This document shows, piece by piece, positions 1 to 64,000 of a stretch of DNA of 64,000 bases. Below the pieces are notes generated by a model. That model was not told where the DNA came from. It saw nothing but the letters and a program-made list of their open reading frames with translations, and ran no database searches. Both the position numbers and the translations under genes were made by a program. Positions within the stretch are counted from its first letter, which is position 1, and each line of letters starts with the position of its first letter. The stretch is taken from assembly GCF_000422885.1 (NCBI RefSeq), contig NZ_KE383943.1, positions 62,001-126,000 on the forward strand, in the 5' to 3' direction. This stretch comes from Ottowia thiooxydans DSM 14619 (GTDB taxonomy: Bacteria; Pseudomonadota; Gammaproteobacteria; Burkholderiales; Burkholderiaceae_C).

Positions 1-1
1 G

Positions 2-532
2 GTGGCCGGTATCGGGATCAATGCGTTGAAAGGCCTACAGGAGATGAGCCACGGCCGGTACCAGCTTGGCCTGGAAGCTATGGCGCCAAGCTTCTTGCGC
101 GGTCCCCTCAAGGCGTTCCGCTATGAAACCGAGGGCGTGAAGGACAAAACGGGCATCGTGATACAGGACGAGGTCGACTCTGCCGCGATGCTGGGTCAGG
201 CCGCTGGTTTTTCACCTTCGAGTGTGCGCAATTCCTACGAAGGCAAATCGGCGATCGTGGGCCATGACCGTGCGTTGCAGGCACGCCGCAGCGCGCTGGT
301 GGAACGGTTCGCCATGGCCGCTATGTCCAATGACGAAGAGGGCAAGGCTGAGGCAAGGGAAGCGGTCCAGCGGTTCAACGAGAAAAACCCGGGCAGGCGC
401 ATACAGCCGATGCAACTCGCCCAGAGCGTGCGCCAGCGTGAAAAGCGGATTAGGGAAGCTGAGGATGGCGTTTGGCTTCCGAAGAAGCGTAGAGATGCGG
501 CGGAGGTGGGCCGATTTGCGACGGGAGAGTGA
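2..532 (+). CDS. C-terminal part of a large phage (PLxRFG-type) protein, partial
   Basis: The frame is open at the window edge, so only the last ~176 residues of a longer gene are visible and the GTG at position 2 is probably internal. The segment is helical and charged. The stretch GPLKAFRYETEG, followed by KDKTG and Ala/Arg-rich helices, resembles the C-terminus of the very large multidomain proteins of the PLxRFG group carried by podovirus-like phages and prophages. It is followed by non-coding DNA and then a KilA-N gene, which supports a phage origin. The assignment rests on family resemblance only; there is no catalytic motif in this part. Confidence 0.55.
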   Translation: MAGIGINALKGLQEMSHGRYQLGLEAMAPSFLRGPLKAFRYETEGVKDKTGIVIQDEVDSAAMLGQAAGFSPSSVRNSYEGKSAIVGHDRALQARRSALVERFAMAAMSNDEEGKAEAREAVQRFNEKNPGRRIQPMQLAQSVRQREKRIREAEDGVWLPKKRRDAAEVGRFATGE

Positions 533-936
533 TGCACCCAATTGAGTCAGGTCCATTCTGACCCCTTCAAACCGGCGAATTGCCGGTTTGTAGGGGGTCG
601 CGGTTCGCTACCCCCTACGCAGCATGCGACTGCGTACAATTGCATCAAGCTGGAGGCCGGTGGACCGCAGTCAAAGGGTCGTTGGACTAATAATCCAAAG
701 CTGGCCAGGTGAAGTTCCTGCCCTGACCTCCAGCCCTATTGCGCCCGGACATGGCTGTCGCTACCGCCGTGTCTTGCAACTGCTGGATGTGCAAAAGCAG
801 GCAAAACCGTTAAGCAAGGAACGCGGCGCCGAAGAGGTCTGACGCAAGATCGAGATTCGAGTGAAAGCGCTGCCTCGGGCTACCGGTGGGACGCATCGCG
901 TCACATCTAGAATGAGCGATTCAGCAAGGAGGGCGC
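533..936. other. Non-coding stretch with stacked inverted repeats
   Basis: I see no credible gene here; a 72-residue frame at 624-842 has no family resemblance and no clear ribosome binding site. The left part holds nested inverted repeats (560-618, listed separately). A tRNA-like fold at 650-733 was examined and rejected. The right end carries AAGGAGGG at 926-933, the ribosome binding site of the KilA-N gene. Confidence 0.6.
560..618. terminator. Overlapping hairpins, probable phage-gene terminator or attenuator
   Basis: Two stems share bases. Stem A pairs 568-576 (CAAACCGGC) with 582-590 (GCCGGTTTG), extended by GACCCC at 560-565 against GGGGTC at 594-599. Stem B pairs 590-598 (GTAGGGGGT) with 610-618 (ACCCCCTAC). 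Because 590-598 is used by both, the two folds are partly mutually exclusive. It lies 28 bases after the phage gene's stop codon, so a terminator is the simple reading, but no run of T follows either stem. Confidence 0.45.
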
Positions 937-1773
937 ATGGCAACTGGTGACAAGAGCTTGACGGTGCAGGGAGTGGAGATCCACCTGACGACGAAGGGGG
1001 AAGAGGACTACATCAGCCTCACGGACATGGCGTCCAAGTTTGAGGGGGCGGACCAGCAGATTAAGAATTGGCTACAAAACCGTGGCACGATTGACTTTTT
1101 AGCAGTCTGGGAGCAACTCAACAATCCAGATTTTAATTTGGTGGGATTCCACCAAATTAGAGTTGATGCGGCTTCTCAGCGGTTCATCATGTCGGTCAAG
1201 AAATGGACGGACAACACCGCAGGCATTGGAATAATTGCCCGCGCAGGCCGCTATGGCGGCACCTTCGCACACAAAGATATCGCTTTCGAGTTCGGCTCTT
1301 GGCTGAGCCCCGAATTCAAGCTGTACCTTATTACAGAGTTTCAGCGCTTTAAGCAGGCCGAGGCCGAACGAGGCTTGGACTGGGATGTTCGTCGAACTCT
1401 TTCGAAAGTCCAGTATAGGGTTCATACGGATGCTGTGAAGGAGCACTTGATCCCGCCTCAGTTATCGTCTAAGGACGCGGGATTCGTCTATGCAAGTGAG
1501 GCGGATGTGTTGAACAAGGCGTTGTTTGGCGTGACGGCGTCTGAATGGAAGAGGGCCAATCCAGATGCCAAGGGAAACCTGCGCGACAACGCCACGATGG
1601 AGCAATTAGTTGTGATGTCAAGCTTGGAAAGCCAGAATGCTCTCTTGATCCAGCAGCGCATGCCGCAGGCGCAACGCCTTCAGATGCTCAATGGCTTGGC
1701 GCGCGCTCAACTCCAGTCGCTTCTCTCCAATCCCAGTTTGCCGCCACTGCGGGGTGGGCCGCTGCTGAACTAA
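937..1773 (+). CDS. KilA-N domain protein, phage-type
   Basis: A 278-residue protein whose first ~130 residues fit the KilA-N fold, a DNA-binding domain common in phage and large-virus proteins. Visible marks are YISLTDMA near residue 26, GFHQI, RAGRYGGTFAHKDIAFEFGSWLSPEFKLYLI and the closing EFQRFK. The C-terminal half is helical and not recognised. Start is fixed by AAGGAGGG just upstream of the ATG. Such proteins often act as antirepressors or regulators in temperate phages; the role here is inferred. Codon use and GC content are lower than in the chromosomal genes to the right, which supports transfer. Confidence 0.85.
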   Translation: MATGDKSLTVQGVEIHLTTKGEEDYISLTDMASKFEGADQQIKNWLQNRGTIDFLAVWEQLNNPDFNLVGFHQIRVDAASQRFIMSVKKWTDNTAGIGIIARAGRYGGTFAHKDIAFEFGSWLSPEFKLYLITEFQRFKQAEAERGLDWDVRRTLSKVQYRVHTDAVKEHLIPPQLSSKDAGFVYASEADVLNKALFGVTASEWKRANPDAKGNLRDNATMEQLVVMSSLESQNALLIQQRMPQAQRLQMLNGLARAQLQSLLSNPSLPPLRGGPLLN

Positions 1774-1953
1774 CCCCTCACTCGCATCTCGGCCCCTGGT
1801 TGACGGTTCATCCCCCGATGTCACAGTAGGCCGTGGAAAGCGGTGGGTAAGGCGGGCAGGGGCAAGCGGAGGGGCGCTGAGTCCAGGCGTCAGGGGGGAA
1901 TTATTGTCGGCCGCCTGACTCGTGGCAAGAAGAACCACGTTACCATTTTAGCG

Positions 1954-2529
1954 ATGAATACAAGCAAAGCGAACGAGATTGCGCACCTCTTGATTGACGA
2001 GGGAACAAAGGCTAGAGCGCACTTCCAAGTGTGGTGGGCACTTCGCAACAAGGCGCTGCCGACCTACTACACGACGATGAACAATCATGACTATGTGGAT
2101 TTTTTTCACGCAGCTAACTCGGGTCATTACACACTTTTTCTACTTTCGTTAGCCAAAATTTTCGATCGCGACAATCGAGTGGCTGGACTCAAAGAGTTCA
2201 AGCAAGCGCTCCGTGCAGAAGGTTTGGGGAAATCGGCTTTGGCGATTGCTCGGGCGTTAAAGCCTCATCTGAAGACCGTGACGACGGTGATGGCAATCAG
2301 GAACAAATCTGTAGTCCACAACGAGCATGCGATCAAGCGCAGCAAGGTGTATCAGATCAACGGCGTTACACCCAATGAGTTGCGTGCTTTAATCGACGCG
2401 ACTTGCGATTCGATCAATGACGCAGCCACATCGCTAGGTATTACCAACACGATTTTTGAGAGTGACAGGGCTGAACAAGCGACATTGAAAATGCTCGAAG
2501 CATTGTCTGTTGGTGCTAGAGGCAAGTAA
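1954..2529 (+). CDS. HEPN/AbiU2-like protein
   Basis: About 191 residues from the ATG at 1954; an upstream GTG in frame would add 37 Arg/Gly-rich residues that look non-coding. The protein is all-helical and carries RNKSVVH near residue 113, an R-x5-H signature of HEPN nucleases, within a layout like the AbiU2 family (HFQVWWALRNKALPTYY near the start, then a helical core). AbiU2 was named after a lactococcal abortive-infection factor, and HEPN proteins commonly cleave RNA in phage defence. It has no obvious partner antitoxin here, stands alone after the KilA-N gene, and shares that gene's lower GC content. Family call moderately sure; defence role inferred. Confidence 0.6.
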   Translation: MNTSKANEIAHLLIDEGTKARAHFQVWWALRNKALPTYYTTMNNHDYVDFFHAANSGHYTLFLLSLAKIFDRDNRVAGLKEFKQALRAEGLGKSALAIARALKPHLKTVTTVMAIRNKSVVHNEHAIKRSKVYQINGVTPNELRALIDATCDSINDAATSLGITNTIFESDRAEQATLKMLEALSVGARGK

Positions 2530-2552
2530 CCACTGATCCGGTGAGCGCTGCT

Positions 2553-2739
2553 TCATCCAACGCGAGCTTCGGCTTCGTTTACCCAGCGGCGCAGCACGTT
2601 GGCGTTCAGTCCATGGGCCAGCTACTGCCGCCATCGAAACACCAGGGCGCATGCACTCCTGAATCACGGCCGCCTCGAACTGCACGCTGTGCCGACGCCG
2701 ACGAACTCGCCTCATCAAATCTATTCCGTAAGTGTCCAT
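2553..2739 (-). pseudogene. IS66-type orfA (tnpA) remnant, frameshifted
   Basis: On the minus strand an ATG at 2739 opens a frame reading MRRVRRRRHSVQFEAAVI then CMRPGVSMAAVA, the helix-turn-helix start of the small accessory protein of IS66-family elements. Near 2625 the frame shifts: the expected continuation LAHGLNANVLRRW then VNEAEARVG is found in another frame and stops at 2553. About two bases appear lost at the junction. The rest of orfA, orfB and the transposase are absent, so this is a dead fragment inside the island. Confidence 0.6.
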
Positions 2740-2755
2740 GTGTCCGTCAAAGTTA

Positions 2756-3160
2756 AGCGGACACGAGCCTCCTACATCGCCGCTCCCGGATCAACGTGTG
2801 TTCGCTGCCCCCTTACGCTGCTAGACAAGACGAGACGAATTCCCGCTGACCTTGTACTCTCTTGGATGGCCCAAGGGTCAAGGTGTGCCAGTTCATCCAA
2901 ACTAGGACGGCTCTTAGGGACAAATCTCAGGGATATTGGCTCGGATTCCAGGGGGTTTCAGGGGATCCGAAATGCTCGATCTCGCTCTAAAGCGCTGTTC
3001 TTCATGCGTCGTTTTTTGGTATGAAAAACAATCAGGAATTTACTTTGGCAGGATTGAGATCTACCTTCGCCGCTCTGCGCCTAACGAGAGCCCTGAGAGC
3101 CGATTTCTGAAGCACCCGTTAGACGCCATCATTTCCGGTTAGACATTTCCAAGCGGAAAG
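2756..3160. other. Non-coding DNA between IS66 remnant and tRNA-Pro
   Basis: Short frames on both strands (for example 2936-3142) have no family resemblance, no consistent ribosome binding site and unconvincing composition. The stretch is probably decayed insertion-element or island DNA. No copy of the tRNA-Pro 3' end that could serve as an attachment repeat was seen in 1-3200. Confidence 0.5.
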
Positions 3161-3195
3161 CAAAACGCCTGCAGTAGCGTAAACCACTGCAGGCG
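3161..3195 (-). terminator. Terminator of tRNA-Pro
   Basis: A perfect 10-base-pair stem, CGCCTGCAGT at 3166-3175 paired with ACTGCAGGCG at 3186-3195, with a 10-base loop. Read on the minus strand it follows the tRNA by 12 bases and runs into four T residues, so it fits a factor-independent terminator of the tRNA transcript. Confidence 0.75.
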
Positions 3196-3207
3196 CTGTA
3201 CTTTTTT

Positions 3208-3284
3208 TGGTCGGAGCGGCGGGATTCGAACTCGCGACCCTCTGCTCCCAAAGCAGATGCGCTACCAGGCTGCGCTACGCTCCG
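3208..3284 (-). tRNA. tRNA-Pro (UGG)
   Basis: A complete 77-base cloverleaf with genomically encoded CCA (TGG on the plus strand at 3208-3210). The acceptor stem is CGGAGCG/CGCTCCG with discriminator A; the anticodon stem TCTGC/GCAGA encloses loop TTTGGGA, giving anticodon TGG; the T loop is TTCGAAT. It decodes CCA/CCG/CCU-type proline codons. Its 3' end faces the phage-derived island on the left, the usual orientation for tRNA-targeted integration. Confidence 0.97.
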
Positions 3285-3340
3285 ACGAAGCCGCAATTCT
3301 ACATCGTCTTAAGCCCGTTTTTGGAGCGGGCTAAAAAAGA

Positions 3341-4036
3341 TTAGCGTTTTTCATATTGGGTCTTGCCGAACAGCACTTCTTTCTCAGCCGCAGTGCGGAT
3401 GCCGTCGGGGCGTAGGCCTGCCAATACCTGAATGCCTCGCTGCACAGCAGGACGCTCATTGATGCGGTCGAACCAGTTCTTCAGAGTGGGAAAATCCGCC
3501 CAATCTATGCCTTGGTTCTGCCATGAGCGCAGCCATGGAAAGATGGCCATGTCAGCAATGCTGTAGTCGTCGCCAGCTATGTAAGTATGGGATCGCAATT
3601 GGCGATCCATGACGCCGTAAAGACGTTTGGCTTCGTTGGTGTAGCGATCAACGGCGTAAGCAATTTTTTCAGGGGCGTAAATGCGGAAGTGGTGCGCTTG
3701 GCCCAGCATGGGGCCAACGCCACCCATCTGGAACATCAGCCACTGCAGTACGTGGTAGCGTCCACGCGGATCTTCAGGAATGAAGCGCTTGGCTTTTTCG
3801 GCCAAGTACAAGAGGATGGCGCCGGATTCGAATACCGAGATGGGTTTCCCGTCTGGCCCTTCAGGATCGAGGAGAGCGGGGATCTTGTTGTTGGGGCTGA
3901 TCTTCAGGAAATCAGGCTGAAACTGATCTCCCTTGCCGATGTTGATCGGAAGCGCGCGGTAAGGCAGTCCGCATTCCTCCAGCATGATGTGCACTTTGTG
4001 GCCGTTTGGTGTGGGCCAGGAATAGACGTCGATCAC
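3341..4036 (-). CDS. yfcG: Glutathione S-transferase, YfcG/Nu-class-like
   Basis: 231 residues with an N-terminal thioredoxin-fold domain (to about residue 80) and a C-terminal helical domain. The start MIDVYSWPTPNGHK and later SPNNKIPAL, FESGAILLYLAEK and GPMLGQAHHF match the E. coli YfcG family closely. These enzymes use a Thr-x-Asn pair (TPN, residues 9-11) instead of a catalytic Ser or Cys, and act as glutathione-dependent disulfide-bond oxidoreductases or peroxidases. It is the last of seven same-strand genes of an acyl-CoA catabolic cluster, 106 bases after the dehydrogenase, so it may be transcribed with it. Confidence 0.88.
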   Translation of the reverse strand: MIDVYSWPTPNGHKVHIMLEECGLPYRALPINIGKGDQFQPDFLKISPNNKIPALLDPEGPDGKPISVFESGAILLYLAEKAKRFIPEDPRGRYHVLQWLMFQMGGVGPMLGQAHHFRIYAPEKIAYAVDRYTNEAKRLYGVMDRQLRSHTYIAGDDYSIADMAIFPWLRSWQNQGIDWADFPTLKNWFDRINERPAVQRGIQVLAGLRPDGIRTAAEKEVLFGKTQYEKR

Positions 4037-4142
4037 GGTAAAGCTCCTGAAGATTCCGAATCAGTATGCATTGTGCCGCTGAGGGCCGGTTTTTGGTCGG
4101 CCTGCCCCAAAAGGGGAACTGCTCTCCAGGGGGAAATGTGCT

Positions 4143-5363
<1,221 letters not shown>

Positions 5364-5423
5364 AAAGTCCTCGTCCTTGTGCGAAATGAAAACGGAAAGT
5401 CGTGCGAAGCGCCAGAAGGCGCT

Positions 5424-6509
5424 TTACGCCCTTTGTGCGAATGACCAGGCGAGCTCGGCCATGGGGCGGGCGCCCGCGCCGTTGGCGCGTGCCTGCTCGC
5501 TTGATGCCGTGCCGGCCTCTACCCGCTTGGCGATGCCTTGCAAGATGGCTGCGATGCGGAACATGTTGTAGGCCAGATAAAAGTTCCAGTCCGGTGCTAG
5601 GGCTTCGGGCGTGGTGAAACCGGTGCGTTCGCAGTATTGGCGGATGTACTCTTGTTCGGTGGGGATGCCCAGGCTTTGCACGTCTACGCCGCCAATGCCC
5701 CGGAACGTGCCCGGTGGGATATGCCAAGACATACAGTTGTAGGCAAAGTCTGCCAAGGGGTGGCCCAGGGTGGAAAGCTCCCAGTCGAGCACCGCCAGTA
5801 CACGCGGTTCCGTGGCGTGGAACATGAGGTTGTCCAGGCGGTAGTCACCGTGAACGATGCTCACGAGACTGTCGTCTTTTGCGCTGGCAGGAATGTTCTC
5901 TGGTAGCCACTGCAGCAAGCGGTCCATCTCTGGATTGGGTTGCGTGATGGAGGCTTGGTACTGTTTGCTCCAGCGGCTGATCTGGCGCTCGAAATAGTTG
6001 CCGGGCCTGCCGTAGCTGGCCAGGCCGCGATCAGCGAACTTCACCGTGTGCAGGGCAGCGATGACTCGGTTCATCTCGTCGTAGATCGCGGTGCGCTCGG
6101 GTGCGTTCATGCCGGGCAAAGTCTGGTCCCACAGCACGCGGCCCGGAACGAATTCCATGACATAGAAAGCACGCCCGATCACTGATTCATCTTCGCACAG
6201 CGCATGCATCTGGGCGACTGGCACCGAGGTTCCGTTGAGCCCACGCATCACGGCAAACTCTCGCTCAATGGCATGAGCGGATGGCAAGAGCTTGGCCACT
6301 GGCCCAGGCTTGGACCTCATCACGTAGCTCTGGAGTGGGGTGATCAGCTTGTAGGTAGGGTTGGATTGCCCGCCCGAAAATTTCTCAATGCTTAAGGGGC
6401 CAGAAAATCCCTCGAGATTCAACTTCAGCCATGCAGAAAGCGCGTCGATATCAATGGCGTGCGCTTCGGGAACGGACGGGTTGCCCGTAGCGGTATCTGA
6501 TGTGCTCAT
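5424..6509 (-). CDS. APH-fold phosphotransferase of the ACAD10/11-associated type
   Basis: 361 residues from the ATG at 6509; a longer frame to 6596 has no supporting evidence. The protein-kinase-like fold is shown by FSGGQSNPTYKL (nucleotide loop) near residue 44, the catalytic loop VHGDYRLDNLMFH near residue 218 and VLDWELSTLGHPLADFAY after it, which supplies the metal-binding Asp. Relatives are fused to acyl-CoA dehydrogenase in animal ACAD10/11, where they phosphorylate 4-hydroxyacyl-CoA so that it can be dehydrated and enter beta-oxidation. The adjacent dehydrogenase makes the same role here a reasonable inference. Confidence 0.88.
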   Translation of the reverse strand: MSTSDTATGNPSVPEAHAIDIDALSAWLKLNLEGFSGPLSIEKFSGGQSNPTYKLITPLQSYVMRSKPGPVAKLLPSAHAIEREFAVMRGLNGTSVPVAQMHALCEDESVIGRAFYVMEFVPGRVLWDQTLPGMNAPERTAIYDEMNRVIAALHTVKFADRGLASYGRPGNYFERQISRWSKQYQASITQPNPEMDRLLQWLPENIPASAKDDSLVSIVHGDYRLDNLMFHATEPRVLAVLDWELSTLGHPLADFAYNCMSWHIPPGTFRGIGGVDVQSLGIPTEQEYIRQYCERTGFTTPEALAPDWNFYLAYNMFRIAAILQGIAKRVEAGTASSEQARANGAGARPMAELAWSFAQRA

Positions 6510-6561
6510 GCGATTGGCTTTCCTGATGAATTCGTTAGAGAGCCTGTTCGCGGGGCCGCGA

Positions 6562-7281
6562 TCAGGTCTCTGCTTCGGCGATGCGTCTGAGTGCATGCCG
6601 GTCGCGTACCACGAGCCCAGCGGGCTCGATCCGGATCACGCCTTCGCGTTCCATGGTCTTGAGTTCCTGGTTCACTCGTTGCCGTGACGCACCGAGCAGC
6701 TGCGCCAATTCTTCTTGCGCCAGCTGCAAAGTGATGCGCACTTCCTCGGTGTCCGAGGAGTCGTGCGCGCCATAGCTTCGAGCCAGGTGTGCAAGCTGCT
6801 TGGCCAAGCGCGCCCGCAAGGGGAGGGTGTTGAGATCCTCGACTTGGCTGAATAGCAGGCGGATTCGGCGTGCATGGAGCTTTAATAACGCCTCGGAAAA
6901 ATCGGGATGCTGGGCAATGATTCTTTGGAAATCGGCCCGCGCCACACCCAATATGGTCGTTGGGCCGTGTGCATGCGCATCGTGCGTGCGCCGGTCGCCG
7001 TCGAAGATCGCCACATCGCCGAACCAGACGCCCGGTTCGACGTAAGTCAGAGTTACCTGCTTTCCAGTGAGCGTGGTCGAGCTGACGCGTACCGCGCCTT
7101 TGGCGCAGGCGATCCATTGCTCTGGCGCTTCGCCGCGTGCGGTGATCAGCTCGCCATCGGCATAGCGTTTGACATAGGCGCATCTAAGGATATCGTGCCG
7201 CAGCGAAGGAGAAAGTGAGGAAAACCAGCGACCATTGTTGATCGCCTCGCGTTCCTCCATGGTAAGAATGGGATTGTCCAT
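6562..7281 (-). CDS. Crp/Fnr-family transcriptional regulator
   Basis: 239 residues from the ATG at 7281 (an upstream frame start at 7374 is less likely). Residues ~25-140 form a cyclic-nucleotide-binding beta barrel (GELITARGEAPEQWIACAKG, GVWFGDVAIFDGDRRTHDA), followed by a long dimer helix and a winged helix with LAQEELAQLLGASRQRVNQEL near residue 195. There are no clustered cysteines, so it is not an oxygen-sensing Fnr. It sits between the enoyl-CoA hydratase and the kinase/dehydrogenase genes on the same strand, which suggests local control of acyl-CoA breakdown; its ligand is unknown. Confidence 0.9.
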   Translation of the reverse strand: MDNPILTMEEREAINNGRWFSSLSPSLRHDILRCAYVKRYADGELITARGEAPEQWIACAKGAVRVSSTTLTGKQVTLTYVEPGVWFGDVAIFDGDRRTHDAHAHGPTTILGVARADFQRIIAQHPDFSEALLKLHARRIRLLFSQVEDLNTLPLRARLAKQLAHLARSYGAHDSSDTEEVRITLQLAQEELAQLLGASRQRVNQELKTMEREGVIRIEPAGLVVRDRHALRRIAEAET

Positions 7282-7394
7282 GGGCTGTCTTCTGAGTGAC
7301 TGCAACGGAAGATTTTCACGTTCCCCTAGTCGCATTGGGGACGGCAGGAACGAAGTCCCAGGCGCTGAGAGCACGTCCTTGGAGCGCCGCGCTT

Positions 7395-8174
7395 TTATTC
7401 GTATTGTGGCTTCTGCTTGGTCAGGAAAGCGGAAATTCCTATGCCGGCGTTGGCATGGTGCAAGTTTTTGACGAAGTGATCGCGCTCTTGCGCCAATTGC
7501 TGGGGTAGCGTTTGGTTGGGGGCGTCGTTCAATAACTCCTTGGCGCTGGCCAGCGCATTGGGGGCACGGGCATTCAGTTTTTCAGCCATGGCCAATGCAC
7601 TGGAAAGCGCTTCACCCTCATCAGCCAGGCGGTTGACGACCCCCAGCTCATGAAGGCGTTGGGCGCTGATACGCTCTCCGCACATCAGCAGCTCGGTCAC
7701 CAACTGGCGCGGCAGGGCCGTGCTGAGGCTCCAACTGGCGCCGCCATCGGGTGAGAGCGCGACATTGATATAGGCCATGACGAAGACGGCATCTTTGGCC
7801 GCAACAATCATGTCGCAAGACAGTGCCAGCGAGAAACCAGCGCCGGCGGCGGGGCCTTCAACAGCCGCGATCACAGGCTTTGGAAAGGCCCGGATGGCTT
7901 CGATCCAGTTGTGCAGGCCCTCAATGCTGCGCGCCTGGTATTCGGGCGGCTGCTGCCGGTTGGCTTGCAGCCGCTGGAGATTGCCTCCGGCGCTGAAGCT
8001 TCCGCCCTCGCCCGTGATGACCACGCTGCGCACATCAGGGTTGGATTCAGCGACATTGAGCGCCTCTACGCCTGCGGCGTATATCTCCGGGCCGAGCGCG
8101 TTGCGATGTTCGGGGTTGCTGATGGTCAAGACCATCGTGCGGCCTTCGGCCGTGCTGCGCAGTTCGGCGGTCAT
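7395..8174 (-). CDS. Enoyl-CoA hydratase/isomerase family protein
   Basis: 259 residues from the ATG at 8174. The crotonase fold is shown by NPEHRNALGPEIY, GEGGSFSAGGNL (oxyanion loop) near residue 65 and AVEGPAAGAGFSLALSCD near 105. At the second catalytic position the sequence reads LSPDGGASW, an Asp in place of the usual Glu, as in PaaG-type isomerases and related non-canonical crotonases. It probably acts on an enoyl-CoA in the same pathway as the 3-hydroxyacyl-CoA dehydrogenase 76 bases upstream. Hydratase versus isomerase activity cannot be decided from sequence alone. Confidence 0.88.
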   Translation of the reverse strand: MTAELRSTAEGRTMVLTISNPEHRNALGPEIYAAGVEALNVAESNPDVRSVVITGEGGSFSAGGNLQRLQANRQQPPEYQARSIEGLHNWIEAIRAFPKPVIAAVEGPAAGAGFSLALSCDMIVAAKDAVFVMAYINVALSPDGGASWSLSTALPRQLVTELLMCGERISAQRLHELGVVNRLADEGEALSSALAMAEKLNARAPNALASAKELLNDAPNQTLPQQLAQERDHFVKNLHHANAGIGISAFLTKQKPQYE

Positions 8175-8250
8175 AGGTGGCTTATTGGAAAGGCGAAATG
8201 GAAAAGCGGATTCGCCGCGGCCAAGGCGCACGGCGGTTTCAACGGAGGGC

Positions 8251-9774
8251 TCACGCCTCCTCGTGCATGAGCGACAAGCCTATGGCGCCGCGCCGGCGCA
8301 GCCATGGGCTGGGGCGATAGCGGGGGTCGCCATACACGGTCTGCATGTTGAACAGCACTTCCAACACGTTGGATGGGCCGAACCGGTCGCCCAAGCTCAG
8401 CGGACCCGCAGGGTAGCCAAGGCCTAGAGTGACCGCCGTTTCGAGGTCTTTCGGGCTACATACGCGTTGCTGGCAGATGTCGCTGGCGATGTTGATGATG
8501 GTGCCCACCACACGCTGAGTGACGAAGCCGCCGGAATCGCGGATCACACTCACGGCTTTTCCATCGCGCGCGAACAAGGCGTGAGCGGCGTCTCTCATGT
8601 CGCTGCGGGTAGCCGGGTTTGTGGCGAGCACGCGGCGTTTGGTCGCCTTGTCGTCGATCAGCATATCTATGCCGACCGTGCGAGCGGGATCCAGACGTTC
8701 CACGACCGCGACAGTGGTGATGTCAAAGCCCAGTGGCGCAACGATAGTCAGCGCATCCATCGAGGGCGAGGCGCCGGTTTCGATCTTTGCACCCAAATCC
8801 TTGAGCAACTGAAGCAACTCCGAGCGGCGCGCTGCACGGGTAGAAACCCATACTGGGGGCAACTCGTCCACCTGCGGTACTGGAGGTTCGGCGGCTACTT
8901 GGGCAACGCCGTCGATGTAGTTGTAAAAACCTTCGCCCACTTTCTTGCCCACCACGCCGCCCGCCAATCGCTGGGCTGTGATAACGCTCGGCCGGTAACG
9001 GGGCTCATCGTAATACTGGGTATAGATGGATTCCATGACGGGATGGGAAACATCCAGCGCCGTGAGGTCAAACAACTCGAACGGGCCAAGTTTGAAGCCC
9101 ACCTGGTCTTTAAGGATGCGGTCTATGGTGGCGAAATCAGATACGCCCTCGCTCACGATGCGCAGGGCTTCCGTTCCGTAGCCGCGCCCGGCATGGTTCA
9201 CGATGAAACCGGGGGTGTCACCAGCCTGTACCGGCGTGTGTCCCATCTGACGCGCGTATTCGGTCAGTGCCGTGCAGGTGGCCTGGCTGGTCTTGAGGCC
9301 AGCGATGACCTCAACCACTTTCATCAGCGGTACGGGATTGAAGAAGTGGAAACCAGCGAACTGTTCAGGACGCTTCAAACCCGCAGCAATGGCAGTGACC
9401 GAGAGCGACGAAGTGTTGGTGGCAAGGACTGCGCTTGGTTTGACAATGTTTTCGAGCTCGCCAAAGAGCGTTTTCTTGACATCCAGGCGCTCGACAATGG
9501 CCTCGATCACGAAATCGCAATCAGCCAAGTCCGCAAGGGCGGCAGCAGACTTCAGGCGCGCTTTCTGTGCCTCCGCAGTAGCGGCTTCCAGCCGACCTTT
9601 TTCAACCAGCTTGTCCCATTGGGCGCTGATCGCGTCGCGTGCTTTGGAAATGGCCTGAGCCTGGGTGTCGTAGAGCAGCACGGTGGAGCCGGCCTGAGCG
9701 GCGATTTGCGCAATTCCGCGCCCCATAGCGCCGGTACCGACGATGCCTACAGTAGAAAAACGAGGGATATTCAT
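8251..9774 (-). CDS. paaH: 3-hydroxyacyl-CoA dehydrogenase, two-domain PaaH type
   Basis: 507 residues. An N-terminal Rossmann domain opens with GIVGTGAMGRGIAQIAA, continues with the catalytic-His segment GFHFFNPVPLMKVVEVI near residue 145, and is followed by two 3HCDH C-terminal domains (VNHAGRGYGTEALRI near 195; SGGFVTQRVVGTIIN near 415). This duplicated form is typical of NAD-dependent 3-hydroxyadipyl-CoA or 3-hydroxybutyryl-CoA dehydrogenases of phenylacetate and related pathways. No other paa genes are in view apart from the neighbouring crotonase, so the symbol marks family rather than proven pathway. Its start is 15 bases after the preceding gene, consistent with one operon. Confidence 0.9.
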   Translation of the reverse strand: MNIPRFSTVGIVGTGAMGRGIAQIAAQAGSTVLLYDTQAQAISKARDAISAQWDKLVEKGRLEAATAEAQKARLKSAAALADLADCDFVIEAIVERLDVKKTLFGELENIVKPSAVLATNTSSLSVTAIAAGLKRPEQFAGFHFFNPVPLMKVVEVIAGLKTSQATCTALTEYARQMGHTPVQAGDTPGFIVNHAGRGYGTEALRIVSEGVSDFATIDRILKDQVGFKLGPFELFDLTALDVSHPVMESIYTQYYDEPRYRPSVITAQRLAGGVVGKKVGEGFYNYIDGVAQVAAEPPVPQVDELPPVWVSTRAARRSELLQLLKDLGAKIETGASPSMDALTIVAPLGFDITTVAVVERLDPARTVGIDMLIDDKATKRRVLATNPATRSDMRDAAHALFARDGKAVSVIRDSGGFVTQRVVGTIINIASDICQQRVCSPKDLETAVTLGLGYPAGPLSLGDRFGPSNVLEVLFNMQTVYGDPRYRPSPWLRRRGAIGLSLMHEEA

Positions 9775-9789
9775 GACAAGGGATTATGG

Positions 9790-10797
9790 CTATCTTATGA
9801 CCTGCAAGGCCCCTGGGTTGACGATGTTCGTGGGCGTGCCACGCAGGAAATTTGCCACGTTGTCGAACGCGGCATTGAAATATTGCTCATAACTGTCTTG
9901 TTCTACATAGCCGATATGCGGCGTGCAGATGCAGTTCTCTAGCCGCAGCAGCGCATGGCCCTGCAGGATGGGTTCGGTTTCGAATACATCCACGGCTGCC
10001 ATTCCGGGGCGGCCGCGGTTCAGCGCGCTGACCAGGGTATCTGGCTCGATCAGTTCCGCGCGCGAAATATTGACCAGCAGGGCGGTGGGTTTCATTTGGC
10101 TCAGATCGTCCATGCGCACAATGGAGCGTGTGCTTTCGGTTAACCGAAGGTGAAGGGACAGCACGTCGCTTTGCGCGAAGAATTCAGCTTTTGAATGCGC
10201 GGCCATGTAACCATCATTCACAGCACGGGCGCGCGAAGCCTCCGAGCCCCAGACCAGCACTTGCATACCGAAAGCGCGGCCATATCCGGCTACCAATTGG
10301 CCGATTCTGCCGTAACCCCAAATCCCTAAGGTTCTGCCGCGCAAGACTTGACCAACACCGAAATTTGGCGGCATGGAGGCCGCTTTCAGCCCGGACTGTT
10401 GCCATGCGCCGTGCTTGAGGTTCCCAATGTATTGGGGCAGGCGTCGCATGGCGGCCATGATGAGGGCCCAGGTCAATTCGGCCGGGGCAATGGGAGAGCC
10501 CACACCTTCGGCCACGGCGATGCCGCGCTCTGTACAGGCGTTAACGTCGACGTGACTGCCCACACGACCGGTCTGCGAAATCATCTTCAGCTTGGGCAGC
10601 TTTTCGATCAGTTGGCGAGACAGGTGGGTGCGCTCGCGTATCAACACGATCACGTTGGCATCGCGTAGCCGCACCGACAACTGACCTAAGCCCTTGACGG
10701 TGTTCGTATAGACCTTGGCAGGCCATGTTTCCAGCTTGGTGGCGCAGGGGAGCTTTCTTACTGCATCCTGATAATCGTCAAGGATCACAATGTTCAT
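9790..10797 (-). CDS. D-2-hydroxyacid dehydrogenase family protein
   Basis: 335 residues from the ATG at 10797 (MNIVILDDYQDA); the frame extends to 10866 without support. The NAD-binding motif is GIWGYGRIGQLVAGYG near residue 150, and the catalytic set is visible as Arg in VNISRAEL, Glu in DVFETEP and His in TPHIGY. It reduces a 2-keto acid or oxidises a D-2-hydroxy acid with NAD(P). The group starting with LDDYQ is common in Burkholderiales and is mostly uncharacterised for substrate. It is the first gene of the seven-gene minus-strand cluster. Confidence 0.9.
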   Translation of the reverse strand: MNIVILDDYQDAVRKLPCATKLETWPAKVYTNTVKGLGQLSVRLRDANVIVLIRERTHLSRQLIEKLPKLKMISQTGRVGSHVDVNACTERGIAVAEGVGSPIAPAELTWALIMAAMRRLPQYIGNLKHGAWQQSGLKAASMPPNFGVGQVLRGRTLGIWGYGRIGQLVAGYGRAFGMQVLVWGSEASRARAVNDGYMAAHSKAEFFAQSDVLSLHLRLTESTRSIVRMDDLSQMKPTALLVNISRAELIEPDTLVSALNRGRPGMAAVDVFETEPILQGHALLRLENCICTPHIGYVEQDSYEQYFNAAFDNVANFLRGTPTNIVNPGALQVIR

Positions 10798-10963
10798 CCC
10801 CCGCATTGTGCCTGCGTGGTTCGACGACCGTTCCCGTGTCAACCAAAAACCATTGCAATAGGCCAAAACCTCCCCCGAAAGGAGGTCTTGCTAAGCAGTG
10901 AAATCGGAGCGCCCGAGGCGCTTCGTTTTAGGGGCCGTGTCAGGGGCCGTATAAGGGGCCGTT

Positions 10964-11395
10964 TTAGGCTCGCCGCGCGTGCGTATTGAAGGGTTCAGCC
11001 TCAGCCATGCGGTCTAGTTCGGCGCAGACATCTGCCAAGCGACCGGACAATCGCAGGCGCCCTGCGGTACCAGGTGCTTGACCGGCTTCAACTAGCCGCA
11101 TGACGCGCAATGGTTGTAAGGTGGGGGCCTCAGACGAACCGACACCTGTAGAACCTACACCTGTGGAGCCGACACTTGTGGACTCGATCAGCCGTAACGC
11201 TACACGCCTGCGTGCAGCGGCGGCCCAATGTTCGCCAGTGGACACCAATTGAGTTCGCGAACTGGCTGGCCGGCGGCGGAAGCTGGGCACCGACAGCGCA
11301 GAAATACTGGCGGAGGTGCTGACAGAGGTGCCGGAAGAAGGGGCGAGGGCGTTGAAGGCTTGTGCACCTGCCAAATTGATGACATTCGATCCCAT
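10964..11395 (-). CDS. Hypothetical protein downstream of lexA
   Basis: 143 residues from the ATG at 11395, which has AAAGGG upstream; a frame to 11440 is less likely. I do not recognise a named domain. The start MGSNVINLAGAQAFNAL is followed by a Ser/Thr/Ala-rich low-complexity region, an Arg-rich patch, a VGSTG pentapeptide repeated about three times (15-base DNA repeat at 11139-11183), and a more ordered end with RLRLSGRLADVCAELDRMAEAE. Similar short proteins ending in GRMADVCAELDRL are, as far as I recall, frequent in Comamonadaceae. It lies 160 bases after lexA behind a palindrome, so it may have its own control. Confidence 0.6.
   Translation of the reverse strand: MGSNVINLAGAQAFNALAPSSGTSVSTSASISALSVPSFRRRPASSRTQLVSTGEHWAAAARRRVALRLIESTSVGSTGVGSTGVGSSEAPTLQPLRVMRLVEAGQAPGTAGRLRLSGRLADVCAELDRMAEAEPFNTHARRA
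11139..11183. repeat. Three tandem 15-base repeats inside the hypothetical gene
   Basis: The units CCGACACCTGTAGAA, CCTACACCTGTGGAG and CCGACACTTGTGGAC follow each other directly. On the coding strand they give the VGSTG pentapeptide repeat. The 15-base period keeps the frame, so copy number could vary between strains without breaking the gene. Confidence 0.8.
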
Positions 11396-11441
11396 GTGAA
11401 ACCCTTTTGTTTGAGAGGTTGAACATAGGCAGGATTGCAAA

Positions 11442-11458
11442 TGAGGTGTATCACCTCA
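11442..11458. promoter_or_regulatory. Perfect palindrome, candidate operator
   Basis: TGAGGTG TAT CACCTCA is a perfect inverted repeat with a three-base centre, located 47 bases upstream of the hypothetical gene's start and 98 bases after the end of lexA. It has no trailing T run, so it looks more like a protein-binding site than a terminator. The binding protein is not identified. Confidence 0.45.
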
Positions 11459-11555
11459 AACTGGCGCCGCCGCAGGGTGTGGAAAGCCCCGCCTCGCGCG
11501 TGGCGCGAAGCTATGACCGTCTGCACGCCCGCCACCTGCCGGCGGCGCGAGAAAA

Positions 11556-12215
11556 CTACATCAGCATGCTGTTGCGGATGAGGCCAACGGCCAGCCCCTC
11601 AATCTCGAACGGTTCACCCGGTTCGACGACGATGGTGGGGTAATCTGGATTCTCGGCGTGCAGTTCGATCTGGTTTTTATTGCGATGAAAACGCTTGACG
11701 GTGACATCATCACCCAGCCGCGCCACCACGATCTGTCCGTTGCGCGCTTCGCGTGTGGACAGAACGGCTAGAAGATCCCCATCCATGATGCCTGCGTCGC
11801 GCATGGACATGCCTCGCACGCGCAAAAGATAGTCAGGCTTTTGCTGGAACAGGCTTGATTCCAGATGGTAGGTTTGATCAACGTGCTCTTGCGCCAGGAT
11901 GGGCGAGCCGGCCGCTACGCGACCAATGAGCGGCAGCGCCAGCTGAGCCAGGCCGGGTAGTCCCAATTGGTGCCCGGGTGAATCTTGCCGGCTTCCGCCT
12001 TTGAGACGAATGCCCCGCGATGTACCGCTTACGAGCTCTATGACACCTTTGCGGGCCAGAGCCTGCAGATGTTCTTCAGCTGCATTGGCAGATTTGAAGC
12101 CCAGTTCAGCCGCAATTTCCGCCCGAGTGGGAGGTGCACCAGTGCGTGCAATGGCGTTTTGCACCAGTTGCAGAATCTGTTGCTGGCGAGCGGTGAGTTT
12201 GGGGCTGTCGATCAT
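11556..12215 (-). CDS. lexA: LexA repressor
   Basis: 219 residues. Residues 1-70 form the winged helix-turn-helix ([43 protein letters not shown]), and the C-terminal half is the S24 self-cleaving domain with the Ala-Gly cleavage site in VAAGSP near residue 105, catalytic Ser in RGMSMRDAG near 140 and Lys in DVTVKRFH near 177. It represses the SOS regulon until RecA-ssDNA triggers self-cleavage. A LexA box lies about 100 bases upstream, so autorepression is expected. Confidence 0.97.
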
Positions 12216-12317
12216 CGTGAGTTCCTTTGGCTACCGGGCGTCTGATAGAGACTTTGACACGGGGGTGGACCAGTGAAGTTCGAAAATTCGGTGAAAACCT
12301 GTGTTGATATCCAGTAA

Positions 12318-12333
12318 CTGTATTTTTAACCAG
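12318..12333. promoter_or_regulatory. LexA (SOS) box upstream of lexA
   Basis: CTGTATTTTTAACCAG matches the CTGT-N8-ACAG box except for one base in the right half (CCAG), the same deviation found in one of the two E. coli lexA boxes. Flanking bases extend the symmetry (AACTG-N10-CAGTT at 12316-12335). It sits in the region expected for the lexA promoter. Confidence 0.75.
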
Positions 12334-12390
12334 TTTTAAATCAAACGCAAGCCCCTGCCTTGTTTTTTGGTCAAAAGCGGTTTGCGAGGC

Positions 12391-12426
12391 AAAAAAAAGA
12401 CAGCCATCAAGATGTTGATGGCTGTC
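12391..12426 (-). terminator. Terminator of adk
   Basis: A perfect 11-base-pair stem (GACAGCCATCA at 12399-12409 with TGATGGCTGTC at 12416-12426) with a six-base loop. Read on the minus strand it is followed by eight T residues. It lies 85 bases after the adk stop codon, so the adk transcript should end before lexA. Confidence 0.9.
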
Positions 12427-12511
12427 CTGAGGGGAGCTGTAGGCGGGCCATTTCTGACCGGCTGAGCAAACTCGAGCCGGCGAGCCGGCGGGTTCGTTAG
12501 GTTTTTGAACC

Positions 12512-13273
<762 letters not shown>

Positions 13274-14032
13274 TTATTGGCCCCAGAGCTGTCGCACGCG
13301 CTCCAGATCCTGCGGCGTGTCAACGCCCGGGCCCGGTGCTTTTGGTGTCAGGTGTACTGCGATGCGGTGTCCGTGCCATAGCACCCGCAACTGTTCCAGC
13401 GCCTCGCATTGCTCCAGAGGGGCGGCCGGCAGTGCAGGGAAAGCGCGCAAAAAAGCCGCTCTATAGCTATAAATTCCTATATGACGAAGCGGCGCCGGGT
13501 TGGTGGGTAGCGCGCTGATGCCTTCAGCGAAGCCATCACGCCACCAGGGGATGGGTGCGCGGCTGAATGTGAGTGCCAGCCCTTGGCGGTCGGTCACCAC
13601 TTTCACCACGTTCGGATTGATGAAGTCTTCCAACGCGTGGATGGTATGGGCTGCAGTGCCCATCTTCACCGCGGGCTGGCTGGCCAGTAAATTCGCCACC
13701 GCATCAATGAGGGCGGGGTCAATGAGCGGTTCGTCACCTTGCACATTGACGACGATGTCTTGCCCATCCAGCCCCAGTTGCTCACACGCCTCCGCCAGGC
13801 GGTCGCTTCCGCTGGGATGGTCAGTGCGCGTAGGAATAGCCCACACACCATGAGTGGCACAGGCTTGCAGGATCTCCGGCGCGTCCGTAGCCACGACGAC
13901 CTGCGCGGCGCCGGATTGCTCGGCTCTCTCGGCCACGCGCACGATCATCGGTTTGCCCCCAATATCCGCCAAGGGCTTGTTCGGCAAGCGGGTAGAGGCG
14001 AGGCGGGCGGGAATGATGACGGAGAAAGTCAC
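13274..14032 (-). CDS. kdsB: 3-deoxy-manno-octulosonate cytidylyltransferase
   Basis: 252 residues. The nucleotidyltransferase signature is [24 protein letters not shown] at the start (residues 6 onward), followed by [13 protein letters not shown] near residue 70, [10 protein letters not shown] near 95, and [12 protein letters not shown] near 185. It activates Kdo as CMP-Kdo for lipid A inner-core synthesis. The next gene upstream (Trm112-like) stops two bases before its start region, and lpxK is two genes further upstream, so the block groups lipopolysaccharide functions. Confidence 0.96.
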
Positions 14033-14034
14033 GG

Positions 14035-14244
14035 TCAGTTGACGAGGGGTGTGCGTTTTGGAAGCTTTTCTACCTCTTCATCCGAGACTGCACGAGCCTC
14101 GCTTTCCAGCATGACGGGGATGCCGTCACGGATGGGATAAGCCAAACGGGCTGAGCGGGAAATGAGCTCGCTTTTCTCGCGATCGTAGTCAAGCGGCCCC
14201 TTGGTGACGGGGCAGACGAGTAGCTCAAGCAGTTTGGGATCCAT
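14035..14244 (-). CDS. ycaR: Trm112-family zinc-ribbon-like protein (YcaR)
   Basis: 69 residues from the ATG at 14244 with AGG upstream; a TTG at 14256 would add four residues. The start [21 protein letters not shown] and the end [17 protein letters not shown] are typical of the small bacterial Trm112/YcaR family that lies between lpxK and kdsB in many Proteobacteria. Only one cysteine remains where relatives often have more, so zinc binding is doubtful. Exact function is unknown; Trm112 proteins elsewhere are partners of methyltransferases. Confidence 0.9.
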
Positions 14245-14263
14245 ATTTGCCTGCAATTGAAGT

Positions 14264-14596
14264 TCAATGAGCCGCAGAGCGGGAAAAAATATTCATGACG
14301 GCAACCCCGGCGACGATAAGGGCCATGCCGGCCAGGGCCGGCGCATCAAGCTTCTGTCCAAACAAAATCCAGCCCGCCACCGTGATGAGCACCAGCCCAA
14401 CGCCCGACCAGATAGCGTAGGCGATGCCCATGGGAATGGTTCGAAGCGTGAGCGAAAGACAAAAGAACGCCGTGCCGTAGCCAGCCACCACCAGCGCCGA
14501 GGGGCCGAGGCGAGTGAAGCCATCGCTGGCCTTGAGCGCAAGGGTGCCAATGACCTCAGCCAGGATGGCCAGTGCAAGAATCAACCAGGGTTTCAT
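14264..14596 (-). CDS. Small multidrug resistance (SMR) transporter, EmrE-like
   Basis: 110 residues with four transmembrane helices, the size of the SMR family. The essential membrane-embedded glutamate is Glu14 ([16 protein letters not shown]), and [11 protein letters not shown] marks helix 3. These proteins are dual-topology proton antiporters exporting quaternary cations or guanidinium-type compounds. The ATG overlaps the lpxK stop codon (ATGA), so it is translationally coupled to lpxK. An SMR gene between lpxK and the Trm112 gene is not the most common layout. Confidence 0.92.
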
Positions 14597-15588
14597 GCCC
14601 TGGATGATAGCTTTGCGCCCAACTCCTCCAGAAAGGCGTCTGGCACGTGCAACATCAATGGTACGGCCAGAGCGTCCGGCCAATAACGCCAAAGTTTTGC
14701 AGCGTCTTTTTCCGTACAGACAAGCGGTTGGTTTGCACCGGGTAACTCGGGCAGATCAGCGAAATTGTCGTGGTCGGGGAGGGCGATGGCGTGTGCCAGC
14801 GTCAGTCCCTCGGCGCGCAGCATGCTGAAAAATGCCTCCGGCTGCGCAATGCCGGCCAAGGCCGTGACAGGCTGCCCGCGCAGGTTGGTCAAGGCCACTT
14901 GGCTGCCATCGGCGCGCACTGCGTTCATGGCGAGTGTGCGACGAACGCTAAAAGAACGCGCAGGCGGTGAAGACAAAGGGGCATCAGGGGCGCACAGCAC
15001 AAAGTCCACTGAACGCGGCCAGGGCTCCCGAAGCGGCCCTGCTGGAAGCAGCCACCCGTTGCCAACGCCGCGCGCGTCGAACACACAAACCTCCACGTCC
15101 CGACCCAGAGCCAGGTGCTGCAGCCCATCGTCACATACCAACACATTGACAGAGGGATAAGCCGCCAACAGCGCTTTACCCGCCTCCGCGCGCCGCGCCG
15201 CGACAAACACCGGCACTCCAGTCCGGCGGCGAAGCAGCAGTGCCTCATCCCCCGCATCAAGAGGATCGTCAGCGGGCCGTACCTCACGACAATCGCGCGT
15301 ACGCCGTCCATACCCACGCGAAATGATCCCCGGACGCCAGCCTCGTTCCCGCAGATGTTCAGCGATAGCCAAAGTCGCAGGCGTTTTACCCGCCCCCCCG
15401 GCAATCACATTGCCAACGACGATCACCGGCACCGGCAGGCGCTCGGTTTTCAACAGCCCCCACCTGTAAAGCACGCACTTCAAGGCGACTAGACCCCGAT
15501 AAATCAGGGAAACAGGCAACAACCCCCAAGCCAGCACCCCACGCTGCCTCCAGCTATCCAACAGCTTTCTTTCCAGGGCGCCTCGCAT
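14593..15588 (-). CDS. lpxK: Tetraacyldisaccharide 4'-kinase
   Basis: 331 residues. A P-loop-like [21 protein letters not shown] near residue 58 and [14 protein letters not shown] near 89 are diagnostic of LpxK, an inner-membrane-associated kinase that adds the 4'-phosphate to lipid A disaccharide. The first ~40 residues contain a hydrophobic helix. Later marks are [18 protein letters not shown] near residue 150 and [11 protein letters not shown] near the end. It is separated from exbD by about 250 bases holding two copies of an intergenic repeat. Confidence 0.95.
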
Positions 15589-15614
15589 GGGTACTAACCT
15601 ACCTCAATCAATCA

Positions 15615-15694
15615 AAAGGCTGCGGAGCAAGCCACGCCAGTGCGGCCGCGGAGCTGGCTTTGCCAGGCCGCTGGCAGCGTCCCCTGGGGGAAGA
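15615..15694. repeat. Intergenic repeat, copy 1
   Basis: Shares AAAGGCTGCGGAGCAAGCCA, GCGGAGCTGGCTTTGCCAGG and a following CCGCTG with copies at 15744-15848 and 19604-19704. The core CTGGC TTT GCCAG is a short palindrome, as in REP-type elements. This copy stops before the GCGACTCAGGGGG end present in the other two. Confidence 0.85.
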
Positions 15695-15743
15695 CGCAGC
15701 GTGGACCATTGTCAAGGCGTAAAGCGAAATGCGCAACGCATCG

Positions 15744-15848
15744 AAAGGCTGCGGAGCAAGCCATCCCAGTGCCGTCGCGGAGCTGGCTTTGCCAGGCCGC
15801 TGACGGCGTCACCCTGGGGGGAAGGCGCGCAAGCGACTCAGGGGGGGG
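15744..15848. repeat. Intergenic repeat, copy 2, overlapping the end of exbD
   Basis: A full-length copy of about 105 bases. Its right end reads AAGCGACTCAGGGGGGGG; on the minus strand this supplies the last two proline codons and the TGA stop of exbD. Copies 1 and 2 are only 50 bases apart in the same orientation. Confidence 0.88.
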
Positions 15849-16251
15849 AAAGACTCTGCGCCGCAAAGGTGATCTGCGTCAGCCCTTCGCGCCGGGCAGC
15901 TTCCATGACTGTAATGACTGACTGATGGCTCGCCATGGCGTCAGCACTGATGATGATGATGCCGTCCTTGGCCGCGGTGCGGCGCAGGGCTGCCGCCAGG
16001 GCGTCCACGCCACGCCCGGCCAGAGGTTCACGGTTGACCATGTAGCGGCCGTCTGCGGCCACGGCAACGATCACTTCCTTGGGCCGGTCTCGTTGCGCGT
16101 CGGCGTTGGCCACAGGCAGGGTGAGCTGCATCTCGGTGAACTTGCTGTACGTGGTGGTCAGCATAAGAAAGATCAGAACCACCAGCAGGACATCAATGAA
16201 CGGGATCAGGTTGATCTCCGGTTCCTCCGGTGAACGCGCCCGGAACTTCAC
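15838..16251 (-). CDS. exbD: ExbD/TolR-family biopolymer transport protein
   Basis: 137 residues with one N-terminal membrane helix and a periplasmic domain. The conserved membrane-embedded Asp is in INLIPFIDVLLVVLIFLM. I chose the GTG at 16251: it overlaps the exbB stop (GTGA) and is preceded by AGAGGAG; an ATG at 16281 would give a 34-base overlap. With ExbB it forms the proton-driven motor that energises TonB-type or Tol-type transport. No tonB is adjacent. The last residues (SLSPP) and stop codon come from an intergenic repeat. Confidence 0.93.
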   Translation of the reverse strand: MKFRARSPEEPEINLIPFIDVLLVVLIFLMLTTTYSKFTEMQLTLPVANADAQRDRPKEVIVAVAADGRYMVNREPLAGRGVDALAAALRRTAAKDGIIIISADAMASHQSVITVMEAARREGLTQITFAAQSLSPP

Positions 16252-16901
16252 CGTGCGCGCTCCTCTGATCTGCCTGGGCATAGCCGCTCCAAGTGGCGGG
16301 CAAAGCGCTCAGCGGCCAGTTCCAGCTCCATCACGTACCCATCTACCCGAGCGCGGAAGTAGCGCCAGAAGATCAGGGTGGGGATCGCGACGATCAGCCC
16401 GAAGGCGGTGTTATAGAGCGCTATTGAAATGCCGTGGGCCAACTGTGCGGGGTTGCCTCCAGAGAGCGAGCCCGTGGGGGCCTGCGAGCCGAAGATCTCG
16501 ATCATGCCGATCACTGTTCCCAGCAGGCCCAGCAGCGGCGCTGCGGACGCAATGGTGGCCAGCGCGGGCAGATAGCGCTCCAGATGATGCGCCTCCTGGC
16601 GGCCCGCAGCTTCCATGGCTGCGCGCATTTCCTCGGCGCTGCACTGAGGGTTGCTGGCAATGGCTCGCCAACCGGCGGCCAGCACCTTGCCCAGCGCCGA
16701 GTGATCTCCGAGTTGAGCGATCACATCGGGCGTAGGCACGGCCTCTCGCGAGATGCCGATGGCTTCATCGGTGAGATTGGGCGTGAGCACGCGTGCGCGC
16801 TTCAGCTTGATGAAGCGCTCAATAATGAATGCCAGCGCCAGAATGGAGCAAAGAATCAGTGGCCAGATAGGCCAGCCGGCGGCTTGTATGATCGAAAGCA
16901 A
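16248..16901 (-). CDS. exbB: MotA/TolQ/ExbB proton channel family protein
   Basis: 217 residues with three predicted membrane helices: one near the N-terminus (WPIWPLILCSILALAFIIERFI) and two after residue 110 (ASAAPLLGLLGTVIGMIEIF; ISIALYNTAFGLIVAIPTLIFW), the layout of ExbB/TolQ. The GLLGTVxGM motif is diagnostic. It assembles as a pentamer around ExbD and conducts protons at the inner membrane. The pair precedes lpxK in many Burkholderiales. Confidence 0.94.
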   Translation of the reverse strand: MLSIIQAAGWPIWPLILCSILALAFIIERFIKLKRARVLTPNLTDEAIGISREAVPTPDVIAQLGDHSALGKVLAAGWRAIASNPQCSAEEMRAAMEAAGRQEAHHLERYLPALATIASAAPLLGLLGTVIGMIEIFGSQAPTGSLSGGNPAQLAHGISIALYNTAFGLIVAIPTLIFWRYFRARVDGYVMELELAAERFARHLERLCPGRSEERAR

Positions 16902-17264
16902 GGCTTGTATCTCCGCTGACCGCTGGTGGGCGTCGCTTCAGGAAATGATGAATGCGAGCGATTATGGCGCATGGGTTGGTGGTCATCCGCGTATGTGCCA
17001 ACTCACATCCGTTCACGACTCCCCTCAAACCACAATTTCTGTGGATAACTTTGTGAACAAGTACCCTGACAATGGCCTGAAACGACGGTTTGACGCGGTT
17101 TGTGACACTTTGATGATTTGATAGGCAGGAAAAAATCTAATGAAATCAATATCTTGCACGAGAGAATCAGCGTTTGCGGCAGGTTTTTCGGGAGATTGCC
17201 TGCAGTGGGCCTCGCTGTGGAGTAGTCAAGCCACCTTGTTCTGCAAAATCATCGGCTAAAGGGC
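16902..17264. other. Divergent intergenic region exbB/xseA
   Basis: No gene is supported. The stretch must contain the divergent promoters of exbBD (minus) and xseA (plus), but no clear -35/-10 pair stands out. It is relatively AT-rich to the right and holds a single perfect DnaA box at 17040-17048. Another frame (17174-17554) overlaps xseA and is a shadow. Confidence 0.6.
17040..17048 (-). promoter_or_regulatory. Isolated DnaA box
   Basis: TGTGGATAA is the exact reverse complement of the consensus DnaA box TTATCCACA. Only one copy is visible, followed by TTGTGAACAA, and dnaA/dnaN are not in the window, so this is not an origin. It could be chance or DnaA-dependent regulation of xseA. Confidence 0.3.
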
Positions 17265-18656
17265 ATGGATACTGGGTTTTTCAATCGGAATGCAGCAACG
17301 GCGCCGTCTATCTGGCCAGTTGGGGCTTTGTGCCGAGCTGTGGCGGACAGTCTGGACGCGCGCTTCAACCCTGTCGCGGTTCGCGGCGAGATTTCGGGCT
17401 TTTCGCGCGCATCCAGCGGGCATTGTTATTTTTCGCTCAAAGACGAAACTGGCCAGTTGAGGTGCGCCATGTTTCGCCGCGCGGCTGGCTTGCTGAGTTT
17501 TCAGCCACGCGAAGGCGATTCCGTGGAAGTGCGGGGCCGCCTGGGGGTATATGAGGCCCGTGGCGATCTTCAACTCATCGTCGAATCCATGCAGCGTGCC
17601 GGCCAGGGACAATTGTTTGAGCAGTTCCTGCGTCTCAAGGCCCAGTTGGAAGAAGAAGGCCTGTTCGATGCCGCGCGCAAGCGGCCGCTTCCTGCGTTGC
17701 CGCGGGGTATTGGCATCGTGACCTCACTGGGCGCAGCGGCTCTGCACGACGTGTTGACCGCGCTGGCTCGCCGCGTGCCACATATCCCGGTGGTGTTGGC
17801 GCACGCGCCTGTGCAGGGGGCAGGAGCGCCCGAGGCGCTAATAAAGGCGCTGACGAGCCTTTATTCGATGGCGCGGGCACCTGCGGGATCGAATCCGGAT
17901 CAGATGCCGGTTGATCTCATCTTGCTGGTGCGCGGCGGGGGGTCAATTGAGGATTTGTGGGCTTTCAATAGCGAGGCGCTAGCCCGAACCATCATTCAAA
18001 GCCCGGTGCCGGTGATTGTGGGTGTCGGCCATGAAACCGATTTCAGTATTGCCGATTTCGTAGCCGATCTCCGGGCGCCCACTCCCACCGCAGCCGCCGA
18101 ACTTGCCAGCGTGCCGCGCGAAACCTTGCTGAATGTGCAGGAACAGCTGGCCGCACGCTTGTCCCAGGCGCTAGGGCGTCGGCTGGATACAGAGGTTCAG
18201 CGGCTCGATATGGCTCAAAGCCGGCTGGGCCGCCCCTCAGCCCGGCTGGCGGGTGAGCGCCGCCTGATCGATCGTCAAGCGCAACGCCTGGATCATGCAG
18301 CGCGCCTGCGGCTGGAGCGCGAGAGTGCAGTCATGGTGCGTTTGAGCGAGCGCCTGAAGCGCACGCCTGCCCCCTTGCTCCTGCGCGAGAACGAGCGTAT
18401 TGCGCGAGCCGCGGCTCGCTTGCCTGTTTCAGCCGAACGCAGTCTGGCTACGGCGCGCGAGCGCCTGGAGCGTGCCGCTTTGCGCCTGTCCGGGCTGGAT
18501 CCCCAGCGGGTGCTAGAGCGAGGCTACGCATGGCTGGAAGACGAAAATGCCCATCCAGTGACCCGCGCCGACGCGGTGCGCTCCGGTCAAACGCTTTCCG
18601 CCACCCTTGCTGATGGCAAGGTTGATCTGACGGTGCTGGGCGCCCGCGCGCGCTGA
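17265..18656 (+). CDS. xseA: Exodeoxyribonuclease VII large subunit
   Basis: 463 residues, the normal family length. The N-terminal OB-fold domain shows VRGEISGFSRASSGHCYFSLKDE and VEVRGRLGVYEARGDLQL; the catalytic core shows LPRGIGIVTSLGAAALHDV, LLVRGGGSIEDLWAFN near residue 225 and GVGHETDFSIADFVADLRAPTPTAAAE near 250; a long coiled-coil region follows. With XseB it degrades single-stranded DNA to oligonucleotides in repair. xseB is not adjacent. It is divergent from exbB. Confidence 0.96.
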   Translation: MDTGFFNRNAATAPSIWPVGALCRAVADSLDARFNPVAVRGEISGFSRASSGHCYFSLKDETGQLRCAMFRRAAGLLSFQPREGDSVEVRGRLGVYEARGDLQLIVESMQRAGQGQLFEQFLRLKAQLEEEGLFDAARKRPLPALPRGIGIVTSLGAAALHDVLTALARRVPHIPVVLAHAPVQGAGAPEALIKALTSLYSMARAPAGSNPDQMPVDLILLVRGGGSIEDLWAFNSEALARTIIQSPVPVIVGVGHETDFSIADFVADLRAPTPTAAAELASVPRETLLNVQEQLAARLSQALGRRLDTEVQRLDMAQSRLGRPSARLAGERRLIDRQAQRLDHAARLRLERESAVMVRLSERLKRTPAPLLLRENERIARAAARLPVSAERSLATARERLERAALRLSGLDPQRVLERGYAWLEDENAHPVTRADAVRSGQTLSATLADGKVDLTVLGARAR

Positions 18657-18739
18657 ATTCCTACAATGCGACGTGGTGGCTCGCCTATGATCATGAGCTG
18701 TCTCTGAGAGAATTACCCACTAACGAAAAGGACCCACGA

Positions 18740-19321
18740 ATGGAACGCACTCTTCCTCCACTGCCATATCCCTATGATTCGCTGGCTCCGGCCTACAGCA
18801 AGGAAACGCTTGAGTTCCACCACGACAAGCACCACAAGGCTTATGTCGACAAGCTGAATGAATTGCAAAAGGGCACCGAGTTCGAGAACATGGAACTCGA
18901 AGACGTGATCAAAAAATCCAGCGGCGGCATCTACAACCAGTCCGCACAGATCTGGAACCACACCTTCTTCTGGGATTGCATGAAACCCCAAGGTGGTGGC
19001 GAGCCCACAGGCCCGCTTGCTGATGCAATCGCCAAGAAATGGGGCAGCTTTGCTGACTTCAAGAAGGCTTTTGTGACCAGCGCCATGGGCAATTTCGGCT
19101 CCGGCTGGACTTGGCTGGTTAAAAAGGCTGATGGCTCTGTTGACATCGTCAACATGGGCGCTGCCGGAACCCCGCTGACCACTGGCGACACCCCGTTGCT
19201 GACCGTGGACGTCTGGGAACACGCCTATTACATCGACTACCGTAACCTGCGTCAGAAGTTCGTGGAAACCTTCTTCGAAAAGCTGGCCAACTGGGATTTC
19301 GCAGCCAAGAATTTCGGCTGA
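18740..19321 (+). CDS. sodB: Superoxide dismutase [Fe]
   Basis: 193 residues. Metal ligands are visible: His in EFHHDKHHKAY near residue 27, His in QIWNHTFFW near 73, and Asp/His in DVWEHAYYIDYRN near 157-161. A glutamine in SAQIWNHTFFW supports the iron form. It disproportionates superoxide in the cytoplasm. AAAAGGA lies upstream of the ATG, and a strong terminator follows. Confidence 0.96.
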   Translation: MERTLPPLPYPYDSLAPAYSKETLEFHHDKHHKAYVDKLNELQKGTEFENMELEDVIKKSSGGIYNQSAQIWNHTFFWDCMKPQGGGEPTGPLADAIAKKWGSFADFKKAFVTSAMGNFGSGWTWLVKKADGSVDIVNMGAAGTPLTTGDTPLLTVDVWEHAYYIDYRNLRQKFVETFFEKLANWDFAAKNFG

Positions 19322-19361
19322 TCGAAGTTTCCTGCCGCAGCTAACGCAGCGAGCAGCAAGT

Positions 19362-19393
19362 AGCAAGCCACCGCGAGGTGGCTTGCTTTTTTT
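19362..19393 (+). terminator. Terminator of sodB
   Basis: An 11-base-pair perfect stem (AGCAAGCCACC at 19362-19372 with GGTGGCTTGCT at 19377-19387), four-base loop, then a T run to 19393. It is 41 bases after the sodB stop codon. Confidence 0.92.
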
Positions 19394-19542
19394 ACGCCTT
19401 TTCGGGATTGAGGTTTCCTCAAGTCCAAGGTTCACACTCCCTAAGCGCGAGTTGGCTGAACTCTGAAATCATTTTTACTCAAGCTTTCACGCGTTGGAGA
19501 GTCGAGATCTGCGCTACCGGCGGTATTTTTGGTGACGCCCTT

Positions 19543-19581
19543 ACCCTCACCCCAGCCCTCTGCCGCCCGCGGGAGAGGGAG
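19543..19581. repeat. CCCTCACCCC-type intergenic repeat
   Basis: ACCCTCACCCCAGCCCTC followed by GCCCGCGGGAGAGGGAG forms an imperfect pyrimidine/purine hairpin of a kind widespread between genes in high-GC Proteobacteria. A related but different sequence occurs at 50457-50493. Confidence 0.6.
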
Positions 19582-19603
19582 TAAAACCCCAGCGAAGCTC
19601 TGA

Positions 19604-19704
19604 CGGCCGCGGAGCAAGCCATCCGTGAGTAGCCGCGGAGCTGGCTTTGCCAGGCCGCTGGCTGCGTCCCCCCAAGGGGGATGGCGCGTAAGCGACTCAG
19701 GGGG
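19604..19704. repeat. Intergenic repeat, copy 3, at the end of the response-regulator gene
   Basis: Shares GCGGAGCAAGCCATCC, CGCGGAGCTGGCTTTGCCAG, a CCCCCAAGGGGG hairpin and GCGCGTAAGCGACTCAGGGGG with copy 2. It ends 10 bases from the stop codon of the response regulator, and that stop lies in a further CCCCCCTGA sequence. Confidence 0.88.
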
Positions 19705-19713
19705 AACCATCCA

Positions 19714-20613
19714 TCAGGGGGGAGCTCCTCCACCCGCAACTATCGCCGCAGCGGCGCTGCGTGTTTCCACCCCCAGCTTTGAAAACACGTGCTCCAGATG
19801 CTTGTTCACCGTACGTGGACTCATACCCAGAATGTCGGCGATGTCGCGGTTGGTCTTGCCCTTGGCCAGCCAGGCGAGTACCTCGGATTCGCGCGGGGTA
19901 AGTGAAGCGCGGCGAAGGCGTTCTGCGGCGGGGTTATCGTCTGCAGCGGGTGTCAAAAGCAGCATGGATTCACCTGGGTTGCCCTGACCCATGTGGCGCG
20001 CCAGAAAACGAGTTTGAGGTCCCTGGCCTCCCCTGGCTTCACCGTGAATGACGGCTTGGCGTAGCCAGTCCAGTGTCTCGGGATCTGAGAGATCACCCAG
20101 CCAGGAGCGAGCTTGCGGCGAACACCAGGCCACGCGGCCCTGGGAGTCGAGCAGTACGCTGCCCATGCCGGCTACATCCACCGCATCCCGCGCGAGTCGA
20201 GCCACTTTGGCATTGCGCACGTGCGTAGCTAGCCGAGCCATCACCTCTGGAAGTCGAAGTGGCTTGACGACGTAGTCCACGCCTCCACTGGCAAAGCCCT
20301 GGAGGATTTGCTCGGTTTCTGACAATCCGGTCATGAACAGAACGGGTATGTGCGCCCAAGCCGGAGTGGCCTTGATCTGAGAGCACAGTGAGAAACCATC
20401 CCCGTCAGGCAGGATGCCATCGAGCAAAATGCCATCCGGTACGGTGATCGCCAGCCGGTCTAGCGCTTCTGCTACATCGCGCGCAGCGAGCACGTCGTAA
20501 CCCTCGAGAGCTAGCGCCTCACACAGCATATTCAGTGTGGGCAGCGAGTCCTCGACGACCAGGATCACGGGCATCGTGCTCAAGCTCGGGAGGTCGGGGG
20601 TGTGGTCAGTCAT
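19714..20613 (-). CDS. LuxR-type response regulator, partner of the NCS1-kinase
   Basis: 299 residues from the ATG at 20613, which overlaps the kinase stop by eight bases (ATGACTGA), so translation is coupled. Residues ~14-125 are a receiver (VILVVEDSLPTLNML; phospho-acceptor Asp in DGILLDGILPDGDGF; Thr in VLFMTGL; Lys in VVKPLR). A middle segment with DSQGRVAWCSPQARSWL looks PAS-like. The C-terminus is a LuxR/NarL helix-turn-helix (LTPRESEVLAWLAKGKTNRDIADIL, TVNKHLEHVFSKL). It probably controls the divergent amide operon. The last two Pro codons and stop lie next to an intergenic repeat. Confidence 0.92.
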   Translation of the reverse strand: MTDHTPDLPSLSTMPVILVVEDSLPTLNMLCEALALEGYDVLAARDVAEALDRLAITVPDGILLDGILPDGDGFSLCSQIKATPAWAHIPVLFMTGLSETEQILQGFASGGVDYVVKPLRLPEVMARLATHVRNAKVARLARDAVDVAGMGSVLLDSQGRVAWCSPQARSWLGDLSDPETLDWLRQAVIHGEARGGQGPQTRFLARHMGQGNPGESMLLLTPAADDNPAAERLRRASLTPRESEVLAWLAKGKTNRDIADILGMSPRTVNKHLEHVFSKLGVETRSAAAAIVAGGGAPP

Positions 20614-23600
20614 GGGTTGGGTTCTGCGAAAGTTTGAGCGTGGCCATGAAGCCCTCGAAATCGAATCTGTCCAGGCAGGCTTGCAGGCTTGCCAGGGTGC
20701 TCGCCTCGGAGGGAAGTGCACGCTGAGCTTCTCGCAGGCGTTCTCGCAAAGCGGGCGCGCGGCCTTGACGTGCCAGGCGCATCAGGTCTTCGTGCAATTC
20801 AATCGGCAGCGGCATAAGTGGGGGACTCGCCTCTGGGGTGGGCGCTGCAGCGGCTACCGCAGGCTCAGCCCTTATCCAACGAAGCTTGAGCACGTTTTCC
20901 AATGTGTCCAATAGCTCGGTTTCCAGCACTGGTTTGGCAACAAAACCCTGGCAGAGGGCTTGCCTGATTTTGTCGCTTTGGTTGTCGATCATGTTGGCTG
21001 AAACGAAAACGACAGGCAGTTGTGACGCTTCCAGGCGATCACGTACCTGACGTGCGGTTTCCCAGCCATCCCAGCCATCCATGGAGATGTCGAGCAACAG
21101 CAGATCAGGCAAGTTTTGATCAGGGAGGCTGCCGGACTTGGAAATCGCCGGCTGCAAGTGGTCCGCGGCGGTTAAGTTTTCATCGGCCTCTTGACTCATC
21201 GCAGGGCTATGGGCCTGCGAGTCCGAAGAAAACTGTCCTCGCTGGGGCCCGTTTTCGCTATCGGCGCTCCAAGTCCGACTGCCTCCCAGAATCTCTACAC
21301 ACTCCTCGCCGCTGGCAGCTTCAACGACCTCGAAGCCCAGCGGCACCAAAAGCCCTGCCAGCAACTGCCTGTGCAGCGGCTGATCATCTACAACGAGGAG
21401 TGTTCGGCGTGGCCCTTCGTATCCGGTCACGGGGCGCAGGCTCTGGGCGGCACGCTTGAGGTGCGCAGGATCCGGCACGGCCCGAGGCAGATAGAGTCGG
21501 AGCGAAAACACACTGCCTTCTCCGGGTTTGCTGCGCAGTGAAAGCTCGCCCCCCATCATCTGGGTGATGAGGAGGGTGATGGTCAAGCCCAGACCGGTTC
21601 CGGTTTCGGCCGAACGGCGACCAGCGGAACCTCGCTCGAATGGAAGAAAAATGCGCTGCTGATCCTGCTCCGCGATGCCAATACCGGTATCTACCACTTC
21701 GATGTGAGTCACCTGGTGTGTGAAATCCATGCGGAGAGTGACTTCCCCTTGGGACGTGAAGCGGATCGCGTTGCCAATCAGATTAATCAAAAGCTGGCGC
21801 AGACGTTTAGCGTCCGTGCGAATCCAATCGGGACGATCGCCCTTAATGGCAACTACGAATCTCAGGCCCTTCGCCTCAGCCTGCGGCCGCACCATGCGTT
21901 CCACATCTTCAATGAGCGGGCCTAGCGGCAGTGGCGCCAAGTCCAGTTTTAACCGGCTGGCCTCGATCCTGGCCAAGTCCAGCGCGTCATCAATCAGCGC
22001 GTGCATGTGCTGGCCGCTGCGCTGCATGGTGCCCAAGGTGTCACGCACCGCGCCGGCAACGAGCGGGTTCTTGATCAGCAGTTCGGTGTAACCCAGGATG
22101 CTGGTTAGCGGCGTACGCAGCTCATGGGTCATGCCGGCGACATAGCGAGTTTTAGCCAGATTGGCAGCTTCTGCTCGATCGCGAGCGGACTGCAGTTCAG
22201 CGTCGGTTCGGCGGTGGGCGTCGATCTCCTTGAGCAGCAGCTGGGTTTGCCGCTCCGACTCATCCTGCGCCATGCGCCGGCTGTCATTGGTCAGCACAAT
22301 CCACCAGGCGCTGACGGCGGCCAGAGCTGCTAGAAGGGCAAATACCTTCAGGAACGGCCATTGCAATTCCTCTATGTGGCCTTGCGCGCTTTCCTGGGCA
22401 TATACCAGGCCAAAGAGGAAAGCCATGGTCGCGCTCAAAGTGAGAAAGACCATGAGATAGTGGCCAAGCCGGAAATTCACACGTGAGGCCAGGCGGTCTG
22501 GCAGCAACATGTGCAGCCAACTGCGGATCTGATCGGACCCCCGGGAGTTGGTTTTGCATCGGTCGTGACAACGCGATTCCAGTGAACAGCACAGAGAACA
22601 GATGGCCCCCCCAAAAGCCGGGCAGGTCGCCATGTCTTCAGACTCAAACCGGTTATCGCATACCACGCAAGTCACAGATTCGCCAGGTGCCCATTCGTTC
22701 AACGGAAGGCGAGCCAGGTAATACCGTCCGCGGGTAAGAGCCGCCAGCAGCGGTGACAAGGCCATGGAAAGGCCCAAGGCAATGAAGGGCGAGAAAGCCT
22801 TGGCAACCTCGCCCATCAGCCCTGCATAGGCGACGCTGGATACCGCAGCCGCCACCAGCATCGCACCAATGCCAACCGGATTGAAATCATAGAGATAGGC
22901 ACGGCGAAACTCGATCCCACGAGGGCTGAGGCCCAAGGGCTTGTTGATGACCAAGTCGGCTACCAGCGCTCCCACCCAGGCGATGGCTACGTTGCTGTAC
23001 AGGCTCAGTACCTTTTCAAGGCCGCTGAACACGCCAAGAAGCATGAGCAGCGTGGCGATGGCCACATTGAACACCAGCCACACTACGCGGCCGGGGTGGC
23101 TGCGGGTCACGCGGGCGAAAAAATTCGACCATGCCAGCGAGCCTGCATAGGCATTGGTCAGATTGATCTTGATCTGCGAGATGATGACGAACACCACCGT
23201 GACTGCGACCGCCATGGAGGGCAACCCCAGGGACTGAGTGAACCCGGCCAGGTACATCTGAGTTGGTTCAGCTGCATGCAGGGGCGCTACGCCGAGCTGC
23301 ATGGCTGCGAATGCCAGAAAGGCGCCGCCAGCCATGCGGAGCATGCCCATCACGATCCAGCCAGGGCCGCTGACCAGCACCGCCCCCCACCAGCGCCAGC
23401 GGTTCTCACGCGTCTTTTCAGGCAGGAAGCGTAGAAAATCCACCTGCTCGCCGATTTGCACCACCAACGCGAAAATCACAGTGGTGGCCGCGCCGAATAT
23501 CAGGGGGGAGAACTCGCTGGAACCGGATTTCAATCCCTTGAGGCCCGCGAAGTCGATATACATTTCCGGCTTGGAGAGTGCGAGCCAGATAAAGGGAAAC

Positions 23601-24184
23601 ACCAAAAGGAACAGCCAAATCGGCTGTGTCCATGCCTGTAGCTTGCTGATCAGGGTAATGCCGCGAATGGCCAGCGGCACCACCACCAGGGCAGAGACCA
23701 GGTAGCACACCGGCAACGACCAGCCCGTGGCCATCTGCACCGCGAGCGCCATGATGACGGCCTCCAGCGCGAAGAAGATGAATGTGAAGATGGCGTAGAT
23801 CAACGAAGTGATCGTTGAGCCCAGATAGCCGAAACCCGCGCCGCGCGTGAGCAGATCCATGTCCAGCCCATGGCGCGCCGCCTGGTATGCAATGGGCAAG
23901 CCCGTGAGGAAGATCACCAGCCCCACCACCAGGATCGCCCACATCGCGTTGGCAAACCCGTAGTTGATGGCGATAGCTCCTCCGATGGCTTCCAGCGCCA
24001 GAAAGGAAAGCGAGCCGAAGGCGGTGTTCGCTACCCGCCACTCGCTCCACTTGCGGAAGGCTCTTGGGGTGTAGCGCAGTGCGTAGTCCTCCATCGTTTC
24101 GTCTGCAACCCAGGAGTTGTACTCCCGCCGTGAAGCGGAGATCTGCTGCGGGACGATGGGGATGGTGCGTGCGGGCCGGTTCAT
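20606..24184 (-). CDS. NCS1 transporter-histidine kinase-receiver fusion sensor
   Basis: 1192 residues from the ATG at 24184. Residues ~20-495 are an NCS1-type permease (nucleobase, allantoin or hydantoin symporter family) with about 12 membrane helices, for example RKWSEWRVANTAFGSLSFLALEAIGGAI and the IGEQVDFLRFLPE loop. Residues ~500-545 hold nine cysteines in CxxC-type pairs (CVVCDNRFESEDMATCP, CSLCCSLESRCHDRC). Two further helices follow, then a coiled coil, the H-box MTHELRTPLTSILGY near 687, N-box NLIGNAIRFT, G-boxes DTGIGIAEQD and GTGLGLTI, and a receiver from ~925 with Asp in LLLLDISMDGWD near 1031 and a ~55-residue disordered insert. The C-terminus is helical without a clear HPt His. 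It lies opposite urtABCDE-fmdAB-amiE, so amide or urea sensing is inferred. Confidence 0.92.
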   Translation of the reverse strand: MNRPARTIPIVPQQISASRREYNSWVADETMEDYALRYTPRAFRKWSEWRVANTAFGSLSFLALEAIGGAIAINYGFANAMWAILVVGLVIFLTGLPIAYQAARHGLDMDLLTRGAGFGYLGSTITSLIYAIFTFIFFALEAVIMALAVQMATGWSLPVCYLVSALVVVPLAIRGITLISKLQAWTQPIWLFLLVFPFIWLALSKPEMYIDFAGLKGLKSGSSEFSPLIFGAATTVIFALVVQIGEQVDFLRFLPEKTRENRWRWWGAVLVSGPGWIVMGMLRMAGGAFLAFAAMQLGVAPLHAAEPTQMYLAGFTQSLGLPSMAVAVTVVFVIISQIKINLTNAYAGSLAWSNFFARVTRSHPGRVVWLVFNVAIATLLMLLGVFSGLEKVLSLYSNVAIAWVGALVADLVINKPLGLSPRGIEFRRAYLYDFNPVGIGAMLVAAAVSSVAYAGLMGEVAKAFSPFIALGLSMALSPLLAALTRGRYYLARLPLNEWAPGESVTCVVCDNRFESEDMATCPAFGGAICSLCCSLESRCHDRCKTNSRGSDQIRSWLHMLLPDRLASRVNFRLGHYLMVFLTLSATMAFLFGLVYAQESAQGHIEELQWPFLKVFALLAALAAVSAWWIVLTNDSRRMAQDESERQTQLLLKEIDAHRRTDAELQSARDRAEAANLAKTRYVAGMTHELRTPLTSILGYTELLIKNPLVAGAVRDTLGTMQRSGQHMHALIDDALDLARIEASRLKLDLAPLPLGPLIEDVERMVRPQAEAKGLRFVVAIKGDRPDWIRTDAKRLRQLLINLIGNAIRFTSQGEVTLRMDFTHQVTHIEVVDTGIGIAEQDQQRIFLPFERGSAGRRSAETGTGLGLTITLLITQMMGGELSLRSKPGEGSVFSLRLYLPRAVPDPAHLKRAAQSLRPVTGYEGPRRTLLVVDDQPLHRQLLAGLLVPLGFEVVEAASGEECVEILGGSRTWSADSENGPQRGQFSSDSQAHSPAMSQEADENLTAADHLQPAISKSGSLPDQNLPDLLLLDISMDGWDGWETARQVRDRLEASQLPVVFVSANMIDNQSDKIRQALCQGFVAKPVLETELLDTLENVLKLRWIRAEPAVAAAAPTPEASPPLMPLPIELHEDLMRLARQGRAPALRERLREAQRALPSEASTLASLQACLDRFDFEGFMATLKLSQNPTHD

Positions 24185-24329
24185 TGAGCTCGATTGGTTT
24201 TGGTGCCCTGTGCTCCGGAATGCACTATGGCGGTGCATCGATCAGGCTGTGCACGCTTTGCGTGCACACGGTTTTGGTGCGAGCGCGTACCTGGAAAGTG
24301 CATGAAGTACTGAGCCGCAAGAATCATTC

Positions 24330-24347
24330 CAACGTGCGCTTACGTTG
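24330..24347. promoter_or_regulatory. Inverted repeat in the divergent promoter region, candidate operator
   Basis: CAACGT GCGCTT ACGTTG is a perfect six-base inverted repeat, 146 bases upstream of the kinase start and 92 bases upstream of urtA. LuxR/NarL-type regulators bind short inverted repeats, so it is a plausible target of the adjacent response regulator; this is inference. No convincing sigma-70 or sigma-54 promoter could be placed. Confidence 0.4.
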
Positions 24348-24438
24348 TTTGACGTATGGGCACGAATCCGGGTCTTCCCTAATCTAGCGGCAAGTCGGCA
24401 TGAGGCCGATTTCCTCAACTAGCCCAAGGAGTCCATCC

Positions 24439-25707
24439 ATGAACAAGTCTTCTCACGAGTCCGACCGGTCTCCACTCGAGACGCCTGCAGCCAGCCGCCG
24501 TCGCGTCCTCCAGACGCTGGGCGCTGCGGGCCTGGCAGGTTTGCCAGCGTGGAGCTTTGGTCAACCTACCGCTTCAGTCAACACCACCAAACTGGCGGTG
24601 ACGGACAGTGAAGTGACTGTTGGCATTTTGCATTCGTCCACCGGAACCATGGCGATTTCCGAGACCGGCTCCATTCAGGCCGAACAACTTGCCATTGACC
24701 AGATCAATGCTGCTGGCGGCATTCTGGGCCGCAAGATCAAGGTCATCAAGGAAGACGGCGCGTCTGATTGGCCTACGTTCGCCGAAAAGAGCAAGAAGCT
24801 GCTCATCAACGACCGCTGCGCCGCGATCTTCGGTTGCTGGACTTCCGCTTCACGCAAGGCCGTACTGCCCATCTTCGAGAAAGAAAACGGTCTTCTGTAC
24901 TACCCCACCTTCTATGAAGGCCTGGAGCAGTCCAAGAACGTGATCTATACCGGCCAGGAAGCCACACAGCAGATTCTCTACAGCCTGGACTGGGCCAAAA
25001 AGGACAAAGGTGCAAAGAGCTTCTTCCTGATCGGCTCCGACTACATCTGGCCGCGCACTTCCATGAAGATCGCTCGCAAGCACATCGAGAACTTCCAGAA
25101 GGGCAAAGTGGTTGGTGAGGAGTACTACCCCTTGAGCGCCACAAACTTCGGCTCGTTGGTGAACAAGATCAAGCTGCAAAAGCCAGACTGCATCTTCTGT
25201 GCGGTGGTGGGCGGCTCCAACGTCGCGTTCTACAAGGCGCTCAAGGCCGCGGGTCTGACTGGCGACAAGCAACTGCTGGTGACGCTGTCCGTGACGGAAG
25301 ACGAAATGACCGGCGTGGGCGGCGAAAACTTCAAAGGCTTCTACTCGTCCATGAAGTACTTCCAGTCTCTCGACAACGAGAACAACAAGAAGTTCGTGGC
25401 TGCGTTCAAGGCCAAGTACGGCCCCAACTCCGTGATTGGTGATGTCACGCAGGCTGCCTACCTGGGTCCTTGGCTTTGGAAGGCTGCTGTGGAGAAAGCC
25501 AAGAGCTTTGACGTTGCCAAGGTGGCAGCTGCCTCGCCGGGGATTGAGCTCAAGACCGCGCCCGAGGGCTACGTCAAGATCGACGCGAACCACCATCTGT
25601 GGAGCAAGTCGCGTATTGCACAGGGTCAGGCCGACGGTACGTTCAAGGTGGTTTCCGAATCGCCAGATCTGATCAAACCAGATCCGTTTCCAAAGGGTTA
25701 TCAGTAA
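24439..25707 (+). CDS. urtA: Urea/short-chain amide ABC transporter substrate-binding protein
   Basis: 422 residues from the ATG at 24439 with AAGGAG upstream. A twin-arginine-like signal (SRRRVLQTLGAAGLAGLPAWSFG, residues ~18-40) leads into a periplasmic binding protein of the UrtA/FmdD type: VTVGILHSSTGTMAISE, NAAGGILGRKIKVIKEDGASDWP, FGCWTSASRKAVLPIFE and GLLYYPTFYEGLEQSKNVIYTG. It captures urea or short amides for UrtBCDE. Followed by two strong hairpins that may set the higher level of the binding protein relative to the permeases. The formamidase and amidase downstream favour amides as ligand. Confidence 0.93.
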   Translation: MNKSSHESDRSPLETPAASRRRVLQTLGAAGLAGLPAWSFGQPTASVNTTKLAVTDSEVTVGILHSSTGTMAISETGSIQAEQLAIDQINAAGGILGRKIKVIKEDGASDWPTFAEKSKKLLINDRCAAIFGCWTSASRKAVLPIFEKENGLLYYPTFYEGLEQSKNVIYTGQEATQQILYSLDWAKKDKGAKSFFLIGSDYIWPRTSMKIARKHIENFQKGKVVGEEYYPLSATNFGSLVNKIKLQKPDCIFCAVVGGSNVAFYKALKAAGLTGDKQLLVTLSVTEDEMTGVGGENFKGFYSSMKYFQSLDNENNKKFVAAFKAKYGPNSVIGDVTQAAYLGPWLWKAAVEKAKSFDVAKVAAASPGIELKTAPEGYVKIDANHHLWSKSRIAQGQADGTFKVVSESPDLIKPDPFPKGYQ

Positions 25708-25713
25708 CCCTTG

Positions 25714-25735
25714 GCACGGCGGCCTGCCGCCGTGC
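25714..25735 (+). terminator. Intercistronic hairpin after urtA
   Basis: GCACGGCGGC at 25714-25723 pairs perfectly with GCCGCCGTGC at 25726-25735 with a two-base gap. It begins six bases after the urtA stop codon. No T run follows, so partial termination or 3'-end protection of urtA mRNA is more likely than full termination. Confidence 0.7.
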
Positions 25736-25749
25736 GGCTTTCAAAAAAA

Positions 25750-25783
25750 TGCGTGCGGGCTGATTGGAGTCTGGCCGCACGCA
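25750..25783 (+). terminator. Second intercistronic hairpin before urtB
   Basis: TGCGTGCGG at 25750-25758 pairs with CCGCACGCA at 25775-25783 around a 16-base loop. Together with the first hairpin it separates urtA from urtB by 134 bases, the largest gap in the transporter block. Confidence 0.6.
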
Positions 25784-25841
25784 TCTTGAGGCCGAGAGCT
25801 CCGCATTCTTCGCTTTTTCTATTTCCCTCCGGAGTCGCACC

Positions 25842-26756
25842 ATGGCTTTCAACGAGTTGCTCAACATTGGCCTGATGCAGGGTTTTGCGGGCTTGAGCCT
25901 GTTCGCCGTGCTACTGCTCATGGGCCTGGGTCTGGCCATCATTTTTGGTCAGATGGGCGTCATCAATATGGCGCATGGCGAGTTCATGACCATCGGCGCC
26001 TACACGATTTTTTTGGGCTCCACGCTGGCTGAAGCCGTAGGCGGGACCGCGACGTCATGGTACTTCCCGTTAGCCATCGTTGCGGCGTTCGGATTCGCGT
26101 TCGTGGCTGGGTGGTTGCTCGAATGGGCACTCATCCGGCATCTCTATCAACGCCCGCTGGATACGCTGCTGGCGACCTGGGGCGTCAGTCTGGCGTTGCA
26201 ACAGACATTCCGCACCTTCATTGGTCCGAAAGAAGTCAGCCCAACACTGCCTGACTGGTTGATGGGTTCCTGGGCACCGGCTGAGGGCCTGGACATTCCC
26301 ATCAACGGCATGTTCGTCCTTGTGCTCACCTTCGTGGTCACAACAGGCGTGTTGCTGGCGCTCTACAAGAGTCGCTGGGGACTGCGGGTTCGCGCTACGG
26401 TGGCCAATCGCGGCATGGCCAATGCCATTGGCATCAACACGCAAAAGACAGATCGGCTCACGTTTGCCATTGGCTGCGGTATTGCGGGTGCAGCGGGAGC
26501 AGCCTTCACAACCATTGGTTCTACCGGGCCTACCTCCGGCTCGCTCTACATCGTTGATTCTTTCCTGGTGGTGACATTCGGTGGCGCGGCCAGTCTGCTG
26601 GGTACCGTGATCTCCGCCTTCGGCATCGCTCAAACGCAATCGATTTCGGAATTCTTCATGGGCGGCTCGATGGCCAAGGTGCTCACGCTTTCCATCATTG
26701 TGGTGATCCTGATGTTCCGTCCGCAGGGCCTGTTCGCCAGCAAGATTCGCCGTTGA
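25842..26756 (+). CDS. urtB: Urea/amide ABC transporter permease UrtB
   Basis: 304 residues from the ATG at 25842 (CCGGAG upstream). A LivH-type permease with about eight hydrophobic helices; FGQMGVINMAHGEFMTIGAY near residue 35 and TVANRGMANAIGINTQKTDRLTFAIGCGIAGAAGA near 190 are characteristic of UrtB. It forms the membrane channel with UrtC. The length is that of the short UrtB form without the extra N-terminal periplasmic region. Confidence 0.93.
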   Translation: MAFNELLNIGLMQGFAGLSLFAVLLLMGLGLAIIFGQMGVINMAHGEFMTIGAYTIFLGSTLAEAVGGTATSWYFPLAIVAAFGFAFVAGWLLEWALIRHLYQRPLDTLLATWGVSLALQQTFRTFIGPKEVSPTLPDWLMGSWAPAEGLDIPINGMFVLVLTFVVTTGVLLALYKSRWGLRVRATVANRGMANAIGINTQKTDRLTFAIGCGIAGAAGAAFTTIGSTGPTSGSLYIVDSFLVVTFGGAASLLGTVISAFGIAQTQSISEFFMGGSMAKVLTLSIIVVILMFRPQGLFASKIRR

Positions 26757-26774
26757 TTACCAGGAGAAACTCTC

Positions 26775-27953
26775 ATGAATACCTTAAAAGCCTGGATCAC
26801 TCGATATCAGTTCGGAAGCCTGCTCATCCTTACCGGACTGCTGGTGGTTGTACTGCCGCTCTCCCTGGATATCTTCCGACTCAACCTGGTTGGTAAATAC
26901 CTGACCTACGCGTTCGTGGCCATTGGCTTGGTCATGCTTTGGGGTTACGGAGGGGTGCTGAGCCTTGGGCAAGGCGTGTTCTTCGGGTTGGGTGGCTACG
27001 CAATGGCCATGTTCCTCAAGCTTGAAGCCTCGGACCCTGAGAGCACCAAGATCCAGTCCACGCCAGGCATTCCTGACTTCATGGATTGGAATCAGCTCAC
27101 GGAACTGCCTTCATTCTGGCTGCCCTTCAAGAGCCTTCCGTTTTCCCTGGCTGCGGTGATTGTGGTGCCCACACTGTTGGCGTTCATCATCAGCTTCGCC
27201 ATGTTCAAACGCCGGGTAGGGGGCGTGTACTTCGCCATCATCACGCAGGCTGTGGCGCTGATTCTTACTGTGCTCATCATCGGCCAGCAAGGCTATACCG
27301 GCGGTGTGAACGGCATGACCGATCTCAAGACCTTGATGGGCTGGGATGTGCGTACAGACAGTGCCAAGTACATCCTGTACTTTGTCTGTGTGGCCTTGTT
27401 GCTTGCCTCCATCGTGCTGTGCCGCTGGATCCAGACCAGCAAGCTGGGAACGCTGCTCCTGGCCATGCGCGACAAAGAAGACCGTGTGCGGTTTTCGGGC
27501 TACGACGTCGCCAGCTTCCGTATCTTCGTTTTCTGCCTGGCTGCTGCGCTTTCCGGCATAGGCGGCGCCATGTTCACCTTGCAGGTCGGCTTCATGTCCC
27601 CCAGCTTCGTCGGTATCGTGCCCTCTATCGAAATGGTCATCTACGCTGCCGTGGGCGGCCGAATGAGCCTGGTGGGTGCGGTGTATGGAGCGTTGCTGGT
27701 GAACTGGGGAAAAACCTATTTCTCTGAGACTTTCCCCGATATGTGGTTGTTCCTCGTGGCTGCGCTTTTCATCGGCGTAACCATGGCGTTTCCGATGGGG
27801 CTGGCAGGCGTATGGGCCGACAAGATCGTTCCATGGTGGAAGTCGCGCCGTGCCGCGGTCTCCAAGGCGGGTGGTCTGCCACCACCCAAGGCCAAGCCTG
27901 CAGCCGTGAAGCAAGAAGCTGAGACGCCTGCATCTTCCATCCCCGCGGCTTGA
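26775..27953 (+). CDS. urtC: Urea/amide ABC transporter permease UrtC
   Basis: 392 residues, LivM-type permease. GYGGVLSLGQGVFFGLGGYAMAMFLKLEA near residue 58, GGVYFAIITQAVALILTVLI and GVNGMTDLKTLMGWD are typical of UrtC. AGGAGA lies eight bases before the ATG. The C-terminus carries a Lys/Pro/Ala-rich tail of about 35 residues outside the membrane domain. Confidence 0.94.
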   Translation: MNTLKAWITRYQFGSLLILTGLLVVVLPLSLDIFRLNLVGKYLTYAFVAIGLVMLWGYGGVLSLGQGVFFGLGGYAMAMFLKLEASDPESTKIQSTPGIPDFMDWNQLTELPSFWLPFKSLPFSLAAVIVVPTLLAFIISFAMFKRRVGGVYFAIITQAVALILTVLIIGQQGYTGGVNGMTDLKTLMGWDVRTDSAKYILYFVCVALLLASIVLCRWIQTSKLGTLLLAMRDKEDRVRFSGYDVASFRIFVFCLAAALSGIGGAMFTLQVGFMSPSFVGIVPSIEMVIYAAVGGRMSLVGAVYGALLVNWGKTYFSETFPDMWLFLVAALFIGVTMAFPMGLAGVWADKIVPWWKSRRAAVSKAGGLPPPKAKPAAVKQEAETPASSIPAA

Positions 27954-27992
27954 AGCGGCTGGGTGCTTGAGAAAAACCTGAGGATTCGAAGA

Positions 27993-28736
27993 ATGGCCAA
28001 TATCGATTTCGCGTTGACGGTGGAGGATCTCACCGTTTCATTTGATGGCTTCAAGGCTATCGACGACCTCGCGCTCTACATCGACAAGAACGAGCTGCGA
28101 GTGATCATTGGCCCCAATGGCGCCGGCAAGACCACGCTTTTGGATCTGATTTGCGGCAAGACGCGTGCGAGCGCCGGCAGCATCAAGTTCAAAGATGAAG
28201 AGATCATTGGCTTGCCAGAGCATGTGCGCGTACGCCGTGGAATAGGCCGTAAGTTCCAGACGCCTTCCATCTACGAGAACCTCTCGGTTTTCCAGAACCT
28301 GGAGGTGTCCTATCCCAGTGGCCGCTCGGTATTTGGCGCGCTCGCATTCAAGTGCACCGACGAAGTGCGTTCACGCATCGAAGCCGTGGCGGCCGAAATT
28401 GGCCTTCCTGACAAGCTGGAGACGGAGGCCGGCTTGCTTTCCCACGGCCAGAAGCAATGGCTGGAAATTGGCATGTTGCTCATGCAGGAGCCTGAGCTGC
28501 TGATGCTCGATGAACCCATCGCAGGCATGAGCGCCAAAGAGCGCGATCTCACCGCCGAGCTTCTGCACCGCATCTGCAAGAACCGTTCGGTGATCGTGAT
28601 CGAGCATGACATGGAGTTCGTCAAGAAGATTGCCCACAAGGTGACTGTCATGCACCAAGGAAAGATTCTTGCCGAAGGCTCCATGGAAAAGGTGCAGGCC
28701 GATCCAAAGGTCATCGATGTCTACCTGGGTCACTGA
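27993..28736 (+). CDS. urtD: Urea/amide ABC transporter ATPase UrtD
   Basis: 247 residues from the ATG at 27993. LivG-type ATPase with Walker A GPNGAGKTT near residue 42, the UrtD-typical RRGIGRKFQTPSIYENLSVFQN, a signature LSHGQKQWLEIGMLL (degenerate LSGGQ, usual for UrtD), Walker B LLMLDEPIAGM and the switch His in VIEHDMEFVK. It couples ATP hydrolysis to import with UrtE. Confidence 0.95.
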   Translation: MANIDFALTVEDLTVSFDGFKAIDDLALYIDKNELRVIIGPNGAGKTTLLDLICGKTRASAGSIKFKDEEIIGLPEHVRVRRGIGRKFQTPSIYENLSVFQNLEVSYPSGRSVFGALAFKCTDEVRSRIEAVAAEIGLPDKLETEAGLLSHGQKQWLEIGMLLMQEPELLMLDEPIAGMSAKERDLTAELLHRICKNRSVIVIEHDMEFVKKIAHKVTVMHQGKILAEGSMEKVQADPKVIDVYLGH

Positions 28737-28760
28737 GCCCACTTGCAAGGGAGAAACGCA

Positions 28761-29450
28761 ATGCTGAAAGTCAAAGATCTGTTCGTGGCCTATGGCCAAA
28801 GCGAGGCGTTGCATGGCATCTCGTTCGAGGCAGAAGCCAATGAAACGGTCGCCATCATGGGCCGCAATGGGATGGGCAAAACCACTCTGTTCAAGAGCCT
28901 CATGGGGGTCTTGCCCATCAAAAGTGGCCAGGTCACAGTGGCTGGGCAGGATATCTCCAAAGATCCTAGCTTTCGCCGTGTGGCCAAAGGGATTGCCTAC
29001 GTGCCGCAAGGCCGAATGATTTTCCCCACCTTGACGGTGACTGAGAACATCCAGACCGGTCTGGAGAACGCCAAAGATAAATCCATCCCCGATGAGATCT
29101 ACGCGCTCTTTCCGGTGCTGTGGGACATGCGTGGGCGCAAGGGAGGCAACCTTTCCGGTGGGCAGCAACAGCAGCTCGCCATCGCGCGAGCGCTGGTCAC
29201 CAACCCCAAAGTGCTCTTGCTTGATGAGCCTACCGAAGGCATCCAGCCTTCCATCATCAAGGACATCGCCCGCGCGCTCAATGAAATTCGAAAAATGCGC
29301 CGGTTGACCATCGTGGTTTCTGAGCAGGTGCTTTCGTTTGCGATGGATGTGGCCGATCGCTTGTTCGTCATCGAAGGTGGGCGACTGGTGCACGAAACAG
29401 CCAGAGCAGACACCGACCAAGGGCGCATCAAGTCGTATCTCTCGGTTTGA
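28761..29450 (+). CDS. urtE: Urea/amide ABC transporter ATPase UrtE
   Basis: 229 residues from the ATG at 28761 with AAGGGAG upstream. LivF-type ATPase: Walker A GRNGMGKTT near residue 34, YVPQGRMIFPTLTV, signature NLSGGQQQQLAIARAL, Walker B LLLDEPTEGIQPSII. The QGRMIFPxLTV and EGIQPSI segments are typical of UrtE. It completes the five-gene urt block. Confidence 0.95.
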   Translation: MLKVKDLFVAYGQSEALHGISFEAEANETVAIMGRNGMGKTTLFKSLMGVLPIKSGQVTVAGQDISKDPSFRRVAKGIAYVPQGRMIFPTLTVTENIQTGLENAKDKSIPDEIYALFPVLWDMRGRKGGNLSGGQQQQLAIARALVTNPKVLLLDEPTEGIQPSIIKDIARALNEIRKMRRLTIVVSEQVLSFAMDVADRLFVIEGGRLVHETARADTDQGRIKSYLSV

Positions 29451-29464
29451 TTTTTCCAATCTCC

Positions 29465-29499
29465 GGGCTTTCCCAAGATGAAAAGCTTGGAGCCCTTTT
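29465..29499 (+). terminator. Hairpin between urtE and fmdA
   Basis: Two stacked stems, GGGCT at 29465-29469 with AGCCC at 29491-29495 and CCAAG at 29473-29477 with CTTGG at 29486-29490, are followed by TTTT. It may partly end the urt transcript, giving separate levels of transporter and formamidase. Confidence 0.55.
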
Positions 29500-29528
29500 C
29501 ATTTCCAGCCAACCATAAGGAGCACGTC

Positions 29529-30752
29529 ATGGCAGAAACCCTCGTCAAGGTCGATCTTTCTCAGCCTGCAACCACCAACGAAAAGGTGCACAACCGGTGG
29601 CATCCGGATATTCCCATGGCCTGCTGGGTCAATCCTGGTGACGATTTCATTCTTGAAACCTACGATTGGACGGGCGGTTTCATCAAGAACAATGACAGCG
29701 CGGATGACGTCCGTGATGTCGATCTGACCACCGTGCATTACCTTTCAGGCCCGGTGGGTGTGAAAGGCGCTGAGCCTGGTGATCTGCTGGTGGTGGAGTT
29801 GCTGGACATTGGCGCCAAGCAAGAAAGTCAGTGGGGTTTCAATGGCTTTTTCTCGCAGAAAAATGGCGGCGGCTTCCTGACTGACCATTTTCCTCTGGCG
29901 CAAAAATCCATCTGGGATTTTGAGGGAATGTTCACCAAGTCACGGCACATTCCCGGCGTGCGCTACGCTGGTTTGATCCACCCTGGTTTGATCGGCACGC
30001 TGCCTGATCCCAAGATGCTGGAAAACTGGAATACCCGTGAGCAAAAGCTCATCGACACCAACCCTGCTGGCAACCTGGCCAACCCTCCCTTCGCGGGCAC
30101 CGCTCACATGGGCTCCATGAAGGGTGAAGCGCGCGACAAGGCGGCCGCCTCTGGCGCGCGCACCGTGCCTCCGCGCGAGCACGGCGGCAACTGCGACATC
30201 AAGGATTTGTCGCGTGGCTCCAAGGTGTTCTTTCCGGTCTACGTGGATGGCGCTGGCTTGTCTGTAGGCGACTTGCATTTCAGCCAAGGCGATGGCGAAA
30301 TCACTTTCTGCGGCGCTATTGAGATGGCCGGATGGGTGCACATGAAGGTGCAGATCATCAAGGGCGGCATGGCGATGTACGGCATCAAAAACCCGATCTT
30401 CAAGCCCAGCATCATCACACCCGCCTACAACGACTACGTGATCTTCGAGGGCATCAGCGTCGACGAAAGTGGAAAGCAGTACTACCTCGATGTGAACGTG
30501 GCCTACAAGCAAGCGTGTCTTAACGCTATTGAGTACCTGAAGAAGTTTGGCTACTCGGGTGCACAGGCGTACTCGATTCTGGGTACGGCTCCGGTGCAGG
30601 GGCATATCAGCGGAGTGGTGGATGTGCCCAACGCTTGTGCCACGCTCTGGCTGCCAACGCAGATCTTTGACTTCGACATCAATCCCAACGCCTCGGGCCC
30701 GATCAAACACATCGATGGCAGCATCGATATGCCGATCTCTCAAGACAAGTAA
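29529..30752 (+). CDS. fmdA: Formamidase (acetamidase/formamidase family)
   Basis: 407 residues from the ATG at 29529 with AAGGAG upstream. The start ETLVKVDLSQPATTNEKVHNRWHPDIP and later EPGDLLVVELLDIG, ENGG-like HGGNCDIKDL, YVDGAGLSVGDLHFSQGDGEI and ACNACATLW-like VPNACATLWLPTQIFD match FmdA of Methylophilus-type formamidases, which hydrolyse formamide to formate and ammonium in the cytoplasm. The family is metal-dependent (zinc) and multimeric. fmdB follows after 11 bases, as in known fmdAB pairs. Confidence 0.93.
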   Translation: MAETLVKVDLSQPATTNEKVHNRWHPDIPMACWVNPGDDFILETYDWTGGFIKNNDSADDVRDVDLTTVHYLSGPVGVKGAEPGDLLVVELLDIGAKQESQWGFNGFFSQKNGGGFLTDHFPLAQKSIWDFEGMFTKSRHIPGVRYAGLIHPGLIGTLPDPKMLENWNTREQKLIDTNPAGNLANPPFAGTAHMGSMKGEARDKAAASGARTVPPREHGGNCDIKDLSRGSKVFFPVYVDGAGLSVGDLHFSQGDGEITFCGAIEMAGWVHMKVQIIKGGMAMYGIKNPIFKPSIITPAYNDYVIFEGISVDESGKQYYLDVNVAYKQACLNAIEYLKKFGYSGAQAYSILGTAPVQGHISGVVDVPNACATLWLPTQIFDFDINPNASGPIKHIDGSIDMPISQDK

Positions 30753-30763
30753 AAGGAGCCGTC

Positions 30764-31123
30764 ATGCCAACCTACGACTATGCATGTGATGACTGCGGCG
30801 AATTCGATGCAATTCGCAGGCTGGCTGATCGCAACGAGCCTTGTGAATGCCCATGGTGTGGCACTGCTTCCCGGCGTGTCATGTCGCAGGCGCCGGCTTT
30901 GGCTTGCACCACCCCGCAGCAACGCCGTGCGGTGGAGGTCAATGAACGTTCGCGGCACGCGCCGCGCTCGTCACGCGATGTGGATCCCGGGAACTACGGA
31001 CGCTTGCGCCACCCAAGTGGTTGCGGCTGCTGCGGAACCAAGGCCAAAGCCAAGGCGACTCCGGCGGAGCAGCCCGCCATGAAGTCACAAGTTGGCCGTC
31101 GTCCCTGGATGATCAGCCACTAA
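30764..31123 (+). CDS. fmdB: FmdB-family zinc-ribbon protein
   Basis: 119 residues. The N-terminal zinc ribbon [18 protein letters not shown] with CPWCG near residue 34 is the FmdB signature; a second Cys cluster (GCGCCGT) lies near residue 87. Family members are small, often assumed to regulate or to assist formamidase; no biochemical role is settled. It lies between fmdA and amiE on the same strand, with AAGGAG upstream of the ATG. Confidence 0.88.
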
Positions 31124-31157
31124 GAAGGTGCGAACGGATCCCTCATGCCCGCCTTGA

Positions 31158-31246
31158 CCGTCAAAAACTACCCGCTCGGCGTTGCAAATGCTCGCTAGCC
31201 CGAGCTATGTCTGCGCTTTGTGCCTTGATCGGGCGGCTTTTGACGG
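31158..31246. repeat. Structured inverted-repeat element in the amiE leader
   Basis: CCGTCAAAA at 31158-31166 pairs perfectly with TTTTGACGG at 31238-31246, and inside it GCTCGG at 31174-31179 pairs with CCGAGC at 31200-31205. It fills most of the 179-base gap between fmdB and amiE. It resembles a dispersed Comamonadaceae intergenic repeat (recalled, not checked), but could equally be a structured leader controlling amiE. Confidence 0.5.
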
Positions 31247-31302
31247 CCCTTTCGGGCACGCAGGATTCATTCACACCTTCTGAAATTAGGGAGCACTTCA
31301 CC

Positions 31303-32340
31303 ATGATCCACGGCGATATTTCAAGCAGTGACGACACAGTCGGTGTGGCCGTTGTCAACTACAAGATGCCGCGCTTGCACAGCAAGGCGGAAGTGCTGGC
31401 CAACGCACACAAGATTGCCGACATGCTGATTGGCATGAAGCGAGGGTTGCCGGGCATGGATCTGGTGATTTTTCCGGAGTACAGCACCCAGGGCATCATG
31501 TACGACTCGCAGGAGATGTACGACACGGCGGCCTGCATTCCCGGCGATGAAACCGAGATTTTCTCGGCGGCCTGTCGCAAGGCGAAAGTTTGGGGTGTGT
31601 TCTCTTTGACCGGGGAGCGCCATGAGGAGCATCCCAACAAGGCGCCTTACAACACGCTCATCTTGATGAACGACCAGGGCGAGATCGTGCAGAAGTATCG
31701 CAAGATCATGCCCTGGGTTCCCATCGAAGGCTGGTATCCAGGCAACTGCACTTATGTGAGCGATGGCCCCAAGGGGTTGAAGGTCAGTCTCATCATCTGC
31801 GACGATGGCAATTACCCCGAAATATGGCGCGATTGCGCCATGAAAGGAGCTGAACTCATCGTGCGCTGCCAAGGCTACATGTATCCGGCCAAGGAGCAGC
31901 AGATCCTGATCAGCAAAGCCATGGCATTTGCCAACAACACCTACGTGGCTGTGGCCAACGCAGCAGGCTTCGATGGCGTCTACAGCTACTTCGGTCATAG
32001 CGCGCTTATCGGCTTTGACGGCCGAACGCTAGGGGAATGTGGCGAGGAAGAGTATGGCGTGCAGTACGCCGCCCTATCCAAAAGCCTCATTCGTGACTTC
32101 CGCAAGAACGGGCAGAGTGAAAACCATTTGTTCAAGCTGGTGCACCGAGGCTATACCGGCATGATCAATTCGGGCGATGGCGTTCAAGGTGAAGCCAGCT
32201 GCCCATATGACTTCTATTCCAGATGGATCAATGATCCTGAAGGAACGCGTAAGTCTGTGGAGGCCTTCACGCGCAGTACCGTGGGCACGCCGGAGTGTCC
32301 CATCGAAGGCATTCCGAATCAGGCGCCGGAACATCGCTGA
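31303..32340 (+). CDS. amiE: Aliphatic amidase
   Basis: 345 residues from the ATG at 31303 (GGGAG upstream); the longer frame starting at 31021 overlaps fmdB and is not coding. It aligns without gaps in the region of the catalytic residues with Pseudomonas Ami[27 protein letters not shown] at the start, Glu59 in FPEYS, Lys134 in KYRKIMPW and Cys166 in [10 protein letters not shown]. It hydrolyses short-chain amides such as acetamide and propionamide to the acid and ammonium. The Pseudomonas partners amiB/C/R/S are absent; a MoxR-VWA pair follows. Confidence 0.97.
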
Positions 32341-32365
32341 GGTTTTGGCCGTCGAGGAGAGGTAA

Positions 32366-33175
32366 GTGGTGCCCCACCCGCTTGATGAATTCAGATTGAT
32401 CGATGAGCCTTACTACGCCCCCGTGGCAGGCGAGATTGAACTGTTTGAGCGCGCATGGAAGCACCGCTTGCCCTTGCTCCTGAAAGGGCCCACAGGTTGC
32501 GGAAAAACGCGTTTTCTAGAGCACATGGCGTGGCGCCTGGGCTTGCCGTTGGTCACGGTAGCCTGCAATGAAGACATGACTGCTGCTGATCTCACGGGCC
32601 GGTATTTGCTCAATTCCGGCGGTACCTTTTGGCAGGATGGGCCGCTGACCATGGCCGCGCGGCACGGAGGCATTTGTTATCTCGACGAGATCGTCGAAGC
32701 CCACGCCGACACCACCACAGCCATACATCCGCTGACCGACGCTCGCCGCATATTGCCTCTGGAGCGTCATGGCGAATTACTGCGTGCTCACCCAGATTTC
32801 CTGTTAGTGGCTTCATACAACCCCGGCTACCAGGGAAGAGGCAAAGGGCTGAAGCCCTCTACTCGGCAGCGTTTCGGGAGTTTTTCATTTGGCTATCCAG
32901 CGCCGGAGGCAGAAGCCGCGATCGTGGCGCACGAGTCCGGAGTGGCCCTGGAGGTAGCCGAGCAACTTGTGAAGCTGGCAGGACGCACGCGCGCTCTGCT
33001 GGAGGAGGGTCTCGACGAAGGCGCCTCCACACGCATGTTGATTCGTGCCGGTTACTTGATTCGCGATGGTGCAGACATCATGGATGCAGTGCGCTTGAAT
33101 GTTACTCAAGCTCTTAGTGACGACCCTGAGGTGGAAGCCAGCCTGCACGCGCTGGCCCAAGCCTGTGTCGGCTGA
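32366..33175 (+). CDS. MoxR-family AAA+ ATPase (CbbQ/NorQ type)
   Basis: 269 residues; start is one of two tandem GTG codons at 32366/32369 with GAGGAGAGG upstream. Walker A GPTGCGKT near residue 41, a Glu/Asp-rich ACNEDMTAADLTGRYLL loop, Walker B GGICYLDEIVEA near 103, sensor VASYNPGYQG near 152 and RQRFGSFSF identify the NirQ/NorQ/CbbQ branch. These ATPases work with a VWA protein to remodel or activate enzymes, often by metal insertion or inhibitor removal. The partner VWA gene overlaps its end. It lies 25 bases after amiE, so the client may be the amidase or formamidase (inferred). Confidence 0.9.
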   Translation: MVPHPLDEFRLIDEPYYAPVAGEIELFERAWKHRLPLLLKGPTGCGKTRFLEHMAWRLGLPLVTVACNEDMTAADLTGRYLLNSGGTFWQDGPLTMAARHGGICYLDEIVEAHADTTTAIHPLTDARRILPLERHGELLRAHPDFLLVASYNPGYQGRGKGLKPSTRQRFGSFSFGYPAPEAEAAIVAHESGVALEVAEQLVKLAGRTRALLEEGLDEGASTRMLIRAGYLIRDGADIMDAVRLNVTQALSDDPEVEASLHALAQACVG

Positions 33176-34733
33176 CCATCCGAAAGACCCTTTAAGAGGC
33201 GCAGCGCTGCTGTTGCATGCGCTCTCGGGTAAGGCTGGGCATGTACAAGTCTTGTCAGCCGAAGAGGGCGCTCACGCGCGCCCTGTATTGGCTGATGCCT
33301 CTTTGCTGCTGACGTCTGACCTGCCCACGGCGGGCCGCAACGCCGCAGTGGCACATGCCGCCGCGCACTGGCTGTATTCCACACCACACCAGCCCACTGC
33401 CGCGATGAAGCCCATGGGGCTGGCTGTTATCGCGAGCTTGGAGGATGCACGGGTGGAGCATCTGCTCGCCCAGCGATTTCCAGGCACACGGCATTGGTTT
33501 CTCAGTGCACTGCGCGCGTCGTCCGCCGAAGGTCTGGGGTTGGAGGCCCTGCTGGCGCGGCTCAGTCGTGCCCTGTGGGATGAGGAATGGGTGGATCCCA
33601 ATCCCTGGGTGGGCCGAGCGCGTGAGCGTGTAGCTCAGGCGGCGGTTCAGTTCGGCTGGGGCGATGCGGCTGTGTATCGTCGGCTGGGAAACGTCCTGGC
33701 CAACGAACTTGGGCAGATGCGCGTGCGCATGGAGCCGAACCACACTCAGCCCATCGCCTACCGTGACGACCATAGTTGGCTTTGGCAACACGATTTGACC
33801 AGCGCGCAGGCGACGGACATCGAGACTTCACGAGCCCTGGAACGTGCAAGTTCTGACTCCGCCGATCCTGCGCCGCAACTGGCCACTCCGTCCATTTATT
33901 GGTATCCCGAGTGGGACTATCGAATCAAGCACCTGAAACCGGGTTGGGCTGCGGTGCATGAATATGCGAACGCGCCCTTGATCGTGCCCGTGGCCGGCGC
34001 GCGTAGCAAATCCTTGCTGAATGAAAACAGCCCCCGCGCTCTCAAGCGTCAGCTTGATGGCCCGGCGCTGGATCTGGATTCCTGCGTGCGTCTAAAGGTT
34101 GATGAAGCCATGGGGGCGTTACCTGATACGCGTGTGTTTGAGCGCCCGCATGCACGGCCGCAGCCCTTCGCCTTACTCATACTGCTGGACTTGTCGGCTT
34201 CCATGAGTGCCGAGCTTCCACAAGGTGGCAGTCTGCTGTCGCTGGCACGCGGCGCCAGCGTGTCTCTCCTGCGCGTGGCCCGCTCCATGGGCGGGAAGGC
34301 GGCTATTCATGGCTTTAACTCGAACACTCGACAAGCCATAAGCTACGAGTGCCTGCTGGACTTCGATACGGCCACGGACGCCACAGCCCGCTTGCACAGC
34401 GCCCAGGCCCGGCACTCTACGCGCCTGGGCAGTGCCCTGCGCCATGCCACGGGGCGTCTCGGCGCGCGGGCTGAACACCACCGCTTGCTGCTGGTACTGA
34501 CCGATGGAGCCCCCAGCGATGTGGATGTGTTCGACCCCCGCTATCTGGTCGAAGATGCTCGCCATGCGGTGCTGAAGGCTCGCCGCTCGGGTATCCATAC
34601 GATGTGTCTGGCTGGCGGTGACGAAGACCGCCCCGCCATTGCCCGGATCTTCGGGCATCAGGCCTACGCCATTCAAGCCTTGCACCGCATTCCGAGGCAA
34701 TTGCAGGGAATGCTGCTGCGGGCTCTACAGTAG
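33165..34733 (+). CDS. VWA-domain protein (NorD/CbbO-like), partner of the MoxR ATPase
   Basis: 522 residues from a GTG at 33165 that overlaps the moxR stop codon by 11 bases; the frame to 33099 lies inside moxR. The first ~330 residues are helical and not assigned to a known domain, with YWYPEWDYRIKHLKPGWAAVHE near 245. The last ~190 residues form a von Willebrand A domain with the MIDAS motif DLSAS near residue 340 and LTDGAPSDVD near 445. NorD/CbbO-type proteins dock the ATPase to its client enzyme. It is the last gene of the operon, before a terminator. Confidence 0.88.
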   Translation: MSADHPKDPLRGAALLLHALSGKAGHVQVLSAEEGAHARPVLADASLLLTSDLPTAGRNAAVAHAAAHWLYSTPHQPTAAMKPMGLAVIASLEDARVEHLLAQRFPGTRHWFLSALRASSAEGLGLEALLARLSRALWDEEWVDPNPWVGRARERVAQAAVQFGWGDAAVYRRLGNVLANELGQMRVRMEPNHTQPIAYRDDHSWLWQHDLTSAQATDIETSRALERASSDSADPAPQLATPSIYWYPEWDYRIKHLKPGWAAVHEYANAPLIVPVAGARSKSLLNENSPRALKRQLDGPALDLDSCVRLKVDEAMGALPDTRVFERPHARPQPFALLILLDLSASMSAELPQGGSLLSLARGASVSLLRVARSMGGKAAIHGFNSNTRQAISYECLLDFDTATDATARLHSAQARHSTRLGSALRHATGRLGARAEHHRLLLVLTDGAPSDVDVFDPRYLVEDARHAVLKARRSGIHTMCLAGGDEDRPAIARIFGHQAYAIQALHRIPRQLQGMLLRALQ

Positions 34734-34773
34734 ATCCCGTAGGCCCAAGGGAACAAAGAGGAACGGGTTAAGG

Positions 34774-34804
34774 AAACGCCCCTGCGATAAGAGGGGCGTT
34801 TTGC
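34774..34804. terminator. Bidirectional terminator between the amide operon and wrbA
   Basis: A perfect ten-base-pair stem (AAACGCCCCT at 34774-34783 with AGGGGCGTTT at 34792-34801) with an eight-base loop. It has T residues on the plus side and, through the A run, on the minus side, so it can end both the amide operon and the convergent wrbA. Confidence 0.85.
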
Positions 34805-34818
34805 CTTTGAGAACGCGC

Positions 34819-35421
34819 TTAGGCGGGAAACAGTTTGTTGGCTGTCTCGGCGATCAATTTACCTTGGTGGCGAGCACCGTCGAGTTCAATGGCGCTAGGC
34901 TGGCGCTGGCCTTGGCCGCCAGCGATCGTGGTCGCGCCGTAGGGGCTGCCACCCACGATCTCGTCAATCGTCATCTGGCCTGCGTGGCTGTAAGGCAAGC
35001 CCACCACCACCATACCGAAGTGCATCAGATTGGTGATGATGGAAAACAGAGTCACTTCCTGACCACCGTGTTGTGTGGCGGTGGAGGTAAATGCGCCACC
35101 GACTTTGCCGTTGAGAGCTCCGCGGGCCCACAGACCACCAGCCTGATCCAGGAAGGCGGCCATCTGCGAGGGCATACGGCCAAAGCGTGTAGGTGCGCCA
35201 ATCACGATGGCGTCGTAGTTCGCCAGTTCGTCAACGGTCGCTACAGGCGCTGCCTGGTCGAGCTTGAAATAGGCGGCTTTGGCTACTTCGGCTGGCACGG
35301 TTTCAGGGACGCGTTTGACATCGACTTGGGCGCCCGCAGAGCGCGCACCTTCAGCCACAGCGTTGGCCATGGTTTCAAGGTGGCCGTACGAAGAGTAATA
35401 GAGAACCAGAACTTTGGACAT
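34819..35421 (-). CDS. wrbA: NAD(P)H:quinone oxidoreductase, WrbA type
   Basis: 200 residues from the ATG at 35421 ([19 protein letters not shown]); the frame runs further without support. The flavodoxin-like FMN-binding loop is [12 protein letters not shown], with [18 protein letters not shown] near residue 78 and [18 protein letters not shown] near 113. It reduces quinones by two electrons with FMN, limiting redox cycling. It is convergent with the amide operon and separated from it by a shared terminator. Confidence 0.95.
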
Positions 35422-35630
35422 GGTGGCGATACTTAAGCAGGGTTGAAGGAATGAGTGCGAAGAACTCTTGTCTTCGTAGGCCTCAACCTTACCGGGAATC
35501 CACCGCGTCAAACACCCATCGCCACTCAACACACTGTTTCACAGATGGAGGTAATCGACCTCGGCCTTCGCTCCTCCTGGCTGGTCTCAGCGCGCTCTCA
35601 GGGAAAGCGCCAAAACCTTTTTAGGGATGG

Positions 35631-36659
35631 TCAGTGATACCCCGCATCCGCCAGCACCTTGCCCTTGAACACGCTATACGACCAGGCGGTGTAGCCCAGG
35701 ATGAGCGGCAGCAGAAAGACCAGGCCCCAAAGTGCGAAAGCCTGCGATTCCGGGGGGGAAGCGGCATCCCAGATGGTGAGTTGGGGCGGCACGATTAAAG
35801 GCCACATGCCCAGCAGGAGGCCTGCAAAGCCCAGCAGAAAGAGCAACAGCGTCCAGAGAAAGGGCCTCGCGTCGTGAGACTTTCTACCTGGTGAGGGCAG
35901 GGCGTCTCGCCAGAGCATGAAAGCAGTGCCTAGGGTGAGCACTGGTACGGGAGAGAGCCAGAGGAAGTTGTCATTGGCGAACCAGCGCGACATCAGGCGG
36001 GAGTCGAGAAACGGTAGGCTGGCGCTTACCAATCCCATGAAAACCAACACGGCCAGCACCAACGGGCGCGCCATATTGCGCGCCATGCGGTGCAGGTTTC
36101 CTTCGGTCTTGAGGATCAGCCAACCAGTTCCCAGGAGCGCGTAGCCAAACACCAGCGCGGCACCGGTGAGCATGGAGAAGGGGCTGAACCAGCCGAATGC
36201 CCCGCCGTGGTACCTACCGTCAACCAAGGGCAAGCCCGTGACCAGCGCACCAAGAATGATCCCTTGCATGAACGCCGTCACGATAGAGCCCAGGCTGAAG
36301 GCCGCACCCCAGGCGCGCTTGGCAAACCCCTGGCCCTTGAAACGGAATTCAAACGCCACGCCACGGAAGATCAAAGCCAGCAGCATGACCAAGACCGGTA
36401 GATACAAGGAAGAGAGCACCACTGCATAGGCTTTTGGGAAAGCCGCCAGCAACCCAGCTCCTCCCAGCACCAACCAGGTTTCGTTGCCGTCCCAGATGGG
36501 GGCGGCCGTGTTCATCATGTGATCCAGTTGCGCCTCGTCTTCCGAAAAGGGCGCCAAAATGCCCAAACCGAGTACGAACCCGTCCAGCAATACATACATC
36601 AGCACACCAAAGCCGATGACGCCGAACCAGACCACGGGCAACCATTCGCTGGCAGTCAT
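35631..36659 (-). CDS. cydB: Cytochrome bd-type quinol oxidase subunit II
   Basis: 342 residues with about eight or nine membrane helices. VWFGVIGFGVLMYVLLDGFVLGLGIL at the start, the WDGNETWLVLGG loop near residue 56 and RGVAFEFRFK near 100 are typical of CydB. Its ATG overlaps the cydA stop (ATGA). With CydA it oxidises ubiquinol and reduces oxygen, with high affinity in typical bd enzymes. No cydX is visible after it. Confidence 0.95.
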   Translation of the reverse strand: MTASEWLPVVWFGVIGFGVLMYVLLDGFVLGLGILAPFSEDEAQLDHMMNTAAPIWDGNETWLVLGGAGLLAAFPKAYAVVLSSLYLPVLVMLLALIFRGVAFEFRFKGQGFAKRAWGAAFSLGSIVTAFMQGIILGALVTGLPLVDGRYHGGAFGWFSPFSMLTGAALVFGYALLGTGWLILKTEGNLHRMARNMARPLVLAVLVFMGLVSASLPFLDSRLMSRWFANDNFLWLSPVPVLTLGTAFMLWRDALPSPGRKSHDARPFLWTLLLFLLGFAGLLLGMWPLIVPPQLTIWDAASPPESQAFALWGLVFLLPLILGYTAWSYSVFKGKVLADAGYH

Positions 36660-38068
36660 GGGGTACCTCTTTCGGCAATGTCAGACTCGTCAGCCGCAGA
36701 GAGCGGGCGCGCCGGCGTTTTCAGGCCCCCTTCGGGGTCTGGTGCTTTTTCATGGGGTTGAGGGCCCTTTTTCAGCAGGCGATATAGATACCAGATGCCC
36801 GCGCCGAAGACAATCGCGTAGACACTGGCATAGCTCGCGAGTGAAGTCGCCACCTGCGCTGTAGTCAGATTGGGGCTCACGGCTTCTGATGTGCGCATAA
36901 GCCCATAAACCACCCAGGGCTGGCGCCCGATCTCAGTCACATACCACCCGGATAGCAAGGCGATGAACCCGGCCGGGCTGAGCAGTCTCCAGGCGTTGAG
37001 AAGCCAGGGTGAGCTAAGGAGCCAACCACGCCACCAAGCGAAAGCTGACACGGTAACCACCAGGAGCATGAGCATTCCCAACCCCACCATGACGCGAAAG
37101 GCGTAGAAAACCGGAGCAACGGGGGGGCGGTTTTCCGCAGGAACGGCGCTGAGCGGCGGGATGGTGCCATCCAGGGTGTGAGTAAGAATCAGGCTACCGA
37201 GCCTGGGTATGGCAATTTCGTAGTCGTTGCGGGCCTCGGCTTGTCTGGGCACGGCAAACAAGATCAGCGGCACTCCTTCGCCCGGTGGGCCGTCTTCCCA
37301 GTGCGCTTCCATGGCTGCCACCTTGGTCGGCTGATGCTTGAGCGTGTTCAGCCCGTGCTGATCGCCCACCAGCACCTGAAGAGGCACCGCGATCACGCCA
37401 AATGCGACTGCCAGTTTGAGCATGCGCGCGGCCAGCTCGGGCTGTGTGCCGCGTCTCAAATGCCAGGCGCTGACCCCTCCAATGACGAAGCAGGTGGTAA
37501 TAAAGGCGGCCAGCACCATATGCGCGAGCCGGTAGGGCATGGACGGGTTAAAGATGATGGCCGACCAATCGGCCGGTACGAATATCCCGCCCACTACCTC
37601 ATGGCCCTGTGGCGTATGCATCCAGCTGATGGCGGCGATGATCCAGAAGGTGGAGATCAGGGTGCCAAGGGCCACCATGCAGGTACAGAAAAAGTGCACA
37701 GCAGCGGGCACCTTCTTCTGTCCAAACAGCATCACGCCCAGAAAACCTGCTTCGAGAAAGAAAGCGGTGAGCACTTCATAGCTGAGCAAAGGCCCGATCA
37801 CGCTGCCAGCCCGCTCAGACAGCAAGGCCCAGTTGGTGCCAAACTGAAAGCTCATCACAATGCCGGAGACCACACCCATGCCAAAGGAGATGGCAAAAAC
37901 CTTGACCCAGAATTGGTAGAGATCCATCCACGCTTGCTTGCGCGTGCGTAGCCAGCATCCTTCCAGAAACATCAACCAACTGGCGAGCCCAATGGTGAAT
38001 GCCGGGAAAAGAATGTGGAAGGAAATGACAAATCCGAACTGGATTCGCGATAAAAACAGGGCGTCCAT
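36656..38068 (-). CDS. cydA: Cytochrome bd-type quinol oxidase subunit I, short Q-loop type
   Basis: 470 residues. LSRIQFGFVISFHILFPAFTIGLA at the start holds the haem ligand His near residue 19, GMGVVSGIVMSFQFGTNWA and FFLEAGFLGVMLFG mark the haem b595/d region, and GRQPWVVYGLMRTSEAVSP near residue 390 is the diagnostic CydA motif. The loop after helix 6 is short, as in cyanide-insensitive (CioA) relatives. The ~40-residue C-terminal tail is Pro/Glu-rich. An FNR-like site lies 79 bases upstream. Confidence 0.94.
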   Translation of the reverse strand: MDALFLSRIQFGFVISFHILFPAFTIGLASWLMFLEGCWLRTRKQAWMDLYQFWVKVFAISFGMGVVSGIVMSFQFGTNWALLSERAGSVIGPLLSYEVLTAFFLEAGFLGVMLFGQKKVPAAVHFFCTCMVALGTLISTFWIIAAISWMHTPQGHEVVGGIFVPADWSAIIFNPSMPYRLAHMVLAAFITTCFVIGGVSAWHLRRGTQPELAARMLKLAVAFGVIAVPLQVLVGDQHGLNTLKHQPTKVAAMEAHWEDGPPGEGVPLILFAVPRQAEARNDYEIAIPRLGSLILTHTLDGTIPPLSAVPAENRPPVAPVFYAFRVMVGLGMLMLLVVTVSAFAWWRGWLLSSPWLLNAWRLLSPAGFIALLSGWYVTEIGRQPWVVYGLMRTSEAVSPNLTTAQVATSLASYASVYAIVFGAGIWYLYRLLKKGPQPHEKAPDPEGGLKTPARPLSAADESDIAERGTP

Positions 38069-38146
38069 TCCTCATTCTGATCTCATTCGCTGTGATCTCC
38101 TATAAGACAAAGTGTCCGCAGCGGCGTTGGCTCGAACACCGGCCTC

Positions 38147-38160
38147 TTGACACTGAGCAA
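38147..38160. promoter_or_regulatory. FNR/ANR-like site upstream of cydAB
   Basis: TTGACACTGAGCAA matches the TTGAT-N4-ATCAA consensus at eight of ten specified bases and is symmetric in its deviations. It lies 79 bases upstream of the cydA start in the cydA/icd intergenic region. Oxygen-responsive control of a bd oxidase would make sense, but no promoter element was mapped. Confidence 0.45.
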
Positions 38161-38315
38161 CAGTCGTGTAATCAGGGTATGGGATGATCGATAAGTTGTG
38201 CTCGCGCGATTTGTCAAAATACGCGCTGCGACTGATGCCCGCTGGCACCCTTCAGGAGCCTGTTCCAAGGTGCTAAAAAGCGTGGCTGGCCGAAATTGAT
38301 TACCGGAGAAAACAC

Positions 38316-40553
38316 ATGAGCGACAAGTCATCCACCATCGTCTACACCCTTACCGACGAAGCGCCGTTGCTGGCGACGGCGTCGTTTTTGCCCATCATCC
38401 GCACGTTTGCGGCGCCGGCTGGGATCACTGTTGAAACCAGTGACATTTCTGTGTCCGGGCGCATTCTGGGCCAATTTCCTGAATATCTGGCTGAAGAGCA
38501 GCGCGTTCCAGACAACCTTGCCGAACTGGGCAAGCGCACGCTGAAGCCAGAGACCAACATCATCAAACTGCCCAACATCAGCGCTTCTGTGGCGCAGCTG
38601 AAAAGCGCCATCAAGGAACTGCAAGAAAAGGGCTACAAGATTCCTGACTATCCGGAAAACCCAAAGGATGACAAGGAAAAAGAGATTCTCGCCCGCTACA
38701 ACAAGTGCATCGGCAGTGCGGTCAACCCCGTGCTCCGCGAGGGTAATTCCGATCGCCGCGCGCCCAAGGCGGTCAAAGAATATGCACGCAAGAACCCGCA
38801 CAGCATGGCCGATTGGAGCCAGGCATCGCGCAGCCATGTCTCGCACATGCACAACGGTGACTTCTATCACGGCGAAAAGTCCATGACGCTGGACCGCGCG
38901 CGTGACGTCAAGATGGAACTCATCACCAAAAGCGGCAAAACCATTGTGCTCAAGCCTAAGGTCGCGTTGAAAGACCGTGAGGTGATTGACTCCATGTTCA
39001 TGAGCAAGAAGGAAATTCTGGCCTTCTATGAAAAAGAGATTGAAGACGCTCACAAGACCGGCGTGATGTTCTCATTGCACGTGAAAGCCACCATGATGAA
39101 GGTCTCGCACCCCATCGTGTTTGGCCACTGCGTGCGTATCTTCTACCGTGAAGCGTTCGAAAAACACGCCAAAGTGTTCGAAGAACTGGGCGTTAACGTC
39201 AATAACGGCATGGTTGATCTCTACAACAAGATCGCCACATTGCCTCAGAGCACGCAAGACGAAATCAAGCGTGATCTGCACGCCTGCCACGAGTACCGTC
39301 CTGAGCTGGCCATGGTGGATTCGGCCAAGGGCATCACCAACTTCCATTCTCCCAACGATGTGATCGTGGATGCCTCCATGCCTGCCATGATTCGCAATGG
39401 CGGCAAGATGTGGGGTGCTGATGGCCGGCTGAAAGACGTCAAGGCCGTGATGCCTGAGTCCACCTTTGCCCGTATTTATCAGGAGATCATCAACTTCTGT
39501 AAATGGCACGGCGCGTTCGACCCTAAAACCATGGGTACCGTGCCCAACGTGGGTCTCATGGCTCAACAGGCCGAGGAATACGGATCGCACGACAAGACGT
39601 TCGAGATTCCTGAAGACGGCGTTGCCAACATCACCGATCTGGCCACTGGTGAAGTGCTGATGAGCCAAAACGTTGAGGCCGGCGACATCTGGCGCATGTG
39701 CCAGGTCAAGGACGCCGCTATTCGCGATTGGGTGAAACTCGCGGTTTCTCGCGCGCGCAACTCGGGCATGCCCGTTGTCTTCTGGCTCGATGCCTACCGT
39801 CCGCACGAAGCGCAGCTCATCACCAAGGTCAAGATGTACCTGCATGAGCACGAAACCAACGGCCTGGATATCCAGATCATGAGCCAGGTGCGCGCCATGC
39901 GCTACACGCTGGAGCGCGTGGCTCGCGGTCTGGACACCATCAGCGCCACGGGCAACATCTTGCGGGATTACCTGACTGACCTGTTCCCCATCATGGAACT
40001 GGGCACCAGCGCCAAAATGCTCTCCATCGTGCCTTTGATGGCTGGCGGCGGCATGTACGAAACAGGTGCTGGTGGTTCCGCACCGAAGCATGTGCAACAA
40101 CTGGTCGAGGAAAACCACCTGCGCTGGGATTCGCTGGGCGAGTTCTTGGCACTGGCAGTCTCCCTGGAAGACCTGGGCCTGAAAAACGGTAACTCCAAAG
40201 CCAAGCTGCTGGCCAAGACCCTGGATTCAGCCACGGGGCACTTGCTCGACAACAACAAAAACCCCAACCCACGTACTGGTCAGCTCGACAATCGTGGCAG
40301 CCAGTTCTACCTGGCCATGTACTGGGCCCAAGAGTTGGCCGGCCAGACAGAGGACGCTGAATTGGCTGCCCGCTTCAAGCCCTTGGCTAAAGCACTGGCT
40401 GACAACGAACAGACCATTGTCAAAGAGCTGGCGGATGTTCAGGGCAAGCCGGTCGACATCGGCGGGTACTACAAGCCAGATACCGCAAAGCTCGAGCAGG
40501 TCATGCGCCCCAGCGCTACCTTTAACAAGGCGTTGGAAGCTGCATCCGTCTGA
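38316..40553 (+). CDS. icd2: NADP-dependent isocitrate dehydrogenase, monomeric type
   Basis: 745 residues, the length of the ~80-kDa monomeric isocitrate dehydrogenase. [23 protein letters not shown] at the start, [48 protein letters not shown] near residue 185 and [14 protein letters not shown] near 490 are typical of this family. It converts isocitrate and NADP to 2-oxoglutarate, CO2 and NADPH. CCGGAGAA lies upstream of the ATG. A second, unrelated homodimeric type occurs at 51220-52473. Confidence 0.97.
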
Positions 40554-40582
40554 TTGCCGGATTCTCGGATTCCTCGCAACAA

Positions 40583-40616
40583 AGCCCGGAAGGTTCACGC
40601 CTTCCGGGCTTTTTTT
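40583..40616 (+). terminator. Terminator of the monomeric isocitrate dehydrogenase gene
   Basis: AGCCCGGAAGG at 40583-40593 pairs perfectly with CCTTCCGGGCT at 40600-40610 over a six-base loop, followed by T to 40616. It lies 29 bases after the stop codon. Confidence 0.93.
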
Positions 40617-40763
40617 GAGTTTCGATGGGCTTGCCGGCCAAAAGCGACAGGGCACCAAGCCGCTTGGGATGACAGTTCAGCTGCGCTGCCTTCCCTTTAA
40701 CGCCAGCATCGCCCGAGCTTCATCTGGCTGACACCAGTGCCGAGCGCAGACCCACGATGGTTA

Positions 40764-41282
40764 TCAAGCGGCGCTAGGGTTGATGGATTGGGCTTGGCCC
40801 GGGAGCAGTCCGAGCCCGATGGGTTCACGCTGCCAGACCAGTTTGATAACAGTCTCCACGCCGTTTTGCGGCTGCGGTGCGGTGAGTAGTTCCACGGTGT
40901 CGTCCTTGAGGAACACCTGGCGCCGAAGACGAGTGCCTATCCAGTTGGGATAGGTGGAAACGTCGATGTGATGGGTGATCCAGTTGCCTTCCAGGTTGTA
41001 GCTGCCGGCGTAGCCAATGCTAGCCTTGTAGGCCGCAGCGCTCTCCTGTTCACTGCCATCTTGGCGGTCCAGGCCGGACATGCGCTGGCGACCATCGTGC
41101 GTGATGAGAGCCATCATGCGCCCGTCGGCACCGTAGTGGATGATGCCGGAAGGCCGCTGGCCGTAGACCTCGAACAAGCGCTGATCTTCAGGGCCCAAGG
41201 CATACGCTTCGCGCAAAAACCAGGTGCCAAGTAGAGCGGTGGTCAGCTTTGCGCTGTCGATTGGAGTAAATGTATCGTTCAT
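40764..41282 (-). CDS. Lipocalin-like domain protein
   Basis: 172 residues from the ATG at 41282, which overlaps the stop of the upstream cyclase gene (ATGA). It shows the lipocalin-like beta-barrel pattern of the family often found with Bug proteins and cyclases: LLGTWFLREAYAL, GIIHYGADGRMMALITHDGRQRM, YAGSYNLEGNWITHHIDVSTYPNW and RRQVFLKDDTVELLT. No signal peptide is visible, so it is probably cytoplasmic. The function is unknown; a role in handling a small hydrophobic intermediate is an inference from fold and neighbours. Confidence 0.75.
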   Translation of the reverse strand: MNDTFTPIDSAKLTTALLGTWFLREAYALGPEDQRLFEVYGQRPSGIIHYGADGRMMALITHDGRQRMSGLDRQDGSEQESAAAYKASIGYAGSYNLEGNWITHHIDVSTYPNWIGTRLRRQVFLKDDTVELLTAPQPQNGVETVIKLVWQREPIGLGLLPGQAQSINPSAA

Positions 41283-42046
41283 GGCAGCACCGCGACAGCC
41301 CGCACCCAGCCGGCCGAGGCCTTGTGAATCTTTACGGGAAAGCAAATGACTTGAAAGCCGCTGGGCGGCAACTGATCGAGGTTAGCTAGTTTTTCCATCT
41401 GGTAGTAGCCTTGCTCGCGACCCGCCTTGTGACCCTCCCAGATCAGGGAAGCGTCACCAGTGGCGGCATAGCGTTTAGCGGTATAGGAAAAAGGTGCGTC
41501 CCAGGACCAGGCGTCGGTGCCCACAACCCGCACGCCGCGGGCGGTGAGATAGAGCGTAGCTTCCCGGCCCATGCCACAGCCGCTGTCCAGGTAGTCGGGC
41601 TGTCCGTAGCGCGCGGCTGCGGCCGTGTTGATCAGCACGATATCCAGGGGCTGAAGCTCATGACCAATGCGGCGCAACTCGGCCTCTATATCGGCGGCGG
41701 TGGCTACATAGCCGTCAGCCAGATGGCGGAGGTCCAGCTTCACTCCAGGCCGGTGGCACCAGTCCAGAGGGACCTCATCAATGGTCGCAGCGGGTTGGCC
41801 GCCATCCATGGTGGAGGCATAGTGCCAGGGCGCGTCCATGTGCGTGCCGTTGTGGGTGGAAAGGTCGATGCGCTCCACGGCCCAGGCCTCGCCGCCCGGC
41901 AGGTCTTCGAGCCGCAGGCCAGCGAAGGGTTTGGCCAGGGCCTCAAAGGTCTCTAGGTGATGCTGGTAGCGAATACGTGGCTCGTTGCCAGGGCGGTCAA
42001 CCTGCAACCCGTTTTCTATGGATACAGATAAGTCAATATGACGCAT
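41279..42046 (-). CDS. Cyclase family protein (kynurenine formamidase-like)
   Basis: 255 residues. The metal-binding motif STHNGTHMDAPWH near residue 62 is the HxGTHxDxPxH signature of the cyclase/KynB family, zinc- or manganese-dependent hydrolases acting on formamides, lactams or cyclic esters. GREATLYLTARGVRVVGTDAWSWD near residue 155 is also typical. It is 28 bases downstream of a Bug-type binding protein and overlaps the lipocalin-like gene, so the three act together on an unknown substrate. Confidence 0.88.
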   Translation of the reverse strand: MRHIDLSVSIENGLQVDRPGNEPRIRYQHHLETFEALAKPFAGLRLEDLPGGEAWAVERIDLSTHNGTHMDAPWHYASTMDGGQPAATIDEVPLDWCHRPGVKLDLRHLADGYVATAADIEAELRRIGHELQPLDIVLINTAAAARYGQPDYLDSGCGMGREATLYLTARGVRVVGTDAWSWDAPFSYTAKRYAATGDASLIWEGHKAGREQGYYQMEKLANLDQLPPSGFQVICFPVKIHKASAGWVRAVAVLP

Positions 42047-42074
42047 GAGTGATACTTGGTTGTTGCTGAGGCGC

Positions 42075-43049
42075 TTATTGCTGGGTCAAACCAATAGATT
42101 TGACTAGGCCAGGCCAGCGCTGCGTCTCTTTTCGCAGGTGATCTTGGGCTGCTTGTACAGAGCCGCCTACGGGTTCGTTCGCGATGCCGCTAAATCGGTC
42201 AACCGTGTCTGGCTGGAGCAAGATTGCATTGGCCTCGCGATTCAGGAGCGAGATCACGTCCGCAGGGGTGCCCGCTGGGGCCACCAGCATGAACCACAGC
42301 GAGAAATCGATGGGCGGCAGGCCACCCTCCTCGAAGGTCGGCACATCCGGCAGCAATTTGGTACGGCTACGGGTGGAGACAGCTAAAGGCCGTACTTTGC
42401 CCGACTTGAGGTAGGGACCAATTGTGCCGACGTTTTCGCACAGCGCTTGCACGCTGCTGCCCAGCAAATCGGTGATGGCGGGCGCGGCGCCTTTGTATGG
42501 CACATGCGTGCCCGTCACTCCAGCCGCCTTGGTGAAGAGGCCGGCGCAGATGTGATGGGGCGAGCCTTCTCCCGCATTGGCCATGGTCAGGCTGCCAGGG
42601 TGCTCGCGCATGTGACTGATGAGTTGACGCAAGTCGCCGGAAGGCGCGGAAGGACCCGCGACGAGGACTAGGGGAGCGGACGACACCATGACGATAGGCG
42701 CGAAAGCGGTCCCGGGGTCATAGGGCATCTTGGCGTACAGGCCCGGGTTCACCGCCAACGGCCCCAGGCCGGCCAGCAGCAAGGTATAGCCATCAGGCTT
42801 GGCCTTGGCTACCGCATCCGCACCGATGTTCCCATTCGCACCGGCGCGGTTGTCCACTACGAAGGACTTTCCCATGCGCTGTGAGAGCTTGTCCGCCAGC
42901 AAACGGGCAATGTTGTCAGTTCCGCCACCGGGCGGATAGGGCACGATCAAGCGAACGGGGCGTTCAGGATATTGAGCCAGAGCCGGACCGAGGAAAACCG
43001 CGAGGGCCAGTGCTGCTACGCAACGCAGCATTAGCGAAATCGATTTCAT
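42075..43049 (-). CDS. Bug-family periplasmic substrate-binding protein (first)
   Basis: 324 residues with an N-terminal signal peptide (RCVAALALAVFLGPALA, cut near residue 25). The mature protein starts QYPERPVRLIVPYPPGGGTDNIARLLADKLS, the hallmark of the Bug/TctC family of tripartite tricarboxylate transport binding proteins, followed by VDNRAGANGNIGADAVAKAKPDGYTLL. No TctA/TctB membrane genes are adjacent, as usual for orphan Bug genes in Burkholderiales. Divergent from a TetR gene with a shared palindrome between them. Confidence 0.93.
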   Translation of the reverse strand: MKSISLMLRCVAALALAVFLGPALAQYPERPVRLIVPYPPGGGTDNIARLLADKLSQRMGKSFVVDNRAGANGNIGADAVAKAKPDGYTLLLAGLGPLAVNPGLYAKMPYDPGTAFAPIVMVSSAPLVLVAGPSAPSGDLRQLISHMREHPGSLTMANAGEGSPHHICAGLFTKAAGVTGTHVPYKGAAPAITDLLGSSVQALCENVGTIGPYLKSGKVRPLAVSTRSRTKLLPDVPTFEEGGLPPIDFSLWFMLVAPAGTPADVISLLNREANAILLQPDTVDRFSGIANEPVGGSVQAAQDHLRKETQRWPGLVKSIGLTQQ

Positions 43050-43078
43050 GAAGTCTCCGTAATATTATTGGGTAAAAA

Positions 43079-43104
43079 ATTACTTAGTTAGTCAAGTGAG
43101 TAAT
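43079..43104. promoter_or_regulatory. Candidate TetR operator between Bug gene and tetR
   Basis: ATTACTTA at 43079-43086 and TGAGTAAT at 43097-43104 form an inverted repeat with seven of eight pairs matching across a ten-base centre. It lies in AT-rich DNA 30 bases upstream of the Bug gene start, where a repressor would block transcription. Confidence 0.5.
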
Positions 43105-43203
43105 TATTATAAAAGCCGAATCTGTCTGGATGCAAGCGCGGGTATCATGAAGATTGGCTTCGGGTACTTCATCCACTTCCCGTTAGCTCACTTCGAACAT
43201 TTC

Positions 43204-43899
43204 ATGCCCCCAAGTTCTCGCGTCAACGATGTCGTTCCATCGGCTGCTCCCAGGAAAGCGGGTCGGCCCAAGACAGCCGGCAGAGATGCCATCTTGCGAG
43301 TAGCGGCAGAGCTCTTCGCCGAACACGGCTTCGATGGTTGCTCCTTGCGAAACGTCGCTGAATCGGCGCAAGTCAACCAAGGCATGATTCATTACTTCTT
43401 CAAAACGAAAGAAGCCTTGTTCTTCGAGGCCTATATGCGCAATGGTCAGCCGATGGTCGAAGAGCGCATGAGCCTTCTCGAGGAAGAAGAATCAAAGAGT
43501 GCGGGCGAGCCGGTTCCGCTGGAGCGACTGATCGAGATCTTCCTGGCTCCGGCAGTGCGCCTGGCGTTGAGCGGACCGGATGGGCGCAACTTCATGCGCA
43601 TGCAGGCTCGCTTGCAACTCGACGGCACCCCCTTTGGCAAAAAATTGCGCTCTACGCTGTACGACTCTTCATCGCATCGTTTTGTCCAGGCATTTACACG
43701 CAGTTTGCCGGAACTCGAGGCTGAGCAGGTGGTCTGGCGATTCATTTTCGTACTGGGTACATATCAGTACGTGCTCGCGGATACGGGCCGGCTTGAAGTA
43801 CTCTCCGACGGAGTCAGCAACGGCCGGCAGTTCGACAAAGCGTTGCGCGAAATGATTCTTTTTCTGGCTGCTGGGATGAGAGCCGGACAAACCGTTTGA
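43204..43899 (+). CDS. TetR-family transcriptional regulator
   Basis: 231 residues from the ATG at 43204; an upstream GTG/ATG frame from 43096 overlaps the operator and is not favoured. The helix-turn-helix is AAELFAEHGFDGCSLRNVAESAQVNQGMIHYFFKTKEALFF near residues 32-72. The C-terminal ligand domain resembles the TetR_C group of RutR/AcrR-like regulators without a recognisable ligand. It is divergent from the Bug-cyclase-lipocalin genes and likely represses them. Confidence 0.9.
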   Translation: MPPSSRVNDVVPSAAPRKAGRPKTAGRDAILRVAAELFAEHGFDGCSLRNVAESAQVNQGMIHYFFKTKEALFFEAYMRNGQPMVEERMSLLEEEESKSAGEPVPLERLIEIFLAPAVRLALSGPDGRNFMRMQARLQLDGTPFGKKLRSTLYDSSSHRFVQAFTRSLPELEAEQVVWRFIFVLGTYQYVLADTGRLEVLSDGVSNGRQFDKALREMILFLAAGMRAGQTV

Positions 43900-43938
43900 G
43901 CGGGTAATATTTCCCTATCGCTGTCACCAAGAGAACGC

Positions 43939-44238
43939 ATGACTACTGAACTTCCTCCTGTTGTCCTAAACGAAGCCGAGAGCCGATTCGAGCTGGTGGT
44001 GGACGGCCACACAGCTGTCGAAGTGTTCGAGCGCTTTCCCGGTGGCATTGCCTACCTGCATACCATCGTGCCCAAGGCTCTGGGTGGGCGTGGGGTCGGT
44101 AGCGCGCTGGTGAAGTATGTCCTCGACTACGCGGTGAGCAATCACCTGAAGGTGCGTCCTGATTGCTCGTTTGTGAAGGCCTACATAGATAAGCATCCCG
44201 AATATCAAGCCATTTCCCTGGCACATGGCGCAAGGTGA
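43939..44238 (+). CDS. Small GNAT-like N-acetyltransferase domain protein (YjdJ type)
   Basis: 99 residues. The acetyl-CoA loop PKALGGRGVGSALVKYVLDYA near residue 45 and RPDCSFVKAYIDKHPEYQ near 75 define the minimal GNAT domain protein family (COG2388). The substrate is unknown. It overlaps the start region of the pirin gene downstream, so both are probably in one transcript that may also begin with tetR (39-base gap). Confidence 0.9.
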   Translation: MTTELPPVVLNEAESRFELVVDGHTAVEVFERFPGGIAYLHTIVPKALGGRGVGSALVKYVLDYAVSNHLKVRPDCSFVKAYIDKHPEYQAISLAHGAR

Positions 44239-44243
44239 TAAAC

Positions 44244-45155
44244 ATGACTTCATTTGTACCTGCCCAGCGTTACGCCAGCCGCATCTCCGTCGTGGGTGAA
44301 GACACACCCGTCGCGCGGGCCTTGCCCTACCGGGAACGGCGTACCGTTGGGGCTTGGTGCTTTCTCGACCATGCCGGCCCACAGCAGTTTGCTCCGGGCA
44401 AAGGCATGCATGTGGGTGCGCACCCGCACATTGGGTTGCAAACTTTCACTTGGCTGATTGAAGGCGAGGTGGTGCACCGTGACTCGCTGGGCAATGAGCA
44501 AGTCATTCGCCCTGGCCAGGTCAACCTGATGACGGCGGGGAGAGGCATCTCCCACACCGAAGACTCCCTGCACGATGGCACCCAGCTGCACGCTGCCCAG
44601 TTGTGGATCGCTCTGCCGCAAGGGGAGCACGAACGCGAACCGGCGTTTGAGAATTACCCCGATTTACCCGCCCTTGATGTGGGCGGATTTCGCGCCACTG
44701 TGCTGGCGGGCACCGCTTGGAACAAGACGTCACCGGCCAGCATTCATACGCCCTTGGTAGGTATCGATTTCGCAGCCAGCGGTGCGGCGCAGACCGAAGT
44801 GCCTTTGCGAGCTGATTTTGAGTATGCGGCCATGGCTCTGCGCGGTACGCTCTCGGTGGGGGGCGAACCGATCAAGCCCGGCGAATGGCTTTACTTTGCC
44901 CCCGGTCGCTCCACGTTGGAAGTGTCTTGTGGCGCCGACGCTCAACTGCTATTGCTGGGCGGCGTGCCTTTTGGTGAAGACATCATCCTTTGGTGGAATT
45001 TCGTGGCGCGAACCCAGGCAGAACTGGAGCAGGCGCTGGCTGACTGGAATGCCCACCCGAATACCGGTGGTCGCTTTGGCCGCGTGCGCGAGGGATGCTT
45101 GGCTGCGCCCTTGAGTGCGCCTAGCCTGGATGGGGTTCAACTCAAGGTCGGTTGA
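44244..45155 (+). CDS. Pirin family protein
   Basis: 303 residues from the ATG at 44244. A two-cupin protein with the pirin metal-binding motif HPHIGLQTFTWLIEGEVVHRD near residue 55 and MTAGRGISHTE near 97, which supply His/His/His/Glu ligands. Bacterial pirins can have quercetin 2,3-dioxygenase activity or modulate enzymes; the role here is not evident. Confidence 0.92.
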   Translation: MTSFVPAQRYASRISVVGEDTPVARALPYRERRTVGAWCFLDHAGPQQFAPGKGMHVGAHPHIGLQTFTWLIEGEVVHRDSLGNEQVIRPGQVNLMTAGRGISHTEDSLHDGTQLHAAQLWIALPQGEHEREPAFENYPDLPALDVGGFRATVLAGTAWNKTSPASIHTPLVGIDFAASGAAQTEVPLRADFEYAAMALRGTLSVGGEPIKPGEWLYFAPGRSTLEVSCGADAQLLLLGGVPFGEDIILWWNFVARTQAELEQALADWNAHPNTGGRFGRVREGCLAAPLSAPSLDGVQLKVG

Positions 45156-45225
45156 GACCGTCCTCAAGTCCTATCCGAGGTCGCGCAAACGGCCTGTGGT
45201 TTGAACAATGGAGGTCAGCTGTGAA

Positions 45226-46458
45226 TCAAATGATGCCATCACGTCGCAGGGCATTTATCTCTTCGCCGTTCAGTCCCAATGCGTGTAGCGTCTCACCTGT
45301 GTGCTCGCCCAGCCGTGGCGGAGCGAAGGCCGGGCCCACGGGCTGACTATTCCACAGGAAGCCCAACCCCGGGACGTGGAGCTCTACTCCCGAGCTAGGG
45401 TCTCGAATTTTCTGCACAACTCCTCGTTTCTGCACCTGGGGCTCCGCTAATGCTTCCGATACGGTGCGCACCCGAGTCGCCGGTACGCGGGCCTCAGCTA
45501 GAAGGGTTTCCCACTCTCGCGCTGGACGTTTGAGCAAGGCTGTAGTCAGGGCACTACGGAACGCTCCCGCGTGCTGCACGCGTGCGGCTTCGGTAGCAAA
45601 ACGCACCTCATTGAGCAGATGGGAGAGTCCAAGGACCTCGCATAGACGTGCGGTTTGGGCTTCCTGGTTACCTGTCATGGACAAAAGACCATCCGCCGTT
45701 TCGAAGATGCCGGACGCGGAGGCACCGCTGGCAGCGGTGTTACCCGTGGCTTGAGGCTCAGCACCAGTGTTGAGGATGGCCGACAAGGTCGATGCCATGG
45801 CCACCAACCCCGTGTCGAGCATTGCTATATCCACCATCTGCGCTTGGCCGGTGCGGTCTCGCTCCCGTAGTGCAGCCAGTACTGCGAATGCACCGTAGAT
45901 GCCTGTAAGGTAGTCGAATAAAGGCGGGCCTATACGGTTGGGCGCGGTCTCGGGAGTGCCGGTAAGCATAGTGATACCAGAAGCCGCCTGTACTACGTGG
46001 TCGTAAGCTGGACGCGGTGCCATGGGGCCAGTCTGGCCCCAGCCCGACATCGCGCAATAGACGATGTTCGGCCGGCGGCTACGCGCAGCCTCATAACCGA
46101 TGCCCAGGCGGTCCGCCACGCCACCCGCGAAATTCTCCACCACCACGTCTGCCTGTGCTATTAGCTGCAGTGCTAACTCCCGGCCGCGCTCACTCCGCAG
46201 GTTCAACGTGATCGAGCGTTTCGCTGCATTCTGGGCCACGAACTGGGCTGAAAACTCGGGCACGTCGGGTAGCACCTTGCCGCTGCGAGCCCAGTCGCCA
46301 CCGTCGGGTCGTTCCAATTTTGTGACCTCCGCACCCAGCAGTGCCAGCTGGTAGCTGCAGTAAGGGCCTGCGAGCACGGTGGTGAAGTCGACGACGCGCA
46401 CGCCCAGAAGGGGTTTCGGCGTGGCCTGCGTCACCATCGTCATTTCGTTCAACGCCAT
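45226..46458 (-). CDS. CaiB/BaiF-type CoA-transferase (class III)
   Basis: 410 residues. GVRVVDFTTVLAGPYCSYQLALLGAEVTKLERPDGGDWAR at the start, NLRSERGRELALQLIAQADVVVENF near residue 80 and the catalytic Asp in PAYDHVVQAASG near 155 are diagnostic of class III CoA-transferases such as formyl-CoA:oxalate or succinyl-CoA:carboxylate enzymes. It moves CoA between carboxylic acids. Follows a Bug protein four bases upstream on the same strand, suggesting uptake and activation of a carboxylate. Confidence 0.93.
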   Translation of the reverse strand: MALNEMTMVTQATPKPLLGVRVVDFTTVLAGPYCSYQLALLGAEVTKLERPDGGDWARSGKVLPDVPEFSAQFVAQNAAKRSITLNLRSERGRELALQLIAQADVVVENFAGGVADRLGIGYEAARSRRPNIVYCAMSGWGQTGPMAPRPAYDHVVQAASGITMLTGTPETAPNRIGPPLFDYLTGIYGAFAVLAALRERDRTGQAQMVDIAMLDTGLVAMASTLSAILNTGAEPQATGNTAASGASASGIFETADGLLSMTGNQEAQTARLCEVLGLSHLLNEVRFATEAARVQHAGAFRSALTTALLKRPAREWETLLAEARVPATRVRTVSEALAEPQVQKRGVVQKIRDPSSGVELHVPGLGFLWNSQPVGPAFAPPRLGEHTGETLHALGLNGEEINALRRDGII

Positions 46459-46462
46459 GACG

Positions 46463-47464
46463 TCAGTCCACCTTGAGATTCAGAGTTCTTGCGAGCTTGC
46501 CCAGGCGCACATAGTCCTTGGCAATGGTTTGGGCGAATGCTGCGGAGCCTTCGGCGGAGATGCTTAACCCCACGCCACCGAATTTTTCCTTGACGTCGGG
46601 CATCACAAGTATTTCTGTCACGTCGCGAGCGATACGGGACACGATGGCCGGTGGTGTTCCCAAGGGCGCAAATATGCCCAACCAGGGCACGACGGGGGTC
46701 AAGCCGGGTACTACCTCAGACAAGGTAGGGACATCTGGTAGCTGCGGCAAGCGTTTGGAGTTATTGGTCGCTATTGGCACGACTCTTTTGGCCTGAATCT
46801 GCCGCATCAGCACGGAAATGGAATCGCTCTGCAATTGGATACGGCCGCCTAGTACGTCATTCAGCACAGTGGCAGCAGCCTTGTAGGGCACGTGTTGAGC
46901 GATCAACCCTGTCTCCTGCTTGATGAGTTCCATGTTGAGGTGAGGCACTGTGCCATTTCCTGCAGTCCCATAACTCAATGCCGTAGGATTAGCCTTGCTG
47001 TAGGCCACTAATTGAGGGAAGTTGCTGATGGCTAGCCCTGGTGTTGCCACCATGATCGAGGTGGTCGAAGCAACATTGATGATTGGGATGAAATCCTTTT
47101 GAACGTCATAGCCTACGTTCTGGTAAACGTGGGGGTTGATGACCATGGCCGCCATGGCGGAGACTAGAAGCGTGTAGCCGTCGGCGGGCGCGCGCGCCGC
47201 TAATTGCGCCCCTACGCTGCCACCTTGCCCAGGCTTGTTGTCCACAGTGACAGGGTGCCCCCATTTCGCTGCCAGCTTGTCAGCGACCATGCGCGCCATC
47301 AAGTCGGTGACGTTGCCCGCAGCGTAACTTACGATCATGCGAACCGGTTTGTTGGGATAAACAAGCTCCTGCGCCCGGACATGCTGAGTGGCAACGGAGG
47401 CGAGAGCTAGGACAAGCATCACTCGAGGAAGCTTGTGAGGGTGGGATCGGTGAAAGCGTGGCAT
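46463..47464 (-). CDS. Bug-family periplasmic substrate-binding protein (second)
   Basis: 333 residues from the ATG at 47464 with AAAGGAG upstream. A signal peptide (RVMLVLALASVATQHVRA, cut near residue 32) precedes YPNKPVRMIVSYAAGNVTDLMARMVADKL and VDNKPGQGGSVGAQLAARAPADGYTLL, the Bug/TctC pattern. It is only ~35% like the first Bug protein by eye. Divergent from a LysR regulator and followed by the CoA-transferase. Confidence 0.93.
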   Translation of the reverse strand: MPRFHRSHPHKLPRVMLVLALASVATQHVRAQELVYPNKPVRMIVSYAAGNVTDLMARMVADKLAAKWGHPVTVDNKPGQGGSVGAQLAARAPADGYTLLVSAMAAMVINPHVYQNVGYDVQKDFIPIINVASTTSIMVATPGLAISNFPQLVAYSKANPTALSYGTAGNGTVPHLNMELIKQETGLIAQHVPYKAAATVLNDVLGGRIQLQSDSISVLMRQIQAKRVVPIATNNSKRLPQLPDVPTLSEVVPGLTPVVPWLGIFAPLGTPPAIVSRIARDVTEILVMPDVKEKFGGVGLSISAEGSAAFAQTIAKDYVRLGKLARTLNLKVD

Positions 47465-47547
47465 GGGTGTCTCCTTTGCACTGAATTTTGGGACTCGAAG
47501 ACATATGCGTAAACTATTCATTTCGAATCACCTCATTCATTATTCCG

Positions 47548-48507
47548 ATGACTGATCAGACCATTTTTCCTTACGATGTGGCGTCACTCCAAGGCCTAGC
47601 ACGCCTGGATCGGTTGAGAATTCGACATCTACGCCTGCTGCAACTTGTGGCGGAATCTGGCTCGCTCACCGCTGCCGCGAACTTGTTGCATATCAGCCAA
47701 CCCAGCACCACCAAGATGTTGCAAGAGTTGGAATATGCGTTCGGCGCTACCTTAGTGGACCGCAACGCCCGGGGAGGCGCGCTATCGAGGGCGGGCGTCT
47801 TCGCACTGGAACGCCTTCGTATTGCCTTGGGTGCGCTAGACGCGATCACCCGGGCGAGTAAAGATGCTCCGCAACTTCCACTGGTGCGTATCGGCATGCT
47901 CCCTTTGGCCGGTGTGACGCTAATCCCGGCGTTGGTTGCTCGCCTGTCTCAACAGGCTGAGTGGCCTCGGTTGCAGATCCGAGAGGGGGCAGTAAGCAGC
48001 GTGCTGGCGATGCTTCGCACCGGAGATGTCGATTGCGTGATCGGTCGTGTAGGGGATGTGCATGCCACCGACATGGCACGTATGGAGGTGCTCCCGCTGT
48101 CTGACGAACCCTTCGAGGCCGCGTGCGGTGTTCGCAACCCATTGGCTCGCCGCCGTCGGCTGACATTGCAGCAATTGGCACAGGAGCGCTGGGCTGTGAC
48201 AGGTCGTGGCACGCATGCGCGCAAGATTTTTGACAGCGCTTTCGTTAGTCAGGGCTTAGTACCTCCGGCACCCGCCATAGAGTCACCAGCCTTCCACACT
48301 AATCTGGCGACGGTTGCCAGCAGCGACTTACTCGCTTTCGCACCACGTACGGCCGTGCAGACGTATGTGCAGTATGGCCGAGTGCGTGCATTGTCGTTGG
48401 CGAAGCCGTTCCAGGCCGACTATCTTGTGTTCATCACACTGCGCGAGGTGCAACCGCTCCCCGCTTTGTTGATGGTGCGCAATACTTTGCAAATGATCGC
48501 AGCCTGA
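47548..48507 (+). CDS. LysR-family transcriptional regulator (first)
   Basis: 319 residues from the ATG at 47548; the frame extends upstream to 47488 without support. The winged HTH is RIRHLRLLQLVAESGSLTAAANLLHISQPSTTKMLQELEYAFGATLVDR at residues ~23-70, and the effector domain begins near residue 105 with LPLVRIGMLPLAG. Divergent from the Bug/CoA-transferase genes, its likely targets. The co-inducer is probably the substrate of that pathway. Confidence 0.93.
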   Translation: MTDQTIFPYDVASLQGLARLDRLRIRHLRLLQLVAESGSLTAAANLLHISQPSTTKMLQELEYAFGATLVDRNARGGALSRAGVFALERLRIALGALDAITRASKDAPQLPLVRIGMLPLAGVTLIPALVARLSQQAEWPRLQIREGAVSSVLAMLRTGDVDCVIGRVGDVHATDMARMEVLPLSDEPFEAACGVRNPLARRRRLTLQQLAQERWAVTGRGTHARKIFDSAFVSQGLVPPAPAIESPAFHTNLATVASSDLLAFAPRTAVQTYVQYGRVRALSLAKPFQADYLVFITLREVQPLPALLMVRNTLQMIAA

Positions 48508-48629
48508 GAAGAAAACTCGAGCGTGTTGGGGAGAGTTGGTGCGCCCACGATGTTCACTGGGGCGGCGAGCACGCTTGTACCGGGCATGATTGCGTTCGAG
48601 CATCTGGCGCTTGGCTTCCCTGACGAAGA

Positions 48630-49376
48630 TCAGCTGAATGGTCGCCATGCCAGCTCTATTCCCAGCAAGATGAGGAATGCGAGGAAGCATTGCTTAAAGC
48701 GCTTGGGGCTGATCCGGGCGCGGACCTTCTGCCCCAGCCACATTCCCATCAATGCCGGAACGATGGCCAGCACGGAAAGCCCCCATTGATCCAAGCGAAA
48801 TGCGCCATGCGCCATGAGCCCGATGGCCAGAGCCACGGTGGAAATGGTGAAGGAGAGGCCCAGAGCCTGCACCAGCTCATCCTTGTTCAGCCCCAAAGCC
48901 TGTAAATAGGGTACGGCCGGCATTGCGAACACGCCGGTGCCACCGGCGATCACTCCGGTAGCAAGACCAACGATAGGTGACAGGCAACGCTCAACGCGCT
49001 GCGGAACGAAGAACTCCGGTGCGATCAGCGCATACCCAGCGTAGGCGATGAGCATGATGCCCAGCGCCATTCTGGACAAAGCAGGGTCGACCCGCACCAG
49101 CAGTGCCGCGCCGCCGACTGTGCCCACCACGATGCACAGCATCATCGGCCACAGGCGCCTTAGTAACTTGCCCTTGGCGGGGCCAGCCAGAAGTTGCCAC
49201 ACGTTAGTAACGAAGGAGGGCATGACCAGCATGGCTGCGGCGACGGCCGGCGGCATGCCCGTACCTAGCAAGCCCATGGCAACGGTTGGCAAGCCCATGC
49301 CAGTCACGCCTTTGACCAAACCTGCGGCCAGGAAAGTCAGAATAAAAAGCGTCAGGGGCATTGAAAATTCACTCAT
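48630..49376 (-). CDS. TauE/SafE-family sulfite exporter-like membrane protein
   Basis: 248 residues with about eight membrane helices. GLVKGVTGMGLPTVAMGLL near residue 20 and GVIAGGTGVFAMPAVPYLQALGL near 140 are the duplicated motif of the TauE/SafE family, whose members export sulfite, sulfoacetate or other organic anions. The substrate is unknown. Divergent from a LysR regulator. Confidence 0.9.
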   Translation of the reverse strand: MSEFSMPLTLFILTFLAAGLVKGVTGMGLPTVAMGLLGTGMPPAVAAAMLVMPSFVTNVWQLLAGPAKGKLLRRLWPMMLCIVVGTVGGAALLVRVDPALSRMALGIMLIAYAGYALIAPEFFVPQRVERCLSPIVGLATGVIAGGTGVFAMPAVPYLQALGLNKDELVQALGLSFTISTVALAIGLMAHGAFRLDQWGLSVLAIVPALMGMWLGQKVRARISPKRFKQCFLAFLILLGIELAWRPFS

Positions 49377-49467
49377 GCCTGCATTGGAACCGCACGCGCG
49401 TTTTCACACAATGCGGCATTTTCACTCTATCCTTCGGTTTTCCCGAAGGCTCGGGTGGATAGAAAAA

Positions 49468-50370
49468 ATGCGACTCGATATTGCAGACCTGACTCTATTT
49501 CTGTGCGTGGTGGATGCAGGCAGCATTACCCAGGGGGCCGAGCGTGCCAATTTGGCGTTGGCATCTGCCAGCGAGCGACTGCGCAACATCGAAATGGACG
49601 CAGGCGTTCGCCTTCTGGAGCGGCGGGCGCGCGGAGTGGCTCCAACGGAAGCCGGGGAAACCCTGGCCCATCATGCGCGGACCATCTTGCGGCAGCAGGC
49701 TGTTCTCAAGGAAGAGTTGCGGGATTTCGCTGCAGGCGCGCGTGGGACGCTTCATCTGTATGCCAACACTGGCGCGTTGACGGGGCTCCTACCAAAGCAA
49801 CTTGCGCCATGGCTAGCTGAGCGGCCACGTTTGCACGTCGATCTGAAGGAGCGTACGAGTGAGGAAATTGTCCGGCTCATCGCTGCCGGATTGGCGGAGG
49901 CGGGCATTGTTTCGGATGCCATACAACCGAGCGCCCTGAAAGCTGGCTTGGTGTTGCAGCCGGTGGCAAGCGACCATCTGGTTCTGATCGTGTCTGCGGA
50001 ACATCGCCTCGCTGCGAATAGGACGACGTGCCTTGCTGATATTTTGGGCGAGGCCTTCGTCGGTCTTGCGCAAGGAAGTGCTCTGCAAGATCACATTGAT
50101 GAGAAGGCTCGCGCTATAGGCGGGCTCTTGACATTGCGCATTCGCATGAAAACGTTCGAAGGTCTGTGCGACATGGTGGCGCACGGCATTGGTGTGGCCA
50201 TCGTTCCCCAAACCATTGCCAGCCGGTATCGCAGGAGCCTGGGCTACCGAACCGTGACCCTCACGGATGACTGGGCTCTCAGGCAGCTTTGCTTATGCTT
50301 TAAAGACTGGCAAGCCTTGCCAACCATCATGCGGAGTTTGCTAGTGCACCTGGGGGCGGAGCCTGCTTGA
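49468..50370 (+). CDS. LysR-family transcriptional regulator (second)
   Basis: 300 residues from the ATG at 49468; an open frame from 49048 runs across tauE in the opposite strand and is not coding. HTH: DIADLTLFLCVVDAGSITQGAERANLALASASERLRNIEMDAGVRLLER. The effector domain starts near residue 90. It is divergent from the TauE-type exporter and probably regulates it. Confidence 0.92.
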   Translation: MRLDIADLTLFLCVVDAGSITQGAERANLALASASERLRNIEMDAGVRLLERRARGVAPTEAGETLAHHARTILRQQAVLKEELRDFAAGARGTLHLYANTGALTGLLPKQLAPWLAERPRLHVDLKERTSEEIVRLIAAGLAEAGIVSDAIQPSALKAGLVLQPVASDHLVLIVSAEHRLAANRTTCLADILGEAFVGLAQGSALQDHIDEKARAIGGLLTLRIRMKTFEGLCDMVAHGIGVAIVPQTIASRYRRSLGYRTVTLTDDWALRQLCLCFKDWQALPTIMRSLLVHLGAEPA

Positions 50371-50456
50371 CGACCTGCTCCTTCCCCTTGAGAGAGACTG
50401 ATACAAGCAAGCTTACCGACTTGAGAGCCCGAACCCGAAGCTGTGAGCTGGTTTTA

Positions 50457-50493
50457 CTCCTTCCCCCGCTGGGGGAAGGTTGGGAAGGGGGCA
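50457..50493. repeat. CCTTCCCCC-type intergenic hairpin repeat
   Basis: CTCCTTCCCCCGCTGGGGGAAGG is followed by TTGGGAAGGGGGC; CCTTCCCCC and GGGGGAAGG pair perfectly around CGCT-type loop bases. It is of the same general class as the element at 19543-19581. Confidence 0.6.
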
Positions 50494-50584
50494 AGCAGCA
50501 GTTGATTGGAGCGCTGCGGTCGTTATACGTGCCTAACACCAACATCCGCTCGTGCGCCTCATCGAGCCTCGATAGACCAGCCCA

Positions 50585-51058
50585 TCAGCGCCGAACCTCG
50601 AACACCGGCCCCCGCAGCTTGGCCCCCGCGCGCAGGTGCCGTTGCTCAAACCATCCCTTGTTCATCTCCAGCACATAGCGCACTGGCTTGACGGAGCAAT
50701 GGCTGGATTCATCCAGGGGCTTCATATCAGCCAGATTGGCGATGGTGCCGTCATCCAGCACAAAGGCCGCGGTGAGCGGGATCAACGTATTTTTCATCCA
50801 GAAGCATTGAACGGCCGGCTGCTCGAAAATAAACAGCATGCCTTCGTGCTGAGGCATCTCACGCCGGTGCATCAGGCCAATCTGGCGCTGTTCGGGCGTG
50901 GCGGCCACTTGGGCGTCTATCCGCTGCATTCCAACAGAAATCGTGGTGCGCGGAAGTTCCAGCTGGGGATTGCCCACAGGCTCGCGTTGCGCGAGAGCCG
51001 GCAGGGTGGCCACCAGGCTGGCTGCGGCCAGTATGAAACTGCGGAGAAGAGTAATCAT
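50585..51058 (-). CDS. DUF192 domain secreted protein
   Basis: 157 residues from the ATG at 51058 (an ATG at 51067 adds three residues). A signal peptide (LLRSFILAAASLVATLPALA) is followed by the DUF192 core: VAATPEQRQIGLMHRREMPQHEGMLFIFEQPAVQCFWMKNTLIPLTAAFVLDDGTI. The conserved CFWMKNTLIPL motif is diagnostic. The function of this small secreted family is not established. It is convergent with the second LysR gene and divergent from icd. Confidence 0.92.
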   Translation of the reverse strand: MITLLRSFILAAASLVATLPALAQREPVGNPQLELPRTTISVGMQRIDAQVAATPEQRQIGLMHRREMPQHEGMLFIFEQPAVQCFWMKNTLIPLTAAFVLDDGTIANLADMKPLDESSHCSVKPVRYVLEMNKGWFEQRHLRAGAKLRGPVFEVRR

Positions 51059-51219
51059 GTGGATCATCTAGGAAATGATGGTCTGTTCAGGCCATGCACG
51101 GGTTTGCTGTCACTCCAGGCTGCATTGTGGCGGCTAGAATCATTTTTCTTCGGCGGGTCTCGTTAAGAGTACGGGCTTGCCGCCAGTGGCTCACTGCCAG
51201 CATAGCGGAGACAGCAAGC

Positions 51220-52473
51220 ATGTACCAGCACATCAAGGTCCCCCAGGACGGCGAAAAAATCACCGTCAACCCGGATTTCACGCTCAACGTTCCCGATCAT
51301 CCCATTATTCCTTTTATCGAGGGAGACGGAACCGGTGCAGACATCACTCCGGTGATGATCAAAGTCGTTGATGCCGCGATCGAAAAAGCCTACGCAGGCC
51401 GTCGCAAAATCCACTGGATGGAGGTCTACGCTGGCGAGAAATCCACGCGCGTTTATGGTCCTGATGAATGGCTGCCGCAGGAAACGCTTCATGCCGTGCG
51501 CGACTATGTCGTTTCCATCAAAGGACCATTGACCACGCCTGTGGGTGGGGGCATTCGTTCCTTGAACGTCGCGCTGCGCCAGGAGCTCGATCTGTACGTC
51601 TGCCTGCGGCCCGTACAGTACTTTGAGGGTGTGCCTTCGCCGGTCAAAGAGCCGCAGAAGGTCAATATGGTGATCTTCCGTGAAAACTCTGAAGACATCT
51701 ACGCCGGGATTGAGTACGAGGCCAAAAGCCCGAAGGCCATCAAACTGATCGAATTCCTCACCAAGGAAATGGGTGTCACCAAGATTCGCTTTCCTGAAAC
51801 TTCCGGAATTGGCATCAAGCCGGTGTCCATCGAGGGCACTGAGCGCTTGATGCGCAAGGCCATCCAGTACGCCATCGACAACGGCAAGCCCAGCGTGACC
51901 ATCGTGCACAAGGGCAACATCATGAAATACACCGAAGGTGGTTTCCGTGATTGGGCTTACGCCTTGGCGCAAAAAGAGTTTGGTGCCGTGCCGATCGATG
52001 GCGGCCCCTGGTGCAAATTCAAGAATCCCAAGACTGGCGCAGACATCGTCATCAAAGACGCCATAGCGGATGCCTTTCTGCAGCAAATTCTTTTACGCCC
52101 GGTGGAATACAGCGTCATCGCCACTCTGAACCTCAATGGCGACTATATTTCCGATGCTCTGGCCGCACAGGTGGGCGGCATTGGTATTGCCCCCGGCGCC
52201 AACATGAGCGATAGCGTGGCCTGCTTTGAAGCCACACACGGTACCGCCCCCAAGTATGCCGGCAAGGATTATGTGAACCCCGGTTCCGAAATTCTCTCCG
52301 CCGAGATGATGCTGCGCCACATGGGCTGGACAGAAGCCGCCGACTTGATCATTACCAGCATGGAGCGCGCCATCGACAGCAAGCACGTCACCTACGACTT
52401 CGCGCGTCTGATGGACGGTGCCACGCAGGTCAGCTGCTCGGGTTTCGGGCAGGTGATGATCGATCACATGTAA
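51220..52473 (+). CDS. icd: NADP-dependent isocitrate dehydrogenase, homodimeric type
   Basis: 417 residues from the ATG at 51220; the frame runs further upstream to 51094 without support. [27 protein letters not shown] near residue 27, the regulatory Ser in [21 protein letters not shown] near residue 105-125 (site of phosphorylation by AceK in E. coli), [15 protein letters not shown] near 160 and the active-site [21 protein letters not shown] match E. coli Icd. It makes 2-oxoglutarate and NADPH in the TCA cycle. It is a second isoenzyme in this window. Confidence 0.97.
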
Positions 52474-52623
52474 TTGCACGTGTTCCCGGCGCGCCGGGTT
52501 TGTGCAAGACCTCACTTCCTCTGGTCGTGGGGTTTTTTAATGTCTGCTGTTGTTTGAGGGCGCAGTGGAAGGCAGCCCGGCTGGGGCCACCAAGCTCCGG
52601 TGGGGCAGGCGGTGCAAAAAAAA

Positions 52624-52647
52624 GCCACCTCTAAGGATGGCTATTTT
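52624..52647. terminator. Terminator after icd / the surface-protein gene
   Basis: AGCCACCT and GGATGGCT form a short stem with one mismatch around CTAA-type loop bases, flanked by an A run on the left and a T run on the right (TATTTTTT), so it can terminate from both sides between convergent genes. Confidence 0.7.
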
Positions 52648-52742
52648 TTCGCTGTGTTCGCCTCATAGGCACCGTGTGCGTGCCGTAGATCTCATCAACG
52701 TGTACGCGGCTTAGTGCGTGGCCCGTAACACCGTGCGGAGGT

Positions 52743-54896
52743 TCAACCCCCTGTGCGACGACGCACGCGCGCCATACCAAACACACCCAGCAAGGATGCA
52801 AGCGAGCCGAGGCCCAACCAGCCCAGCACCGGGACTGGTGCATGCGATGGTGGTGATACGGTCACGGTTGCTGTCGTGCAGACCGACTCATTCGGCGCTG
52901 CCAGGCAGACGTTGTATTGGTAGGTCACCGGCGAAGTGAGCCCGCTGGCTGGTGGCGTGTAGGTGCAGACACCAGTAGCACAGGCGACTGTACCGACTGG
53001 CGGAGGCGTTGCCACAGTCACCGAGTTTGGATCGACCGTGCCCATGATTCCGGTGTCGTTGGTGGTCACCGTGGTCACGCCGGGGCTCGTGTTGGTTAGC
53101 AAGGTCACGGCATCGTCGGTGGCCACAATCGTGGGCGGCGGTGTCACGGTGACCGTGGCGGTGGTGCAGACCGATGCGCTCGGTGCCTCCAGGCAGACTT
53201 CGTATTGATAAGTCACTGGCGCGGTGAGCCCACCGGTCGGCGGTGTGTAGGTACATACGCCTGCGGCACAGGCGACCGTGCCGACTGTAGGTGGCGTTGC
53301 CACTTTCACCGAGTTTGGATCGATGGTGCCCATGATGCCGGTGTCGTTGGTAGTCACCGGAGTCACACCTGGGCTGGTGTTGGTCGGCAAGGTCACAGCG
53401 TCATCTGTTGCCACAATCGTGGGCGGCGGCGTGACTGTCACCGTTGCGGTGGTGCAGATGGTGCCGTTCGGAGGGGTGAGGCAGACGCTGTATTGATAGT
53501 CTACCGGTGCCAGGAGTCCGCCAGCCGGTGGCGTGTAAGTGCAGACCCCCGCAACGCATGCAACACTGCCTGCTGGAGGCTGCAGAGCCACGGTCACCGA
53601 GTTCGGGTCAACGGTTCCCCCTACACCACTGTCATTGGTGGTGACGGTAGTAGCGCCCGTACTCGTAGACGTTGACAGGGTCAGTGAGTCGTTACTCGCA
53701 GTAATTGTGGGCGGTGCCAGACTGACTGTGGCCGTATTGTTGGTGGTGATGGGGTCAGTAGGGCTAGTTGTGGTGGGCAGTGCGCTGATGGTGTGTGTGT
53801 CTGGCGTTGTCACACCAGGGCCCGTCCAGGACACGCTGTAGACCGCTGTTTGTCCGGAAAGCAAAGCTTGGTTGGGGTTGTTGATGACACCCGCGCCCGA
53901 CGACGCGTTGCAAGCGCCCGCCGGATTTTGAAGCGTACAAGTCCATGTGACCGTACCAGGGGGTACCGTCGTCGGCAGTCCGTCTGAAATGATGGCGGTC
54001 GTTGGATCTGGTCCGTTGTTATACACATCGAATGTGTAGTTGTAGTTGTTTTCAGTGCCGGCGGGTGTTGGGGTGGCCGACACTGTGCTTGCCGACACAA
54101 CAATCTCCGCCAGGGCCTCGCGGCTCATTGTGAACAAGGTGTCGTCCCATGAAGCCCTGCCATCGGTGTTGCCGCTTGCGCGGTGCAGATAAAACCGCAG
54201 GGTGTAGGCGGTCCCTGGCTGCAGCGTAAGGCCTGGACCGGGGCCATCTTGATTCCGCACGAATTCAAAACTTGTGCCAAGGCTCGTTCGTACATCAGCG
54301 AGGCTTGCTATCTCCCCGCCAACGTGGTTGCCGCTCCCGTCTACGATGTAAGCGGCGTAGCCAAATGCACGGGGATTACTATTGCCGTTCTGATTCCAGC
54401 GCTGTGCAGTGGTGATCAAATTGATGTAGAACTTTGCGGCGGAGGCTGTTGTATCCGCGTAGTACATCGTACCCGTCGTAAACGGGAACTCGATGTACTG
54501 ATTTTCGGCAATTGCCATCGCGGCGGATACGTTGGTCGGCGACAGCCCATTAATTATCTGAAAGTCTTGAAGTGCGGGGTCCGGGCTCAGGGAGGTCGTC
54601 ATCGACGGCGCAACCCTCTGTGCACTGGTGCTCGCCAGAAAAGTCGTGTCGTGCGTGTCGGTGATTGCGTAGTTGGTCACCTGTGAAGCGGTGGTCGATC
54701 CGGGGTACCAGTCCTGATTTAGCGTGCCTCTCGGCATGTTGCTCATCCAGCCGGCTGTCCATCCGCTGAAGCCGAAAAATGTGGCGGGCGCGTAAATGAA
54801 TTGCTCCGCAAAGCTGGGACCTGATGCAGTAGCTAATAAGAATGTGCCAAGGATCAGTTTAAACCGCTGGACTAAACCAAAACGCTTCGAATTCAT
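52743..54896 (-). CDS. Secreted surface protein with DUF11 and triplicated Cys-containing repeats, IPTL-CTERM-like end
   Basis: 717 residues. A signal peptide (KLILGTFLLATASGPSFA, cut near residue 30) leads to a ~260-residue N-terminal domain without known relatives, then a DUF11-like segment (NNYNYTFDVYNNGPDPTTAIISDGL) and three repeats of exactly 96 residues (288 bases each) of the form PPTIVATDDAVTL...VACAAGVCTYTPP...VCLEAPSASVCTTATVTV, each with four cysteines. The C-terminus HAPVPVLGWLGLGSLASLLGVFGMARVRRRTGG is a hydrophobic helix plus Arg cluster after a PxPVLGW motif, close to the IPTL-CTERM sorting signal. A cell-surface or secreted role is inferred. Confidence 0.85.
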   Translation of the reverse strand: MNSKRFGLVQRFKLILGTFLLATASGPSFAEQFIYAPATFFGFSGWTAGWMSNMPRGTLNQDWYPGSTTASQVTNYAITDTHDTTFLASTSAQRVAPSMTTSLSPDPALQDFQIINGLSPTNVSAAMAIAENQYIEFPFTTGTMYYADTTASAAKFYINLITTAQRWNQNGNSNPRAFGYAAYIVDGSGNHVGGEIASLADVRTSLGTSFEFVRNQDGPGPGLTLQPGTAYTLRFYLHRASGNTDGRASWDDTLFTMSREALAEIVVSASTVSATPTPAGTENNYNYTFDVYNNGPDPTTAIISDGLPTTVPPGTVTWTCTLQNPAGACNASSGAGVINNPNQALLSGQTAVYSVSWTGPGVTTPDTHTISALPTTTSPTDPITTNNTATVSLAPPTITASNDSLTLSTSTSTGATTVTTNDSGVGGTVDPNSVTVALQPPAGSVACVAGVCTYTPPAGGLLAPVDYQYSVCLTPPNGTICTTATVTVTPPPTIVATDDAVTLPTNTSPGVTPVTTNDTGIMGTIDPNSVKVATPPTVGTVACAAGVCTYTPPTGGLTAPVTYQYEVCLEAPSASVCTTATVTVTPPPTIVATDDAVTLLTNTSPGVTTVTTNDTGIMGTVDPNSVTVATPPPVGTVACATGVCTYTPPASGLTSPVTYQYNVCLAAPNESVCTTATVTVSPPSHAPVPVLGWLGLGSLASLLGVFGMARVRRRTGG
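52852..53715. repeat. Three tandem 288-base repeats inside the surface-protein gene
   Basis: Units at 52852-53139, 53140-53427 and 53428-53715, anchored by GTGCAGACCGAC/GTGCAGACCGAT/GTGCAGATGGTG at 52876, 53164 and 53452, exactly 288 bases apart. The first two are the most alike. Such repeats can recombine, so copy number may vary between strains. Confidence 0.85.
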
Positions 54897-55351
54897 GTAA
54901 AGGGTCTCCTGGATTGCACCAGTGTAATCGAATGTAAATAAGTGATTTACATAGCCTTTATTGGAGCGGGTGGCGCCGAGGCTGGCATTGTTCCCGCTGG
55001 CGACGAGTATTCAGGTCGCGGCCGTGTCTCAGGAGCTATGTATACAGGAGTTAAGTCTACTATCGGCGTTCCTCAGTGGTGAGGTGCCTATTGGTGTGAT
55101 TTTTCGCATATGCGAGAAGGCATTGCGCGACACTCTTGTGATGGCCCACTGTTCGCGGCCGCTGGTTTGCTGGCTGTGTTGCTCTCCTGACCACGCAGCA
55201 GAGCCCATCCACCGCATAGAAGCTGGGTATACCAGCTCCACCTCGGTTGCAGGATTTGGCTTGATTTCTTAGAGCGTCCCGCTGCTTGAACGCGAGGTCA
55301 TGCGGCGAGATTGACCTACAGCGTCATCACGATCGCTCAATAACTCAGACT
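54897..55351. other. Non-coding stretch before the cold-shock gene
   Basis: Frames at 54961-55272 (plus) and 55029-55241 (minus) show no family resemblance and no good ribosome binding site. The left part is AT-rich and probably contains the promoter of the surface-protein gene (ATG at 54896). Nothing else is recognised. Confidence 0.55.
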
Positions 55352-55384
55352 CGAAAAAACCAAAAACACCTTGTTAGGGTGTTT
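55352..55384 (-). terminator. Terminator of the cold-shock gene
   Basis: AAACACC at 55364-55370 pairs with GGTGTTT at 55378-55384 around TTGTTAG; on the minus strand it is followed by TTGGTTTTTTC. It lies 30 bases after the cold-shock gene stop. Confidence 0.8.
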
Positions 55385-55413
55385 CCTTACAAGGCGTGTT
55401 GAATGCCTTAGGT

Positions 55414-55692
55414 TTAAACCCCGGCCTCGACTTGCGCATCTCCGCCAGGGGCGCTTGCCGTCGCTTCGGTCGGTGTCGGGGTGTCTGAATGCTCAGCCTG
55501 AATATGGAGCGCCAGCAGGCCTTTGGGCCCCTGATCCAGCTCAAAACTCACCCGGGAGCCTTCCTTGAGTGTCTTGAACCCATCCATCTCAATCGCCGAG
55601 AAATGGGCGAAGGCGTCGGGGCCGCCCCCGTCGGGCTCGATGAAGCCGAACCCCTTTAGGTCATTGAACCACTTGACTTTTCCGCTGGGCAT
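55414..55692 (-). CDS. Cold-shock protein with C-terminal extension
   Basis: 92 residues: a cold-shock domain ([20 protein letters not shown] with RNP1 KGFGFI and RNP2-like [27 protein letters not shown]) plus an Ala/Thr/Pro-rich tail of about 25 residues. It binds single-stranded nucleic acids; the role under cold or stationary phase is known for the family. AGGAGA lies before the ATG. It is divergent from clpS. Confidence 0.92.
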
Positions 55693-55791
55693 ACCCTGTC
55701 TCCTTTACTGCCGTTCTTATTAGTACAAGTTTGCGTAACAGCTTCGCACTTGTCAACATTTGGCAACTAATTGCTTTTTGGGGCCTAAAAG

Positions 55792-55807
55792 TGGCACGGC
55801 CCTTGCA
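55792..55807 (+). promoter_or_regulatory. Sigma-54 (RpoN) promoter upstream of clpSA
   Basis: TGGCACGGCCCTTGCA, followed by TTT, matches the -24/-12 consensus TGGCACG-N4-TTGCW-N2-W at every specified base. It points at clpS, whose ATG is 169 bases downstream. RpoN promoters need an enhancer-binding activator, and none is next to these genes. Alternatively it transcribes an unannotated small RNA in the 55815-55975 interval. Confidence 0.7.
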
Positions 55808-55975
55808 TTTCTCTGGAGTGATCCTCATTTCCTTTAAAACACGTTCAAGTGACTCATGGGTACCTGTTGTTTTCATTCAGGACACGTTCTAAGCCTCAGG
55901 CGTTGAATCAAATCTTCCGTCCCATTGTTTCCACGCATTCGGTGTGGCATCAGCCAGCCCGATAAAATGATTTTC

Positions 55976-56344
55976 ATGGCCACATCCATTCCGATCAGAC
56001 CTCCGGGTCAACCTGCCCCCCCCGCACCCGCTCAACCTCCGGAGCGGGGTGGTGATGTTGTTTTGGAGCGTGTTCCCCAGAAAGTCAAGCCACCGCAGAT
56101 GCACCAGGTGCTGATGCTTAACGATGATTTCACCCCCATGGAATTCGTCGTGGTCGTGATTCAGGAGTTTTTTAACAAGGACCGTGAATCAGCCACCCAG
56201 ATCATGCTCAAGATCCACCTCGACGGAAAGGCTGTTTGCGGCGTGTATTCACGCGACGTAGCAGCCACCAAAGTTGATCAGGTCATGGACGCAGCCCGGC
56301 AATCCGGGCACCCCTTGCAGTGCGTCAGCGAGCCCGTTGATTAA
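55976..56344 (+). CDS. clpS: ClpS, ClpA adaptor
   Basis: 122 residues from the ATG at 55976; ATG at 55967 in the same frame would add three residues. The N-terminus is disordered and Pro-rich ([17 protein letters not shown]), followed by the ClpS core [23 protein letters not shown] near residue 46 and [34 protein letters not shown]. It brings N-end-rule substrates to ClpAP; the Asn-Asp-Asp and the Met after the hydrophobic patch are the substrate pocket residues in homologues. clpA follows after 104 bases. Confidence 0.95.
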
Positions 56345-56448
56345 CGGACTGTTGAATATCACCGAACTTCCCCCATTTTTGATTATCGAAACGCCGAGAC
56401 ACTATTGCAGATCGGTAGTAAGGTAACGGCGTAAACAAGGAAACCATC

Positions 56449-58779
56449 ATGATTGCCCAGGAACTGGAAGTCAGCCTGCACATGGCCTTTGTCGAGGCAC
56501 GGCAACAGCGCCATGAATTCATCACAGTCGAGCATTTGCTGCTCGCCCTGCTGGATAACCCCAGCGCGGCGGAAGTTTTGCGCGCCTGCTCGGCCAATAT
56601 TGACGATTTGCGCAAGTCGCTTGCCAATTTCATCAAGGACAACACCCCTCAGGTGGCCGGCACCGACGATGTGGACACTCAGCCTACGTTGGGTTTCCAG
56701 CGTGTGATTCAGCGTGCCATCATGCACGTGCAGTCCACCGGCAATGGCAAGAAGGAAGTCACTGGCGCGAACGTGCTTGTGGCGATCTTCGGCGAGAAAG
56801 ACTCGCACGCCGTGTATTACCTCCACCAGCAAGGCGTCACGCGCCTCGACGTGGTCAACTTCATTGCCCACGGCATTCGCAAGAGCGATCCGCCAGAAGC
56901 CGCCAAGCCGGCTGAAGGCCAGCCCGGTGCGAGCGAGGGCGAGGAAAGCAGTGAGAAGAATGAAAAAGCTTCTCCGCTGGAGCAGTACACCCAAAACCTG
57001 AACCAGGCGGCCAAGGAAGGCAAGATCGACCCTCTGATCGGGCGCGACTACGAAGTTGAACGCACTATTCAGATTCTGTGCCGCCGCCGTAAGAACAACC
57101 CACTGTTGGTGGGCGAAGCAGGCGTTGGCAAGACCGCCATCGCCGAGGGCCTGGCCTGGCGCATCACGGAAGGCAGCGTTCCGGAAATCCTAGCTGAGGC
57201 CAATGTTTACTCGCTCGATATGGGCGCGTTGCTGGCAGGTACAAAGTACCGTGGGGATTTCGAACAGCGGCTCAAGGGCGTTCTGAAGAACCTCAAAGAC
57301 AAGCCCAATGCCATCTTGTTCATCGATGAAATCCACACGCTCATCGGGGCCGGTGCGGCTTCGGGCGGTACGCTGGATGCCTCGAACCTGCTGAAACCCG
57401 CTCTTTCCAGCGGCCAGCTCAAGTGCATCGGCGCGACGACCTTCACGGAGTACCGCGGTATCTTTGAAAAAGATGCGGCACTTTCACGGCGCTTCCAGAA
57501 GGTGGATGTGGTGGAGCCCACCGTTTCTGAAACTGTGGACATTCTCAAGGGCCTGAAATCCCGGTTTGAGGAGCACCACAGTGTCAAGTACGCTCTGGCT
57601 GCCTTGCAGGCTGCGGCCGAGCTTTCGGCCAAGTACATCACGGACCGTCATTTGCCTGACAAGGCCATTGACGTCATTGATGAGGCTGGCGCCGCGCAGC
57701 GTATTGCCCTGGCGTCCAAACGCAAGAAAACCATTGGCAAAGCCGAGATCGAAGAGATCGTGGCCAAAATTGCACGCATTCCTCCGGCCAATGTCAGCAA
57801 TGACGACCGCAGCAAGCTGCAAACGCTGGAGCGCGATCTCAAATCGGTCGTGTTCGGTCAAGACCAGGCGCTGGATGTGCTGGCCTCCGCCGTAAAAATG
57901 GCGCGCTCAGGCTTGGGTAAAGGCGACAAACCAATTGGTTCGTTCCTGTTCTCTGGCCCCACAGGCGTCGGCAAGACCGAAGCTGCCCGGCAGTTGGCCT
58001 ACATCATGGGTGTCGATCTGATCCGCTTCGACATGTCAGAGTACATGGAGCGTCACGCCGTCAGCCGTTTGATCGGTGCGCCTCCCGGCTATGTTGGTTT
58101 TGACCAAGGCGGTCTTTTGACCGAGGCCGTCACCAAGAAACCGCATGCCGTGCTACTGCTCGATGAGATCGAGAAGGCTCATCCGGACATCTTCAACGTG
58201 CTGCTCCAGGTGATGGACCATGGCACCCTGACCGACAACAACGGACGCAAGGCCGACTTCCGCAACATCATCGTCATCATGACGACGAATGCGGGCGCCG
58301 AGACCATGAACAAGGCGACCATTGGCTTCACCAACCCGCGGCAAGCGGGCGACGAGATGGCCGATATCAAACGCCTGTTCACACCTGAGTTCCGTAACCG
58401 GCTGGACGCCATTGTGGGCTTCAAGGCGCTGAACGAGCAGGTCATCTTGCGCGTAGTCGATAAGTTCCTGCTCCAGCTTGAGCAGCAACTGGCTGAGAAA
58501 AAGGTCGATGTCACGTTCAGCGACAAGCTGCGCAAGTACCTGGCCAAGAAAGGCTTTGATCCCCTGATGGGCGCACGCCCTATGCAGAGGCTCATTCAGG
58601 ACACTATCCGCAAGGCACTGGCAGACGAGTTGCTCTTCGGCCGCCTGACGGACGGTGGGCGCCTGAGTGTGGATCTGGACGATAAAGACGAAGTGCTGCT
58701 CGACATTACCCCTACTCCCAAACGGGATCGGGCGCGTGCTGAGCCTGCGGAGCCAGAAGAGGAAGTCGCGGCGGATTAA
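56449..58779 (+). CDS. clpA: ATP-dependent Clp protease ATP-binding subunit ClpA
   Basis: 776 residues. Clp N-domain repeats ([25 protein letters not shown]), two AAA+ modules with Walker [10 protein letters not shown] near residue 222 and GPTGVGKTE near 503, Walker [21 protein letters not shown] and [19 protein letters not shown], and the ClpP-binding loop [14 protein letters not shown] region. There is an acidic linker near residue 150 ([18 protein letters not shown]). It unfolds substrates into ClpP. clpP is not adjacent. AAGGAA upstream of the ATG. Confidence 0.97.
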
Positions 58780-58801
58780 GGTTTTCCCTTGATCTCCATG
58801 A

Positions 58802-58832
58802 AAGCCGGTCAGTTCAGCTGACCGGCTTTTTT
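58802..58832 (+). terminator. Terminator of clpA
   Basis: AAGCCGGTCAG at 58802-58812 pairs perfectly with CTGACCGGCTT at 58818-58828 over five bases, followed by six T residues. It lies 23 bases after the clpA stop codon. Confidence 0.94.
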
Positions 58833-58911
58833 CTTGGTGTCCGCATACCAGCCTCCCTGTAGCATTGACGATGTTCGCAGCAACAGCGGCTGCATTTTTA
58901 AGGATCAGGGC

Positions 58912-59484
58912 GTGAAACTAAACCAGGGCATGACTTTCGCAGCGGTATGCACCAGCCTAGGCGTGGCGTTGATGGTATTTAGCGCCACCAGCGGCGCCGA
59001 ATCCCGCAGCGACCGGGACATTACGGCCAAGGCGCCTCGCGTATTTTCAGTGCAGGCCAAAGGCTCCACATGGGAGCTTGGCGATGATGAACTGGATAGT
59101 GACGGTGATCCCCGATTCACACTGGATCACCGGGCGACGAGCGGTGACATCAGTTTCACGCTGCAAGAACAGAAACTGGAAAATGACCCGCCCCGACACA
59201 ATGCATTTTGGCGAGCCTACGTTAAGGGCGCCAAGAAGCGACTGGCGGTTTTTGTTGAAGTGCCCGTACCGCCCGAACTCAAGATGCCGCTCGGCTTTGA
59301 ATGCCACGCCAGCGAAGAACCATTAATCAAGAAAGACGTACTGGAAGTCACCCATATAACTTGCACCACCGCTCGCTCAAAAACGCATGTCCTGCTGCAC
59401 ATCTGGTTAGACAAGGAGATAGAGTGGAAAAAGTATGCGGCTGACGTGAATGACTTGCTGGCCATGGTGACACCGAAGCAGTAA
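58912..59484 (+). CDS. Secreted hypothetical protein
   Basis: 190 residues from a GTG at 58912 with AAGGA upstream; an ATG at 58930 is the alternative. A signal peptide or N-terminal membrane helix (FAAVCTSLGVALMVFSATSGAES) is followed by an unrecognised domain (VQAKGSTWELGDDELDSDGDP ... VFVEVPVPPELKMPLGFECHASEEPLIK ... HITCTTARSKTHVLLHIWLDKEIEWKKY). It has two cysteines that could form a disulfide. No known family is assigned; the gene follows the clpA terminator and precedes the glycosyltransferase-like gene, but no functional link is visible. Confidence 0.75.
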   Translation: MKLNQGMTFAAVCTSLGVALMVFSATSGAESRSDRDITAKAPRVFSVQAKGSTWELGDDELDSDGDPRFTLDHRATSGDISFTLQEQKLENDPPRHNAFWRAYVKGAKKRLAVFVEVPVPPELKMPLGFECHASEEPLIKKDVLEVTHITCTTARSKTHVLLHIWLDKEIEWKKYAADVNDLLAMVTPKQ

Positions 59485-59568
59485 AGACCGCTTCCTGGTT
59501 GTCTCAAGGTCGCAGGGCAATGCCCGCCTGTGGCACCATCGACTCTTCAAATTACCCCAAGTCTCTCC

Positions 59569-60432
59569 ATGCTGGATGACCAAGCCTTGCGCCAGATGCA
59601 CCCCGTCGTGATGACGCCTAGTCACGACGGCAAGTACTTCCACAACTACGTGCTGTCTTTGCTGAACTTCAGCCACGTTTGTGGAGGGGTGGGGATGCCC
59701 CTGCAGGTCTACCTCACGCACGGCGAAAGCCTTGTGACGCGGGCGCGGAACAACGCAGTAGCGGAATTCCTGGCGAATCCGACATGGACGCACTTGTTCT
59801 GGATTGATTCGGACATTGGTTTTTCCCCTGAGGCCGCCTTGCGCTTATTGCGTTCGGGCTACGACGTGGCTGCTGGCGTGTATCCGCTCAAATGGCAGGG
59901 CTGGCCCGATGGTGACCCTTCAACCCGCCTGAGTCGCGAGGAATACGAATTGCGGAGCCGGCGGTATACGGCCAATACCAAGCGGGGTGAGAAGCCAGAC
60001 CGCGTGGACTTGAAGGTCCAGGAAGATGGCTTCATGGAAATGGAAGAAGCGCCGACCGGCTTCATGGTCATCAAGCGCAGTGTGTTCGAACGCATGATGG
60101 CGGCCTATCCGGATCTGCAATACGTACCGGACTCTCGCGGCACCGTTGACCGCGGCCTGCACTACCTTTTCTTTGACACGAGCGTTGACCCTGTTTCCCG
60201 CCACTATCTCTCCGAGGACTACCACTTCTGCCGATTGTGGAACCGCCTGGGAGGCAAGGTGTATGTGGACGCTTGCTCCAATCTCTCACACCAAGGGGCG
60301 AAGCTGTTTACAGGCAACTTTGCTCAGACCTTGGCAGGCGCGCCAGAACTGGCGGTCGGTGCGCCAGCGGGTAGTTTGCTTCATACATTCGGCCTGGAAC
60401 ACTTGCGTACCAATCCGCCCGGTCCTGCGTGA
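59569..60432 (+). CDS. Glycosyltransferase-like (GT-A fold) protein
   Basis: 287 residues from the ATG at 59569 (a GTG at 59530 is possible; neither has a strong ribosome binding site). LVTRARNNAVAEFLANPTWTHLFWIDSDIGFSPEAALRLL has the DSD metal-binding motif near residue 81, followed by ARVYPLKWQGWPDG-like AAGVYPLKWQGW and, near the end, LSEDYHFCRLWNRLGGKVYVDACSNLSHQG, which fits an acceptor/catalytic ED pair. It is cytoplasmic without membrane segments. Donor and acceptor sugars are unknown; it stands alone, with no polysaccharide genes nearby. Confidence 0.75.
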   Translation: MLDDQALRQMHPVVMTPSHDGKYFHNYVLSLLNFSHVCGGVGMPLQVYLTHGESLVTRARNNAVAEFLANPTWTHLFWIDSDIGFSPEAALRLLRSGYDVAAGVYPLKWQGWPDGDPSTRLSREEYELRSRRYTANTKRGEKPDRVDLKVQEDGFMEMEEAPTGFMVIKRSVFERMMAAYPDLQYVPDSRGTVDRGLHYLFFDTSVDPVSRHYLSEDYHFCRLWNRLGGKVYVDACSNLSHQGAKLFTGNFAQTLAGAPELAVGAPAGSLLHTFGLEHLRTNPPGPA

Positions 60433-60519
60433 TGCTGTAAAAAGCACACGGCGCTTGATGGCTTCATTGGTCGGCATCACTACAGTTCACGTCCCTTTAC
60501 CGCTTGAATAGAACATCGA

Positions 60520-61965
60520 ATGAGTCAGCTCACTTTTCTCTGGCACGACTACGAGACCTTTGGGGTCAATCCGCGCCGCAATCGGCCATCGCAGTTTGCT
60601 GCTGTGCGCACGGATGCGGAGCTGAACGAGATCGGCGAGCCCATGATGTGGTACTGCCAGCCGCCAATCGACGCATTGCCTGAGCCCGAGGCCTGCCTCA
60701 TCACCGGCATTACGCCTCAGCAGTGCCTGGAGCAGGGCATGCCTGAGCATGAGTTCGCGGCCAGGATCAACGCCGCTCTTGCCGAGCCCGGTACCGTGGG
60801 TGTTGGCTACAACTCCATCCGCTTTGATGATGAGGTGACACGGCATCTTTTTTGGCGCAACCTCCGCGATCCCTATGCGCGTGAATGGCAAAACGATTGC
60901 GGACGTTGGGATCTGCTTGATGTGGTCCGATGCGCCCACGCACTGCGCCCCGAAGGCATCCAGTGGCCCAAGGGCGAGGATGGCCTGACTTCATTCAAGC
61001 TGGAGCGGCTCAGTGCTGCCAATGGCCTTTTGCATGAGGCCGCGCATGACGCGCTTTCCGACGTGCGTGCCACCATCGCGCTGGCGCGTCTTTTGCGTCA
61101 AGCCAATGAGAAATTGTTCGATTTCTGCCTTTCTCTACACAAGAAAGACCGTGTAGCCCAGGAGCTGCGCTTGCCAACTACGCTGGCCAATGCGCGGCCG
61201 TTTTTGCATGTCTCGGGCATGTTCGGCTCCGCACGCGGTTGCTTGGCCCTCATGGCGCCCTTGGCCATGCACCCGAGCAACAAGAATGAGCTGCTCGCCT
61301 GGGACTTGTCCGCCGATCCTTCCGAGTTGGCCGACATGAAACCGGAGATCATTCGCCAACGCATGTTTTCTGCAGCAGCGGATTTGCCTGAAGGGATGAC
61401 TCGCTTACCCATCAAGAGCGTGCACCTGAATAAATCGCCCATCGTCATCAATAACCTCAAAATCCTGAGCCCGGAGTTGGCAGCTCGTTGGGGAATTGAC
61501 ATGGCCAGCGCTGAACGGAACTTCGAGCGCTTGCGGGCACTGCCTGACATGAGCGCACTCTGGCCGCAGATCTATACGCGGCCAAAAAGCACAGAGCCCG
61601 TGGACGTGGATGAAGATCTCTACGGTGGTTTTGTTGGTAGCGGTGATCGCCGCCGCCTGGACGGACTACTGCGCCTACCTCCGGCCGAGCTGGCGTTGGC
61701 TCGCACGGGTTTCGATGATGCGCGCCTGGGCGAATTGCTGTTTCGCTACCGCGCTCGTAACTTTCCAGAAACTCTAAACGAAGCAGATACAGAGCGCTGG
61801 CGTGCTCATCGTGCGGCAAGATTGATTGATGGAGAAGGCGGCGCGCTGACTGTGCAAGGCTTGTTCGATCGTATCGACGCGCTCAGCGAGACGGTAGAGG
61901 ATGAACGCGGGCAGGGCGTTTTAGAGGCTCTGTATGAGTGGGGGGAACATGTTGCGCCTGAATGA
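60520..61965 (+). CDS. sbcB: Exodeoxyribonuclease I
   Basis: 481 residues. The DEDDh exonuclease opens with LTFLWHDYETFGVNPRRNRPSQFAAVRTDAELNEIGEP (Asp/Glu at residues 10-12), continues with VGVGYNSIRFDDEVTRHLFWRNLRDPY near residue 87 and HDALSDVRATIALARLL near 170, and has the SH3-like and C-terminal helical domains of ExoI. It degrades single-stranded DNA 3' to 5' in recombination and mismatch repair. The C-terminus is complete. Confidence 0.96.
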   Translation: MSQLTFLWHDYETFGVNPRRNRPSQFAAVRTDAELNEIGEPMMWYCQPPIDALPEPEACLITGITPQQCLEQGMPEHEFAARINAALAEPGTVGVGYNSIRFDDEVTRHLFWRNLRDPYAREWQNDCGRWDLLDVVRCAHALRPEGIQWPKGEDGLTSFKLERLSAANGLLHEAAHDALSDVRATIALARLLRQANEKLFDFCLSLHKKDRVAQELRLPTTLANARPFLHVSGMFGSARGCLALMAPLAMHPSNKNELLAWDLSADPSELADMKPEIIRQRMFSAAADLPEGMTRLPIKSVHLNKSPIVINNLKILSPELAARWGIDMASAERNFERLRALPDMSALWPQIYTRPKSTEPVDVDEDLYGGFVGSGDRRRLDGLLRLPPAELALARTGFDDARLGELLFRYRARNFPETLNEADTERWRAHRAARLIDGEGGALTVQGLFDRIDALSETVEDERGQGVLEALYEWGEHVAPE

Positions 61966-62039
61966 TTCAAGGCGTGCCACACGCTAACCCTGGCACGAGG
62001 TTCAGTGGTTTCTGTCAAGTAGTGAGTAGCGTTGAAACC

Positions 62040-62107
62040 AGGAACACCTTCTGAGCTTGTCGAAGCCTCTCGCAGTGCTTCGACAGGTGTCAAGCTCGAA
62101 GGGTGTT
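62040..62107. repeat. Palindromic GAGCTTGTCGAAG repeat, also serB terminator
   Basis: GAGCTTGTCGAAG and CTTCGACA...AAGCTC form an interrupted inverted repeat, framed by AACACC and GGGTGTT. The motif belongs to the widespread TTCGACAAGCTC repeat class of Proteobacteria. Its position between convergent sbcB and serB and the stacked stems suggest that it also ends both transcripts. Confidence 0.6.
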
Positions 62108-62130
62108 TATCTAACGAACACCATTCAGAA

Positions 62131-62880
62131 TTAAACGCGCGCCACTTCCAGCAACCGATTCAACCCGCCTGAATTGATCGCCACCATGGCCTTTTCGCGC
62201 ACCGCAGGCTTGGCGTGGTAAGCCACGGACAGACCCGCCACGCTCATCATGGGCAGATCGTTGGCGCCATCACCCATGGCTATTGCCTGCTTGGGATCAA
62301 TGCCAAGTTGTGCGCAAGTGTGAAGCAGCATCTTCTGCTTTTCTTCGCCATCGCAGATGTCACCCCAAGGCTGATCGACCATCCGGCCTGTGAGCACGCC
62401 GTTCTCTACTTCCAGCACATTGGAGCGCGTGGAATCGATCCCCAGGCGGTCTCGGATCCTATCGGTGAAGAAGGTGAAGCCACCTGAGACCAACAGGGTC
62501 TTCAGCCCTGCTGCCTGACAGGCCGCCACCAACTCGGCTGCGCCGGGGTTGAGCTGCAGGCGCTCGTCATACACCTGCTGCATGTGGGCCACTGTCACGC
62601 CTTTGAGCAGAGCCACCCGGCGGCGCAGGCTTTCCTTGTAGTCCGTGATCTCTCCGCGCATGGCGGCTTCGGTGATGGCCGCCACTTCAGTCTTGCGGCC
62701 TGCTGCATCGGCAATTTCATCCACGCACTCGATGTTGATGAGCGTGGAGTCCATGTCGAACGCAATCAGTCGGAAGTCCTTCAGATTCAGCGGCGGAGCG
62801 AAGCCTTGGCAGACAAGCCCATCCGTGTCTGAAGCCTGGAGGGCGTTTGCTTGAAGTGCGGAATTTGGCGAGTTGGTCAT
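62131..62880 (-). CDS. serB: Phosphoserine phosphatase
   Basis: 249 residues from the ATG at 62880; a start at 62922 would add 14 residues. The HAD catalytic motif FDMDSTLINIECVDEIADAAG is near residue 40 (nucleophile first Asp), then MRGEITDYKESLRRRVALLKG, LLVSGGFTFFTDRI near 130 and AMGDGANDLPMMSVAG near 205. It makes serine from phosphoserine. It is shorter than E. coli SerB because the N-terminal ACT-like domain is missing, common in betaproteobacteria. Confidence 0.95.
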   Translation of the reverse strand: MTNSPNSALQANALQASDTDGLVCQGFAPPLNLKDFRLIAFDMDSTLINIECVDEIADAAGRKTEVAAITEAAMRGEITDYKESLRRRVALLKGVTVAHMQQVYDERLQLNPGAAELVAACQAAGLKTLLVSGGFTFFTDRIRDRLGIDSTRSNVLEVENGVLTGRMVDQPWGDICDGEEKQKMLLHTCAQLGIDPKQAIAMGDGANDLPMMSVAGLSVAYHAKPAVREKAMVAINSGGLNRLLEVARV

Positions 62881-62995
62881 GTTGCAGTCAATCAGGTAGC
62901 TCAATCTTCCCCGATTATCCATGTCGAACCAGAAAACGTGAGTCTGGATAGATCGTCAACGCACTTGATGAGACGTCCTGCGAGTGCTCATTTTT

Positions 62996-63673
62996 TCAGC
63001 GATTCCTGGGCCTTCGATAAGCATCGGTGGCAAAAGGAAATACCTCCGAGACTGTTTTTCCCTCAGGCAGCACGTAGATCACACCTGGGCGCTTCCCGAA
63101 CATGGGCTGGATGTGCTTGTCGTAGAAGTCTGCCGGAACATTCACACAGCCATATGAAATACGGTTGTCCGCCACATCTGCTGAGGCCAGCCGCTTGGTG
63201 CGGTTTTCGCCCGGTACGTTACGTACCCGATGAATAGACATTGCCGAGTCGTAATCGAGCCAGACAATGTCTTCTCCGCTGAGGTTCCGGCCTGCTTCAG
63301 TGACAAAGCGGCCGCTCGCCGTGATCTTTTCGTGCGGGCGTACCTGGTTCAAAGGTCGCGTACCGATGTCGGCAGGTGCTACGTCTCCCCGCGCCTGCCC
63401 CACCAACACCGGGCTACGGTCCAATAGCCGGCCTTGTGCATCGAACACCCAAAGAGTTGCTCGTGGTTTGTCGACGACTCCGAATGAGCGCCCTTGCGCA
63501 TCATCCGATCGAATGACGTCGGCAGCGAAATCCTGTATCAACGAGGGTTGTTCGGCAATTTCCACCGCCCATCCACTTGCACCGAAGCCCAGCAGGCACA
63601 AGCACAACAGAGCTTGAGCAAGCTTCAAGGCTGGCTTTTTCCTGGAGGTTTGCCCGGAAGGGATGAAGTACAT
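62996..63673 (-). CDS. L,D-transpeptidase (YkuD) family protein
   Basis: 225 residues. An N-terminal hydrophobic segment (ALLCLCLLGFGASGWA) is a signal peptide or anchor, followed by the YkuD fold: ATLWVFDAQGRLLDRSPVLVGQARGD, DYDSAMSIHRV near residue 140 and the catalytic ADNRISYGCVNVPADF near 175 (SxGCxN). Family members cross-link peptidoglycan or attach lipoproteins in the periplasm; the role here is inferred. Between serB and mfd, with no operon partner visible. Confidence 0.88.
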   Translation of the reverse strand: MYFIPSGQTSRKKPALKLAQALLCLCLLGFGASGWAVEIAEQPSLIQDFAADVIRSDDAQGRSFGVVDKPRATLWVFDAQGRLLDRSPVLVGQARGDVAPADIGTRPLNQVRPHEKITASGRFVTEAGRNLSGEDIVWLDYDSAMSIHRVRNVPGENRTKRLASADVADNRISYGCVNVPADFYDKHIQPMFGKRPGVIYVLPEGKTVSEVFPFATDAYRRPRNR

Positions 63674-63704
63674 GTCGCCAATTCTTTAAGAAAGTAAACA
63701 GGTC

Positions 63705-64000
63705 TTAAGCCGCTACGGTCGTGGGTTTCCCCAGGTTCCTCAACACGTCTCGAACCATTTGAGCACGCGCATTGGGTTCAGGCAACTCACGCTCAATCCG
63801 CAACTTGTCATTGCCCGCCAGCTTGATGTGCCGGTTCTTCTGGATCATTTGGATGATGGCCATCTGATCGATGGGCGGGTTCGGTTTGAAGGTGATGCTG
63901 ATGGCGTTCGGCCCCGCATCCACTTTTTGCACGCCATAAGGCTGTGAAAGCACACGCAGGCGGTGCACATCGATCAGCGTCTGAGCCTGCGCCGGAAGCT
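63705..64000 (-). CDS. mfd: Transcription-repair coupling factor Mfd, C-terminal part (partial)
   Basis: Only the last ~98 residues are in the window; the frame is open at the right edge (LPAQAQTLIDVHRLRVLSQPYGVQKVD). This matches the D7 (TRCF) domain at the very C-terminus of Mfd, which regulates its ATPase and UvrA contacts. The GTG at 63968 is internal and not a start. The rest of the ~1150-residue gene must lie to the right. Mfd removes stalled RNA polymerase and recruits UvrA. Confidence 0.9.
   Translation of the reverse strand, partial: LPAQAQTLIDVHRLRVLSQPYGVQKVDAGPNAISITFKPNPPIDQMAIIQMIQKNRHIKLAGNDKLRIERELPEPNARAQMVRDVLRNLGKPTTVAA

Follow-up and report, generated by a model that had tools for sequence, protein, structure and literature searches.

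A candidate urea and short-amide receptor in Ottowia thiooxydans, formed by an NCS1-like permease fused to a hybrid histidine kinase

What would a histidine kinase that carries a permease at its N-terminus, encoded beside genes for amide breakdown, report to the cell? The window, a stretch of 64,000 nucleotides from Ottowia thiooxydans DSM 14619, encodes such a protein in a single chain of 1192 residues, in which an NCS1-fold permease module, a cluster of eight cysteines, two transmembrane helices, HisKA, HATPase and receiver domains follow one another (Table 1). HisKA, HATPase_c and receiver are all recognized by Pfam, making this a hybrid histidine kinase, with the Response_reg match (residues 1022-1095) covering profile positions 39-110 only. 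Between permease and HisKA, the Pfam copy used gave sub-threshold matches to other families and none to STAC, for which it may contain no model. As the first-pass annotation had described, the kinase gene is divergent from urtABCDE-fmdAB-amiE; its stop overlaps the start of the gene for a LuxR-type regulator by 8 nt (ATGACTGA). We consider it likely that a permease-derived receptor for urea or short amides drives this operon, and that the sensor probably reports the presence of urea or formamide nitrogen sources to the cell.

Table 1. Features of the kinase-operon locus, in positions of the window
Feature	Positions	Strand	Basis or remark
Response regulator, REC + LuxR-type HTH	19714..20613	-	start overlaps kinase stop, ATGACTGA
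Hybrid sensor kinase gene	20606..24184	-	open frame, 1192 aa; Pfam HisKA, HATPase_c, Response_reg
Receiver domain, low-complexity stretch inside	20900..21295	-	Pfam; start taken from sequence
HATPase_c	21488..21814	-	Pfam, residues 791-899
HisKA with H-box	21959..22156	-	Pfam, residues 677-742
Two-helix TM hairpin leading into kinase helix	22265..22474	-	residues 571-640
8-cysteine cluster C506 C509 C521 C529 C532 C533 C539 C543	22556..22669	-	
NCS1-like permease module	22700..24067	-	residues about 40-495; Foldseek and profile comparison
Proposed operator dyad TACGTTGTTTGACGTA	24341..24356	.	candidate regulator site
-10-like TAATCT	24380..24385	+	fixed spacing from dyad
urtA, substrate-binding protein	24400..25707	+	TIGR03407, 515.2 bits (cut-off 492.75)
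urtB ORF	25764..26756	+	TIGR03409; true start probably inside
urtC	26775..27953	+	TIGR03408
urtD ATPase ORF	27963..28736	+	similarity and position common with relatives' annotated urtD
urtE ATPase ORF	28743..29450	+	similarity and position common with relatives' annotated urtE
fmdA, formamidase	29478..30752	+	NF045496, 739.8 bits (cut-off 500)
FmdB-type zinc-ribbon protein	30764..31123	+	NF053663 and TIGR02605
amiE, aliphatic amidase	31303..32340	+	NF009802, 711.7 bits
CbbQ/NorQ-like MoxR ATPase	32366..33175	+	AAA_5 and CbbQ_C
VWA-domain partner ORF	33099..34733	+	PF00092

The NCS1 identity of the module is not readable from standard annotation, because the N-terminal 535 residues have no match in Pfam even at E ≤ 10 and none in the PDB by phmmer. 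The curated NCS1 model, PF02133, likewise gave no match to the module at E ≤ 10, and it matches once elsewhere in the same genome. An AlphaFold2 model of residues 1-660, built on 59 aligned sequences (pLDDT 81, pTM 0.80), has as its five best PDB matches in Foldseek the transporters Mhp1 (2jln, 4d1a, 2x79) and CodB (7qoa, chains A and B), at E-values from 1.5e-10 to 5.7e-9, the next best being Nramp at 2.4e-6; the predicted structure is the NCS1 variant of the LeuT fold. The family profile (n = 183, comprising 161 kinases including that of the window, 11 further fused modules, 10 stand-alone permeases and one outgroup) and one built from Mhp1 plus 13 NCS1 proteins align along 348 columns (E 2.7e-15, probability 98.5), or along 405 when no alignment cut-off is applied, indicating homology over the whole NCS1 transporter. 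The control, a profile of 18 SSS proteins built under different column rules, gave E 0.11 and probability 0.5, which rules out SSS as the transporter family; an earlier, shallower family profile gave P 4.6e-5 against NCS1 and 0.21 against SSS. By predicted fold and profile comparison, then, the module is closest to NCS1, and together with the Pfam kinase domains this bears out the earlier description of one polypeptide with an NCS1 permease, a histidine kinase and a receiver.

The same profile alignment locates a candidate substrate site. The invariant E141 and N344 fall at Gln121 and Asn318 of Mhp1, positions 61, 65, 347 and 142 fall at Q42, F46, S321 and T122, and K339, shared by fused and stand-alone modules, falls at Ser312 (Thr313 if shifted by one); we take Ser312 and Thr313 to have a role in the sodium site of Mhp1. 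A loss of the stacking Trp220 of Mhp1 was considered and dropped, the TM6 alignment being gapped there with a Phe close by. Gln121, Asn318, Trp117 and Gln42 of Mhp1 are described as important for substrate, Gln121 and Asn318 as contacts (PMC4195764).

The neighbouring genes form an FmdA operon with urtABCDE. UrtA, UrtB, UrtC, FmdA, the FmdB-type protein and the aliphatic amidase all score above NCBIfam cut-offs; urtD and urtE are identified from their similarity to annotated genes of relatives and the position they share with them. From the sequence, urtA probably starts at 24439.

The first-pass annotation had made its case depend on conserved linkage between such kinases and amide genes in other genomes, and that linkage exists. 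A profile of the module, run on 397 Pseudomonadota genomes, matched in 67, or 65 once weak partial matches in G272 and G208 were dropped; the architecture had been called unusual and is less rare than that implied. A census of FmdA in the same 397 genomes (same draw settings, with FmdA-family matches below the curated cut-off left out) found it in 44, and the module is present in 43 of these, the window's own genome included, versus 22 of the 353 others (Fisher p 5.7e-40, a value that ignores the relatedness of genomes). We then took the 71 module loci outside the window's genome, each with about 9 kb of flanking sequence to left and right unless the contig ended sooner, and set aside L227, a stand-alone of 29% identity. 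A locus was scored as amide-type by an FmdA of more than 50% identity or a window-type UrtA of at least 60%, and as urea-type by urease or a urea-type UrtA. On these terms 66 of the 70 loci lie near amide or urea genes, 41 by urt/fmdA and 25 by urease or urea-type urt. Four have neither: two are cut by contig ends, and the other two (L222 and L175) are in genomes with ureC elsewhere (G419 and G396, respectively). The divergent layout recurs on Burkholderia, Paraburkholderia, Chelatococcus and Klebsiella plasmids, and 77 of 80 loci selected for their closeness are linked, 73 to amide genes, 1 to urea genes and 3 to both.

The hybrid-kinase core of the family is strongly linked and its divergent members less so, as a second draw of 370 class-level genomes, searched with a stand-alone profile, shows. 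With the weak match of G522 and with G000 and G059 left out, it yielded 18 fused and 2 stand-alone places outside the window's genome, and only 8 of the 18 fused modules are linked to urea or amide genes. That count includes both kinases of G632 and takes G747 as linked by ureG alone; among the 10 unlinked modules one sits on a 5.7-kb contig, and G718 (L250) was scored as unlinked with an adjoining ABC operon only 40-49% like Urt. Outside the phylum sample, L004, L061, L077 and L093 are also unlinked; the neighbours of the orphans L222, L175, L061 and L077 were listed as ORFs only. In five scanned variants the same module is joined to PAS-GGDEF-EAL (two), PAS-HK-REC, HK alone and HK-REC-Hpt. 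The GGDEF-EAL and some HK variants are orphans, and one module on HK alone (L196) lies near fmdA. This variety of outputs argues that the permease module is a general input module.

Members of this branch that lack an output domain, collected from a protein search and the class-level draw, allow fused modules to be compared with stand-alone permeases. We examined ten, leaving the more distant L227, L231 and L232 (26-29% identity) outside; the ten include six of the 17 listed records of at least 60% identity, plus the permease of Arthrobacter U41, the records left out being three from A. baumannii, four from other Acinetobacter and one each from Arthrobacter, Streptomyces and Klebsiella. Eight of the ten are encoded near urease, formamidase or amidase genes: three near urease (Klebsiella, Acinetobacter ursingii and genome G657), four near fmdA (Moraxella osloensis, Tsukamurella, G645 and, at about 5 kb, Methylovirgula) and one beside amiE (Arthrobacter U41, with an acetate-CoA ligase close by). 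The other two, from Streptomyces and Arthrobacter NicSoilB11, have none of these neighbours. In Methylovirgula and G645 the permease gene shares its locus with kinase and fmdA, and the stretch covered contains no urt genes. The distant stand-alones neighbour either a nitrilase-type hydrolase with ANTAR and substrate-binding genes or, in the case of a 26% relative, hydantoinase genes.

Seven positions (35, 61, 65, 128, 142, 179 and 347) separate fused from stand-alone modules, and four of them (61, 65, 142 and 347) align near the substrate and ion sites of Mhp1. F61, E65 and A347 are present in 172 of 172 fused modules, versus Y61, F or Q at 65 and S347 in all ten stand-alones; position 142 is A in fused modules, with four exceptions, and G in stand-alones. 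The core candidate pocket (E141, Q243, E246, Q247, K339, N344) is identical in both. In a tree of fused and stand-alone modules, all 172 fused modules form one group (support 0.90). The permeases of Methylovirgula and G645, the two stand-alones in which the cysteine cluster is complete, are sister to this group (0.99), and the other eight, with incomplete clusters, fall outside.

Does the fused module still transport? Under one explanation it is a true transceptor that imports urea or amides, such that flux rather than binding alone sets kinase activity. The shared core pocket is consistent with this, as is the presentation of CbrA as transporter and kinase combined (PMC13022988, PMC7096432). 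However, we regard continued transport as unlikely, given the clean separation at positions 61, 65 and 347, the Urt transporter or stand-alone permease encoded beside many of the kinases, and the precedent of Ks-Amt5 from Kuenenia, whose ammonium transporter module binds without translocation (PMC5764959). On the choice between transporter and receptor, which the first-pass annotation had left undecided, the comparison leans towards a receptor, because fused modules differ from all ten stand-alones next to the binding and ion sites.

Which compound would be sensed is a separate question. In a tree of the module that omits two too-short sequences (L044 and L228), urea-linked kinases form five groups among amide-linked kinases, the labels changing five times on 150 labelled leaves versus a shuffled mean of 26.9. 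The residues aligned with the substrate site are unchanged between the two types, so the actual ligand is not distinguished by the candidate pocket; the simplest reading is that both types recognize the carboxamide or urea group. Nine positions carry, in each of the five urea clades, a majority residue that is rare in amide kinases; we do not claim a specificity code, because that residue differs between the clades. Amide, urea and nucleobase-derived compounds had all been named as possible ligands; of these, urea and short amides are retained, nucleobase compounds finding little support in the neighbourhoods (the orphan Azospirillum locus L093, where xanthine-dehydrogenase-family genes lie about 1 kb past the regulator, and the hydantoinase-linked stand-alone).

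The signal could instead be nitrogen status, ammonium, a nucleobase breakdown product or redox state sensed through the cysteine cluster, with the amide genes as targets of a general nitrogen response. The identical pocket of urea- and amide-linked kinases would fit such a signal, as would the orphan modules, including the one at L093, and the cysteine cluster, in which all eight residues are invariant across 161 kinases and which may hold a metal. Nevertheless, a nitrogen-status model does not predict that kinase-less permeases should so often lie near urease, fmdA or amiE, and six of the eight stand-alones without a complete cluster have such neighbours. We assign this explanation a low probability and retain the urea or short-amide receptor as the preferred one.

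How would this receptor reach the operon? Between kinase and operon lies a dyad of consensus TACGT-N6-ACGTA, which occurs in strict form in 88 of 163 upstream regions (mean over five shuffles, 0.0). It is largely a property of amide-type regions, where 82 of 122, the window counted, have the strict form and 114 of 122 have it within two mismatches (versus 31 of 489 shuffled regions). Just 2 of 29 urea-type regions have the strict dyad; a search for another operator common to the urea-type regions found no widely shared dyad. On the operon side, counting from the dyad start, position +40 is A in 48 of 69 non-redundant loci and position +44 is T in 50. From the fixed distance of this -10-like element, the dyad would be centred near -43 relative to the predicted urtA start site, a usual position for an activator. 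The dyad sequence alone is not specific, because the window's own genome contains three strict dyads and four copies of a backwards control pattern. Exact dyads also lie between kinase and permease at L240, on a Klebsiella plasmid and on a Thioclava plasmid, and at two loci without a kinase the best sites show 4 mismatches (Moraxella) and 2 mismatches (Arthrobacter). That the kinase is an accidental neighbour, a passenger on a mobile amide cassette, is suggested by the plasmid copies and by transposase genes nearby in Burkholderia vietnamiensis and Klebsiella, but is highly improbable given linkage in separate clades and to two operon types with only those five label changes, and a promoter-positioned dyad conserved in amide-type loci.

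We hypothesize that the main role of the N-terminal NCS1-type core is that of a membrane receptor for urea, short aliphatic amides (formamide, acetamide) or both. Occupancy of the NCS1 site would be passed through the eight-cysteine cluster and the two-helix hairpin (helices 571-599 and 604-659 in the AlphaFold2 model) to HisKA, and would go on from there, with or without the receiver as an intermediate, to the LuxR-type protein whose gene is translationally coupled to that of the kinase. This protein would then bind the dyad, some 43 bp before the predicted urtA start site, and switch on amide uptake and hydrolysis. The architecture, the conserved linkage, the dyad with its spacing in amide-type loci and the residue differences between fused and stand-alone modules are observed, and the NCS1 fold is a prediction; the ligand, the sign of the response, the phosphate route, a metal in the cysteine cluster and the loss of transport are inferred.

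More tentatively, and as one possibility only, we propose that this NCS1 branch is dedicated to urea and short amides, that the stand-alones are its unrecognized permeases and that one lineage became a receptor stepwise. Hypothetically, the full eight-cysteine cluster came first, followed by the transmembrane hairpin and an output domain, with residue changes near the substrate and ion sites (Y61F, F/Q65E, G142A and S347A, among the seven separating positions). The receptor would then have been coupled to histidine kinases and, in a separate event, to c-di-GMP enzymes of the GGDEF-EAL type. The order of the tree (eight stand-alones, two with complete clusters, then 172 fused modules) suggests this progression. 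If it is true, the tree documents step by step how a transporter became a receptor, a change usually argued from isolated cases such as CbrA and Ks-Amt5. Here the steps coexist, from permease to permease with cysteine cluster, fused receptor and alternative outputs, and the few residues by which fused and stand-alone forms differ could be exchanged in a non-pathogenic host. For urease operons in which this gene carries a cytosine or allantoin permease annotation, the family also offers a candidate urea or amide permease, and for widespread formamidase operons a candidate regulator.

Among the papers listed by a literature search, with many subscription papers outside its scope, none was on an NCS1-kinase or its control of fmdA, and term searches in PMC10781810, PMC11109136, PMC8534201 and PMC6368324 also gave nothing on it. 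Parts of the system have been noticed. A LuxR-type regulator and a hybrid kinase are named beside a urt-fmdA cluster (PMC13296017). The urt-amiF cluster of Klebsiella CG307 is discussed as a urea uptake system (PMC13060141), and a term search of that paper's main text gave neither "histidine kinase" nor "two-component". Pseudomonas veronii Yu15, which grew with acetamide and formamide as nitrogen sources, has the same gene set, urtABCDE-fmdA(-amiE), and its authors suggest that Urt may take up formamide; the excerpt names no sensor kinase (PMC13209695). The same source describes the amide-responsive control of aliphatic amidase by AmiC/AmiR, a ligand-binding protein with an RNA-binding antiterminator, whereas here a membrane kinase is paired with a DNA-binding regulator.

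Among known proteins, Mhp1 and CodB share with the module its predicted fold and a whole-length profile alignment, in which E141 and N344 stand at the places of Mhp1 Gln121 and Asn318. The module differs from them in being unseen by PF02133, in its fusion to signalling domains, in K339 at Ser312 and in having amide genes as its identified neighbours in the window. Ks-Amt5 is alike in that an uptake transporter has become the sensory module of a kinase, but its transporter belongs to the ammonium family, and Pfam gives no Amt domain in residues 1-535 here. There is also a likeness in design to CbrA, CrbS and RpuS, in which an SLC5 transporter with STAC is the kinase input (PMC13022988): in both cases a LeuT-fold transporter serves as the input of a histidine kinase for nutrient use. 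However, their input is SSS and ours is NCS1-like by profile comparison, a cysteine cluster and a transmembrane hairpin lie here between permease and kinase, and the neighbours are amide and urea genes.

The arrangement of a kinase of this type divergent from urea and amide genes also occurs on a Klebsiella pneumoniae plasmid, where urtABCDE and an AmiF-type formamidase gene are divergent from the kinase and the region between them holds an exact copy of TACGT-N6-ACGTA, the dyad proposed as the regulator's site upstream of the window's amide operon. At E<=1e-100 the kinase matches 517 plasmid records, 340 of them from Klebsiella.

Two kinases encoded near fmdA are about 890 aa long (see table), with urtA, urtB and urtC not found near either; around the L187 kinase ABC ATPase matches are weak only (26-28%), and the L196 kinase has HisKA and HATPase_c domains without a receiver. 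The Pfam match to the receiver of the window kinase begins only from profile position 39. A low-complexity stretch lies in the middle of that domain (window about 21120-21235).

Features in the window and in loci fetched from other genomes
Feature	Locus	Position
CbbQ/NorQ-like ATPase and VWA partner, downstream of amiE	window	32366-34733
NCS1 module on GGDEF-EAL, with PAS	L242	6849-10520
NCS1 module on GGDEF-EAL, with PAS	L244	6758-10309
Stand-alone NCS1-branch permease, inside or adjoining urease cluster	L235	6971-8578
Same	L233	6980-8587
Same	L239	8989-10611
Kinase of about 890 aa, fmdA nearby	L196	8269-10953
Same	L187	8248-10905
Orphan kinase, Azospirillum lipoferum	L093	14330-18098

We propose the three stand-alone permeases as candidate urea permeases; those of L235 and L233 are annotated as cytosine or allantoin permeases. 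The orphan kinase, which has no urea or amide genes nearby, is followed by xanthine-dehydrogenase-family genes about 1 kb past its regulator, possibly indicating another ligand class. Through the NCS1-PAS-GGDEF-EAL fusion, c-di-GMP may be linked directly to a small nitrogen compound, such as an amide.

Among 80 genome loci chosen for closeness, the CbbQ-like gene is present in nine, all of which also have AmiE, and in Arthrobacter U41 an AAA ATPase likewise lies downstream of the amidase. As a pair, the CbbQ/NorQ-like ATPase and VWA protein may serve to activate the amidase.
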